The notes below the pieces were generated by a model, which saw only the letters and a list, made by a program, of their open reading frames with translations, was not told the DNA's origin and ran no database searches. The translations under genes were made by a program, and so were the position numbers. Of a DNA stretch of 41,024 nt, positions 1-41,024 are shown in pieces. This DNA is from Bacteroidales bacterium. Lineage in GTDB: Bacteria > Bacteroidota > Bacteroidia > Bacteroidales > UBA932. The stretch lies in NCBI GenBank assembly GCA_028700975.1, contig JAQVRQ010000011.1, forward strand, positions 1 to 41,024. The letters run 5' to 3'. The first letter of the stretch is position 1, and every line of letters begins with the position of its first letter.

Positions 1-50
1 CAAACAATCAGTTTTAAAACTCAATAGACCTCTAGTTACTATTTCTTGTA

Positions 51-58
51 TATCTTTG
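51..58 (+). promoter_or_regulatory. Probable -7 promoter element of the ABC-F gene
   Basis: TATCTTTG matches the Bacteroidota -7 consensus TAnnTTTG exactly. It would start transcription near position 64, about 20 nt before the ATG at 86. I see no clear TTG at the expected -33 spacing, so the call rests on the -7 element and its position. Confidence 0.5.
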
Positions 59-85
59 CGGCTCATTTTTAAGAAAAAGATATAG

Positions 86-1726
86 ATGGTTTCCTGCGAC
101 GGGTTAAGTGTAGAGTTTGGTGGCACAGTGTTATTTGAGAACATTTCGTTTGTAATAAACGATAATGACAGAATAGCCCTTATGGGTAAGAATGGAGCGG
201 GTAAATCGACTCTACTTAAAATTCTTGCAGGGGAGCGAAATCCTTCGAGGGGAGTCATATCGGCCCCAAAAGATTCGCTGATTGCATATCTTCCTCAGCA
301 TCTGATGACTGAAGATGGTCGGACCGTTTTTGAGGAGGCCTCTCAGGCTTTTAAACATCTACACGATATTGAGGCTCAAATTGCTGATTACAACAGACAG
401 CTGGAGGAGAGAACAGATTATGAGTCTGAGGAGTATTACGGACTTATTGAGGAGCTCTCTGCTTTGAGCGAGAAGTATTACGCAGTTGACATAACCCATT
501 TTGAGGAGGATGTTGAGAAGGTTCTGCTCGGTCTTGGTTTTAAAAGGGAGGAGTTCACAAGGCAGACATCCGAGTTGAGCGGTGGATGGAGGATGCGGAT
601 TGAGCTGGCGAAAATTCTTTTACGCAAACCCGATGTTATCCTGCTTGATGAGCCTACAAACCACCTGGATATGGAGTCAATTATCTGGCTTGAGGAGTTC
701 CTTATCAATCAGGCAAAGGCTGTAGTTCTAATCTCACACGATAAATCTTTTGTGGATAATGTAACCAATAGAACCATTGAACTTACAATGGGTCGCATTT
801 ACGACTATAAGGTAAACTACTCGCACTATCTTGAACTCCGCAAAGAGCGCAGGGAACAGCAACAGAGGCAGTATGAGGATCAACAAAAGATGATTGCTGA
901 GACTAAAGAGTTTATAGAGAGATTTAAAGGAACATATTCAAAAACATTTCAGGTACAATCCCGTGTTAAAATGCTGGATAAACTGGAGCTGGTTGAGGTG
1001 GATGAAATAGACACATCGGCCTTAAAACTTAAGTTTCCTCCATCTCCACGAAGCGGTAACTTCCCGGTAATAATGGATGGAGTTGGAAAAAGTTATGAGG
1101 AGAAACGAATATTTTCTAATGCATCTCTAACTATTGACCGTGGAGATAAAGTTGCCTTTGTTGGAAGAAACGGAGAGGGAAAATCTACTCTGGTAAAGTG
1201 CATTATGAGAGAGATTGAACACGATGGTAAGCTCACGCTGGGGCACAATGTTCAAATTGGATATTTTGCTCAGAATCAGGCATCAATGCTTGACGAAAAT
1301 CTAACTGTTTTCCAGACAATTGATGATATTGCTGTAGGAGATATCCGCTCAAAAATCCGAGACCTTCTTGGTGCTTTTATGTTCGGCAGAGATGATGTTG
1401 ACAAAAAGGTGAAAGTGCTTTCAGGTGGTGAGAGAACGCGTCTTGCAATGATAAAATTACTACTGGAACCGGTTAATCTCCTTATACTTGACGAGCCAAC
1501 AAATCACCTGGACCTTAGGACTAAAGAGATTCTCAAACAAGCTCTTTTAGCATTTGACGGAACACTTATAGTAGTTTCACACGACAGAGACTTTCTGGAT
1601 GGACTGGTTACAAAGGTCTATGAATTTGGTAATGGGCAAATTAAAGAGCACCTTGAGACCATCCAGGGCTTCCTTGAAAAGAAAAGGATGGAGCATCTCA
1701 GAGAGATAGAGTTGAAATCTAATTAG
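86..1726 (+). CDS. ABC-F family ATPase (ribosome-associated, EttA/Uup/YdiF type)
   Basis: A soluble protein of 546 residues with two ABC ATPase domains and no membrane segment, which is the ABC-F architecture. Domain 1 has Walker A GKNGAGKST at residues 34-42, signature LSGGW near 163 and Walker B followed by DEPTNHLD near 185. A charged linker rich in Arg, Glu and Gln (about 245-310) matches the family's P-site tRNA-interaction motif. Domain 2 has GRNGEGKST near 359, LSGGE near 444 and DEPTNHLD near 467. ABC-F proteins act on the ribosome, helping translation through difficult states or protecting it from antibiotics. The subgroup cannot be fixed by eye, so no symbol is given. The start is supported by the promoter at 51-58 and by a beta strand beginning at once (MVSCDGLSVEFGG). 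The stop overlaps the convergent gene by 8 nt. Confidence 0.93.
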   Translation: MVSCDGLSVEFGGTVLFENISFVINDNDRIALMGKNGAGKSTLLKILAGERNPSRGVISAPKDSLIAYLPQHLMTEDGRTVFEEASQAFKHLHDIEAQIADYNRQLEERTDYESEEYYGLIEELSALSEKYYAVDITHFEEDVEKVLLGLGFKREEFTRQTSELSGGWRMRIELAKILLRKPDVILLDEPTNHLDMESIIWLEEFLINQAKAVVLISHDKSFVDNVTNRTIELTMGRIYDYKVNYSHYLELRKERREQQQRQYEDQQKMIAETKEFIERFKGTYSKTFQVQSRVKMLDKLELVEVDEIDTSALKLKFPPSPRSGNFPVIMDGVGKSYEEKRIFSNASLTIDRGDKVAFVGRNGEGKSTLVKCIMREIEHDGKLTLGHNVQIGYFAQNQASMLDENLTVFQTIDDIAVGDIRSKIRDLLGAFMFGRDDVDKKVKVLSGGERTRLAMIKLLLEPVNLLILDEPTNHLDLRTKEILKQALLAFDGTLIVVSHDRDFLDGLVTKVYEFGNGQIKEHLETIQGFLEKKRMEHLREIELKSN

Positions 1727-2264
1727 TCAGAGAGTTCTCTAAGAAATCTGTTAATTTGTTAAACGCCTTTTTAAAACTATTATTTAGACCTATATGGCCA
1801 CTTGTATGCCCCAAAGTGTTCATCTGTCTTCCTTCAATTTTGATTTTCTCTTCATAAACACTTTGGATATCGCCACTGTTGTCAATAATCTTTGCCTCAA
1901 TTCTAACACTAGCAATATAAACAGTTGACAAAAGAGTAGATTCAAATTTAAGCAAATTCAGCTTAAGCAAAATCGTACCACTTTGTGGATCCTCATTATA
2001 CCTATCCTCTGGAATGAGTGTTACCTGTGCATTTGGGAATGTCTGACCTAAATAATCCACAAAAATTGCATATAGTTCATCCTTAGTACATATCTCATTT
2101 AATTTCCTCTCATAAGTTCTGTTATCCTGAAAAACTACTGAAAGTTTCACATCACTTAATCCAGATTTTGGTTCAACTCTCTTTAATTGTGGCGGAAACA
2201 CATAACTCTGTGCAAAAGCAGAAAGTGGAAGAAGGATAAGCAAAAACAATATTACTCTTTTCAT
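1719..2264 (-). CDS. Secreted or periplasmic protein of unknown function
   Basis: A 181-residue protein that I do not recognise. It opens with a clear type I signal peptide (MKRVILFLLILLPLSAFAQS, cleavage predicted after about residue 18), with no lipobox Cys, so it should be exported as a soluble or outer-membrane-associated protein. The mature part looks alternating-strand and mixed. It includes a stretch around residues 95-145 with alternating hydrophobic residues (LLKLNLLKFESTLL, VYIASVRIEAKIID), a pattern seen in small lipid- or lipoprotein-binding folds, but that is only suggestive. It is transcribed alone from its own promoter, convergent with the ABC-F gene and divergent from the small membrane protein at 2401. 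No catalytic motif is visible. Confidence 0.75.
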   Translation of the reverse strand: MKRVILFLLILLPLSAFAQSYVFPPQLKRVEPKSGLSDVKLSVVFQDNRTYERKLNEICTKDELYAIFVDYLGQTFPNAQVTLIPEDRYNEDPQSGTILLKLNLLKFESTLLSTVYIASVRIEAKIIDNSGDIQSVYEEKIKIEGRQMNTLGHTSGHIGLNNSFKKAFNKLTDFLENSLTN

Positions 2265-2292
2265 AAATGAAACATTTATTGGTTTAAGATAA

Positions 2293-2325
2293 TAAATGTA
2301 AAATTAATTAATGTCACAATCAAAA
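2293..2325 (-). promoter_or_regulatory. Promoter of the secreted protein at 1719-2264
   Basis: On the minus strand TTTTG (2325 to 2321) is followed after 20 nt by TACATTTA (2300 to 2293). This fits the Bacteroidota -33/-7 layout with one mismatch in the last base of the -7 element. Transcription would start near 2287, about 22 nt before the ATG. Confidence 0.5.
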
Positions 2326-2400
2326 TATTCAGCTTCAATAAATTTTTCTTTTAATTAAGATTAAACATTTCTTTATTTACATTCTATCAAATTAACAACA

Positions 2401-2670
2401 ATGGAGCTTAACGAAGAGGATATTAAATTAATCAATAGAAAAAAAAGAAAGGCATATATTTACTGTATACTTATTCAATCAGTTGGAATAGCCAATGTTT
2501 TATATCAACTTCTATTTCATTTTTCTGATCCGTGGAAATATTTCGTTGGAATCAATTCTAGTATTATACTGGTCAGTGAAATAGTTTATATATTGGTCAA
2601 TAGAAGATATAATCAAGACATTAAGGATAATGCAAAAAAAAGTATTAATTTACCATACGACTCGCAGTAA
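2401..2670 (+). CDS. Small membrane protein of unknown function
   Basis: An 89-residue protein that I do not recognise. A charged N-terminus (acidic residues 2-7, then a KKRK cluster) precedes two hydrophobic segments, about residues 20-40 and 50-67, separated by a short aromatic loop (FHFSDPWKYF). The C-terminus is charged and Asn/Lys-rich. By the positive-inside rule both termini probably face the cytoplasm. It is very A+T rich compared with the surrounding genes. It stands alone between a divergent secreted protein and the asnA leader, with no obvious partner. The upstream DNA has only a poor -7 match (TACATTCT at 2378-2385). Confidence 0.6.
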   Translation: MELNEEDIKLINRKKRKAYIYCILIQSVGIANVLYQLLFHFSDPWKYFVGINSSIILVSEIVYILVNRRYNQDIKDNAKKSINLPYDSQ

Positions 2671-2701
2671 AACAGTATTGGAGATTATATTTAATACAAA
2701 C

Positions 2702-2732
2702 TTATGGACATAAAAAAATAATTGTAACTTCG
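2702..2732 (+). promoter_or_regulatory. Probable promoter of the asnA leader transcript
   Basis: TTA at 2702-2704 and TAACTTCG at 2725-2732 are separated by 20 nt, the usual Bacteroidota spacing. Each element has one mismatch to TTG / TAnnTTTG. Transcription would begin near 2739, about 15 nt before the leader ATG at 2754. Confidence 0.45.
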
Positions 2733-2753
2733 CAACTGACAAAAAGAGTCGAA

Positions 2754-2837
2754 ATGTATATACACACTAACAATCTTCTTAATAACAACCTGAATAATAA
2801 TAGCATTCGGGCAAGGAGGTTGTGTAACAAAGTGTAA
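2754..2837 (+). CDS. asnA leader peptide, 27 residues, asparagine-rich
   Basis: A 27-codon reading frame opens at ATG 2754 and closes at TAA 2835-2837. It encodes nine asparagines. Eight of them fall in codons 6-16 (2769-2801), as pairs and triplets written with both AAC and AAT. The next gene is asparagine synthetase. A run of codons for the end product of the following gene is the hallmark of ribosome-mediated transcription attenuation, as in the trp and his leaders. A ribosome stalled on the Asn codons covers RNA up to about 2814 and leaves the antiterminator segment at 2815-2823 free. A ribosome that reaches the stop codon covers that segment. The peptide itself probably has no other role. 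The frame is too short for ordinary gene finders. Confidence 0.85.
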   Translation: MYIHTNNLLNNNLNNNSIRARRLCNKV

Positions 2838-2895
2838 TCAAGATAAAATAAATTAAGAAAAATCACTAAAGACAGCCTCCCGTAACGGAGGCTGT
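2785..2895 (+). promoter_or_regulatory. Transcription attenuator of asnA (segments 1, 2, 3, 4)
   Basis: Four segments can form three competing helices. Segment 1, ACAACCT (2785-2791), lies inside the Asn codons and is the exact complement of AGGTTGT (2817-2823), part of segment 2. Segment 2, GGAGGTTGT (2815-2823), pairs over 9 bp with segment 3, ACAGCCTCC (2872-2880), with one G-U pair. Segment 3 is the exact complement of segment 4, GGAGGCTGT (2887-2895), the terminator stem. Inferred logic: with enough Asn-tRNA the ribosome masks segment 2, so 3:4 forms and transcription stops. With scarce Asn-tRNA the ribosome stalls, 2:3 forms and asnA is transcribed. Without translation, 1:2 forms and termination is the default. 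Confidence 0.85.
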
Positions 2896-2901
2896 TTTTT
2901 T
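2872..2901 (+). terminator. Intrinsic terminator, the attenuated arm of the asnA leader
   Basis: ACAGCCTCC (2872-2880) and GGAGGCTGT (2887-2895) form a perfect 9-bp stem with a 6-nt loop, followed at once by a run of seven T (2895-2901). It lies 27 nt upstream of the asnA ATG and 34 nt after the leader stop codon. Confidence 0.92.
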
Positions 2902-2928
2902 ATTCCAAATGCTCAAAAAGAAAAAAAG

Positions 2929-3936
2929 ATGGACTATTTTCAACTACTGGAAACCGAAGAGGCAATTACCTTCGTAAAAGAGAGATTTGAGAGAGAGCTC
3001 TGCTGTAAACTTAATCTTGTGAGGGTATCCTCGCCCATTGCAATACTGGAAGGGAACGGGATCAACGATGATCTTAATGGTGTTGAGCGGCCTGTGTCAT
3101 TCGCGGTTAAGTCACTTGGAGAGAACAGGGCACAAATTGTACACTCTCTTGCCAAGTGGAAAAGGATAAGACTTATGCAAATGGGAATGCCTCCGGGAAG
3201 AGGGATTATAACTGATATGAGGGCGTTAAGGCCTGATGAGGAGTATACAAATCTCCACTCGGTCTATGTGGACCAGTGGGACTGGGAGCAGACGATAGAT
3301 GAAAGTGAGAGAGGACTGAGTAAATTGAAAGATTGTGTAGAGAATATTTATGGAGCTCTGAGAATAACGGAGGCCGAGGTATCAGCAAGGTATCCTGATA
3401 TAGATTCTGTTCTGCCTGAAAAGATTGTCTTTATTCAATCGGAGGAGCTGCTTAAAAGACACCCCTCTCTTAGTGCAAAAGATAGGGAGTATGAGGCTGC
3501 TAAAGAGTTTGGGGCAATTTTTATTATGGGCATTGGTGGAAAACTTTCCAATGGAGAGGTACATGACGGAAGGGCTCCGGATTACGATGACTGGAGCACT
3601 CAAACCGATGAAGGTTATTCAGGCCTGAATGGAGATATAATTGTGTGGCACCCAGTACTTAAATGTCCTTTAGAACTCTCTTCAATGGGTATAAGGGTAA
3701 ATTCTGAGGGACTTACGAAACAACTCATTATCAGAGAATGCACAGAGCGTACAAACCTTCTCTATCATTCACTTTTGCTTAGTGAAAAACTCCCTTTGAC
3801 TGTTGGTGGAGGAATTGGTCAATCACGTGTATGTATGTTTTTGCTCAAAAAGAGGCATATTGGCGAGGTTCAGGTGGGAATTTGGTCAGATGAGCAGAGA
3901 GAATCACTAGCACAGGAGGGTGTTGAACTGCTATAA
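2929..3936 (+). CDS. asnA: Aspartate-ammonia ligase (ammonia-dependent asparagine synthetase A)
   Basis: A 335-residue cytoplasmic enzyme, close to the usual AsnA length of about 330. It makes L-asparagine from L-aspartate and ammonia with ATP cleaved to AMP, and is structurally related to class II aminoacyl-tRNA synthetases. Family-typical stretches are visible: GMPPGRGIITDMRALRPDE near residues 86-104, YVDQWDWE near 118-125, an internal GGKLSNGEVHDGRAPDYDDW region, and the C-terminal GGGIGQSRVCMFLL, which is the class II motif 3-like ATP site. ATG 2929 follows an A-rich stretch with no Shine-Dalgarno sequence, normal for this phylum. The gene sits alone behind the Asn-rich leader and terminator, so expression should respond to Asn-tRNA charging. 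Its stop overlaps the convergent hydrolase gene by 6 nt. Confidence 0.96.
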   Translation: MDYFQLLETEEAITFVKERFERELCCKLNLVRVSSPIAILEGNGINDDLNGVERPVSFAVKSLGENRAQIVHSLAKWKRIRLMQMGMPPGRGIITDMRALRPDEEYTNLHSVYVDQWDWEQTIDESERGLSKLKDCVENIYGALRITEAEVSARYPDIDSVLPEKIVFIQSEELLKRHPSLSAKDREYEAAKEFGAIFIMGIGGKLSNGEVHDGRAPDYDDWSTQTDEGYSGLNGDIIVWHPVLKCPLELSSMGIRVNSEGLTKQLIIRECTERTNLLYHSLLLSEKLPLTVGGGIGQSRVCMFLLKKRHIGEVQVGIWSDEQRESLAQEGVELL

Positions 3937-5022
3937 AATAATCTCTCCGGTAATTATCTCTTTTACCTTTTGGGGCTCCTCAAAAACCGGGCTGTGTGCC
4001 GAGTTTTCAAATGTAAAGAAGGCTTTACGTGGAGCCTCGATCAAATCAAAATACCCCTTTGCTAATTTATATGAAACCGTCTGGTCGTAAACTCCGTGAA
4101 AAAAATAAATTGGTATTTCAAATTTGAGGCACTCTTTTGACAAATCGGTTGTTACAACCTCGTTCCACATCCAACTTACACCTGATTGAGATTTACCTCT
4201 CCATAAATTGATCTTCTCTTTTATTGTGAATTCTCTATTAAGTAAAGATGGCAAAAAGAGACCTGTAACAACTGAAGTCATATCCCTTGTTGTCCCCACA
4301 CCAATAGAGTGCATCGCTTTATCCCTAATTTTTAGATATTCGTATGAAATACCAGACTCCTTAGTTATGGTTGCCTTAGAAAGAGTCTCATACATTTTAG
4401 TATTGCCCAACTCCTTATATTTTTGTATCATATATTCAAGGGAGAGCCTCTCTGACTCAAGCTGATTAGAAATTTGAGCAACTCCAATGTAGGCGTGATA
4501 CAACTCAGGATGTGCAGAGGCTGTTTTTATTCCAAGAAATGACCCACCTGAATGGCCCATAAGGTATATCTTCTCTTTCCCAAACCTACTAATCAGATAT
4601 TTTGAAATTTCCTCTGTATCAGATATCATAAGTTCAGATGGAATTGAAGAGCCCTCAATTTTTCCGTAAGAGAGTCCACATCCTCTCTGGTCCCACCAAA
4701 CAACTGTAAAATAATCCTCCAGAGCTGTTGGATAACTAGCATTAAGGAAATAGGTGGGCATTCCTCCGTGAAGATATAATAGGACAGGATTATTAATGTT
4801 TTTACTTTTGATAACCATTCCCATCCTATATCCGTTTATCTCAATAAATATCTTTTCAGATAGGCTGCCGGCAATTATCTCGCCATTTTCATCTCTTAGA
4901 GGAGTAGGAATACCTTTACTTCTCAACATAATATATCCTGCTGAAATTACAATTGCAATCAGGAGTAATGAAATAATTATTAACATTCCGTAACCGGTTG
5001 ATTTGAATAATTTACTAACCAT
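3931..5022 (-). CDS. Membrane-anchored alpha/beta hydrolase (proline iminopeptidase-like)
   Basis: A 363-residue protein with one N-terminal hydrophobic segment (about residues 10-32), likely an uncleaved anchor that places the enzyme outside the inner membrane. The alpha/beta-hydrolase fold is marked by the oxyanion-loop YLHGG near residue 83, WWDQRGCG near 108, the nucleophile elbow GHSGGS near 156, an acid candidate in FHGVYDQTV near 314, and the catalytic His in ENSAHSP near 343. The DQRGCG and HGG motifs resemble the S33 proline iminopeptidase family, though the substrate cannot be told. It is a single gene converging on asnA with a 6-nt overlap of the ends. No strong promoter was found upstream. 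Confidence 0.85.
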   Translation of the reverse strand: MVSKLFKSTGYGMLIIISLLLIAIVISAGYIMLRSKGIPTPLRDENGEIIAGSLSEKIFIEINGYRMGMVIKSKNINNPVLLYLHGGMPTYFLNASYPTALEDYFTVVWWDQRGCGLSYGKIEGSSIPSELMISDTEEISKYLISRFGKEKIYLMGHSGGSFLGIKTASAHPELYHAYIGVAQISNQLESERLSLEYMIQKYKELGNTKMYETLSKATITKESGISYEYLKIRDKAMHSIGVGTTRDMTSVVTGLFLPSLLNREFTIKEKINLWRGKSQSGVSWMWNEVVTTDLSKECLKFEIPIYFFHGVYDQTVSYKLAKGYFDLIEAPRKAFFTFENSAHSPVFEEPQKVKEIITGEIIL

Positions 5023-5096
5023 TTTGCAATATGCAAAAAAGAATTTTTGAGTAAAAATAAATATTATTGAAGGTGAGATTTTATATCCATAATTTA

Positions 5097-5104
5097 TACC
5101 TTTG
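5097..5104 (+). promoter_or_regulatory. -7 promoter element of the mgtC-like gene
   Basis: TACCTTTG matches TAnnTTTG exactly. It ends only 7 nt before the ATG at 5112, so the transcript would be leaderless or nearly so. No TTG is seen at the expected -33 distance. Confidence 0.5.
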
Positions 5105-5111
5105 AAGTATT

Positions 5112-5789
5112 ATGTTAACGACAAACGAAATAATAATAAGGCTTCTGCTTGCCTCTGCTTTTGGAGGCCTTATTGGTCTGGAGCGGGAGAGAAAAGACTG
5201 GGCAGCGGGCTTAAGAACACATATGATGGTCAGCGTTGGCTCCTGCCTCATTATGATTGTATCATCTTTTGGTTTTTCAGATATTCTTGGTGCAGAAAAT
5301 GTATCGCTTGATCCATCAAGGGTAGCCTCACAAGTGATAAGCGGAATTGGCTTTATTGGGGCAGGAACCATTCTCTTTCTCAAACAGGGAGCTATCCGTG
5401 GCCTGACAACTGCATCAGGACTATGGACAGTTGCTGCTATAGGCCTCGCTACCGGTGGTGGGCTCTATTTTGCAGCTGGTGCAACAACTGTTATTGCTCT
5501 TGTTATCCTTTGGGCGCTCAAACCACTTGAACGAACCTACTTCAGAAAATTCAAACCAATATCTCTTAGAGTTACCGCATATCCCGGATCAGATTCAAAT
5601 TTTGTTAAAGCGTTGCTGGATAAAGAGGAACTAAAAATACAGAGCTTCAATCTGGAGAGAGCTCAAAACGAACTTATCTACGATTTCAAGTTTGAAAATA
5701 CAGAAATTTCTAAACTTGAAATTATTATTAACGAACTTAGAAACGAGCCATCTATAAAAGAGGTGAGCTGGAGTAGATACAGCGGGTAA
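5112..5789 (+). CDS. MgtC/SapB family membrane protein
   Basis: A 225-residue inner-membrane protein with four or five hydrophobic segments in residues 8-140, then a soluble C-terminal domain of about 75 residues with an ACT-like pattern. Family motifs are clear: GGLIGLERERKDWAAGLRTH near residues 18-37, with the conserved acidic/basic cluster, then QVISGIGFIGAGTI near 75-88 and RGLTTASGLWTVAAIGLA near 95-112. MgtC proteins are linked to growth at low Mg2+ and, in pathogens, to intramacrophage survival and F-ATPase inhibition. The molecular role here is not known. The conserved first segment begins right after the chosen ATG, so the nearly leaderless start is probably correct. The S9 peptidase follows 44 nt later. 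Confidence 0.9.
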   Translation: MLTTNEIIIRLLLASAFGGLIGLERERKDWAAGLRTHMMVSVGSCLIMIVSSFGFSDILGAENVSLDPSRVASQVISGIGFIGAGTILFLKQGAIRGLTTASGLWTVAAIGLATGGGLYFAAGATTVIALVILWALKPLERTYFRKFKPISLRVTAYPGSDSNFVKALLDKEELKIQSFNLERAQNELIYDFKFENTEISKLEIIINELRNEPSIKEVSWSRYSG

Positions 5790-5800
5790 AAAAAAGTTCG

Positions 5801-5808
5801 TACCTTTA
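5801..5808 (+). promoter_or_regulatory. Possible -7 element of the S9 peptidase gene
   Basis: TACCTTTA has one mismatch to TAnnTTTG, 25 nt before the ATG at 5834. The TTG at 5810, which would lengthen the reading frame, lies at the probable transcription start and is unlikely to be used. Confidence 0.3.
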
Positions 5809-5833
5809 ATTGTCTAATCATCCTAAACTTTTT

Positions 5834-6937
5834 ATGAAAAAAATATTTTTAGCAACTCTTTTTGTAGTGCTATGGGCGCTAGTTCCGGCACAGAATAATC
5901 AAACTACAGGTTCTGAACAAAACGTTGAATCACAGCTCCTCAAGGAAATTTCGGTTCTCAAAAAACAGATTGAAAGCCAGAGACATACTCACGATCAAAT
6001 TATTAAAAAGGTAGATGATCTTATGTGGCATCAGATGCTTGGAGATATAGCATATGTAGACAAGGTAAGGTTAACAGGCCCTCCCAGATGGAAGGCAAAG
6101 AGAGAGAATGATAAATTTGCAACTAACCCATTGCAATTCTATACTTACGTTTTCATTCCAAAAGATGTAAATACTACAGAAAAATATCCTCTTATCGTTC
6201 TCCCTCATAGTGGAATTCACGCAGACTTCTCCACATACTACGCTCATATTGTAAGAGAGCTTATAGCTCAGGGCTATATTGTTGTATCGGCAGAGTACAG
6301 AGGCTCAACCGGATATGGAAGAGATACCTATGAAAACATTGACTATGGTGGATTGGAAAACGAAGATGTAATGGTTAGCAGAGATTATATGCTGGAGAAC
6401 TATAATATTGTTGATAAGGAGAGAGTTGCCATAATTGGATGGAGTCACGGTGGGATGATATCTTTAATGAACATACTCAGGTATCCCAACGAGTTCAAAT
6501 GTGCTTTTGCAGGTGTTCCTGTTAGCGATCTTGCAAACAGACTTGCTTCTCACGATCCATCCTATACAGCCTATTTTACAGCTCCTTACCACATTGGGAA
6601 ATCGATTGAAGAGGATCCTGCTGAGTACAAAAGAAGATCACCATCTACATATGCCCACCTTCTTGACAGACCGCTCCTCATCCATACAAATACCAACGAT
6701 AATGATGTATATGTAGAAGAGGTTCTGCTTATGATTGACTCACTAAAAGCAAATAATAAAAAGTTTGAATACAAAGTGTTTCAGAACGCCTCTGGCGGAC
6801 ACGGTTTTGACAGAATTGACACTAAAGAGTCAACAGATATCAGATATACTATCCACAAATTCCTTGAAAGGTATATGAATCCTCCAAAACCTTTTGGAAG
6901 TGAAGCCGATATGAGGAGAGCAGCTTATAAATTCTAA
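5834..6937 (+). CDS. Secreted S9-family (prolyl oligopeptidase-like) serine peptidase
   Basis: A 367-residue protein with a signal peptide (MKKIFLATLFVVLWALVPAQ), so periplasmic or secreted. After a short helical, Gln/Lys-rich stretch (about 25-70) comes one alpha/beta-hydrolase domain of the S9 type: the strand PLIVLPHSG, then VVSAEYRGSTGYGRD (typical of S9), the nucleophile motif GWSHGG with Ser at about 204, an acid candidate in TNTNDNDVY near 289, and the catalytic His in ASGGHGFDR near 322. The beta-propeller that usually covers the S9 active site is absent, so larger substrates may be reached. Acyl-aminoacyl peptidase or esterase activity is equally possible. I chose ATG 5834 because the upstream TTG (5810) would bury the signal peptide and sits in the promoter. 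The antiporter gene starts 12 nt later. Confidence 0.87.
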   Translation: MKKIFLATLFVVLWALVPAQNNQTTGSEQNVESQLLKEISVLKKQIESQRHTHDQIIKKVDDLMWHQMLGDIAYVDKVRLTGPPRWKAKRENDKFATNPLQFYTYVFIPKDVNTTEKYPLIVLPHSGIHADFSTYYAHIVRELIAQGYIVVSAEYRGSTGYGRDTYENIDYGGLENEDVMVSRDYMLENYNIVDKERVAIIGWSHGGMISLMNILRYPNEFKCAFAGVPVSDLANRLASHDPSYTAYFTAPYHIGKSIEEDPAEYKRRSPSTYAHLLDRPLLIHTNTNDNDVYVEEVLLMIDSLKANNKKFEYKVFQNASGGHGFDRIDTKESTDIRYTIHKFLERYMNPPKPFGSEADMRRAAYKF

Positions 6938-6949
6938 TTCTTGTGTATT

Positions 6950-8359
6950 ATGGAGATAATGGTGGTCATCTTTATTCTAGGTTACATTTTTATCGCATTA
7001 GAGCATAGAGTAGGTATTGATAAAGCGGCCATTGCTCTCCTTACCGGTGGAATCCTCTGGATTCTCTATATTATGATCTCTCCACTTTCTGTTCAAACTG
7101 TTTTTCCGGTTCATTTTGGAGAATTTCTGGCGGATAATAGTGCCGTTAAATTGTTGCCAATTATTGAGCAGTGCAGAAGTTATATTGTGGAGGTACACGT
7201 AATTGAGAGTCTTGGTGAAATTTCTGAGACTCTCTTCTTTCTTATGGGGGCTATGACCATAGTTGAATTGGTTGATGTACACGGCGGGTTCTACATTATT
7301 ACAGATAGAATTACTACTAAAAACAAAAAGACCCTTCTTATACTTATTGCCATTATAACATTCTTTATGAGTGCCATTCTGGACAACCTTACTACCTCAA
7401 TTGTTATGATAATGATGGTGAGGAAAATAGTTCCAAATTATAAGGAGAGGTGGGTATATGGTAGTATGATAATAATTGCTGCAAATAGTGGTGGTGCCTG
7501 GTCTCCAATTGGAGACGTAACCACAATTATGCTCTGGATAAAAGGAAAAATCACTACCGGACCTGTTGTTTCAAGACTTTTTATCCCTAGTCTTATATCA
7601 ATGATTATTCCAATGCTCCTTTCTACAAGAATGCTTAAGGGGGAGGTTGCTGACTCGTCACGTAAGGCTGTTGGTCACATATCAACCATACTTAGTGAGA
7701 AAGAGAGGTTAATTCTCTCTTCGTTAGGCGTGCTAGCACTTATTATGGTGCCTTTCTTTAAATACTTTACCCATCTTCCTCCTTTCATTGGTGTACTAAC
7801 AGGGCTAAGTGTTCTTTGGGTATATACTGAGATAATTTACTCAAGAAAAAAGTCAAGCGAAACTCTTAAACATAGAGTAACCAGAGTTCTTAAAAAAGTA
7901 GATACTACAACAATACTCTTTTTCTTAGGAATTCTCCTTGCTGTTAATGCTCTCCAAGGAACCGGAGTACTAAACACAATGGGATCTCTTTTAGAGGAGA
8001 AGGTTCATAATATTTACTTAATAAATATTACAATAGGCTTATTATCTGCAATAGTTGATAACGTTCCGCTTGTGGCTGTTGCAATGGGGATGTACCCGCT
8101 AGCAGATGCTTCAATGATAGCTGCAGCCTCAGACCCTCTGTTCATTCAGACATTTGTTCAGGATGGTAGTTTTTGGCTATTTCTTGCTTACTGTGCCGGT
8201 GTGGGTGGAAGTCTGCTCATTATTGGCTCTGCGGCGGGTGTGGTAGTAATGGGGATTGAGAAGATTTCTTTTAACTGGTATCTTAAGAACTTCTCGCTTC
8301 TTGCTCTTGCCGGATATCTTTCAGGTGCAGCAGCATTTGCACTAATGGATTTATTATAG
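6950..8359 (+). CDS. nhaD: NhaD-type Na+/H+ antiporter
   Basis: A 469-residue polytopic inner-membrane protein with about 12 hydrophobic segments, belonging to the ion transporter superfamily. NhaD antiporters exchange cytoplasmic Na+ or Li+ for external protons. The two inverted halves carry matching signatures: AILDNLTTSIVMIMM (near residues 145-160) with NSGGAWSPIGDVTTIMLW (near 184-201) in the first, and AIVDNVPLVAVAMGMYPL with the Gly-rich GGSLLIIGSAAGV in the second. The Asp-Asn pairs in each half are the usual ion-site residues. I prefer ATG 6950 over the TTG at 6941, which would add only three residues; ATG 6959 is also possible. It is packed 12 nt after the S9 gene and 19 nt before the AraC-type regulator. 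Confidence 0.93.
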   Translation: MEIMVVIFILGYIFIALEHRVGIDKAAIALLTGGILWILYIMISPLSVQTVFPVHFGEFLADNSAVKLLPIIEQCRSYIVEVHVIESLGEISETLFFLMGAMTIVELVDVHGGFYIITDRITTKNKKTLLILIAIITFFMSAILDNLTTSIVMIMMVRKIVPNYKERWVYGSMIIIAANSGGAWSPIGDVTTIMLWIKGKITTGPVVSRLFIPSLISMIIPMLLSTRMLKGEVADSSRKAVGHISTILSEKERLILSSLGVLALIMVPFFKYFTHLPPFIGVLTGLSVLWVYTEIIYSRKKSSETLKHRVTRVLKKVDTTTILFFLGILLAVNALQGTGVLNTMGSLLEEKVHNIYLINITIGLLSAIVDNVPLVAVAMGMYPLADASMIAAASDPLFIQTFVQDGSFWLFLAYCAGVGGSLLIIGSAAGVVVMGIEKISFNWYLKNFSLLALAGYLSGAAAFALMDLL

Positions 8360-8378
8360 TTATGAACAGGTAATTTAT

Positions 8379-9476
8379 ATGGAGACGCTAGCGTGGATAG
8401 GATTATCCCAAAGTCTCTTTGGGGCTCTTCTTATGGGAACAAAGTCCGGAGTTTCCTTGCCGGACAGAGTTCTTACATTATGGCTACTCCTAATGGCTTT
8501 TGTCTTTCTCTCACTTGGACTGGATTTAAAGAGTAACTCCTTTACGATACTTACAAGCTCATTTCTAATCTTTAACCCTCTCCTCTACCTTTATGCTTCA
8601 AGTGCCACACTTAGTAACTTCAGGTTAAAATGGCACCATTCACTACACCTTATACCTTTTATCTTCTTTGAAATATACTCCCATATTACTCAAACCGAGT
8701 TTTTACCGGGCTCATTTTTTGAAAGAGATAGCGCATTTGCTGTAAGGATGGCCTTTACCGTAGTGAATCTTATCTCCTGGTTTGTCTACACAACAATTGC
8801 TCTTTTGCTTATTCACCGACACAGGCTTAATCTTAAAAACGAGCTCTCTTCAATAGAATCTTCTGATAAGCTAAACTGGCTCTTATTTATCTCCATTTTC
8901 TACACAATTTACTGGATTATTCTACTTATAGCCTCACTCACAATTGTAACAATAAGGTTATCAAGTGCCTTTCCAACAATGTACAGCTACATTGTATTGC
9001 TTGCAATGTCTTTTATAATATCATATTATGGTGTTAGGCAAAGAGAGATACACAAGTTTTTCTGGAAATTCAACCAACCAGAGAGGGGAGTCCAAAAGTA
9101 TGAGAGGGCCGAATCAGCTGAAAGAGTGGAGGGAGCAAAGAGGGCTATAGAGAAAATAGTTATTGAGGAGAGGAGTTTTCTAAATCCAGATCTTAGTCTG
9201 CAAATGCTCTCGGAAATGACCGGCTACCCCAGATACCTGGTAACTGAGGTCCTTAATAAAACTATGAATACAAACTTCTTTACTTACATTAACGGATTAA
9301 GGAGCGATGAAGCTAAAAGGATGCTCATCTCCCCCAATAATAAATACTCAATAGAGGCAATAGGAAACGAGTGTGGCTTTAAGAGCCGCTCTTCATTCTA
9401 CTCATTTTTTAAAAAGAGCACCGGAATGACTCCAAACGAGTTTAAATTGTCCAATACAAAGCAAAAAGGTGTATGA
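8379..9476 (+). CDS. AraC-type regulator with N-terminal multi-pass membrane domain
   Basis: A 365-residue protein whose first 215 or so residues hold about seven hydrophobic segments. A charged linker follows (about 220-260, rich in Arg and Glu), then a C-terminal AraC/XylS DNA-binding domain of about 100 residues with two helix-turn-helix motifs. These include DLSLQMLSEMTGYPRYLVTEVL and the classic second motif YSIEAIGNECGFKSRSSFYSFFKKSTGMTPNEF. This membrane-tethered layout is common in Bacteroidota and suggests that a membrane or periplasmic signal is passed directly to the promoter. A strong promoter lies just downstream (9503-9533), before the barrel-RND-LolA operon, which is its most likely target. 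The stop codon nearly touches that promoter region. Confidence 0.88.
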   Translation: METLAWIGLSQSLFGALLMGTKSGVSLPDRVLTLWLLLMAFVFLSLGLDLKSNSFTILTSSFLIFNPLLYLYASSATLSNFRLKWHHSLHLIPFIFFEIYSHITQTEFLPGSFFERDSAFAVRMAFTVVNLISWFVYTTIALLLIHRHRLNLKNELSSIESSDKLNWLLFISIFYTIYWIILLIASLTIVTIRLSSAFPTMYSYIVLLAMSFIISYYGVRQREIHKFFWKFNQPERGVQKYERAESAERVEGAKRAIEKIVIEERSFLNPDLSLQMLSEMTGYPRYLVTEVLNKTMNTNFFTYINGLRSDEAKRMLISPNNKYSIEAIGNECGFKSRSSFYSFFKKSTGMTPNEFKLSNTKQKGV

Positions 9477-9502
9477 ATCTGCTCAATCCGTACAACGTTA
9501 AC

Positions 9503-9533
9503 TTGAGAAGTGGCTTTGCTATTCTTAACTTTG
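9503..9533 (+). promoter_or_regulatory. Promoter of the barrel-RND-LolA-like operon
   Basis: TTG (9503-9505), 20 nt, then TAACTTTG (9526-9533) is a full match to the Bacteroidota -33/-7 consensus, the best in the window. Transcription would start near 9539, about 15 nt before ATG 9554. A longer reading frame starting at 9473 would run through this promoter, which argues against that start. Confidence 0.75.
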
Positions 9534-9553
9534 CCATATCAAAACTCAAGACA

Positions 9554-10876
9554 ATGAAAAAAGTTGTTATAGCTGCCTTATCTATAATTATTTCGTTGAA
9601 CCTCCCGGCACAGGGGAAATTTCAAGATAATGCAGAATTCAGCGGATATGTAAGGGGTTCATTCCAGGGCTTCTCAAAAAACTACGATCTTACAAATGTC
9701 TTCGCACAATTTGCACTTAAAGGAAAATATTCGGGGAGGCATACCATTTTCAATGCCGAGGTATGGTTCCTTGGAGGACACCATTTCGGGGAGTTCTATA
9801 ATAAACTGGAGATAATGGAGGCATATGCTGGTTATGTCTCTGATAAGTTTGACTTCATAGCCGGAAACCAGATAGTAAAATGGGGTAGAACAGATGGCTT
9901 TAGCCCAACTGATAATATCTCGCCCAGAGACTACTTCTTCCTCACTTCGGACGTAGACGACCAGCTTAGGGCTAATCTTATGGCCAGAATAAAATACAGA
10001 TTCAACCCGTCGATAGACTTGGATATCATTGCCATTCCTTTCTATAAACAGTCAAATTACCGCTTTGATCTTTTTGATATGGGCGGTATGGCCAAATTTG
10101 GTGAGGAGACAAACCCAGAATTCAGTTTTACAAATGCCACACTGGCCGGAAGATTAAATTTTGAGCTTCCCGGAGCAGGATTCTCTCTCTCCTATTTCAG
10201 AGGCTATGACCCTTACCACGGGTTCAATCTAAAAGGGATAGAGCTTGATATAAATGCACCCAATCCAATGCCTTCTATTAACTACTCATCAACCCCATAC
10301 AGAAAACAGACTATTGGGGGAGATTTTGCAATACCTGCCGGTTCCTGGATATTCAGAGGAGAGGCAGCCTGGAATATCACGAAGGGAGGTGCCGATTCTC
10401 TTTATATACCGCTCCCCTCTCTGGCATATGTGGCAGCAATAGAGAGAGATATGTGGGGAGTTATGGGGATTTTTCAGTACATCGGCAGATACACACCTTC
10501 TTATGAACCAATATATGAACCTCAGCCAACAGGTACAGACCCTGATCAGATGCTATATTATATGAGCCAAATGGTAGACTACCAAACACGAATGTTTAAC
10601 CGTAAAATCTTTGGTCAGCAGAAAAAGAGCAATCACGCATTTGCATTTACAGCTAGAAAAAGTTTTGCTTATGACACCTTTACAGCAGAGCTGACAGCCT
10701 ACTATAATATCACATCACGAGAGTTTTTGCTAAGGCCAAAAATCTCCTGGACAATAGCAGACAATCTTTCAATGGCAGCGGGAGGTCACATAATGACCGG
10801 AGAGAAAGAGTCTCTTTATGACTACTCTGCTCCCGTTATGAACGGATTATTCCTTGAATTAAAAGCATCCTTCTGA
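9554..10876 (+). CDS. DUF1302-like outer-membrane beta-barrel
   Basis: A 440-residue protein with a signal peptide (MKKVVIAALSIIISLNLPAQ) and then alternating aromatic/hydrophobic strands throughout, ending in Phe (LELKASF), the usual outer-membrane barrel C-terminus. The motif GNQIVKWGRTDGFSPTDN followed by SPRDYF (about residues 110-135) is the hallmark of DUF1302-type barrels, which in Proteobacteria are encoded beside RND-superfamily exporters. That is also the case here: the RND gene starts 1 nt after the stop. I infer that it is the outer-membrane part of an envelope-spanning exporter for a lipid or other hydrophobic molecule. ATG 9554 is chosen over 9473 because of the signal peptide and the promoter. 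A specific cargo cannot be named. Confidence 0.83.
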   Translation: MKKVVIAALSIIISLNLPAQGKFQDNAEFSGYVRGSFQGFSKNYDLTNVFAQFALKGKYSGRHTIFNAEVWFLGGHHFGEFYNKLEIMEAYAGYVSDKFDFIAGNQIVKWGRTDGFSPTDNISPRDYFFLTSDVDDQLRANLMARIKYRFNPSIDLDIIAIPFYKQSNYRFDLFDMGGMAKFGEETNPEFSFTNATLAGRLNFELPGAGFSLSYFRGYDPYHGFNLKGIELDINAPNPMPSINYSSTPYRKQTIGGDFAIPAGSWIFRGEAAWNITKGGADSLYIPLPSLAYVAAIERDMWGVMGIFQYIGRYTPSYEPIYEPQPTGTDPDQMLYYMSQMVDYQTRMFNRKIFGQQKKSNHAFAFTARKSFAYDTFTAELTAYYNITSREFLLRPKISWTIADNLSMAAGGHIMTGEKESLYDYSAPVMNGLFLELKASF

Positions 10877-10877
10877 T

Positions 10878-13166
10878 ATGGAAAAAAAATCATTTGTACT
10901 AAGACATCGTAAACTCATAATATTATTCACGCTTATCCTGGCTGCAGCTGCAATCATCCCTCTTTTTTCACTAAGGATAAATCCAGACTTGGAGAGCTAT
11001 CTGCCGGACAACATCGAGTCTAGAATCAATAACAACAAAATAGGTGAGCTATTTGGAACAAAAGAACCAATCGTTGTCATACTCTCAACCGATGATGTGC
11101 TTGCCCCTGAAACCCTTGAAAGGGTTGACAACTTAACAAACGGTTTCCTGGATCTTGGAAATCTATCACCAATACAGTCACTCTCTACAGCAAAAAACAT
11201 AAGAGGAGAGGATGGTATGATGATGGTAAACCCAGTAATTGAGTACTATCCTCAAACAGCAGAGGAGCGTGAAATCCTCAGAGAGAGTATTAAAGATAAT
11301 GATCTTGCCTTCAAGCTATTGGTTTCTGAGGACTTCAAAAACACAATGATTCTTCTGAATTCAGACCTTACAGTTAAGGATGCCGAGCTTATGAACCAAA
11401 TTGATTCCATTATTAATCTCTATCCCGGCAAAGAGGAGGTATTAATTAATGGACAACCTTTTCTGAGAGACGAAGCAAACGAAAAAATATCAAAAGATAT
11501 TATGATCCTTCTCCCTTTGGGGCTTCTTATTATGCTTATTTTCTTCTGGTTCTCTTTTAGAGAATTTAAAGGAATGATTCTTCCATTTGGAGTGGTTTTA
11601 ATATCAATAGCCATATCTATGTCGCTCATTCCAATTCTTGGCTGGGAGCTTAGTATTATCGGGGTACTTATTCCAATTATGATGATAGCCATTGCAAACA
11701 ATTATGGTGTTCATTTTGTGGCGAGGTATCAGGAGATTAACTCAACAGACCCAAACACAACTATGGCGGAGATTGTTGAGGAGTCTCTCTCCTATCTTAA
11801 AAGACCGGTTGTTATTTGCGGGCTTACAACCATTGTGGGAATCCTGGGTCTTACCGTCCATATTCTCCTGCCTGCTAGCCAGATGGGAGTAGTTTCTGCA
11901 ATAGGAATAGGTGTTGCTCTTATTCTCAGCCTCACGTTCATTCCAGCCGTTCTCTCTTTTCTTAAAAAGGGCAAAATGCACTTTCATCCTAACGGAGAGA
12001 GTAAAAGTCTTATATCTAAAATGCTGAACAGCCTTGGTAACCTCCTCTCAAGACATCCAAAAAGAATACTTGTTGCTTTTTCACTATTCTTTGTTGCTAT
12101 AGCCTCCGGAGTAATAATTATGAGCGTAGCATCTGACTTTAACAATATTCTACCGGCAAAACACCCTTTCAATAAGAGCATTGAAATTGCAAACAGAGAG
12201 TTTGGAGGTAGTAAACTTATGACAGCTCTTTTTGAGGGTGATATTAAAGATCCTCTGCTATTAAAGAGAATGGAACAATACGAAATGGAGCTTGCGAGCG
12301 TTGAGGGAATTGGGAGCGCAACTTCCATTGCTAAAATCATTAAAAAGATGAGCACAGCCCTTAATGATCCTGACGAACCCGGATACAACAGAATTCCTGA
12401 TGAGAGAGATGCTATTGCTCAATATATTGAGTTATACTCTATGAATGGAGATCCGGCAGACTTTGAACAATTTGTAGACTTTGACTATACCAGAGCTGCT
12501 ATGACAATCCAGTTTAACGCAAACGGGATGAAGGATCTGGAGAGAATAATTGCATCAGTTGATGATATTATTGGAAATGATCCTGCCATAACACTTATTG
12601 GAGGATACTCTCTTGTTGAAAAGGAGATGAGTGAATCTATAGTTAGAGGGCAATACAACTCATTAATTTTTGCATTTATTGCAATATTTCTTCTTTTGGC
12701 AATCATTTTCAAAAGCATACCGGCAGGACTTCTGGGCTCTCTTCCTCTACTTTTTGCTGTAGTGAGCACATTTGGTTTTATGGGATGGACTGGAATTAAA
12801 CTAGATATTGTTACCGCTCTTCTCTCATCGGTTTCAATAGGCCTTGGTGTTGACTTTACTATTCATATGTTCTGGAGAATGAAAAGTGAAATAGCTACTG
12901 GAAGAGATTACAAAGAGGCTGCAGTAAAAGCACTTAAAACTGCAGGAAGAGGAATTACTATTAATGCCTTTTCGGTTATGCTTGGATTCTCAATTCTCTT
13001 TTTCTCTTCTTTCCCTATCATCAAATCTTTTGCATTACTTATAATACTCTCTTTACTATTTTGCCTGGTATCATCTCTGTTGCTTGTTCCGGCAATTTGT
13101 GTTATTTTTAAGCCATCATTTTTAAAAAACGGAAAACGTTATGAAATCAATAAAATTAATAGTTAG
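10878..13166 (+). CDS. RND superfamily (MMPL/HpnN-type) exporter
   Basis: A 762-residue inner-membrane transporter in two homologous halves. Each has one N-terminal membrane helix (about 14-30 and 395-415), a large periplasmic loop (about 31-205 and 416-590) and a five-helix sterol-sensing-like bundle (about 206-365 and 591-750), giving about 12 helices. The length and absence of extra docking subdomains fit the MMPL/HpnN group that moves lipids, not the roughly 1050-residue AcrB drug pumps. It is encoded between a DUF1302-like barrel (1-nt gap) and a LolA-like protein (26-nt overlap), consistent with an inner-membrane pump handing cargo to a periplasmic carrier and an outer-membrane partner. 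Energy is presumably the proton gradient. The cargo is unknown. Confidence 0.9.
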   Translation: MEKKSFVLRHRKLIILFTLILAAAAIIPLFSLRINPDLESYLPDNIESRINNNKIGELFGTKEPIVVILSTDDVLAPETLERVDNLTNGFLDLGNLSPIQSLSTAKNIRGEDGMMMVNPVIEYYPQTAEEREILRESIKDNDLAFKLLVSEDFKNTMILLNSDLTVKDAELMNQIDSIINLYPGKEEVLINGQPFLRDEANEKISKDIMILLPLGLLIMLIFFWFSFREFKGMILPFGVVLISIAISMSLIPILGWELSIIGVLIPIMMIAIANNYGVHFVARYQEINSTDPNTTMAEIVEESLSYLKRPVVICGLTTIVGILGLTVHILLPASQMGVVSAIGIGVALILSLTFIPAVLSFLKKGKMHFHPNGESKSLISKMLNSLGNLLSRHPKRILVAFSLFFVAIASGVIIMSVASDFNNILPAKHPFNKSIEIANREFGGSKLMTALFEGDIKDPLLLKRMEQYEMELASVEGIGSATSIAKIIKKMSTALNDPDEPGYNRIPDERDAIAQYIELYSMNGDPADFEQFVDFDYTRAAMTIQFNANGMKDLERIIASVDDIIGNDPAITLIGGYSLVEKEMSESIVRGQYNSLIFAFIAIFLLLAIIFKSIPAGLLGSLPLLFAVVSTFGFMGWTGIKLDIVTALLSSVSIGLGVDFTIHMFWRMKSEIATGRDYKEAAVKALKTAGRGITINAFSVMLGFSILFFSSFPIIKSFALLIILSLLFCLVSSLLLVPAICVIFKPSFLKNGKRYEINKINS

Positions 13167-13920
13167 TTCTCTACTTATCATATTATTATCCACACAAATA
13201 TCTTCTGCTCAAAACCCACGGGAGATAAGCAAGAAATCTGCAGATGCAATTGCTCTTGGTTCAATGGAGATGACTACAACTCTTAAGATTATGGATGCAA
13301 AAGGGAATACAAGAAGTAGAACCTTAAATATGGCTAGCCGTAAATTTGGGGATGTAACCAAGATGATGATGAAATTTACAGATCCGGCAGATGTAAAGGG
13401 AACCTCCATTCTAATTTACGACTACGAAGATCGTGCTGACGAAATGTGGATCTATATGCCTGCACTCAAAAAGACCAGAAGGGTTGTCAGTAACGAAAAG
13501 GGCAAAAATTTTATGGGGTCTGAATTTACCAATGCAGATATGAGTAAACCAAACATTGATGATTTTGAATACAAAATTATATCATCAGAGACCATAAATG
13601 GAAAGGCTTGTCACGTTATAGAGGCCACTCCAGCATCTAAGGAGTCTCTTAATTCAAACGGCTTCTCCAGGAAGGTTTCATATATTGATAAAGAGAATTA
13701 TCTCTGTTATAAGATTGAGTACTATGACCTCAAAGGAAGGCATCTAAAAACCCAGATTATTGGTGATTACAGAGCTGTAGAGGGTGGAAATTTCTTTTAT
13801 TATGAGATGGAGATGAAGAATGAACAGAATGGAAGAAAATCTGTTTTAGTTACAGATAAGTTCAAAGCTCAGTCACAAATGAGTGAAGCTCAGTTTTCAC
13901 CATCAAACCTTGATAAATAA
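13141..13920 (+). CDS. LolA-like outer-membrane lipoprotein-sorting protein
   Basis: A 259-residue periplasmic protein with a signal peptide (about residues 1-23, ending SSA). The rest is beta-rich and fits the LolA/LolB-like incomplete-barrel fold that holds acyl chains: ITT-like strands (MEMTTTLKIMDAKGN), MASRKFGDVTKMMMKF, then GTSILIYDYEDRADEMWIYMPALKKTRRV, where WIYMPALKK.RR is typical of the LolA-like proteins paired with RND exporters. Its gene starts inside the last 26 nt of the exporter gene, so translation is probably coupled. I infer a shuttle role between the exporter and the outer membrane, not general LolA function, since general lipoprotein sorting would not be tied to one exporter. 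Confidence 0.83.
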   Translation: MKSIKLIVSSLLIILLSTQISSAQNPREISKKSADAIALGSMEMTTTLKIMDAKGNTRSRTLNMASRKFGDVTKMMMKFTDPADVKGTSILIYDYEDRADEMWIYMPALKKTRRVVSNEKGKNFMGSEFTNADMSKPNIDDFEYKIISSETINGKACHVIEATPASKESLNSNGFSRKVSYIDKENYLCYKIEYYDLKGRHLKTQIIGDYRAVEGGNFFYYEMEMKNEQNGRKSVLVTDKFKAQSQMSEAQFSPSNLDK

Positions 13921-13926
13921 AATATT

Positions 13927-14328
13927 ATGGAAAATGAACTCGTTAACATTGAAGGTGCGCATTTCAATAAAGAGGAGCTGTTCGAAAAAGTAGATTCAGA
14001 CGCAGAGATAATTGAACTGCTATTTGAGAGTGTTAAGGGTCAGGTTCCTGGATATCTGAGTACAATTGGGAATATTGTTTCAACTATAACTTCGGAGTCT
14101 CAATTAACTCCGGAACAGGCAGAAGATTTGAGATTTGCTGCTCACTCAATAAAGGGCTCTGCTTACAATCTCTGCTTTGAGAGGTTCGGCAATATAGCCA
14201 AGAGAGTTGAGATGACAGCCAGGGCGTGGGATGCTCCTGGTCCGGAAAAAGGGAGCGAGATGCTCCCTCATCTTTATAAATTGATTATGGAAGAGTGGGA
14301 AGTTGTGCTCTCCATAATGAAAAACTAA
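13927..14328 (+). CDS. Stand-alone histidine phosphotransfer (HPt) protein
   Basis: A 133-residue cytoplasmic, largely helical protein. The motif AAHSIKGSAYNLCFERFG (His at residue 73) is the HPt phospho-acceptor signature (HxLKGSA-like), with the conserved Lys and Gly after the His. Such proteins relay phosphoryl groups from hybrid sensor kinases to response regulators. No kinase or receiver domain is encoded in this window, so its partners lie elsewhere. The gene is squeezed between the LolA-like gene (6-nt gap) and pncB (5-nt gap), so it is probably co-transcribed with both, a placement I cannot explain functionally. Confidence 0.8.
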   Translation: MENELVNIEGAHFNKEELFEKVDSDAEIIELLFESVKGQVPGYLSTIGNIVSTITSESQLTPEQAEDLRFAAHSIKGSAYNLCFERFGNIAKRVEMTARAWDAPGPEKGSEMLPHLYKLIMEEWEVVLSIMKN

Positions 14329-14333
14329 AAACA

Positions 14334-15812
14334 ATGCATATACTGGAAACATCATACTGCTCAGATAAGTATCAATATACTATGGGCAAAACTTTTCACG
14401 ACCTGGGTCTTGAGAATAAGAGGGCAGTATTCAATCTTTTCTACAGAAGTGCTCCGGATAAAAATAACTGGGCAGTTGTAAGCGGAATTGAAGAAGCTAT
14501 GCATATGGTCGAGGGGCTTGGTGGACAAGATGAGAGTTTTTTTGAAAAATTTTTGCCCGGCAGCGAATACTCATCGTACAGGAAATTTCTGGCAAAAATG
14601 AAGTTTACCGGAAATATATATGCGATGGAGGAGGGTGAAATTGCTTTTCCTACTCAACCTATCTTAACAGTTGAAGGGCCACTTATTGAAGCCCAGGTTC
14701 TAGAAACCCCACTTCTTACGATAATGAACCACCAAATGGCAATTGCGACAAAGGCCTCTAGGGTAACAAGAAGCACAAATAAACCTGTAAGTGAATTCGG
14801 CTCAAGAAGGGCTCACGGTCCCTGGGCAGCAATATATGGTGCAAAAGCAGCTTACATTGGAGGGTGTTCGGCTACATCAAATATTCTTACTTCAGATATT
14901 TTTGGAGTTCCTGTAACCGGCACAATGGCTCATAGTTTTGTTACGGCGTTCGGGTGCACAATCTCAGGTGAGCTGGAGGCGTTCAATGCCTATATTAAGA
15001 CACATTTAGGAGAGCCTCTTATCCTCCTTGTTGATACATACGATACCTTAAGATGCGGAGTAAAGAATGCAATTAAAGCGTTTAGACAAAACGGGGTAGA
15101 TGATAACTATCCTGCAAGTTTTGGAATAAGACTTGATAGTGGAGACCTAACCTATCTATCAATAAAAACAAGAGAGATACTTGATAAAGCCGGTCTCAAT
15201 AAATGCAGAATTTTTGCCACAAACTCACTGGATGAATATATTATCACTGACATTGAGAGGCAGGGAGCAATGATAGACTCATACGGAGTGGGCGATGCTA
15301 TTGCAACTAGCAAACATAATCCTTGCTTTGGCAATGTATACAAGCTAGTTGAGATTGATGGTACGGGTGTGCTTAAAAGATCTGAGGATAAAAGCAAGGC
15401 AATTAATCCGGGTTTCCATATTACTTACCGCATAATGTGTAACGGCCATTTTAAAGGGGATATCACTTGCCTTAGAGGGGATGCAACATCTCAAAAAATT
15501 GAAAATGGAGAGGATTTTACTATGCAGGATGAGTTTGACGACACAAAAATTACAACATTTAAAACCGGACACTACTCATATAAAACTTTACAAAAGCCTG
15601 TTATGAAGGAGGGGAAAACTATTCTCAAAATGAAGCCAGTCGAAGAGAGGAGAAATTACTATCTTAGCAATCTCCAAGGTCTGAATGAGACTCAAAAGAG
15701 ACTTATCAATCCTCACTTCTATAAGGTTGATATTTCTGATGAACTTTTTGACCTTAAAAACAATTTAATTGAGTCACTTATAAATGAAATTAAGAGGTTT
15801 GATGAAGAGTAA
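14334..15812 (+). CDS. pncB: Nicotinate phosphoribosyltransferase
   Basis: A 492-residue cytoplasmic enzyme of NAD salvage. It condenses nicotinate with PRPP to nicotinate mononucleotide with ATP hydrolysis. Diagnostic stretches are TSYCSDKYQYTMGKTF near the N-terminus, the nucleotide-binding EFGSRRAHGPWAA near residues 155-167 (with the His that becomes phosphorylated in the family), GTMAHSFVTAFG near 199-210, LLVDTYDT near 230, and GIRLDSGDL near 264-272. The length matches the longer bacterial type. ATG 14334 is preferred to the in-frame start at 14295, which would overlap the HPt gene and add residues with no counterpart in the family. Its end overlaps pncA, which makes its substrate from nicotinamide. 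Confidence 0.93.
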   Translation: MHILETSYCSDKYQYTMGKTFHDLGLENKRAVFNLFYRSAPDKNNWAVVSGIEEAMHMVEGLGGQDESFFEKFLPGSEYSSYRKFLAKMKFTGNIYAMEEGEIAFPTQPILTVEGPLIEAQVLETPLLTIMNHQMAIATKASRVTRSTNKPVSEFGSRRAHGPWAAIYGAKAAYIGGCSATSNILTSDIFGVPVTGTMAHSFVTAFGCTISGELEAFNAYIKTHLGEPLILLVDTYDTLRCGVKNAIKAFRQNGVDDNYPASFGIRLDSGDLTYLSIKTREILDKAGLNKCRIFATNSLDEYIITDIERQGAMIDSYGVGDAIATSKHNPCFGNVYKLVEIDGTGVLKRSEDKSKAINPGFHITYRIMCNGHFKGDITCLRGDATSQKIENGEDFTMQDEFDDTKITTFKTGHYSYKTLQKPVMKEGKTILKMKPVEERRNYYLSNLQGLNETQKRLINPHFYKVDISDELFDLKNNLIESLINEIKRFDEE

Positions 15813-16401
15813 AAAATCTGTCCCGGTTCTGGTAGTTGTTGATCTGCTCTACGATTTTATTGATGGTTCTCTAGCCTGTCTAAATTCAGATAATTCTGTA
15901 CTGGAATCTGTAAAATTCATAAATAATAATAGTGGAATGGCAGTCGCATATATTTGCGATAACCATCCGCATAACCACTCATCATTCAGGGAATTTGGAG
16001 GAGTATGGCCTTCTCATTGTGTTAAAGGAACCAGAGGCGGTTCCATACACGAAAGTTTTTACAGAGATGTTACAGATGAGTCAGCCAGACCGGGCAAAGA
16101 GAATACATTCTTCAAAGGTGAAGACCCTGAAAGAGAACAATACTCTGGTTATGAGGCTGTAAACCCAATAAGCGGAACCCTTGATAATTTCATAAATCTG
16201 ATATCCGGTGATGATGATCGTGCTGAGGTATATGTAAGCGGAGTCGCAACTGAATTTTGCATTAATGCTACTGTTAAGGATCTGGCAAATTCAGGAAGGA
16301 GGGTTTTCCTTTTATCAAAAGCTCTTGCATATGTAGACAAGGATGGTCACGAAAAAACTTTAAATGAACTTTCTCAATATAAAAATGTAACCATTATTTA
16401 A
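15802..16401 (+). CDS. pncA: Nicotinamidase
   Basis: A 199-residue isochorismatase-fold amidase that turns nicotinamide into nicotinate plus ammonia. All expected residues can be placed: the catalytic triad Asp14 (VVDLLYDF), Lys105 (FFKGED) and Cys153 (ATEFCINAT), and metal ligands Asp53, His55 and His72 (DNHPH and WPSHC). The cis-peptide region SGVATEFC is typical. The gene overlaps pncB, so the two consecutive salvage steps are translated together. Two starts are possible. ATG 15802 has a purine-rich AAGAGG six nt upstream and fits family N-termini, while ATG 15784 would add six residues. It is followed after 1 nt by the ROK kinase gene. Confidence 0.93.
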   Translation: MKSKKSVPVLVVVDLLYDFIDGSLACLNSDNSVLESVKFINNNSGMAVAYICDNHPHNHSSFREFGGVWPSHCVKGTRGGSIHESFYRDVTDESARPGKENTFFKGEDPEREQYSGYEAVNPISGTLDNFINLISGDDDRAEVYVSGVATEFCINATVKDLANSGRRVFLLSKALAYVDKDGHEKTLNELSQYKNVTII

Positions 16402-16402
16402 A

Positions 16403-17314
16403 ATGATCTATATCGGCATAGACCTGGGGGGCACAAAGATTTCAGGAGCCCTGTTCAACACAAATAATTCAATTTTACTTCGTGAGACATTACTGCTTGA
16501 GGGTAAGGGGGGTGAAGAGGTTGGTAAGCTGATATGTAAGGTATGTGAAGAGATACTTAAAAAGGGAGGATTTGACGAGAGTGATGATAAATGTATTGGT
16601 GTCTGCGTACCCGGTATCTCCTACTCTAAAAATGGCAGGGTTTGGTGTCCAAATATTCCGGGGTGGGAGAACTATCCCCTGAAAAAAGAGCTGGAGAATA
16701 GATTTCCAAATTCAAATATCACCATTGAAAGCGACAGAACTGCCTATATACTTGGCGAGGTTAGCCTGGGTGTGGCCAAAGGGTGCGACAATGCAATATT
16801 TATTGCTGTTGGAACAGGAATTGGTGCTGGTATTCTTATTGACGGAAGAGTGCTGCACGGAGCCTCTGATATTGTTGGTGCTACTGGATGGATGGCCCTT
16901 AAACCTCCGTATAATAAAGAGTGGGATACCTGTGGCTGTTTTGAGAGTCACGCGTCGGGCACGGGAATTGCAATGCAAGCCGGCAAAGTATATCCCGAAA
17001 AGGTCACTTCAAGGGATGTTTTCGAGGCATACGACAAAGGGGATCCTCGGGCAATAGCAATAATTGATGAAGCTATTGAAATGTGGGGTATGGCTGCTGC
17101 AAATTTTGTAAGTCTTTTTAATCCACAAATGGTAATATTTGGAGGAGGTCTATTTGGTCCTGCTTCAAAGTTTATTGATAGAATTTATAACGAAGCGCGA
17201 AAATGGGCTCAGCCCATTGCAATTAATCAGTGCAAATTTGAAGTTACACAATTACCAAACGATGCCGGTCTCTATGGAGCAGGCGCAATAGCAATCAAAA
17301 ATGAACAAGAGTAA
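16403..17314 (+). CDS. ROK-family sugar kinase with altered zinc site
   Basis: A 303-residue ROK kinase of the actin-like ATPase fold. The N-terminal phosphate loop IGIDLGGTKISGALF (residues 4-18), the catalytic-region IESDRTAYILGE near 109-120, VGTGIGAGILIDG near 136-148, and the C-terminal adenosine motif IFGGGLFGP near 247-255 are present. ROK proteins usually hold a structural zinc with a His in a GH motif plus three Cys in CxCGxxGCxE. Here the corresponding segment reads GATGWMALK followed by DTCGCFESHASG, so the His and at least one Cys are missing. The substrate is probably a hexose or amino sugar: the next genes are an MFS transporter (overlap 14 nt) and a SIS-domain phosphosugar protein. 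Regulator function is unlikely because there is no N-terminal DNA-binding domain. Confidence 0.85.
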   Translation: MIYIGIDLGGTKISGALFNTNNSILLRETLLLEGKGGEEVGKLICKVCEEILKKGGFDESDDKCIGVCVPGISYSKNGRVWCPNIPGWENYPLKKELENRFPNSNITIESDRTAYILGEVSLGVAKGCDNAIFIAVGTGIGAGILIDGRVLHGASDIVGATGWMALKPPYNKEWDTCGCFESHASGTGIAMQAGKVYPEKVTSRDVFEAYDKGDPRAIAIIDEAIEMWGMAAANFVSLFNPQMVIFGGGLFGPASKFIDRIYNEARKWAQPIAINQCKFEVTQLPNDAGLYGAGAIAIKNEQE

Positions 17315-18455
17315 ATCAAATGCTGCGATTCTTGCGGCTGGTTTTTCCGGGATGGCATTCTTTGGAATGGCATTCGTTATTCTTGGAACAGTGCTTCCAT
17401 CTCTTACCGAAAAATTTGCCCTTTCAACAGCAAATGCATCTACTGTTGCCAGTCTTCTTCCCTTTGGAATAATGTTCGGCTCATTAGTATTTGGACCAAT
17501 CATTGATAGATATGGTTATAAAATGCTTATTATTGCCTCTACCCTGCTTACTGTTGTTGGTATGGAGGGTCTTGCTTTTGCGAGCTCTGTCTCTATGGTT
17601 AGAGTAGCGATATTTATAATCGGATTTGGTGGAGGAGTCCTGAATGGTCTATCAAATGCACTTGTATCTGATGCCTCTACAGATAAGAGCAGGGCCTCAA
17701 ATCTAAGTATACTTGGTATATTCTACACTGTTGGCGCTATTACAATTCCACTTATATATGCCTGGTTAAGCAAGAGCTATTCTTATGTACCAATTGTTTC
17801 AGGTGCAGGTGTTATAATGACTCTCTCTGCCCTGGCATATCTGTTTATTAGCTTTCCTGAAGGAAAATTCAAAGAGGGAGCTCCTTCGGTTAAAATTTCA
17901 AAACTAATAAAGGAGCCTACTCTGCTCCTACTCTCATTTATACTATTTTTCCAGAGCGGTGTTGAGGGAATAAGCAGCTCTTGGACACCAAACTATCTGG
18001 AGCAGATAAAGGAGTTCTCCAAGGAGAATGCACTTTACGCACTCAGTTTCGTGGTATTTGGTCTGGGAACAGGAAGAATCCTGCTTAGTCTGCTTCTTAG
18101 ATTTATTCGCAGACAAATTATATTATACGTTAGTATGATTATTGCGGCAATAGGTGCTCTTATACTTGGTATCGCAGACAACTCCGCAACAGCAATAACA
18201 GGAACTTTTCTGATTGGGATGGGTCTGGCATCCACTTTCCCGGTTATTATCGGGGAGCTCGGAGAGAAATACAAGGCTGTTTCCGGTACGGCACTCAGCA
18301 TTGCTCTCTCAATTGCCCTGCTGGGTAATACTCTAATCAATCTACTCGTAGGAGCACTTAAATTAAAGGCCCTTCCGGGAATGATTGCATTCTGCGCAAT
18401 TGCAGTTATATTAATTTACTTTTTCAACACACAATATTCCAAAACAAAAAATTAG
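17301..18455 (+). CDS. MFS transporter, probable sugar uptake
   Basis: A 384-residue polytopic membrane protein with about 12 hydrophobic segments in two halves and a short central cytoplasmic loop around residues 190-205. The helix 2-3 loop FGPIIDRYGYK carries the MFS motif A pattern (G-x-x-x-D-R-x-G-x-[KR]). Its start overlaps the ROK kinase gene by 14 nt and the SIS gene begins 3 nt after its stop, so the three are almost certainly one unit: import, phosphorylation and further conversion of a sugar. The substrate cannot be read from the sequence. Uptake is inferred from the neighbours, and export cannot be excluded. Confidence 0.85.
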   Translation: MNKSKSNAAILAAGFSGMAFFGMAFVILGTVLPSLTEKFALSTANASTVASLLPFGIMFGSLVFGPIIDRYGYKMLIIASTLLTVVGMEGLAFASSVSMVRVAIFIIGFGGGVLNGLSNALVSDASTDKSRASNLSILGIFYTVGAITIPLIYAWLSKSYSYVPIVSGAGVIMTLSALAYLFISFPEGKFKEGAPSVKISKLIKEPTLLLLSFILFFQSGVEGISSSWTPNYLEQIKEFSKENALYALSFVVFGLGTGRILLSLLLRFIRRQIILYVSMIIAAIGALILGIADNSATAITGTFLIGMGLASTFPVIIGELGEKYKAVSGTALSIALSIALLGNTLINLLVGALKLKALPGMIAFCAIAVILIYFFNTQYSKTKN

Positions 18456-18458
18456 AAG

Positions 18459-19220
18459 ATGTTAGCATTAGAATGGTTAAACAACGCCAGAGCCGTAATG
18501 AGCTCAATTGAAGAGTCACAACTCGAAAACATTAAAAAAGCTGCCGAGGCTATGGCAGACAGTATTGAGGCAGGCCGCTGGGTTCACACTTTTGGCTGTG
18601 GCCACGCGACTATTCCGGTTGAGGAGATGTACCCCCGCATCGGAGGCTTTGTAGGGTTTCACCCAATAGTTGAATTGCCCCTTACCTTTTTCACCAGAAT
18701 TACCGGAGAGATGGGTGTTCACCAATTCCTGTTTCTTGAGAGAGCAGAGGGTTATGGCAACGCTATAATGAAGTCATACAACTTTGATAAAAGGGATACA
18801 ATGTGGATCTTTTCACATACTGGTATAAACAACGTAAATATTGACGTAGCTCTCAGAGCAAAAGAGCTGGGTATGAAGGTTATTGTATTTGGTTCTGCTA
18901 AAGAGTCTGTTGGTAAAACTACAAGACACTCTTGTGGAAAAACTCTGTTTGAACTTGCCGATATTGTTGTTGACTCTTGTGCACCACTTGTAGATGCAAG
19001 TGTTCCACTTAAGAATCACTATGACAAAGTTGGTCCTGTTTCAACAATGGCTTTTATTACTCTTGTATGGATGACTGTTACAACAGTTGCTGAAATTCTT
19101 GCAGATAGAGGAGTGAAACTCTTTATCCACCCATCACACAACATTCCGGGAGACGACTCTGCACACGACAGGCTTGACGCTTGCCTTGCAACTTACAAAG
19201 AGAGAGTAGCAGGAATCTAA
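18459..19220 (+). CDS. SIS-domain phosphosugar-binding protein (UPF0309-like)
   Basis: A 253-residue cytoplasmic protein with one SIS domain. FGCGHATIPVEEMYPRIGGF (near residues 44-63) and IFSHTGINNVNIDVALRAKELGMKVIV (near 111-137) are the phosphate-binding loop and helix of SIS proteins. The C-terminal part (LKNHYDKVGPVST, FIHPSHNIPGDDSAHD) resembles the UPF0309 group, whose reaction is not established. Related SIS enzymes isomerise or deaminate amino-sugar phosphates. As the last of the ROK-MFS-SIS set, it probably handles the phosphorylated product of the kinase. The gene is well conserved in form, with no sign of degeneration. Confidence 0.8.
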   Translation: MLALEWLNNARAVMSSIEESQLENIKKAAEAMADSIEAGRWVHTFGCGHATIPVEEMYPRIGGFVGFHPIVELPLTFFTRITGEMGVHQFLFLERAEGYGNAIMKSYNFDKRDTMWIFSHTGINNVNIDVALRAKELGMKVIVFGSAKESVGKTTRHSCGKTLFELADIVVDSCAPLVDASVPLKNHYDKVGPVSTMAFITLVWMTVTTVAEILADRGVKLFIHPSHNIPGDDSAHDRLDACLATYKERVAGI

Positions 19221-19226
19221 CCACCC

Positions 19227-19249
19227 GGGTGACAATAACCCTTTTTTTT
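19227..19249 (+). terminator. Weak candidate terminator after the SIS gene
   Basis: GGGT (19227-19230) can pair with ACCC (19238-19241) across a 7-nt loop, followed by eight T (19242-19249). Four base pairs are few, but the T run is strong. It lies between the SIS stop (19220) and the porin promoter (19251). Confidence 0.25.
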
Positions 19250-19250
19250 G

Positions 19251-19258
19251 TATGTTTG
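19251..19258 (+). promoter_or_regulatory. -7 promoter element of the porin-like gene
   Basis: TATGTTTG is an exact match to TAnnTTTG. The first ATG of the long reading frame (19252) lies inside it, so translation must begin at the later ATG 19267. The 5' untranslated region would be only a few nucleotides. Confidence 0.6.
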
Positions 19259-19266
19259 CAACTGAT

Positions 19267-21309
19267 ATGGGCAACAAAGCATACAAAATAGTAAAATTGA
19301 CAGTGAGCATTGCAGTCTTTATGGCCGCTCTGCTCACTTTCAATTATGCATCGGGGCAAAAAATTAATCTTACAAAGGCACAGAGAGACTCAGTTGAAGC
19401 TGTTAGGGATAGCATCAGAGATGCTAAACCAATGTATCTAGAGGCCTATATTATACCTGACTCACTTAAATTTAAGAAAATAATACTCTGGAATTATGAT
19501 AGTTATCTTAATAAGATAACTCAAATGCTTAAACAGGATACAACAGCAGATTATAATTTTCACTTTATGCCCTTTATGAAAAGAGATGTGGGCGCAGAAC
19601 ATCTCGGCGTTACCGGATCTGCTTCTCGATATAGAAACTTCTTTCTACGAGAGGAGATTGAAGATTTCACTCCATTCTCTCCCTATATTATGTACAGTTT
19701 TACAAAGGAGAGCCACCCATTTTACAATGTAAAAACACCTCATACAGAGCTGGGATACAGGGGTACTCTGCTTGCAGAAAGAGCCAAAGAGGAGAGTAAT
19801 GTACACGTCCTCACTACCCAAAACATATCCCCGGCAATGAATATAACGCTCCTTTACGACAGATGGGGTGGAAAAGGGCTTTTAAATAAAGAGTCTACTG
19901 ATAATCGTACATTCTCTTTAACATCAAATTTTGTAGGGAAGAGATATGTAATGCACGGAGGGTACATATTTCAGTCAGTTAAAAGAGATGAAAATGGTGG
20001 TATTATTGATGATAGACTTGTACTTGATACACTTGTTGAACCAAGAGAGATCCCATACAACCTTAACTCTGCATCAAACAGGTTGAAAAGGAACTCTATA
20101 TTCCTTACTCAATCTTACGGCTTTCCAATAAAATTCTCAAAAAAAGACACATCTAAACTGGAAGAGGGTACTGCTGCATACATTGGTCATTCATTTGAGT
20201 ACGCAACATTCTATAAACTTTATAAAGATAAAATTGAAGAGAGCGACCTAACCGGAAGAGAGTATTATGCAGATAAATTCTTTATTGATCCCACGGAGAG
20301 CTACGACTCATTAAGATTAAACAAAATTGAAAATAGAATATTTCTAAAGATTCAACCTTGGTCTCAGGATGCTATTGTATCTAACCTTGAGGGTGGAATT
20401 GGCCACAAATATCTCTCATATTATAACTATAGACCGGAATTTGATTCCACTGAGGTTAAAATGGAGAGGTATAACAATAGTTATGCATATTTTGGAGCCT
20501 CAGGAATGTTCAGGAAATATTTCAAATGGGATGGTATAGCAAGGATTGGTCTCACAGGATATGAGGCAGGCGATATTGGGGTCAAAGCTAATGCCAAATT
20601 CTCATTTTACCCAATGAAAGAGGGCATTCATCTTAATGCCAAATTTAAATTTGACAACAAAAGCCCTGAACCACTCCAGAGATACCTCTACACAAACCAT
20701 TTCAAATGGGAGAATGATTTTGGCAAAACAACCGAGACACGAATTGAAGCACTAATGGATATTCCCTCTTTTCGTCTAAACGCCACTTTTGGATACTCAC
20801 TTTTGGACAATTATATATACTACGATAAAATGGGAGAGATAGCCCAGCACAAAGGTTTACTAAACGTAATGGCTGCCTCTCTTAACTATAATTTAAAACT
20901 TAGTAATTTCCATTTTCATAACCGACTCCTGTTACAACTTACATCGGATGCCTCGGTTATTCCTCTGCCTCTCCTTAGCGCTAACCTCAGATATTTTTTC
21001 CAATTCACAGTTGTTAAAAATGTAATGACAATGCAGCTTGGAGCAGATGTAACTTACCATACAAAGTATTTCGCCCCCGCATATAATCCTGCAATTGGCC
21101 AATTCCACGTGCAGGATGAAAGAGAGATAGGAAACGTACCCTATATTGATGTGTTTCTTAATATTCAATGGAAAAAGGCAGCCATTTTTGTTAAATATCT
21201 TAACACAGCACAAGGTTGGCCCACCGGAGACTATTTCTCTGCCCACCATTACACAGCTCCAAGAAGGGCAATACAGTTTGGAATTAATTGGCCATTCTAC
21301 GTTAAATAG
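19267..21309 (+). CDS. Large outer-membrane beta-barrel (Porin_10-like putative porin)
   Basis: A 680-residue exported protein. A signal region (about residues 1-30: basic start, hydrophobic core AVFMAALLTF, end ASGQ) is followed by a charged stretch rich in Asp and Arg (QRDSVEAVRDSIRDAKP). Aromatic-rich alternating beta strands then run through the whole protein, ending near a Phe/Tyr-rich C-terminus (FGINWPFYVK). The pattern VGAEHLGVTGSASRYRNFFLR, then PHTELGYRGTL, matches the 'putative porin' family widespread in Bacteroidota, whose substrate is unknown. It starts a new transcription unit; the MltF-like gene follows 14 nt later. ATG 19267 was chosen because the ATG at 19252 lies inside the -7 element. 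Confidence 0.82.
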   Translation: MGNKAYKIVKLTVSIAVFMAALLTFNYASGQKINLTKAQRDSVEAVRDSIRDAKPMYLEAYIIPDSLKFKKIILWNYDSYLNKITQMLKQDTTADYNFHFMPFMKRDVGAEHLGVTGSASRYRNFFLREEIEDFTPFSPYIMYSFTKESHPFYNVKTPHTELGYRGTLLAERAKEESNVHVLTTQNISPAMNITLLYDRWGGKGLLNKESTDNRTFSLTSNFVGKRYVMHGGYIFQSVKRDENGGIIDDRLVLDTLVEPREIPYNLNSASNRLKRNSIFLTQSYGFPIKFSKKDTSKLEEGTAAYIGHSFEYATFYKLYKDKIEESDLTGREYYADKFFIDPTESYDSLRLNKIENRIFLKIQPWSQDAIVSNLEGGIGHKYLSYYNYRPEFDSTEVKMERYNNSYAYFGASGMFRKYFKWDGIARIGLTGYEAGDIGVKANAKFSFYPMKEGIHLNAKFKFDNKSPEPLQRYLYTNHFKWENDFGKTTETRIEALMDIPSFRLNATFGYSLLDNYIYYDKMGEIAQHKGLLNVMAASLNYNLKLSNFHFHNRLLLQLTSDASVIPLPLLSANLRYFFQFTVVKNVMTMQLGADVTYHTKYFAPAYNPAIGQFHVQDEREIGNVPYIDVFLNIQWKKAAIFVKYLNTAQGWPTGDYFSAHHYTAPRRAIQFGINWPFYVK

Positions 21310-21323
21310 ATACCATCTTCCTT

Positions 21324-22388
21324 ATGCAGAGAATCGCAAGATTCACAATTATTCTCCTCTTTATTCTATTTATAGTGATAATAGCAGGAGGCAATAAATT
21401 CAGAGAGGAGTCAACACCTGCTTATTTTCTGGAGGGTGATACCCTTTGCGTTAGAATTGCAATTGATGGAGGACTCTATATAAAAGAGGGGCACCCAACC
21501 GGATTTCATCACGACCTTTTAAAGAAATTTTCCACAAATGAAAAGTGTCATCTAAGACTTAAGCCAAGAGAAGATGTCAACCTTTGGGAAGAGCTTGTTA
21601 TAGGAGAGACCGATATTCTTGTTATCTCTGCAGATGATGAAATAATTCCGGATCAATATGCAGATAGTCTTATATCTAGTGTTGAGGTAAACGATGCCGG
21701 CCACGCCTGGGTTGTTAACAAAAACAATTTTAAACTTCTTCAACAGTTGAACTACTGGCTAACCTATTTCAAGCAGAGTAAAGATTATGCTGCTCTCAAA
21801 TCTAAATTTTTAAGACCATACAGAAGAAGTGCATTTTCCATAACAACACCTGCAACACATCTATCTCCTTATGACGATATTATAAAGAGATATTCAAAAA
21901 CTATTGGATGGGATTGGAGATTACTAGCTTCGCTAATATATCAGGAGAGTAAGTTCTCAATGAACACAAGTTCTAGCCGAGGTGCTCACGGACTTATGCA
22001 AATAAGACAAGCAACTGCAGATCAGTTTAACATTGATGATCTATTTGATCCTGAACAGAATATTAAAGCAGGAACATTGCTTATTAAAAGGCTGCAAAGG
22101 TTGTATAATAAACCTCAAATTGATTCTGTTAATCAGATTAAGTTTGTTTTAGCAGCATACAATGCCGGAGAGGGCAGATTGGATGATATAATAAAAATGG
22201 CTGAGCATTTGGGTGTGGAGTCAAACAACTGGGACTCCTTAAAGGATGTTATCCCTCAGATGAGAAAACGAGAACATCTACCTGCAAATCTGCTGAGATT
22301 AGGTCAGTTCAAAGGTACAGAAACCATTAAATTTGTTGATGAAATACTAGAAAGATACAACACCTACGCTGCGTTTATAAAGAAATAG
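21324..22388 (+). CDS. MltF-like membrane-bound lytic transglycosylase with shortened binding domain
   Basis: A 354-residue protein with an N-terminal membrane segment (about 5-22), probably an anchor or uncleaved signal. Residues 40-135 resemble lobe 1 of a family 3 solute-binding domain (LCVRIAIDGG, GFHHDLLKKF, ETDILVISADD). They are joined almost directly to its last helix (LNYWLTYFKQSKDYAALKSKFLRPYR, about 142-167), so lobe 2 of the usual domain is missing. Residues 180-345 form an SLT transglycosylase domain with catalytic Glu208 (LIYQESKF), the SSSRGAHGLMQI motif (217-227) and AAYNAGEGR. MltF-type enzymes cleave peptidoglycan glycan strands to 1,6-anhydroMurNAc ends. It is transcribed 14 nt behind the porin-like gene. 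Confidence 0.87.
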   Translation: MQRIARFTIILLFILFIVIIAGGNKFREESTPAYFLEGDTLCVRIAIDGGLYIKEGHPTGFHHDLLKKFSTNEKCHLRLKPREDVNLWEELVIGETDILVISADDEIIPDQYADSLISSVEVNDAGHAWVVNKNNFKLLQQLNYWLTYFKQSKDYAALKSKFLRPYRRSAFSITTPATHLSPYDDIIKRYSKTIGWDWRLLASLIYQESKFSMNTSSSRGAHGLMQIRQATADQFNIDDLFDPEQNIKAGTLLIKRLQRLYNKPQIDSVNQIKFVLAAYNAGEGRLDDIIKMAEHLGVESNNWDSLKDVIPQMRKREHLPANLLRLGQFKGTETIKFVDEILERYNTYAAFIKK

Positions 22389-22404
22389 GATCATATTGTA
22401 CTCT

Positions 22405-23661
22405 CTACTGTTGTCTAAGACTCTTATCCGGCTCAACTCCAGAGATAAATCGTGCAGGTATGTAGAGAATAGCTGCTATCACAATTAGTGAAATAATGTC
22501 TAGTGAGAGAATCTTTAAAAAATTGATGTGTACCGGTATATGGTCCACAAAGTAATTGACAGGATCCAAAGGGATTAATTTAAACCTTATTTGAAGATAT
22601 AGTAGAGCTAAAGCGATGATGTTTCCTGCAAGTATTCCCTTTGCTACTATTGTTAGTGCTCGTATTAGAAACAATTTATGAATTGAAGCATCTCGCATAC
22701 CAAGTGATTTTAGCAATCCTATCATTGAAATCTTCTCAAATAGTATAATGAGAAGTCCCGATATCATATTAAACCCTGCGACTACCATCATAAGGGTCAA
22801 TACTATGAGAACATTTAAATCTAAAAGAGATAACCAGTCAAAGAGATGCGGGAAGAGAACATCCGGTGTAAGCACCTCCATATCTACAAATTGACTACCT
22901 TCTCTATCAATAAGAATCTCTTCAACTGCCGATATTCTACTTTTAGGTTTGACTCCTCTGTCAACAAGCAGCTCCAGAGAGCTATACTCCTCAGAACCCC
23001 AGTTTAGAATATCTCGCACATTATCAATATTGCATAATACCAGACCTTTGTCAATTTCCTCAAGTCTGGCATCAAAAATGGCCTCTATTGTATATCGTCT
23101 TGTCTTGACGCTCTCTCCTATGAAATATAGATAAGGCCTATCTCCAACAGATAACCCAAGTTTGGAGGCAAGTCTTGACGAGATAACAATTCTGTCGGCA
23201 GAAAGATTATTCAAATCCGGAAGAAAAAGTGTAACTCCTTTAACCTTTTTCACAAGGTGGTTTTGGATAAAAGACCAGTCGTATGAGGTATCAACTCCCT
23301 TAAGCATTATCCCCTCAATCTGATCATTATGTTTCATTACACCCGTAATATACGCCACTCCCTGAACGGCAGATATTCCATTTAACTCTTTGATTAATTT
23401 GAGTTTAGGATTATCAATAGTTAAAGGATAAACAGAATTTGTCAACTCCTCTCCAGGGACCTTTACTGCAATATCCCCGGCAAAGCCTGAGACTTTTCCT
23501 CTAATCTCTTTACCGAAACCATCCGATACAGATATAGAAACAATCATTATAACCACACTAATGGCAACTGATATTCCGGCAATTAAAGAGTTTCTTCTTC
23601 CGGGAAGATCTCCTTTAGTTCCGGCTCCTAAAGATTTTGCCATAAAAAGGTTAATATTCAA
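22405..23661 (-). CDS. LolC/E-FtsX-like ABC transporter permease
   Basis: A 418-residue inner-membrane protein with the MacB/FtsX layout: one N-terminal helix (about 25-47, SLIAGISVAISVVIMIVSISVSDGFG), a large periplasmic domain (about 55-270), then three C-terminal helices (about 285-310, 333-355, 380-402). GLLKSLGMRDASIHKLFLIRA near residue 318 is the conserved cytoplasmic loop that contacts the ATPase. Homologues extract lipoproteins or move lipids with a separate ATP-binding subunit, which is not encoded nearby. The first codon would be TTG at 23661, giving MNINLFMAKSL, which resembles family N-termini; ATG 23643 is the alternative. It is a single gene, separated from the upstream operon by a hairpin. 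Confidence 0.85.
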   Translation of the reverse strand: MNINLFMAKSLGAGTKGDLPGRRNSLIAGISVAISVVIMIVSISVSDGFGKEIRGKVSGFAGDIAVKVPGEELTNSVYPLTIDNPKLKLIKELNGISAVQGVAYITGVMKHNDQIEGIMLKGVDTSYDWSFIQNHLVKKVKGVTLFLPDLNNLSADRIVISSRLASKLGLSVGDRPYLYFIGESVKTRRYTIEAIFDARLEEIDKGLVLCNIDNVRDILNWGSEEYSSLELLVDRGVKPKSRISAVEEILIDREGSQFVDMEVLTPDVLFPHLFDWLSLLDLNVLIVLTLMMVVAGFNMISGLLIILFEKISMIGLLKSLGMRDASIHKLFLIRALTIVAKGILAGNIIALALLYLQIRFKLIPLDPVNYFVDHIPVHINFLKILSLDIISLIVIAAILYIPARFISGVEPDKSLRQQ

Positions 23662-23710
23662 AATATTGCTTATATTTGTTAAAAGTAATTCATTACTTGA
23701 CCTAAAACTA

Positions 23711-23757
23711 AACTATGAAACGCCTCTGTAACCTTATTAGTTACAGAGGTTTCAGTT
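23711..23757 (-). terminator. Long hairpin between the SirB1-like gene and the permease gene
   Basis: CCTCTGTAAC (23723-23732) and GTTACAGAGG (23740-23749) form a perfect 10-bp stem with a 7-nt loop. GAAA/TTTC and AACT/AGTT extend it across a small bulge. On the minus strand it follows the SirB1-like stop codon directly and precedes a T-rich but interrupted tract, so it is a probable terminator or 3'-end stabiliser. Confidence 0.6.
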
Positions 23758-24579
23758 TATATACCTCTCATTTCCAAAGCATTCTAGCACTTTACCCATT
23801 ATTTGAACCCGCTCATTATCCTCTGCAGCTTTAAATAGATAGTTAAGGTGGTCTGCATATATTGACACAAGGGCTTTATCAAGCCCCACTCTTGGCGAAA
23901 TATTGGCATCCCGTTCATTTTCGGAAAAGATCAACCCCTCCTTAAAAATATTAATAAAGAAGAGAATCTCGTCACTATTGTCCAGATATGCCGGTGTAAA
24001 AGACCTGCCTACTATAACAGGATATACAGGGAGTCCGGTATACCTAGCCAGGAGAAAATAACAGAGAGGGATAGTAAAGATATTACCCATCTTTGTCTCT
24101 AATACATCCGTAATAATTGCATTATCAACCTTTGTTACACTCTCATCAACGTGCTTAAACCCTACCCTTTTATAGAAGATATAATTAAAAATTTCAAGAT
24201 TCTCTACCGCGGTTCTTTTGTCGCTTATCTCAGTAAGCATATCGTCTGCAATATCCTGTATTATTGTTATATATTTTACTTTATCTGTATCAGGTCTTAT
24301 TGCACTTGTTACCAAAAGGAGTCCGTCTAAAAGTAGTGGATCCGGATTCAAAAGGTAATTCTTTATTTTTTTAAGAGTATGCTCAAGCTTTAGCTCCTTG
24401 ATAATGGAGTGAAGAAAATTTAGGTTTATACGTTCAGAAAGCTGGGGAATAAGAGCTTCCATTTCAGCTACAGCATCCTCTCCCATCTCTTTAAGTTTGC
24501 TCCAGACTGCCTCTCGAACTATTTTGTCCGGATCGTCAATTAATGAGAGTAGTGATATCAGTAGTGAGTCCCTTATCAT
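23752..24579 (-). CDS. SirB1-like (transglutaminase-like core 2) protein
   Basis: A 275-residue cytoplasmic protein, mostly helical. Residues 1-100 have a HEAT/TPR-like helical pattern (LLSLIDDPDKIVREAVWSKLKEMGEDA). Residues 100-215 match the SirB1/transglutaminase-like core: FNYIFYKRVGFKH, then KMGNIFTIPLCYFLLARYTGLPVYPV, where the usual Cys of active transglutaminases is not evident (the family generally has 'G.PisLs.lyl'). The role is unknown in this phylum; in Proteobacteria sirB1 lies near prmC and prfA. The ATG overlaps the stop of the nucleoside phosphorylase gene by 4 nt (ATGA), so the pair is translationally coupled. Confidence 0.72.
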   Translation of the reverse strand: MIRDSLLISLLSLIDDPDKIVREAVWSKLKEMGEDAVAEMEALIPQLSERINLNFLHSIIKELKLEHTLKKIKNYLLNPDPLLLDGLLLVTSAIRPDTDKVKYITIIQDIADDMLTEISDKRTAVENLEIFNYIFYKRVGFKHVDESVTKVDNAIITDVLETKMGNIFTIPLCYFLLARYTGLPVYPVIVGRSFTPAYLDNSDEILFFINIFKEGLIFSENERDANISPRVGLDKALVSIYADHLNYLFKAAEDNERVQIMGKVLECFGNERYIN

Positions 24580-25448
24580 TGTGTAAGTCTCTCTAATGCA
24601 AGTTCAATTAGTTTCTTAACAAATGGCTTGTAATCGGGCTGACTCTCGTGCAGGTGTCTGTTTGCGATTACACAGCATACTGTTGCAGCATCGTGACCGA
24701 GAAGCGATGAGAGACCCGCAATGGCAGAGCCCTCCATCTCAAAATTTGTAATTCTATAATCTTCAAATTTAAAACTCTCAAATTTGCTTAGCATATCCGG
24801 CATTGCCAGAGGTAGCCTCAGAACTCTTCCTTGTGGACCATAAAAACCAGATGCAGAAATCGTAACACCCTTTACTGTAACATCTTCTAACAGAGATATA
24901 ATCTTGTCAGATGCCTTTGCAAAATATGGATGTGGCAAGTTTTCAGGCCACTCTGTATATTCCATAAATGCTCTCTCCATATCCATTTGTGATACCGAGT
25001 CTCTGGATGCATACCAGTTTAGAAGGCCATCACATCCAACTGATATATGTGATAGAATAAATGAACCCAGCGGAATATCCGGCTGAATTGCACCGGTGGT
25101 TCCAATTCTTAAAATTTTAAGCCGTCTGTGCTCACTGTTTGGAATTCTGGTTTCAAAGTTTATGTTAGCCAGAGCATCAAGCTCATTAACAACAATATCA
25201 ATATTATCTGTTCCAATGCCGGTTGAGAGAACTGTAATTCTTTTACCGCGATATCTCCCCGTAACAGTTACAAACTCCCTTGAAGAGCGGGTAAACTCTC
25301 TTGACTCAAAAAATGAGGCAACCATCTCTACTCTTCCGGGATCCCCAACCAAGATAACCGTATCTGCAAGCTCTTCAGGTTTTATATGAAGATGAAATAC
25401 AGATCCGTCACTATTTATGATAAGTTCAGAAGATGCTATTTGATTCAT
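24576..25448 (-). CDS. Nucleoside phosphorylase (uridine phosphorylase-like)
   Basis: A 290-residue cytoplasmic enzyme of the PNP/UDP phosphorylase family 1, which splits a nucleoside with phosphate into base and ribose 1-phosphate. Visible signatures: ILVGDPGRVEMVASFFE near residues 31-47 (phosphate-binding GDPGR), STGIGTDNIDIVVNEL near 75-90, RIGTTGAIQPDIPLGSFI near 115-132, and NFEMEGSAIAGLSSLLG near 232-248, the Met-Glu ribose-binding motif. The overall pattern is closest to uridine phosphorylases; a purine or mixed specificity cannot be excluded. It heads a two-gene unit with the SirB1-like gene (4-nt overlap) and has a good -7 element upstream at 25468-25475. Confidence 0.85.
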   Translation of the reverse strand: MNQIASSELIINSDGSVFHLHIKPEELADTVILVGDPGRVEMVASFFESREFTRSSREFVTVTGRYRGKRITVLSTGIGTDNIDIVVNELDALANINFETRIPNSEHRRLKILRIGTTGAIQPDIPLGSFILSHISVGCDGLLNWYASRDSVSQMDMERAFMEYTEWPENLPHPYFAKASDKIISLLEDVTVKGVTISASGFYGPQGRVLRLPLAMPDMLSKFESFKFEDYRITNFEMEGSAIAGLSSLLGHDAATVCCVIANRHLHESQPDYKPFVKKLIELALERLTQ

Positions 25449-25467
25449 AATTGATCTCTTTTAGCTA

Positions 25468-25475
25468 CAAAAATA
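25468..25475 (-). promoter_or_regulatory. -7 element of the nucleoside phosphorylase operon
   Basis: The minus strand reads TATTTTTG from 25475 to 25468, an exact TAnnTTTG match about 20 nt before the ATG at 25448. It lies back to back with the plus-strand element at 25488-25495. Confidence 0.5.
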
Positions 25476-25487
25476 AGGTTTATTTTA

Positions 25488-25495
25488 TACTTTTG
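25488..25495 (+). promoter_or_regulatory. -7 element of the DUF4293 gene
   Basis: TACTTTTG is an exact TAnnTTTG match, 16 nt before the ATG at 25512. It forms a compact divergent promoter pair with the minus-strand element at 25468-25475. Confidence 0.55.
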
Positions 25496-25511
25496 TGAAA
25501 AATAACAACCT

Positions 25512-25910
25512 ATGATACAAAGAATACAGACTCTATTTCTACTTGCTGCAACAGCCCTGCTCTCTTCTCTCTTTTTTGTCACCATAGCCAGGTCTCAGGT
25601 AGAGTCCGTTAAGCTTGTTCAGATAATGCCTTTGCTTGTTTTTAATGTAATTACTGCTGCAATATCATTTATCACCATCTTTCTATTTAAAAAGAGAATG
25701 TTGCAGGTAAGGCTTACAATTCTAAATTCAATTATTCTAATTGGTTATCAAGCGTGGATTGTATATCTCTTCATTAACAGACCAGAGGGATCTACATTTA
25801 CCACACCTGCAGTCTTCCCTATTGTTGCCGCAATACTTTCCTGGCTTGCGTTCAGATATATAGCAAGGGATGAAGCTATGGTAAGAGCTGCTGACAGACT
25901 TAGAAAATAG
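25512..25910 (+). CDS. DUF4293 family membrane protein
   Basis: A 132-residue inner-membrane protein with four hydrophobic segments (about 8-28, 38-57, 65-90, 96-117). The opening MIQRIQTLFLLAA is typical of DUF4293, a family confined to Bacteroidota. No catalytic residues are evident and the function is unknown. The C-terminus (YIARDEAMVRAADRLRK) is charged and cytoplasmic, resembling the usual family ending. It is a single gene, divergent from the nucleoside phosphorylase and convergent with the TPR gene, whose stop is 17 nt away. Confidence 0.82.
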   Translation: MIQRIQTLFLLAATALLSSLFFVTIARSQVESVKLVQIMPLLVFNVITAAISFITIFLFKKRMLQVRLTILNSIILIGYQAWIVYLFINRPEGSTFTTPAVFPIVAAILSWLAFRYIARDEAMVRAADRLRK

Positions 25911-25927
25911 TCTGCCATTAGTCTCAC

Positions 25928-27937
25928 TTAATCCTGCTTTTTAATACAATATTTTGTTATAACGGGATAGGCATCCTTTATTCCTAGCTCTCCCGCTTTA
26001 CTCAAATCTATACACCCCTTCTCCTTATCTCTTAAATAGATCAGCACAAGGCCTCTGTTATAATATGCCTCTCCAAATCCGGGATATAATTCAATAGCTT
26101 TAGTGTATTGAACAATTGACTCGGGAATATCGCTGGACATACAGTAGAGATTACCCAGGTTATAGTAGATATATGGAAAATCCGGCGAAAGGGCTGCTGC
26201 CTTTTTCATATCGTGAATAGCCGGAGTGTAGTCATAGCTTCTTGTTGCCTGATCCTGCACCTTTGCACGGGTAGCCGATGTATTGTCAAGTGTGAGGACC
26301 TGAACATTACTCTCAATTGATGATATAAAATCTATCATTTCGCTTTGCAAAGCACCTCTGTTAATGTAATAGAATGTCTCATCCGGTTCTAGACCAATTG
26401 CTCTATTGTAACAATCAAGGGCAGTATTAAACTGTTTACTTCCTGCCTCTATAAGTGCCTTTGTAAAGAGAGCTGAAGACTCTGTTCTCTCCTTAAGTCT
26501 ATCCTCAGTAACCTGTTTCATCTCCTCAAGTAACTTATTATCTATCGTTGGTTGTGATGTGGTAAGTTCAACGGGAATTGGAAGAGATTGTTTAAATTTA
26601 TCCATCTCCGGATAGTCAAATCTGTTCTCCAGAGCCATCAACATTCTTGCCTCAGGAGCAGCCCTGAATTTAAATAACGGCTTTAATCTAATATCAACAT
26701 CCCTGTACTGCAACAGCTCATTTCCAAAGTCTCTTTTAGCAAAATCTGCATCCAGAGCCAGAAGTCTGTCAAATTTCTTAGTGGTATCTGCCAGGGAGTG
26801 TGCAAGAGTTGTATCCCCCACTCTGGTTTTATAATCTTTAATCTTATTCTGTGCAATATCGTAGTCACTCTTGGCAGAGTTAAATTGACCAAGTTGATTC
26901 TTTACATATGATCTGTTTATATAGGCGTTGGCAAAATCCGGATAGAGATTAATTGCCTGTGAGTAGTCATCCATTGCATCTCTATACCTTCCCAGCTGTA
27001 CAAAAAGGGTTGCCCGGTTGTAATAGGCAAGTACATTATTTGGGTTAATTGAGAGAACTCTGTCATAATCCTCAAGAGCATTATTGTAGTCACCTATTTG
27101 AGATCTGATTAATGCCCTGTTATATAGTGTAAGGGCATTTCCTGGATCCTCTGCAAGAACTCTCTCAAGGTCAGACAAAGAGCCCATTATATCCTTTGCA
27201 TTATATCTTACTATTGCCCGGTTAAAATAGGCAAATGCATTGGTAGAGTCAATCTTAATTGCCTGATCAAGATCCTGAAGCGCCCTTTCTGTATCATTTT
27301 GGAGGACATAAATTCTGGATCTTCTTATATAACCCTCCGGCTCAAATCTATTAAGTGAGATTGCTGTTTGATAATCATTTAAAGCCTTTGTTGTATCACC
27401 CAAAAATAGATGTGAAGCCCCCCTATTAAGATAGGCATCGGCAACCTTTGGCTCATATCTGATGAATCTGTTAAAATCTTCAACAGCCTTTTCAAATTGT
27501 TGTGAGAGGAAGTAGGTTACCCCCCTGCTGAAATATAATCCTGTATATCCGGGACGGAGATCAACTGCCTCCTCAAGATCCCTTAATGCAAGGTCATATT
27601 TTCCTGTTCTGCTAAGAGTTATAGCTCTGTAATGGTATGCTGGAGTGTATAAAGGGTTAATTCTAAGAGTTCTGTCAAAATCTATTTGGGCACCCAGAAA
27701 GTCCCCCAGATTATATTTGGCAATTCCCCTGAAAAAATATGATTCGTAAAGAGTGGTATCCAGCTGGGAGAGAATGTTAAAGTTCTCAATAGCCTGAACA
27801 TATTTTCCCTCAATTAGAAATTGTCTTCCTCTATAAAAGAATTGTTGTTTATCGTACTGAGCACTTAAAGAGTGAGATGCGAAAAGCATCATCGCAATAA
27901 CAATTAAAATCCTCACCCTATTTGAAAAATTTATCAT
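25928..27937 (-). CDS. Exported TPR-repeat protein
   Basis: A 669-residue protein with a signal peptide or single anchor (about residues 7-26, ending SAQ), so the repeats lie in the periplasm. From about residue 30 to 370 there are roughly ten consecutive 34-residue TPR units with the A/Y/N/G/D pattern, such as AYYNRATLFVQLGRYRDAMDD. A less regular section follows (about 370-490), then three or so more TPRs near 495-660. TPR arrays are protein-docking scaffolds, with no enzyme activity expected. The start overlaps the mtgA stop by 4 nt (ATGA), so it is translated with a peptidoglycan glycosyltransferase and may organise cell-wall synthesis. That role is inferred from position only. Confidence 0.88.
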   Translation of the reverse strand: MINFSNRVRILIVIAMMLFASHSLSAQYDKQQFFYRGRQFLIEGKYVQAIENFNILSQLDTTLYESYFFRGIAKYNLGDFLGAQIDFDRTLRINPLYTPAYHYRAITLSRTGKYDLALRDLEEAVDLRPGYTGLYFSRGVTYFLSQQFEKAVEDFNRFIRYEPKVADAYLNRGASHLFLGDTTKALNDYQTAISLNRFEPEGYIRRSRIYVLQNDTERALQDLDQAIKIDSTNAFAYFNRAIVRYNAKDIMGSLSDLERVLAEDPGNALTLYNRALIRSQIGDYNNALEDYDRVLSINPNNVLAYYNRATLFVQLGRYRDAMDDYSQAINLYPDFANAYINRSYVKNQLGQFNSAKSDYDIAQNKIKDYKTRVGDTTLAHSLADTTKKFDRLLALDADFAKRDFGNELLQYRDVDIRLKPLFKFRAAPEARMLMALENRFDYPEMDKFKQSLPIPVELTTSQPTIDNKLLEEMKQVTEDRLKERTESSALFTKALIEAGSKQFNTALDCYNRAIGLEPDETFYYINRGALQSEMIDFISSIESNVQVLTLDNTSATRAKVQDQATRSYDYTPAIHDMKKAAALSPDFPYIYYNLGNLYCMSSDIPESIVQYTKAIELYPGFGEAYYNRGLVLIYLRDKEKGCIDLSKAGELGIKDAYPVITKYCIKKQD

Positions 27938-28665
27938 TTTACAACTTTTTTCTTTTTTGGTTTATCCTCATTCAGCCACTCCGGTTTTGGTATAAGCCTC
28001 ATCATCCTTTGAATTGCCGATGCTCTTGAGTTATGGTAAGCCGATGGTTTGTCGGCCCTCCTCTTAAGAGGGTTAGGAAGGGCAGCAGCAATTAAGGCAC
28101 TCTCCCGGGTTGAAAGTTTATCTGCACTCTTCCCAAACAACTCCTGTGCCGCAGCCTCAGCTCCATAAATTCCCATCCCCATCTCCGCTATATTCAGATA
28201 TACCTCCATTATCCTCTTTTTACCCCAAATTAGCTCTATTCCAATGGTGAAATATGCCTCCAATCCCTTTCTCACCCAAGATCTTGATGGGAAGAGAAAA
28301 ACATTTTTAGCCGTCTGTTGACTAATAGTGCTCGCCCCCCTAAGCCTTTTTCCCCGTTTGCTATCCTCTACGGCATTATCAATCTCTGTCCAGTCAAAAC
28401 CACTATGGTCTAAAAATCGCGTATCTTCAGATGCCATAACAGCCATAGCCAGATTATCTGAGATTTTCTCAATTGACCTCCATCTCTTAACCGTTTTGAA
28501 CTCCTTATTATCCATATACTGAACACTTCTGGTAACCATAAGAGGTGTTAAATAAACCGGCACCCACTTAAGTATCAGAATCCAAAATATTGATAGGAGA
28601 ATAAAGGAGAGCGGTGTATATATAAAGATGAATTTCAAAACTTTATTAAAGCTCTTCCTTTTCAT
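27934..28665 (-). CDS. mtgA: Monofunctional biosynthetic peptidoglycan glycosyltransferase
   Basis: A 243-residue GT51 enzyme that polymerises lipid II into glycan strands on the periplasmic face. One N-terminal membrane helix (about 12-34) is followed by the catalytic domain: ASEDTRFLDHSGFDW with catalytic Glu80, GASTISQQTAKNVFLFPSR near 107-125, and KKRIMEVYLNIAEMG near 145-159 with the second conserved Glu. There is no transpeptidase domain, and the length fits MtgA. The reading frame could begin at TTG 28701, but that codon lies inside a TATATTTG promoter element, so ATG 28665 (MKRKSFNKV) is the likely start. The next gene, the TPR protein, overlaps by 4 nt. Confidence 0.93.
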   Translation of the reverse strand: MKRKSFNKVLKFIFIYTPLSFILLSIFWILILKWVPVYLTPLMVTRSVQYMDNKEFKTVKRWRSIEKISDNLAMAVMASEDTRFLDHSGFDWTEIDNAVEDSKRGKRLRGASTISQQTAKNVFLFPSRSWVRKGLEAYFTIGIELIWGKKRIMEVYLNIAEMGMGIYGAEAAAQELFGKSADKLSTRESALIAAALPNPLKRRADKPSAYHNSRASAIQRMMRLIPKPEWLNEDKPKKKKVVK

Positions 28666-28698
28666 TGATAAGGATTCATTAAAATGAGTTATTTTTGA

Positions 28699-28706
28699 CA
28701 AATATA
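28699..28706 (-). promoter_or_regulatory. -7 element of the mtgA-TPR operon
   Basis: The minus strand reads TATATTTG from 28706 to 28699, an exact TAnnTTTG match. Transcription would start near 28693, about 28 nt before ATG 28665. It rules out the TTG at 28701 as a start codon. Confidence 0.6.
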
Positions 28707-28717
28707 AATAATAATAG

Positions 28718-29683
28718 ATGAACTATTTCAGGAGGCGTTCCATTATTGCCATTGCCTTGATACTTTTAAGCTTTACAGCTATTCAGGCTCAATATAAGGA
28801 TTTGGAGAGAATTGCAGGATCTGTAAGCGAAGAGAGACAAAGAAATCTTCTCTCATTTTTAGCTGATGATATGATGGAGGGAAGAGCCTCAAACAGCAAC
28901 GGAGCGCTTATGACTCTGGCGGCTCTCTCCCACCTTTTTCAAACCTGGGATATGATTCCTTTCTACTCTCAAACATTTATCAGGAGCTTTTCCAAAGGAG
29001 AGTTTGTTGGAAGAAACCTTGCTGGGGTTGTGCTTGCAAATGGTTATTCAGATAAATATATTGTCATTTCTGCCCACTACGATCATCTTGGAATGCTTGG
29101 AGGGAAAATTTACAATGGTGCAGATGATAATGCATCGGGAGTGACAGCTCTGGTTACCCTTGCAAATCTATTTTCTCAACTGAGAAGCAGTTCTGTTCAC
29201 TTAAGGTACAACATAATTTTCCTTCTGCTTGATGGAAAGGAGAATAATCTTATAGGATCAGAAAATTTTATAAACAACCTCCCAATTCCCGCTTCCAAAA
29301 TTATTTACAACCTAAATATCGACCAGATAGGTACAACCTTTGCCCCTCCGGGAACAAATGAAAATTACATTCTATTGGTAGGAGACAGAAGAGGAAGAGA
29401 GATGGCCAGGGCAAAGTCATCCAGCGCCAGAAGAGAGTCCGGGAATCTCATAGAACCTGATTTTACCTTCTATGGAAGCCCATCATTTGCTGAGCTGTTT
29501 TTCAAAACATCAGACCAGTATAATTTCTCTAAAAAGGGAATTCCATCTCTGCTTGTAACCTCCGGAATCCATATGCATACATACAAGACAACAGACGATC
29601 ATTACTTTATTAACTATCCGGTACTGGCAAACAGAACAAGATTTTTATTTTATCTTATCTATCAAATCTCAGCCAGCTATTAG
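28718..29683 (+). CDS. M28-family metallopeptidase-like protein with altered catalytic residue
   Basis: A 321-residue exported protein (signal peptide about 1-24, ending IQA) with the M28 aminopeptidase fold. Zinc-site residues are in place: His120 and Asp122 in SAHYDHLG, the bridging Asp137 in NGADDNASG, Glu175, Asp202 in LNIDQIGT, and a C-terminal His in GIHMHTYKTTDD. The family's Glu-Glu pair (EExGLxGS), where the first Glu is the catalytic base, reads GKENNLIGS here, so position 174 is Lys. The zinc ligand Glu is kept but the base is not. The protein may therefore be inactive, bind peptides only, or use another base. It is divergent from mtgA and convergent with the barrel at 29705. Confidence 0.82.
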   Translation: MNYFRRRSIIAIALILLSFTAIQAQYKDLERIAGSVSEERQRNLLSFLADDMMEGRASNSNGALMTLAALSHLFQTWDMIPFYSQTFIRSFSKGEFVGRNLAGVVLANGYSDKYIVISAHYDHLGMLGGKIYNGADDNASGVTALVTLANLFSQLRSSSVHLRYNIIFLLLDGKENNLIGSENFINNLPIPASKIIYNLNIDQIGTTFAPPGTNENYILLVGDRRGREMARAKSSSARRESGNLIEPDFTFYGSPSFAELFFKTSDQYNFSKKGIPSLLVTSGIHMHTYKTTDDHYFINYPVLANRTRFLFYLIYQISASY

Positions 29684-29704
29684 AAATCAATCTTAAATAG
29701 AGTT

Positions 29705-30457
29705 TTATCTGCTGGTTTCAAAGATATTGTAGCTTACAACAAGAGTGCCTCTGAGATGAATCATTTTGTATTCAAATGGTGTAGAACCTCCAAATATATC
29801 CTTCAACCCTGTCATCACCCTAATACCCATATTTAGCCTCTCATTAATACCTATCTCATAACCTACTACAATTCCCGCATCCCAATTGCCAAGAGAACTA
29901 GTAAAATCCATTAGTATTGGATTTGATGGGTCTATAATATTGTCTGCACTATCCGGTTCAGAGCCAATATAACCCTTTCTGGCCTCAGTGGTAAATAGCC
30001 CATCTAAAATATATGACCAATACCCTCCTAAAAGAACCCGATGGATACCTCTTTTACCTATCATATATTTTACATAGAGTGGAACCTCTAACTGTGAAAA
30101 GCTGCTCTTTAAAAATGCTGTACCCGAGAAATATTGAGGTGTATCGTTATTTGAGAGCATCATCTGATTCTCAACTCGGGCATTTGCCGTCATAGCAACG
30201 GTTTTGTAGGTTACCTCAGCTCCCAATATCCAACCCTGTTTAAATCTGAAAGATGTTCTGGCTCCCAGAGAGGGGAGAATATCGGGATATGGATTAAAAA
30301 TTCCATTGATTGCCCTCATTGGATATGGGAGTGTTACCCCAATATCTGTTCCTACCTGAGGAGAGAAGCTCCATCTAAGGTTTGGCTCATCTGCACTTTG
30401 AGCAAAAAGTGTAAAAGAGAAAATTGTAAAGAAAAGGGCTATCGTTAAACTTTTCAT
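29705..30457 (-). CDS. Outer-membrane beta-barrel protein (PorT/OMP_b-brl-like)
   Basis: A 250-residue exported protein with a signal peptide (MKSLTIALFFTIFSFTLFAQS) and about eight amphipathic strands with aromatic girdles (FRFKQGWILGAEVTYK, LEVPLYVKYMIGKRG, WDAGIVVGYEIGINERLNMGIRV), fitting a small barrel of the PorT-like or OmpA-like transmembrane type. No peptidoglycan-binding domain is present. It is the last gene of the amidase-uvrB-rel-uvrA series; its ATG shares one nucleotide with the uvrA stop (TGATG). A relation to DNA repair is not apparent. Translational coupling may simply reflect operon compaction. The cargo or structural role is unknown. Confidence 0.78.
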   Translation of the reverse strand: MKSLTIALFFTIFSFTLFAQSADEPNLRWSFSPQVGTDIGVTLPYPMRAINGIFNPYPDILPSLGARTSFRFKQGWILGAEVTYKTVAMTANARVENQMMLSNNDTPQYFSGTAFLKSSFSQLEVPLYVKYMIGKRGIHRVLLGGYWSYILDGLFTTEARKGYIGSEPDSADNIIDPSNPILMDFTSSLGNWDAGIVVGYEIGINERLNMGIRVMTGLKDIFGGSTPFEYKMIHLRGTLVVSYNIFETSR

Positions 30458-33267
30458 CAGTTTTTTAATTTTTTCATCAATGCCTGTGCAGTATAGTTAT
30501 CCTCTCTCTTTACGAGATCTTCCGGAGTTCCTTCAAAAACAGCATACCCCCCTAAATCTCCAGCTTCAGGTCCCATATCAATAATCCAGTCTGCACATTT
30601 GACAACATCCATATTATGCTCTACTACTACTATGGTGTGCCCTCTCGCTATAAGCTCGGAAAATGAGTCCATCAGTTTTTTTATGTCGTGAAAGTGAAGT
30701 CCGGTAGTTGGTTCATCAAAAATAAACATAATTGATCCCTGTGAGCTATCTTTTCCAAGAAAAGAGGCTAGTTTAACGCGCTGACTCTCTCCTCCGCTAA
30801 GTGTGCTGCTGCTTTGTCCAAGTTTAACATAAGAGAGCCCTACATCTCTGAGTGGCTGAAGTTTATCTGCAATACGCAATGATATAGCCTCCTTTTGAGC
30901 AGAAAAGAACTCGTGAGCCTCATCTACTGTCATATTTAGCACATCATTAATATTACGCCCTTTATATCGCACCTCTAGAACATCCTCTTTGAATCTTTTA
31001 CCCTGGCAGGAGTCACACAACATCTGTACATCTGCCATAAATTGCATCTCAATTTTAATAACGCCCTCTCCCTGGCACTCAGGGCATCTTCCTCCATCAA
31101 TATTGAAAGAGAAGTGAGAGTGACCAAAACCATTAGCTTTTGCGTAAGGCTGTTCAGAAAAAAGTTTTCTTATCTCATCATATATTTTGAGATAGGTAGC
31201 AGGATTTGAGCGAGTAGATTTGCCAATTGGATTCTGATCAACATACTCTACAGAAATTATCTTTTCAAGGTCTCCTCTTAACTCTTTATGTGCTCCCGGT
31301 TTCTCTCCAAGCTGATTAATTCTCCTGTATAGAGCCGGGTAGAGAATATCCCTTACCAAAGTTGATTTTCCAGAACCGCTAACACCAGTAACAGCTGTAA
31401 AAACCCTTAGGGGAAATTTTACATCAATACCTTTTAGGTTGTGTTCATAGGCTCCTGCAACTTCAACAAAGGAGCTCCAACGCCTCCTTTTATCCGGAAC
31501 TGCGATTGATTCTCTTCCGTATAGATATTTTAAAGTCAAACTCTTTTCAATACTCGCTTCAGGGATCTCTCCGGTAGCTTTTCCCTGATAAACAAGCTCT
31601 CCCCCATCTCTGCCGGCAAGAGGGCCAATATCGATCAATTCGTCAGCAGCTTCAATTATCTCCTCATCGTGCTCAACAATAAGAACGGTATTCCCAAGGT
31701 TTCTGAGCTTCTCAACAACAGATATAAGCCTTGATGTATCCCTTGGATGAAGACCAATACTGGGTTCATCAAGAACATATAGAGAGCCCACCAGATTACT
31801 GCCAAGAGAGCTTACCAGATTAATTCTCTGGCTCTCACCTCCTGATAGTGTATTTGACGGCCTATTCAAAGAGAGATATGAGAGTCCTACAGAATCAATA
31901 TAGGTTAGCCTGTCGTTTAACTCTTTAAGTGCCCTACCAGCAATATTGGCATCATATTCATCCAGTTTAAGATTATCAAAAAATTGCTTTAACTCACCTA
32001 TTGAAATCTCAAGAAGATCGCTAATATTTTTCCCTCCAATCTTGACATAGAGAGCCTCCTTTCTCAACCTTGAACCTCCGCAGGATGGGCATACACTCTT
32101 GCCGGTATAACGGCTCTTCATTATCCTGTACTGGATTTTGAATTTGTTCTGATCTAGTATTTTGAAGAATTCATTAAGACCTGTGAAATGCTCGTTGCCT
32201 GTCCAGAGCAAAAGTTTTTGCTCTTTTGTTAGTTGATAGTATGGTTTATGTATTGGAAAGCCGAACTTTTCTGCACTATTAATTAGCTCATCTTTAAACC
32301 AGCTCATTGTATCTCCCCTCCAGCAAGCTATTGCCTCCTGATAAATTGAGAGGGAGGCATCAGGCACCACAAGAGCCTCATCAATGCCCAGAACCTTACC
32401 ATATCCTGAACACTCCGGGCAGGCACCCAAAGGGTTATTAAAACTGAACAGGAGCTCGGTAGGGTCCTCAAAGATTATTCCGTCTGCCTCAAAAAGGGTT
32501 GAAAAGAGTTTGGCTCTTTCACCCTTTTTAGCAGATGATATATGTATGGTTCCACGTTCGTGACCATACGAAGCACTCATAGTAAAGGCAGTGTTAAGAG
32601 AGTCTTGCAGACGTGAGAGCAATTCATCGTCATTGCTCTTAACAAGACGGTCTACAAGTAACAAATATCCTGCTGATGTGGCCTTTTCAGAGAGTAGATC
32701 ATCAATCCTTACCAACTCTCCATCCAGATACAATCTTGTAAATCCCTGTTCCTTAATTGCTAGCAATTTCTCAATCCCATCTCCGCCTTTATCCAAGCCT
32801 AAAGGGACAAGAATATATACAGGAGAGCCATCTTCAAGAGATAATATATAGTCTGTCACCTCCTTTACGGAGTGCCTCCTCACCTCCTCGCCGCTTACCG
32901 GAGAAAATGTTTTTCCAATTCTGGCAAAAAGAAGGCGTAAATAGTCGTAAATCTCTGTTGTTGTTCCAACAGTAGACCTTGGGTTTCTTGTGCTTACCTT
33001 CTGTTCAATTGCAATTGCCGGCGGTATACCTGTTATCTCATCTACATCTGGTTTGCTCATTCGGCCAAGAAACTGCCTCGCAAAAGATGAGAGGCTCTCA
33101 ACAAAACGCCTCTGCCCCTCGGCAAAAATTGTATCAAATGCAAGACTGGATTTACCTGAACCTGATATACCCGATATCACTATAAGCTTATCTCTTGGAA
33201 TAGTTATATCAATATTCTTTAGGTTATTTACCCTTGCACCTTTAATATGTATTTTTTTATCAGACAT
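30457..33267 (-). CDS. uvrA: Excinuclease ABC subunit A
   Basis: A 936-residue damage-recognition ATPase of nucleotide-excision repair, of normal length. It dimerises and loads UvrB on lesions. Two ABC ATPase modules are visible: Walker A GISGSGKSS (33-41) and GVSGSGKST (near 630), with signatures TLSGGESQR in both halves and Walker B LDEPS/FDEPT. Zinc modules: the C-terminal finger CPECQGEG...CDSCQGKRF (near 735-765), required for DNA work, and CPSCGG near 408 are intact. The N-terminal CPxCG (here SPVSG near 122-126) and the first CxxC of finger 1 (here ADGIIFEDP near 261-269) have lost their cysteines, leaving only Cys283 and Cys286. I believe this is usual in this phylum. It overlaps rel by 8 nt. 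Confidence 0.96.
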   Translation of the reverse strand: MSDKKIHIKGARVNNLKNIDITIPRDKLIVISGISGSGKSSLAFDTIFAEGQRRFVESLSSFARQFLGRMSKPDVDEITGIPPAIAIEQKVSTRNPRSTVGTTTEIYDYLRLLFARIGKTFSPVSGEEVRRHSVKEVTDYILSLEDGSPVYILVPLGLDKGGDGIEKLLAIKEQGFTRLYLDGELVRIDDLLSEKATSAGYLLLVDRLVKSNDDELLSRLQDSLNTAFTMSASYGHERGTIHISSAKKGERAKLFSTLFEADGIIFEDPTELLFSFNNPLGACPECSGYGKVLGIDEALVVPDASLSIYQEAIACWRGDTMSWFKDELINSAEKFGFPIHKPYYQLTKEQKLLLWTGNEHFTGLNEFFKILDQNKFKIQYRIMKSRYTGKSVCPSCGGSRLRKEALYVKIGGKNISDLLEISIGELKQFFDNLKLDEYDANIAGRALKELNDRLTYIDSVGLSYLSLNRPSNTLSGGESQRINLVSSLGSNLVGSLYVLDEPSIGLHPRDTSRLISVVEKLRNLGNTVLIVEHDEEIIEAADELIDIGPLAGRDGGELVYQGKATGEIPEASIEKSLTLKYLYGRESIAVPDKRRRWSSFVEVAGAYEHNLKGIDVKFPLRVFTAVTGVSGSGKSTLVRDILYPALYRRINQLGEKPGAHKELRGDLEKIISVEYVDQNPIGKSTRSNPATYLKIYDEIRKLFSEQPYAKANGFGHSHFSFNIDGGRCPECQGEGVIKIEMQFMADVQMLCDSCQGKRFKEDVLEVRYKGRNINDVLNMTVDEAHEFFSAQKEAISLRIADKLQPLRDVGLSYVKLGQSSSTLSGGESQRVKLASFLGKDSSQGSIMFIFDEPTTGLHFHDIKKLMDSFSELIARGHTIVVVEHNMDVVKCADWIIDMGPEAGDLGGYAVFEGTPEDLVKREDNYTAQALMKKLKN

Positions 33268-35413
33268 TTGAAATTCTACTTACTGTTTTTACCCCTTTTA
33301 GCTTTCTGAGGTTGAAAATAATTTTATCTAACATCTGGTTGTTAGGTATAAGTATGAGTAACTTTGCCTCAACCATCCCTTTACTCCCAGAGATGGAGAA
33401 GTGTCTCATTGGAATATTGAAACCGGCTACCAGATCCATTATCTGCCGGCCAAGCCCACCCTCTTCATAAGCGCTTATTCTTATTGAGGCTTGGAAACTG
33501 GTTGAGGTTGCGCTCTCCCTCCATCTTGCCTTCTGAACCCTGTATGGATAATTCTCTATCAATCTAGAGGCGTTGGGGCAGGTTATTCTATGAATTTTAA
33601 TACCCTCTCTTATTGTAACAAAACCAAATATATCGTCCCCCTTGATAGGGTTGCAACATTTTGCAAGTTTAAAGTCAATATTATTGAGCCTCTCGTCAAT
33701 TACAAGATAGTCAACCGATGCCGAAGATGAGGCAGATGCCGATTTTGTTTGTGCACTCTTTAGATCTGCACCCTCTAACCCCTCTTTGGAACTCTCCTCG
33801 CCAATTCTGTTTTGAATGAGGCTCTTAATCTCTGCAATATCTACAGATGAATTTCCAAGTGAAGCAAAAAACTCTGAGATACTTTTTAGTTTATAATGCT
33901 TTACCAGATACGAAATAAGATCATCATCAAATGATAGCTTCCAGTTATTCATCCTTCTCTCAAAAAGCTCCCTGCCGGTAGCAGCCGCCCTATTCTCCTC
34001 CTCTTTAATTTTAAGCTTTATTCTTGATCTTGCTTTTGATGATACAACAAAATTTAACCAATCCAGTGAAGGCTTCTGATTCTTATTTGAGATAATCTCT
34101 ACCACATCTCCTGTCTTTAATTTCTCCCTGATTGAATAGAGTTTCCCATTTACCTTTGCACCAGAACATTTTAATCCTAGGTTAGTGTGTATATCAAATG
34201 CAAAATCCAATACACTCGCCTCTTTGGATAATTTTCTCAAATCCCCTGCAGGGGTGAATACAAATATCTCATCCATCTCAGAGATATCAATCATATCCGG
34301 ATTGCTTTTCTCCGGGGATTCCAGAAGTTGCTTAACCCCCTCCAGCCAGGTATCCAGAGTGCCTGCGCTCTTTATTCCTTTATAGGACCAGTGAGAGGCG
34401 TGACCGCTTTCGGCAATCTCATCCATCCTCTCGCTCCTAATCTGAACCTCTATAATACTCCCTTGAGGCCCATTCACTGTTGTGTGAAGAGACTCATACC
34501 CATTCTCCTTTGGAACAGTAATCCAATCTCTGAGCCTTTTTGTATCCGGAGTATAAAACTCTGTAACTATTGAGTAAACTTTCCAACATAACTCCTTTTC
34601 GCTCTCTTGAGGAGAATCAATAATGATTCTAATTGCAAATAGATCAGCTACCTGTTCAAAAGAAATTTGCTGCTTCTGCATCTTTTTCCAGATGGAGTAG
34701 GCAGTTTTGGTTCTGCTCTTCAACCTGTATTTTATATGAGCTTTCCTTAGAGCCATCTCAACAGGCTTAACAAAGAGATCAGTTAATCTTTTACGCTCTT
34801 GCTCCCCGGCCTTAAGTTTATTTGCCACCAATCTGTAGCTCTCAGGATCTGTAAACCTGAAGGCAATATCCTCCATCTCGCTCTTCATATTGTACAATCC
34901 CAGCTGATGAGCCAAAGGTGCATACAAGAACTGTGTCTCAGTAGATTTCTTTACCTGTTTGGTTTTTGGAAAATTATCTAGGCTCCTCATCACCTCAAGA
35001 CGGTCTGCCAATTTAATAAGGGTTACTCTTGGATCTTTTGAGTAGGAAACAATCAGTTTTCTGAAATTTTCAGCTTGAAGTCCGGTCTCCTTTGGCTTAA
35101 TTTCAGAGATACGGTTTAGGCTCTCTACCATATTTATAATCTCAGCTCCAAATTGAGCCTTCAAAGCCTTTAAACCCTCCCGTTCAACTCGAAATGCCTC
35201 GTGCAAAAAGACAGCACAAACAGCAGGAACAGGTAGTCCGATTTCACCGGCTACTATCTCTGCTACAGAGATTACGTGATTCATAAAGGGATTACCGTCA
35301 TCTCTTTTAACCCCCTCTAGGGCAATTGAAGCAACGGAAGATGCCTCGGCGAGTAATCTTCTCTCCTTTTCTGAAGCGTTCCTGAATATTTTCTCCAGTT
35401 TCTCTGAAATCAT
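33260..35413 (-). CDS. RelA/SpoT homologue, (p)ppGpp synthetase with degenerate hydrolase domain
   Basis: A 717-residue long RSH protein. The order is HD hydrolase domain (about 25-185), synthetase domain (about 215-345), TGS domain (about 370-435, DEIFVFTPAGDLRKL) and C-terminal ACT domain (about 645-717). Synthetase motifs are complete: RLKSRTKTAYSIWKKM, DWITVPKENGYESLHTTV, EVQIRSERMDEIAESGHASHWSYK. In the hydrolase domain the HDxxED motif reads His71-Glu72-Ala-Phe-Arg-Val, losing the catalytic ED pair, and NMRTL becomes VMRSL. His46 and Asp137 remain. So it probably makes but does not break alarmone, like RelA. A separate hydrolase should exist elsewhere in the genome. It overlaps uvrB by 4 nt and uvrA by 8 nt. 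Confidence 0.9.
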   Translation of the reverse strand: MISEKLEKIFRNASEKERRLLAEASSVASIALEGVKRDDGNPFMNHVISVAEIVAGEIGLPVPAVCAVFLHEAFRVEREGLKALKAQFGAEIINMVESLNRISEIKPKETGLQAENFRKLIVSYSKDPRVTLIKLADRLEVMRSLDNFPKTKQVKKSTETQFLYAPLAHQLGLYNMKSEMEDIAFRFTDPESYRLVANKLKAGEQERKRLTDLFVKPVEMALRKAHIKYRLKSRTKTAYSIWKKMQKQQISFEQVADLFAIRIIIDSPQESEKELCWKVYSIVTEFYTPDTKRLRDWITVPKENGYESLHTTVNGPQGSIIEVQIRSERMDEIAESGHASHWSYKGIKSAGTLDTWLEGVKQLLESPEKSNPDMIDISEMDEIFVFTPAGDLRKLSKEASVLDFAFDIHTNLGLKCSGAKVNGKLYSIREKLKTGDVVEIISNKNQKPSLDWLNFVVSSKARSRIKLKIKEEENRAAATGRELFERRMNNWKLSFDDDLISYLVKHYKLKSISEFFASLGNSSVDIAEIKSLIQNRIGEESSKEGLEGADLKSAQTKSASASSSASVDYLVIDERLNNIDFKLAKCCNPIKGDDIFGFVTIREGIKIHRITCPNASRLIENYPYRVQKARWRESATSTSFQASIRISAYEEGGLGRQIMDLVAGFNIPMRHFSISGSKGMVEAKLLILIPNNQMLDKIIFNLRKLKGVKTVSRISNV

Positions 35414-37413
35414 TTACCCCTTTTTTCTAAAATATTTCTTAGTGCAACCATCTGATCTCTAAATTTAGCTGCTTTGAGGAAATCGAGATCTGCTGCAGCT
35501 CTCTCCATCTCTCTTTTTGCCTCTTCAATTGCCTCACTAAGCATCTCCGGCTTAAGGTATGCCATAACGGGATCTGCAAGCATTGGATTTTCAGGAATAT
35601 CATCAAGCAAATAGTCCCGGCTCTTTCCCAAGACGCTTCTAACCTGCCTTGCTATCTGTTTAGGCTCAATGTTGTTAACTCTGTTGTACTCTTTTTGCTT
35701 AACTCGTCTTCTATCTGTTTCATCAATGGTTCGCTTCATTGACCCGGTAATCTTGTCTGCATACATAATCACCCTGCCGTCAATATTTCTTGCTGCTCTA
35801 CCCGCTGTTTGAGTAAGGGACCTTTCAGACCTAAGAAACCCCTCCTTGTCTGCATCCAGTATAGCTACTAGAGATACCTGCGGAAGATCAAGACCCTCTC
35901 TTAAAAGGTTCACCCCAATAAGAACGTCAAAACGTCCTGTTTGGAAATCTTCTAATATCTCTACCCTCTCAAGGGTGTCAACATCTGAGTGAATATATCT
36001 GCTTCTGATATCAATTTTCTCTAGAAACTTATCCAGCTCCTCAGCCATTTTTTTGGTTAGAGTAGTAACTAATATCCTCTCATCTTTGATTACTCTTTTA
36101 CGTATCTCCTCCAGAAGGTCGTCTATCTGATTTTTGGTAGGTCTTACCTCTATTGGGGGGTCGAGAAGACCCGTCGGCCTTACTACTTGCTCAACAACAA
36201 GCCCCTCTGAGGCTGCAAGCTCGTAATCTGCAGGCGTTGCACTCACAAATACCCTCTGCCCTATTAAGGTTTCAAACTCATCAAATTTAAGTGGTCTGTT
36301 GTCAGCGGCTGCGGGAAGACGGAAGCCATAATCTATTAGTGTCTCCTTTCTTGCTTTGTCACCACCATACATAGCTCTTACCTGAGGGATAGTTACGTGA
36401 CTCTCATCAATAATTGTAATAAAGTCTTTTGGGAAGTAGTCAAGAAGGCAGAATGGCCTGGTTCCCGGGGCTCTTCCGTCAAAGTACCTTGAGTAGTTTT
36501 CAATACCGGAACAGTAACCTATCTCTTTTATCATCTCAAGGTCATATTCAACTCTCTGTTTAAGTCTCTTTGCCTCAAGATGTTTTCCAATTTCGTGCAG
36601 GTACTCAGTATGGTTAAAGAGATCATCCTGAATATTGTGTATTGCCGCCTTCTGCCTATCTTTTGTGGTTACGAAAATATTTGCAGGGTATACAGAAATT
36701 TCGTCAAGATCTTGAATATGAACTCCGGTAAGGGGGTCAAAAAGTTCCAGTGACTCAATTTCGTCTCCAAAAAAGATAACTCTCAGGGCAGTATCAGTGT
36801 AGGCAGGGTAAATATCAACACTATCTCCCTTTACTCTAAAGACTCCTCTTTTAAACTCATTTTCGTTCCTGGAGTAGAGGCTGTCAACTAGTGAGTAAAG
36901 AAGTTTGTTTCTGGCAATCTTAGAACCTCTCCTAAGGATTATTGTGTTTGAGTGAAAGTCCTCCGGATTACCAATACCATAGAGACAGGAGACGCTTGAG
37001 ACAACAATTATATCCTTTCTTCCTGAGAGTAGCGCACTTGTTGCTGCAAGACGAAGTTTCTCAATTTCATCATTTATACTAAGGTCTTTCTCAATATAGG
37101 TGTCTGTTGTGGGTAGATATGCCTCCGGCTGGTAATAGTCGTAATAGGAGACAAAGTACTCAACTGCATTCTCCGGGAAAAAGGCTTTAAACTCTCCGTA
37201 CAATTGAGCCGCAAGAGTCTTGTTATGACTTAAAATAAGAGCAGGGCGCTGAAGTCTCTCAATCACATTAGCCATAGTAAAAGTCTTGCCAGACCCGGTA
37301 ACTCCAAGAAGGGTCACCGAGTTGACACCATCATTCAGATGCCCTGTTAGCTCATCTATAGCCTGAGGTTGATCACCTGTGGGGCTGTATGGTGAAACCA
37401 GTTTAAAACCCAT
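35410..37413 (-). CDS. uvrB: Excinuclease ABC subunit B
   Basis: A 667-residue helicase-like protein of nucleotide-excision repair, which receives the lesion from UvrA and recruits UvrC. Seen in order: Walker A GVTGSGKTF (37-45), the beta-hairpin region YYDYYQPEAYLP near 93-104 that inserts between the strands, Walker B TIIDESHVT near 336-344, the helicase motifs VSATPADYEL and QTAGRAARNIDGRVIMYAD near 535-553, and a C-terminal UVR motif (near 625-660) for UvrC contact. Length and motifs are normal. It begins 15 nt after the amidase stop and its stop overlaps the rel start (ATGA), making it the second gene of a five-gene series. Confidence 0.97.
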   Translation of the reverse strand: MGFKLVSPYSPTGDQPQAIDELTGHLNDGVNSVTLLGVTGSGKTFTMANVIERLQRPALILSHNKTLAAQLYGEFKAFFPENAVEYFVSYYDYYQPEAYLPTTDTYIEKDLSINDEIEKLRLAATSALLSGRKDIIVVSSVSCLYGIGNPEDFHSNTIILRRGSKIARNKLLYSLVDSLYSRNENEFKRGVFRVKGDSVDIYPAYTDTALRVIFFGDEIESLELFDPLTGVHIQDLDEISVYPANIFVTTKDRQKAAIHNIQDDLFNHTEYLHEIGKHLEAKRLKQRVEYDLEMIKEIGYCSGIENYSRYFDGRAPGTRPFCLLDYFPKDFITIIDESHVTIPQVRAMYGGDKARKETLIDYGFRLPAAADNRPLKFDEFETLIGQRVFVSATPADYELAASEGLVVEQVVRPTGLLDPPIEVRPTKNQIDDLLEEIRKRVIKDERILVTTLTKKMAEELDKFLEKIDIRSRYIHSDVDTLERVEILEDFQTGRFDVLIGVNLLREGLDLPQVSLVAILDADKEGFLRSERSLTQTAGRAARNIDGRVIMYADKITGSMKRTIDETDRRRVKQKEYNRVNNIEPKQIARQVRSVLGKSRDYLLDDIPENPMLADPVMAYLKPEMLSEAIEEAKREMERAAADLDFLKAAKFRDQMVALRNILEKRGK

Positions 37414-37428
37414 AGATTAATAAGATTT

Positions 37429-38913
37429 TTACCTCTTCTTTAAAGAGGATTTAACTTTTTTCATATAATCTTCAAGACCAGTCACAACTCTCTTCATCAT
37501 CATACTCTGAAACATTGGATCTGCAAGAAGCTCTTCATCTTCAAGACTACTCATAAACAGAGTTTCTACAAGAAGGTTCGGATAAAATGTGGGTGCATTA
37601 AGTGAAAAATTAAAATTACCTACAAGTCCAAAATTCTTTACCTCCAGCTCAAGGAGACTTTCAAGAACACTCTTGGCCAGTTCTCTGTACTCTATATGTT
37701 TGTAATATGTGCTTGTACCTCCCGGTCTAAGTGGATTTCCTCCGGCATTACAATGGACAGATACCATCATATCAACACCTGCTGCATCAAAAATATCTAC
37801 CCTTTCATACATTGTAAGGTCAGAATCGTCGCTTCTGCTTAATACTACAGATGCACCTCGTTTCTCAAGCTCTCTTTTGAGCATATATACCATTGCCAAA
37901 TTGAGATCCTTCTCCTTTATCCCTGAAGTGCTGACTGCTCCGGAGGCTCTACCACCGTGTCCAGCATCCAATCCAATTTTAAGCCCAGCTAGTGAACCTT
38001 TATAGGCTGGCTGAGGAGTATGTTTAATAGAAATAACCAAAGAGTTCCCTGCATATTCTGCCTTGTAACCCCAGCTGTATTTATCTTTAAGATAGATATA
38101 TACTCTAAAGATATCGTGTGATACCTGATTAAAGTCTACATAATCAATTGCCTCAAGATCTAAATACTGAGTAATCCAGTTTGAATTATTTGCTGCTCCG
38201 TGTATCTCCACAACAACTCTTCTGGGTTCCATCTCCTGGTAAATAATGTAAGGAAGTCTCTCTCCTAGAGCAACCCTTACAACATCCATATTGTTGCTTT
38301 TTGTTACGCTCCAAGAGCTGGTTAGTGAATAGGCAGGTCTTGTTCCTGCAGGTTCTCGCTGAACCAGTGACTTAGGGATAAAGGCGTATCTACCATCCGA
38401 TAGCCTTACTTTGTATAGAGCCCTTAAAGAATCAATGAGCTCCATCTTTATGCCGGAAGAGAGAAAATTAATTTTGGCTCCGCCGAGTCTATCCTCTCCT
38501 GCTCCGTAATTTAAATAGGCCCTCTCCTTTGTTGAAACCACCACTCCAGGATAGTCAGAAACAGTAGGCAGAACATCTGTTGGCATCGGTTTAACAAGGT
38601 AAACGGAGAATTTCTCAATTGTAGAAGAGCCATCTCGCTCTGCTTTAATCTCAACTGGGTTCTCTCCCTCATTAAGTCTCATTTCAGCTCCAAAAGAGCC
38701 TGTTTTGAATACTTTTACCGGAGTTCCATTAACATAAACAGTTGTGCCGATTGGGACAACTCCTGTTATATAGTGAATGGCACCAGGCATAGCCTTTAAA
38801 GTGTCAATTTTACCTCTGACAATTCTTAAATTATCTTGAGCATCGACTACAGAAGTTGCTAAAATAAAACAAATTAGTGTGAAAAATAGAAAATTGGGGT
38901 TATACTTCTTCAT
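37429..38913 (-). CDS. N-acetylmuramoyl-L-alanine amidase (Amidase_3), exported
   Basis: A 494-residue periplasmic enzyme that cuts the amide bond between MurNAc and the stem peptide. It has a signal peptide (about 1-25, ending VVDA), beta-rich N-terminal modules (about 28-290) including an SH3-like part around 120-190, and an AMIN-like strand-rich part, then a C-terminal Amidase_3 domain (about 310-490). Zinc ligands and base are seen: DAGHGG (His near 317), Glu in SGIKEKDLNL, SVHCNAGG (second His) and the catalytic Glu of LVETLFMSS. The reading frame could be extended to 38982, but that part overlaps a promoter and the divergent gene, so ATG 38913 is chosen. It heads the uvrB-rel-uvrA series, 15 nt before uvrB. 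Confidence 0.9.
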   Translation of the reverse strand: MKKYNPNFLFFTLICFILATSVVDAQDNLRIVRGKIDTLKAMPGAIHYITGVVPIGTTVYVNGTPVKVFKTGSFGAEMRLNEGENPVEIKAERDGSSTIEKFSVYLVKPMPTDVLPTVSDYPGVVVSTKERAYLNYGAGEDRLGGAKINFLSSGIKMELIDSLRALYKVRLSDGRYAFIPKSLVQREPAGTRPAYSLTSSWSVTKSNNMDVVRVALGERLPYIIYQEMEPRRVVVEIHGAANNSNWITQYLDLEAIDYVDFNQVSHDIFRVYIYLKDKYSWGYKAEYAGNSLVISIKHTPQPAYKGSLAGLKIGLDAGHGGRASGAVSTSGIKEKDLNLAMVYMLKRELEKRGASVVLSRSDDSDLTMYERVDIFDAAGVDMMVSVHCNAGGNPLRPGGTSTYYKHIEYRELAKSVLESLLELEVKNFGLVGNFNFSLNAPTFYPNLLVETLFMSSLEDEELLADPMFQSMMMKRVVTGLEDYMKKVKSSLKKR

Positions 38914-38938
38914 GGCGTGAAATTTGTTGTAAAGAGTA

Positions 38939-38946
38939 CAAATGTA
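38939..38946 (-). promoter_or_regulatory. -7 element of the amidase-uvrB-rel-uvrA operon
   Basis: The minus strand reads TACATTTG from 38946 to 38939, an exact TAnnTTTG match. Transcription would start near 38932, about 20 nt before ATG 38913. The element lies only 10 nt from the divergent ATG at 38956. Confidence 0.6.
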
Positions 38947-38955
38947 TAGAAAATT

Positions 38956-39672
38956 ATGGAGAGCACAGGTAAAAACGGCCATATCTTAACACTGGCTACA
39001 ATCATTATTGGAGCTGCTATGCTGTCGTATGCATTGTTCAGCTCAGTTAAGTATTTTAAATCTTATGATAGAGTGGTCTCTGTTAAGGGACTAGCCGAAC
39101 AAGAGGTTACTGCAAACAGGGTTATTTGGCCCCTATCTTTCAAAGAGATAGGTAACGACCTTGCATCTTTGTATAGCTCACTAAATACTAAGAATAAAAT
39201 TATCAAAGAGTACCTTGTTGCAAGCGGTCTGGATGAGACTGAGATATCTGTCTCTGCTCCTCAGATTATTGATATGAGTGCGGAGAGGTATCAAAGCCAA
39301 CCATCAACATACAGATATAATATTACCAGTGTTCTTACCGTAACTTCAGAAAAGGTAGAGCTTGTAAAGGGTTTAATCTCCTCTCAGTCCGACCTTCTTC
39401 AAAAGGGTGTAGCTTTGAGCACAGGAGACTATCAATATGTAACTCAATATTTTTATACTAAACTAAACGATATTAAACCGGCAATGATTGAGGAGGCAAC
39501 CAGGAATGCCAGGGCTGCAGCTGAAAAATTTGCTAAGGACTCAGATAGCAGGCTTGGCAAGATAAAGAGTGCCAGCCAGGGACAATTCTCAATAAGCGAT
39601 AGAGATGCAAACTCTCCGCATATTAAGGTTGTAAGGGTTGTCTCAACTGTTGAATATCTTTTGAGAGATTAG
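38956..39672 (+). CDS. SIMPL-domain (DUF541) envelope protein
   Basis: A 238-residue protein with one N-terminal membrane segment (about 9-30), leaving about 205 residues in the periplasm. The remainder fits the SIMPL/DUF541 domain: the opening strand RVVSVKGLAEQEVTANRVIW, the central SGLDETEISVSAPQI, and the C-terminal ATRNARAAAEKFAKDSDSRLGKIKSASQGQFSI are family hallmarks. Related proteins bind or oligomerise in the periplasm and have been tied to oxidative stress or signalling, with no agreed biochemical role. It is divergent from the amidase operon with only 42 nt between start codons, so its promoter must overlap the other. Enolase follows 68 nt later from its own promoter. Confidence 0.85.
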   Translation: MESTGKNGHILTLATIIIGAAMLSYALFSSVKYFKSYDRVVSVKGLAEQEVTANRVIWPLSFKEIGNDLASLYSSLNTKNKIIKEYLVASGLDETEISVSAPQIIDMSAERYQSQPSTYRYNITSVLTVTSEKVELVKGLISSQSDLLQKGVALSTGDYQYVTQYFYTKLNDIKPAMIEEATRNARAAAEKFAKDSDSRLGKIKSASQGQFSISDRDANSPHIKVVRVVSTVEYLLRD

Positions 39673-39690
39673 ATATTCCACTATAATGAT

Positions 39691-39698
39691 TATTTTTG
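39691..39698 (+). promoter_or_regulatory. Probable -7 element of the enolase gene
   Basis: TATTTTTG is an exact TAnnTTTG match about 42 nt before ATG 39741. The T-rich DNA around it gives other partial matches (TACACTTT at 39714), so the exact start of transcription is uncertain. Confidence 0.45.
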
Positions 39699-39734
39699 CA
39701 AAGATTTTTGTGATACACTTTTTAAATTAATTAG

Positions 39735-41012
<1,278 letters not shown>

Positions 41013-41024
41013 TCTTGCGGCTAT

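Follow-up and report, generated by a model that had tools for sequence, protein, structure and literature searches.

A probable asparagine leader-peptide attenuator upstream of asnA in Bacteroidales

Introduction

In the genome of a Bacteroidales bacterium (GCA_028700975.1), asnA, the gene for aspartate--ammonia ligase, is preceded by a short open reading frame (ORF) crowded with asparagine codons and by a hairpin with a run of T. The locus, part of the 41,024-nucleotide stretch of contig JAQVRQ010000011.1 analysed here (the window), raises the question of whether translation of this ORF decides if asnA is transcribed. Amino-acid leader-peptide attenuators are familiar from the trp, his, phe, ilv, thr and leu systems of enterobacteria. 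The authors of one report knew of no leader attenuation shown outside Proteobacteria and Actinobacteria (PMC2965389). Strong clues for leader-peptide attenuation before amino-acid biosynthesis operons have been described in the main text of a study of Flavobacterium psychrophilum, with pheA and hisG named among the conserved 5' elements (PMC9723704). Thus, the attenuator type is familiar and leader attenuation in Bacteroidota is already reported. The case considered here belongs to the same phylum and the same kind of regulation but differs in its amino acid, the string "asn" being absent from that main text. Our searches of the open-access literature, in which broad queries were judged on their top matches, found no asparagine leader-peptide attenuator; within that literature, neither this amino acid nor this target was found in print.

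Results and discussion

Parts of the element in the window

The features on which the argument depends are the following.

2725..2732, + strand: promoter-like motif TAACTTCG, similar to the Bacteroidota -7 element, suggesting a transcription start near 2739-2740
2754..2837, + strand: Asn-rich leader ORF of 27 codons, nine of them Asn (translation predicted)
2769..2801, + strand: putative sensing run of eight Asn codons (codons 6, 7, 10-12, 14-16)
2770..2780, + strand: segment 1, ACAATCTTCTT, outer part of the 1:2 arm, pairing with 2813-2823 over 11 bp in the predicted fold
2789..2811, + strand: inner part of the 1:2 arm, a hairpin (2789-2795/2805-2811) whose loop holds Asn codons in the predicted fold
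2813..2823, + strand: segment 2, with the core GGAGGTTGT at 2815-2823
2872..2880, + strand: segment 3, ACAGCCTCC, common to the antiterminator (2:3) and the terminator (3:4)
2887..2901, + strand: segment 4, GGAGGCTGT (2887-2895), with the T-run 2895-2901, intrinsic terminator
2929..3936, + strand: asnA, aspartate--ammonia ligase (TIGR00669, 390.8 bits against a cut-off of 292.8)

The predicted leader peptide is MYIHTNNLLNNNLNNNSIRARRLCNKV, ending at the stop codon 2835-2837; its ninth Asn, codon 25, lies outside the run of codons 6-16. A sequence-only reading of this region had proposed an asparagine attenuator, and its parts lie where it had placed them: the 27-codon leader with eight Asn codons at 2769-2801, segment 2 (2815-2823) and segment 3 (2872-2880) with their competing 2:3 and 3:4 helices, and, before asnA, the 3:4 terminator (2872-2895) with its T-run, which our own scripts detect. 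The heptamer ACAACCT that had been given the role of segment 1 also occurs as stated, at 2785-2791; the fold favours 2770-2780 instead, leaving the 7-nt version as an alternative.

A motif of the form TAnnTT[TC]G, which we take to be the Bacteroidota -7 consensus, lies 18-45 nt upstream of the leader ATG at 11 of 26 loci (window included) vs 2% of letter shuffles. Segment 2 (2813-2823) contains a Shine-Dalgarno-like AAGGAGG inside the coding leader. Bacteroidia ribosomes are reported not to recognise Shine-Dalgarno sequences (PMC9976891), and a GGAGG-containing segment 2 may be tolerated within a leader for this reason.

Folding of the RNA from 2740 to 2901 gave a z-score of -5.3, equalled by none of 200 shuffles. 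If a ribosome occupies the last Asn codon before segment 4 has been made, the 2:3 helix is the minimum-energy fold (-15.4 kcal/mol), whereas once segment 4 is present the terminator is more stable than 2:3 even if the ribosome remains stalled (-21.3 kcal/mol); antitermination would therefore have to be kinetic.

Asparagine codons and terminators beyond chance

When the 420 nt upstream of asnA in the window were dinucleotide-shuffled 200 times, no shuffle reached the observed density of 8 Asn per 12 codons (maximum 5), and the Asn density of each of 20 loci was likewise matched by 0 of 200 shuffles; the Asn-rich leader is not due to chance. As natural controls, we examined the regions before 30 asnB and 30 asnS genes. 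None held an ATG-started ORF with at least 6 Asn per 12 codons; one of these 60 controls had 5 and one (L256) had 4, and in two of them, L237 and L261, the flank is truncated and possibly misplaced. The idea that such attenuators commonly control asnB or asnS is unsupported by this phylum sample of 30 + 30 loci, with L235 and L256 as the only candidates. At L235 (genome G227), the short ORF MIFTFNNNNSNCLFAS, with 5 Asn, lies directly ahead of an asnB, 131 to 80 nt upstream of the family match, and no terminator was seen there by eye.

Terminators accompany Asn-rich leaders closely. Among the 168 evaluable asnA loci of 171 (duplicates included, L018 = L091 and L040 = L129; L013, L086 and L106 of the 171 have <100 nt upstream), our script found a terminator below -11 kcal/mol at 24 of the 25 loci with dense Asn (at least 6 per 12 codons) vs 6 of the 143 others; at the remaining dense-Asn locus, L057, a terminator with a mismatch was seen by eye. 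This association bears on the idea that the leader acts through translational coupling or reinitiation instead of termination. Short upstream ORFs can influence translation of the next gene, which is the subject of PMC4833913, but the terminator between leader and gene at 24 of 25 such loci, together with the 91 nt that separate the leader end from the asnA start in the window, leaves this explanation with a next to negligible probability.

Conservation in the genus and family

We detected asnA in 80 of 199 genomes of the family, 20 of which, our own included, belong to the genus; from these 80 genomes, upstream DNA was read at 70 loci. Of the 19 genus loci that could be evaluated, 15 have a leader before asnA; of the 50 other family loci read, one does (L042) and 49 do not. 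The leader is absent from the genus genomes G122, G133, G152 and G198, whose asnA is divergent (52-53% identity). Given these four, the 49 family loci and 73 of 80 named loci described below, asnA does not require the leader.

The 12 genus leaders aligned mostly keep their Asn columns while interchanging AAT and AAC (87 and 24 codons in total), so that the Asn-rich frame, whose presence in relatives had been put forward as a check of the attenuator, is conserved with synonymous exchange. A covariance model, R1, built from 19 loci (12 of the genus), had matches with E below 1e-8 in 18 of the 25 genus genomes, 12 of these 18 having supplied model sequences; six weaker matches have no asnA downstream.

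The same features weigh on the possibility that the RNA is a riboswitch or T-box binding a ligand or uncharged tRNA-Asn, with the short ORF incidental. T-boxes control Asn genes in Firmicutes, which lends this some initial appeal, but what is conserved here is an Asn-coding frame with synonymous change and a set of pairing segments. No Rfam family matched at its gathering score in the window, at 10 asnA loci or at four loci with other leaders, and a permissive scan of 2650-2960 gave 13 hits far below gathering (the best, Phe_leader, with E of 0.035 and 25.1 of 55 bits). The lack of an Rfam match at the asnA leader also sets it apart from the Bacteroid-trp motif (RF01692), which PMC2864571 counts among the likely cis-regulatory RNAs in Bacteroidetes. 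Nothing that we found speaks for a riboswitch or T-box, or for a plain terminator upstream of the gene, and we regard the riboswitch or T-box explanation as extremely unlikely.

Distribution in the order and phylum

Among the 80 named asnA loci, the leader is present at seven, namely in Solirubrum, four Hymenobacter, a Bacteroidales MAG and Mesonia, in each case accompanied by a terminator; of the 73 loci without it, two have <100 nt upstream. In a phylum sample, asnA was found in 21 of 395 genomes and a leader (at least 5 Asn per 12 codons) plus terminator in four, the window's included. In an order sample, R1 matched 25 of 393 genomes; the 24 new matches comprise 20 before asnA (19 loci), one before asnB, one off a contig end and two before other genes. 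The element thus also occurs in other Bacteroidales families and in Hymenobacter, which places it in several Bacteroidota groups. At L202 (G507), an Asn-rich leader and terminator precede a distant asnA (48% identity); this GC-rich sequence is unlike the others, and the leader perhaps arose independently. Weak R1 matches at L307 and L308 lie 5 nt upstream of a 283-aa ORF, which we take to resemble HisG, and have no Asn leader.

Covariation and spacing

Covariation of the helices was the second check that the sequence-only reading had named, and it is apparent across lineages; on the genus alignment alone, RNAalifold chose the 2:3 helix, with two-sided change in only 1 of 8 predicted pairs. On the wider alignment, RNAalifold chose 3:4. 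Because indels shift the register of the Asn-loop hairpin between lineages, loci were folded singly instead of by column-wise pair counts. In a selection of 16 elements that form 12 groups (in some cases a group consists of two elements of one locus or genus), pairing of segment 2 with its own segment 3 amounted to -167.5 kcal/mol vs -112.8 +/- 9.6 kcal/mol with the segments of other groups (0 of 20,000 permutations). The result was 0 of 20,000 in each of four tests; the p-values here and in the other comparisons take no account of shared descent. L191 (4 Asn) fails the own-pairing test (rank 14 of 16), and 2:3 pairing is poor in the first element of L319 and in the second elements of L312 (almost none) and L321 (worse than most swaps). 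With clipped terminator arms, many loci had shown weak pairing (p as high as 0.55) and distances had come out at 4-16 nt; the tests reported here used fuller arms.

The distance from the last Asn codon to segment 2, about 11 nt in the window, has a median of 10-11 nt and falls within 8-15 nt in 53 of 63 elements vs 28-29% with shuffled segment 2. This is about as far as a ribosome reaches ahead of its A site, and the spacing fits the geometry proposed earlier, in which a ribosome on the Asn codons leaves segment 2 free and one at the stop codon covers it. Taken together, the two comparative tests support the attenuator reading of the asnA upstream region.

Link to asparagine synthesis

Genome G869 (92% complete), in which we detected no asnA, has the element upstream of asnB (NF006949, 612.9 bits); in G684, of the same family, it lies upstream of asnA. 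That a relative carries it ahead of asnB is a separate line of evidence for asparagine as the signal. In our own genome (86% complete), asnS is present, gatB gave no match and no asnB scored above cut-off; asnA is the only asparagine-making gene recognised there.

These results also bear on a third explanation, in which the leader ORF would be nothing more than a small gene ending in a terminator of its own and asnA would have a separate promoter after 2901. The 27 nt between the T-run and asnA could be taken in its favour, as could a generic terminator scan of the window, which did not list the asnA leader terminator at 2872-2901; the stem can extend into the T-run, so that probably too few T are left for that scan. 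The peptide-coding segment 2, however, prefers its own segment 3 over the segments of other lineages, and the element precedes asparagine synthetases even of differing enzyme family, which makes a small gene with its own terminator very unlikely.

Proposed mechanism

We consider it highly probable (roughly 0.93), on the strength of comparative sequence evidence, that the element works by ribosome-mediated transcription attenuation, sensing charged tRNA-Asn and controlling asnA. Transcription would start near 2739, with a ribosome following the RNA polymerase on the leader. When asparagine is sufficient, the ribosome would clear the Asn codons and cover segment 2 near the stop codon, and after its release the 1:2 arm could re-form; segment 3 would then be free for segment 4, and transcription would terminate near 2900. 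When asparagine is short, the ribosome would halt on the Asn run, where its footprint would open the 1:2 arm and stop just short of segment 2, such that 2:3 would form first and asnA would be transcribed.

As in the enterobacterial attenuators, codons for the end product abound in the leader, segments 1-4 can form either the 2:3 or the 3:4 helix but not both, and a terminator lies ahead of a biosynthetic gene. The element differs from them in amino acid and target (Asn and asnA, or asnB in one relative), in its occurrence in Bacteroidota, in the location of sensing codons in the inner hairpin loop of the 1:2 arm and in the tandem elements of many relatives. With it, asparagine would join the amino acids for which sensing via leader-peptide attenuation is predicted.

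Tandem elements in relatives

The window carries a single element with an RNA arm (first design) and no tandem. At 16 of 21 order-sample loci (19 asnA, one asnB and one contig end), a second Asn leader lies between the first terminator and the gene, and tandem leaders are also present at L006, L007, L011, L079, L093 and L305. We compared 23 single, 21 first and 21 second leaders, omitting the near-copies L003, L007 and L303 as well as L191, L202, L299 and L332. A 1:2 arm with z below -2 was found in 22 of 23 single, 16 of 21 first and 1 of 21 second leaders, in a test based on plain letter shuffles in which five of the 21 first leaders miss this value. Conversely, Pro-Pro within 5 codons past the last Asn occurs in 16 of 21 second leaders vs 0 of 44 single or first ones; any Pro in this interval occurs in 20 of 21 second leaders, and a single Pro in 6 of the 44. 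By hand count, Pro-Pro was found in 9 of 10 lineage groups. The 2:3 pairing of second leaders also beats permutation (0 of 20,000; 19 of the 21 elements tested), and our script detected no terminator for the second elements of L326 (4 Asn) and L328 (contig end). In enterobacteria, the HisL, IlvL and PheL peptides likewise have Pro past the sensing run. A role of the Pro codons at the RNA level is disfavoured: all four codons are used after the Asn run (CCA 21, CCC 9, CCT 8, CCG 7), and their match to segment 4, judged by eye, is inconsistent (L305 matches).

We give even odds to the view that many Bacteroidales have a two-stage asparagine attenuator, in which segment 2 is hidden by the RNA 1:2 arm in the first element and by a Pro-Pro brake in the armless second one. 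Pro-Pro directly past the Asn run would slow the ribosome and park it on segment 2, doing the job of the arm, and the terminator would form whenever asparagine is sufficient. If so, a polyproline pause would replace an RNA structure, and two serial terminators would tighten repression. The armless Pro-Pro variant of the relatives may be the mechanistically new part, and with such elements one could test cheaply whether programmed slow translation substitutes for an RNA pause structure. In Salmonella mgtCBR, tandem leader attenuators sense ATP and proline, and one leader ORF is Pro-rich (PMC3641672). The relatives considered here resemble it in having two serial leader ORFs, one of them with Pro, and differ in that both carry Asn runs in place of two different signals, the window having a single leader.

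Other leader peptides

Elsewhere in our own genome (G000:C13; L156, L269), two Tyr-rich leaders in tandem, MKFNSTYYYSYYYFNRG and MDINCAYYYSYYYYRTYRGSAVVLLCKSET, lie upstream of a gene (L156:3-1283:-) for a tryptophanase/tyrosine phenol-lyase-type enzyme; a terminator-like hairpin was seen by eye after each leader. No Tyr-rich leader was found at 11 more distant genes of this type that were examined, and one is present at all nine listed genus genes of at least 60% identity (own included), in tandem at three. Model matches (including L161-L164, L167, L169 and L174) revealed further leaders in Bacteroidota whose amino acids suit the gene downstream: a Thr leader upstream of aspartokinase, Ile/Val leaders upstream of ilvA and ilvD, a Met leader upstream of O-acetylhomoserine sulfhydrylase, a Cys leader upstream of a uroporphyrinogen-III methyltransferase (siroheme) gene and a mixed Ile/Thr/Lys/Met leader upstream of asd.
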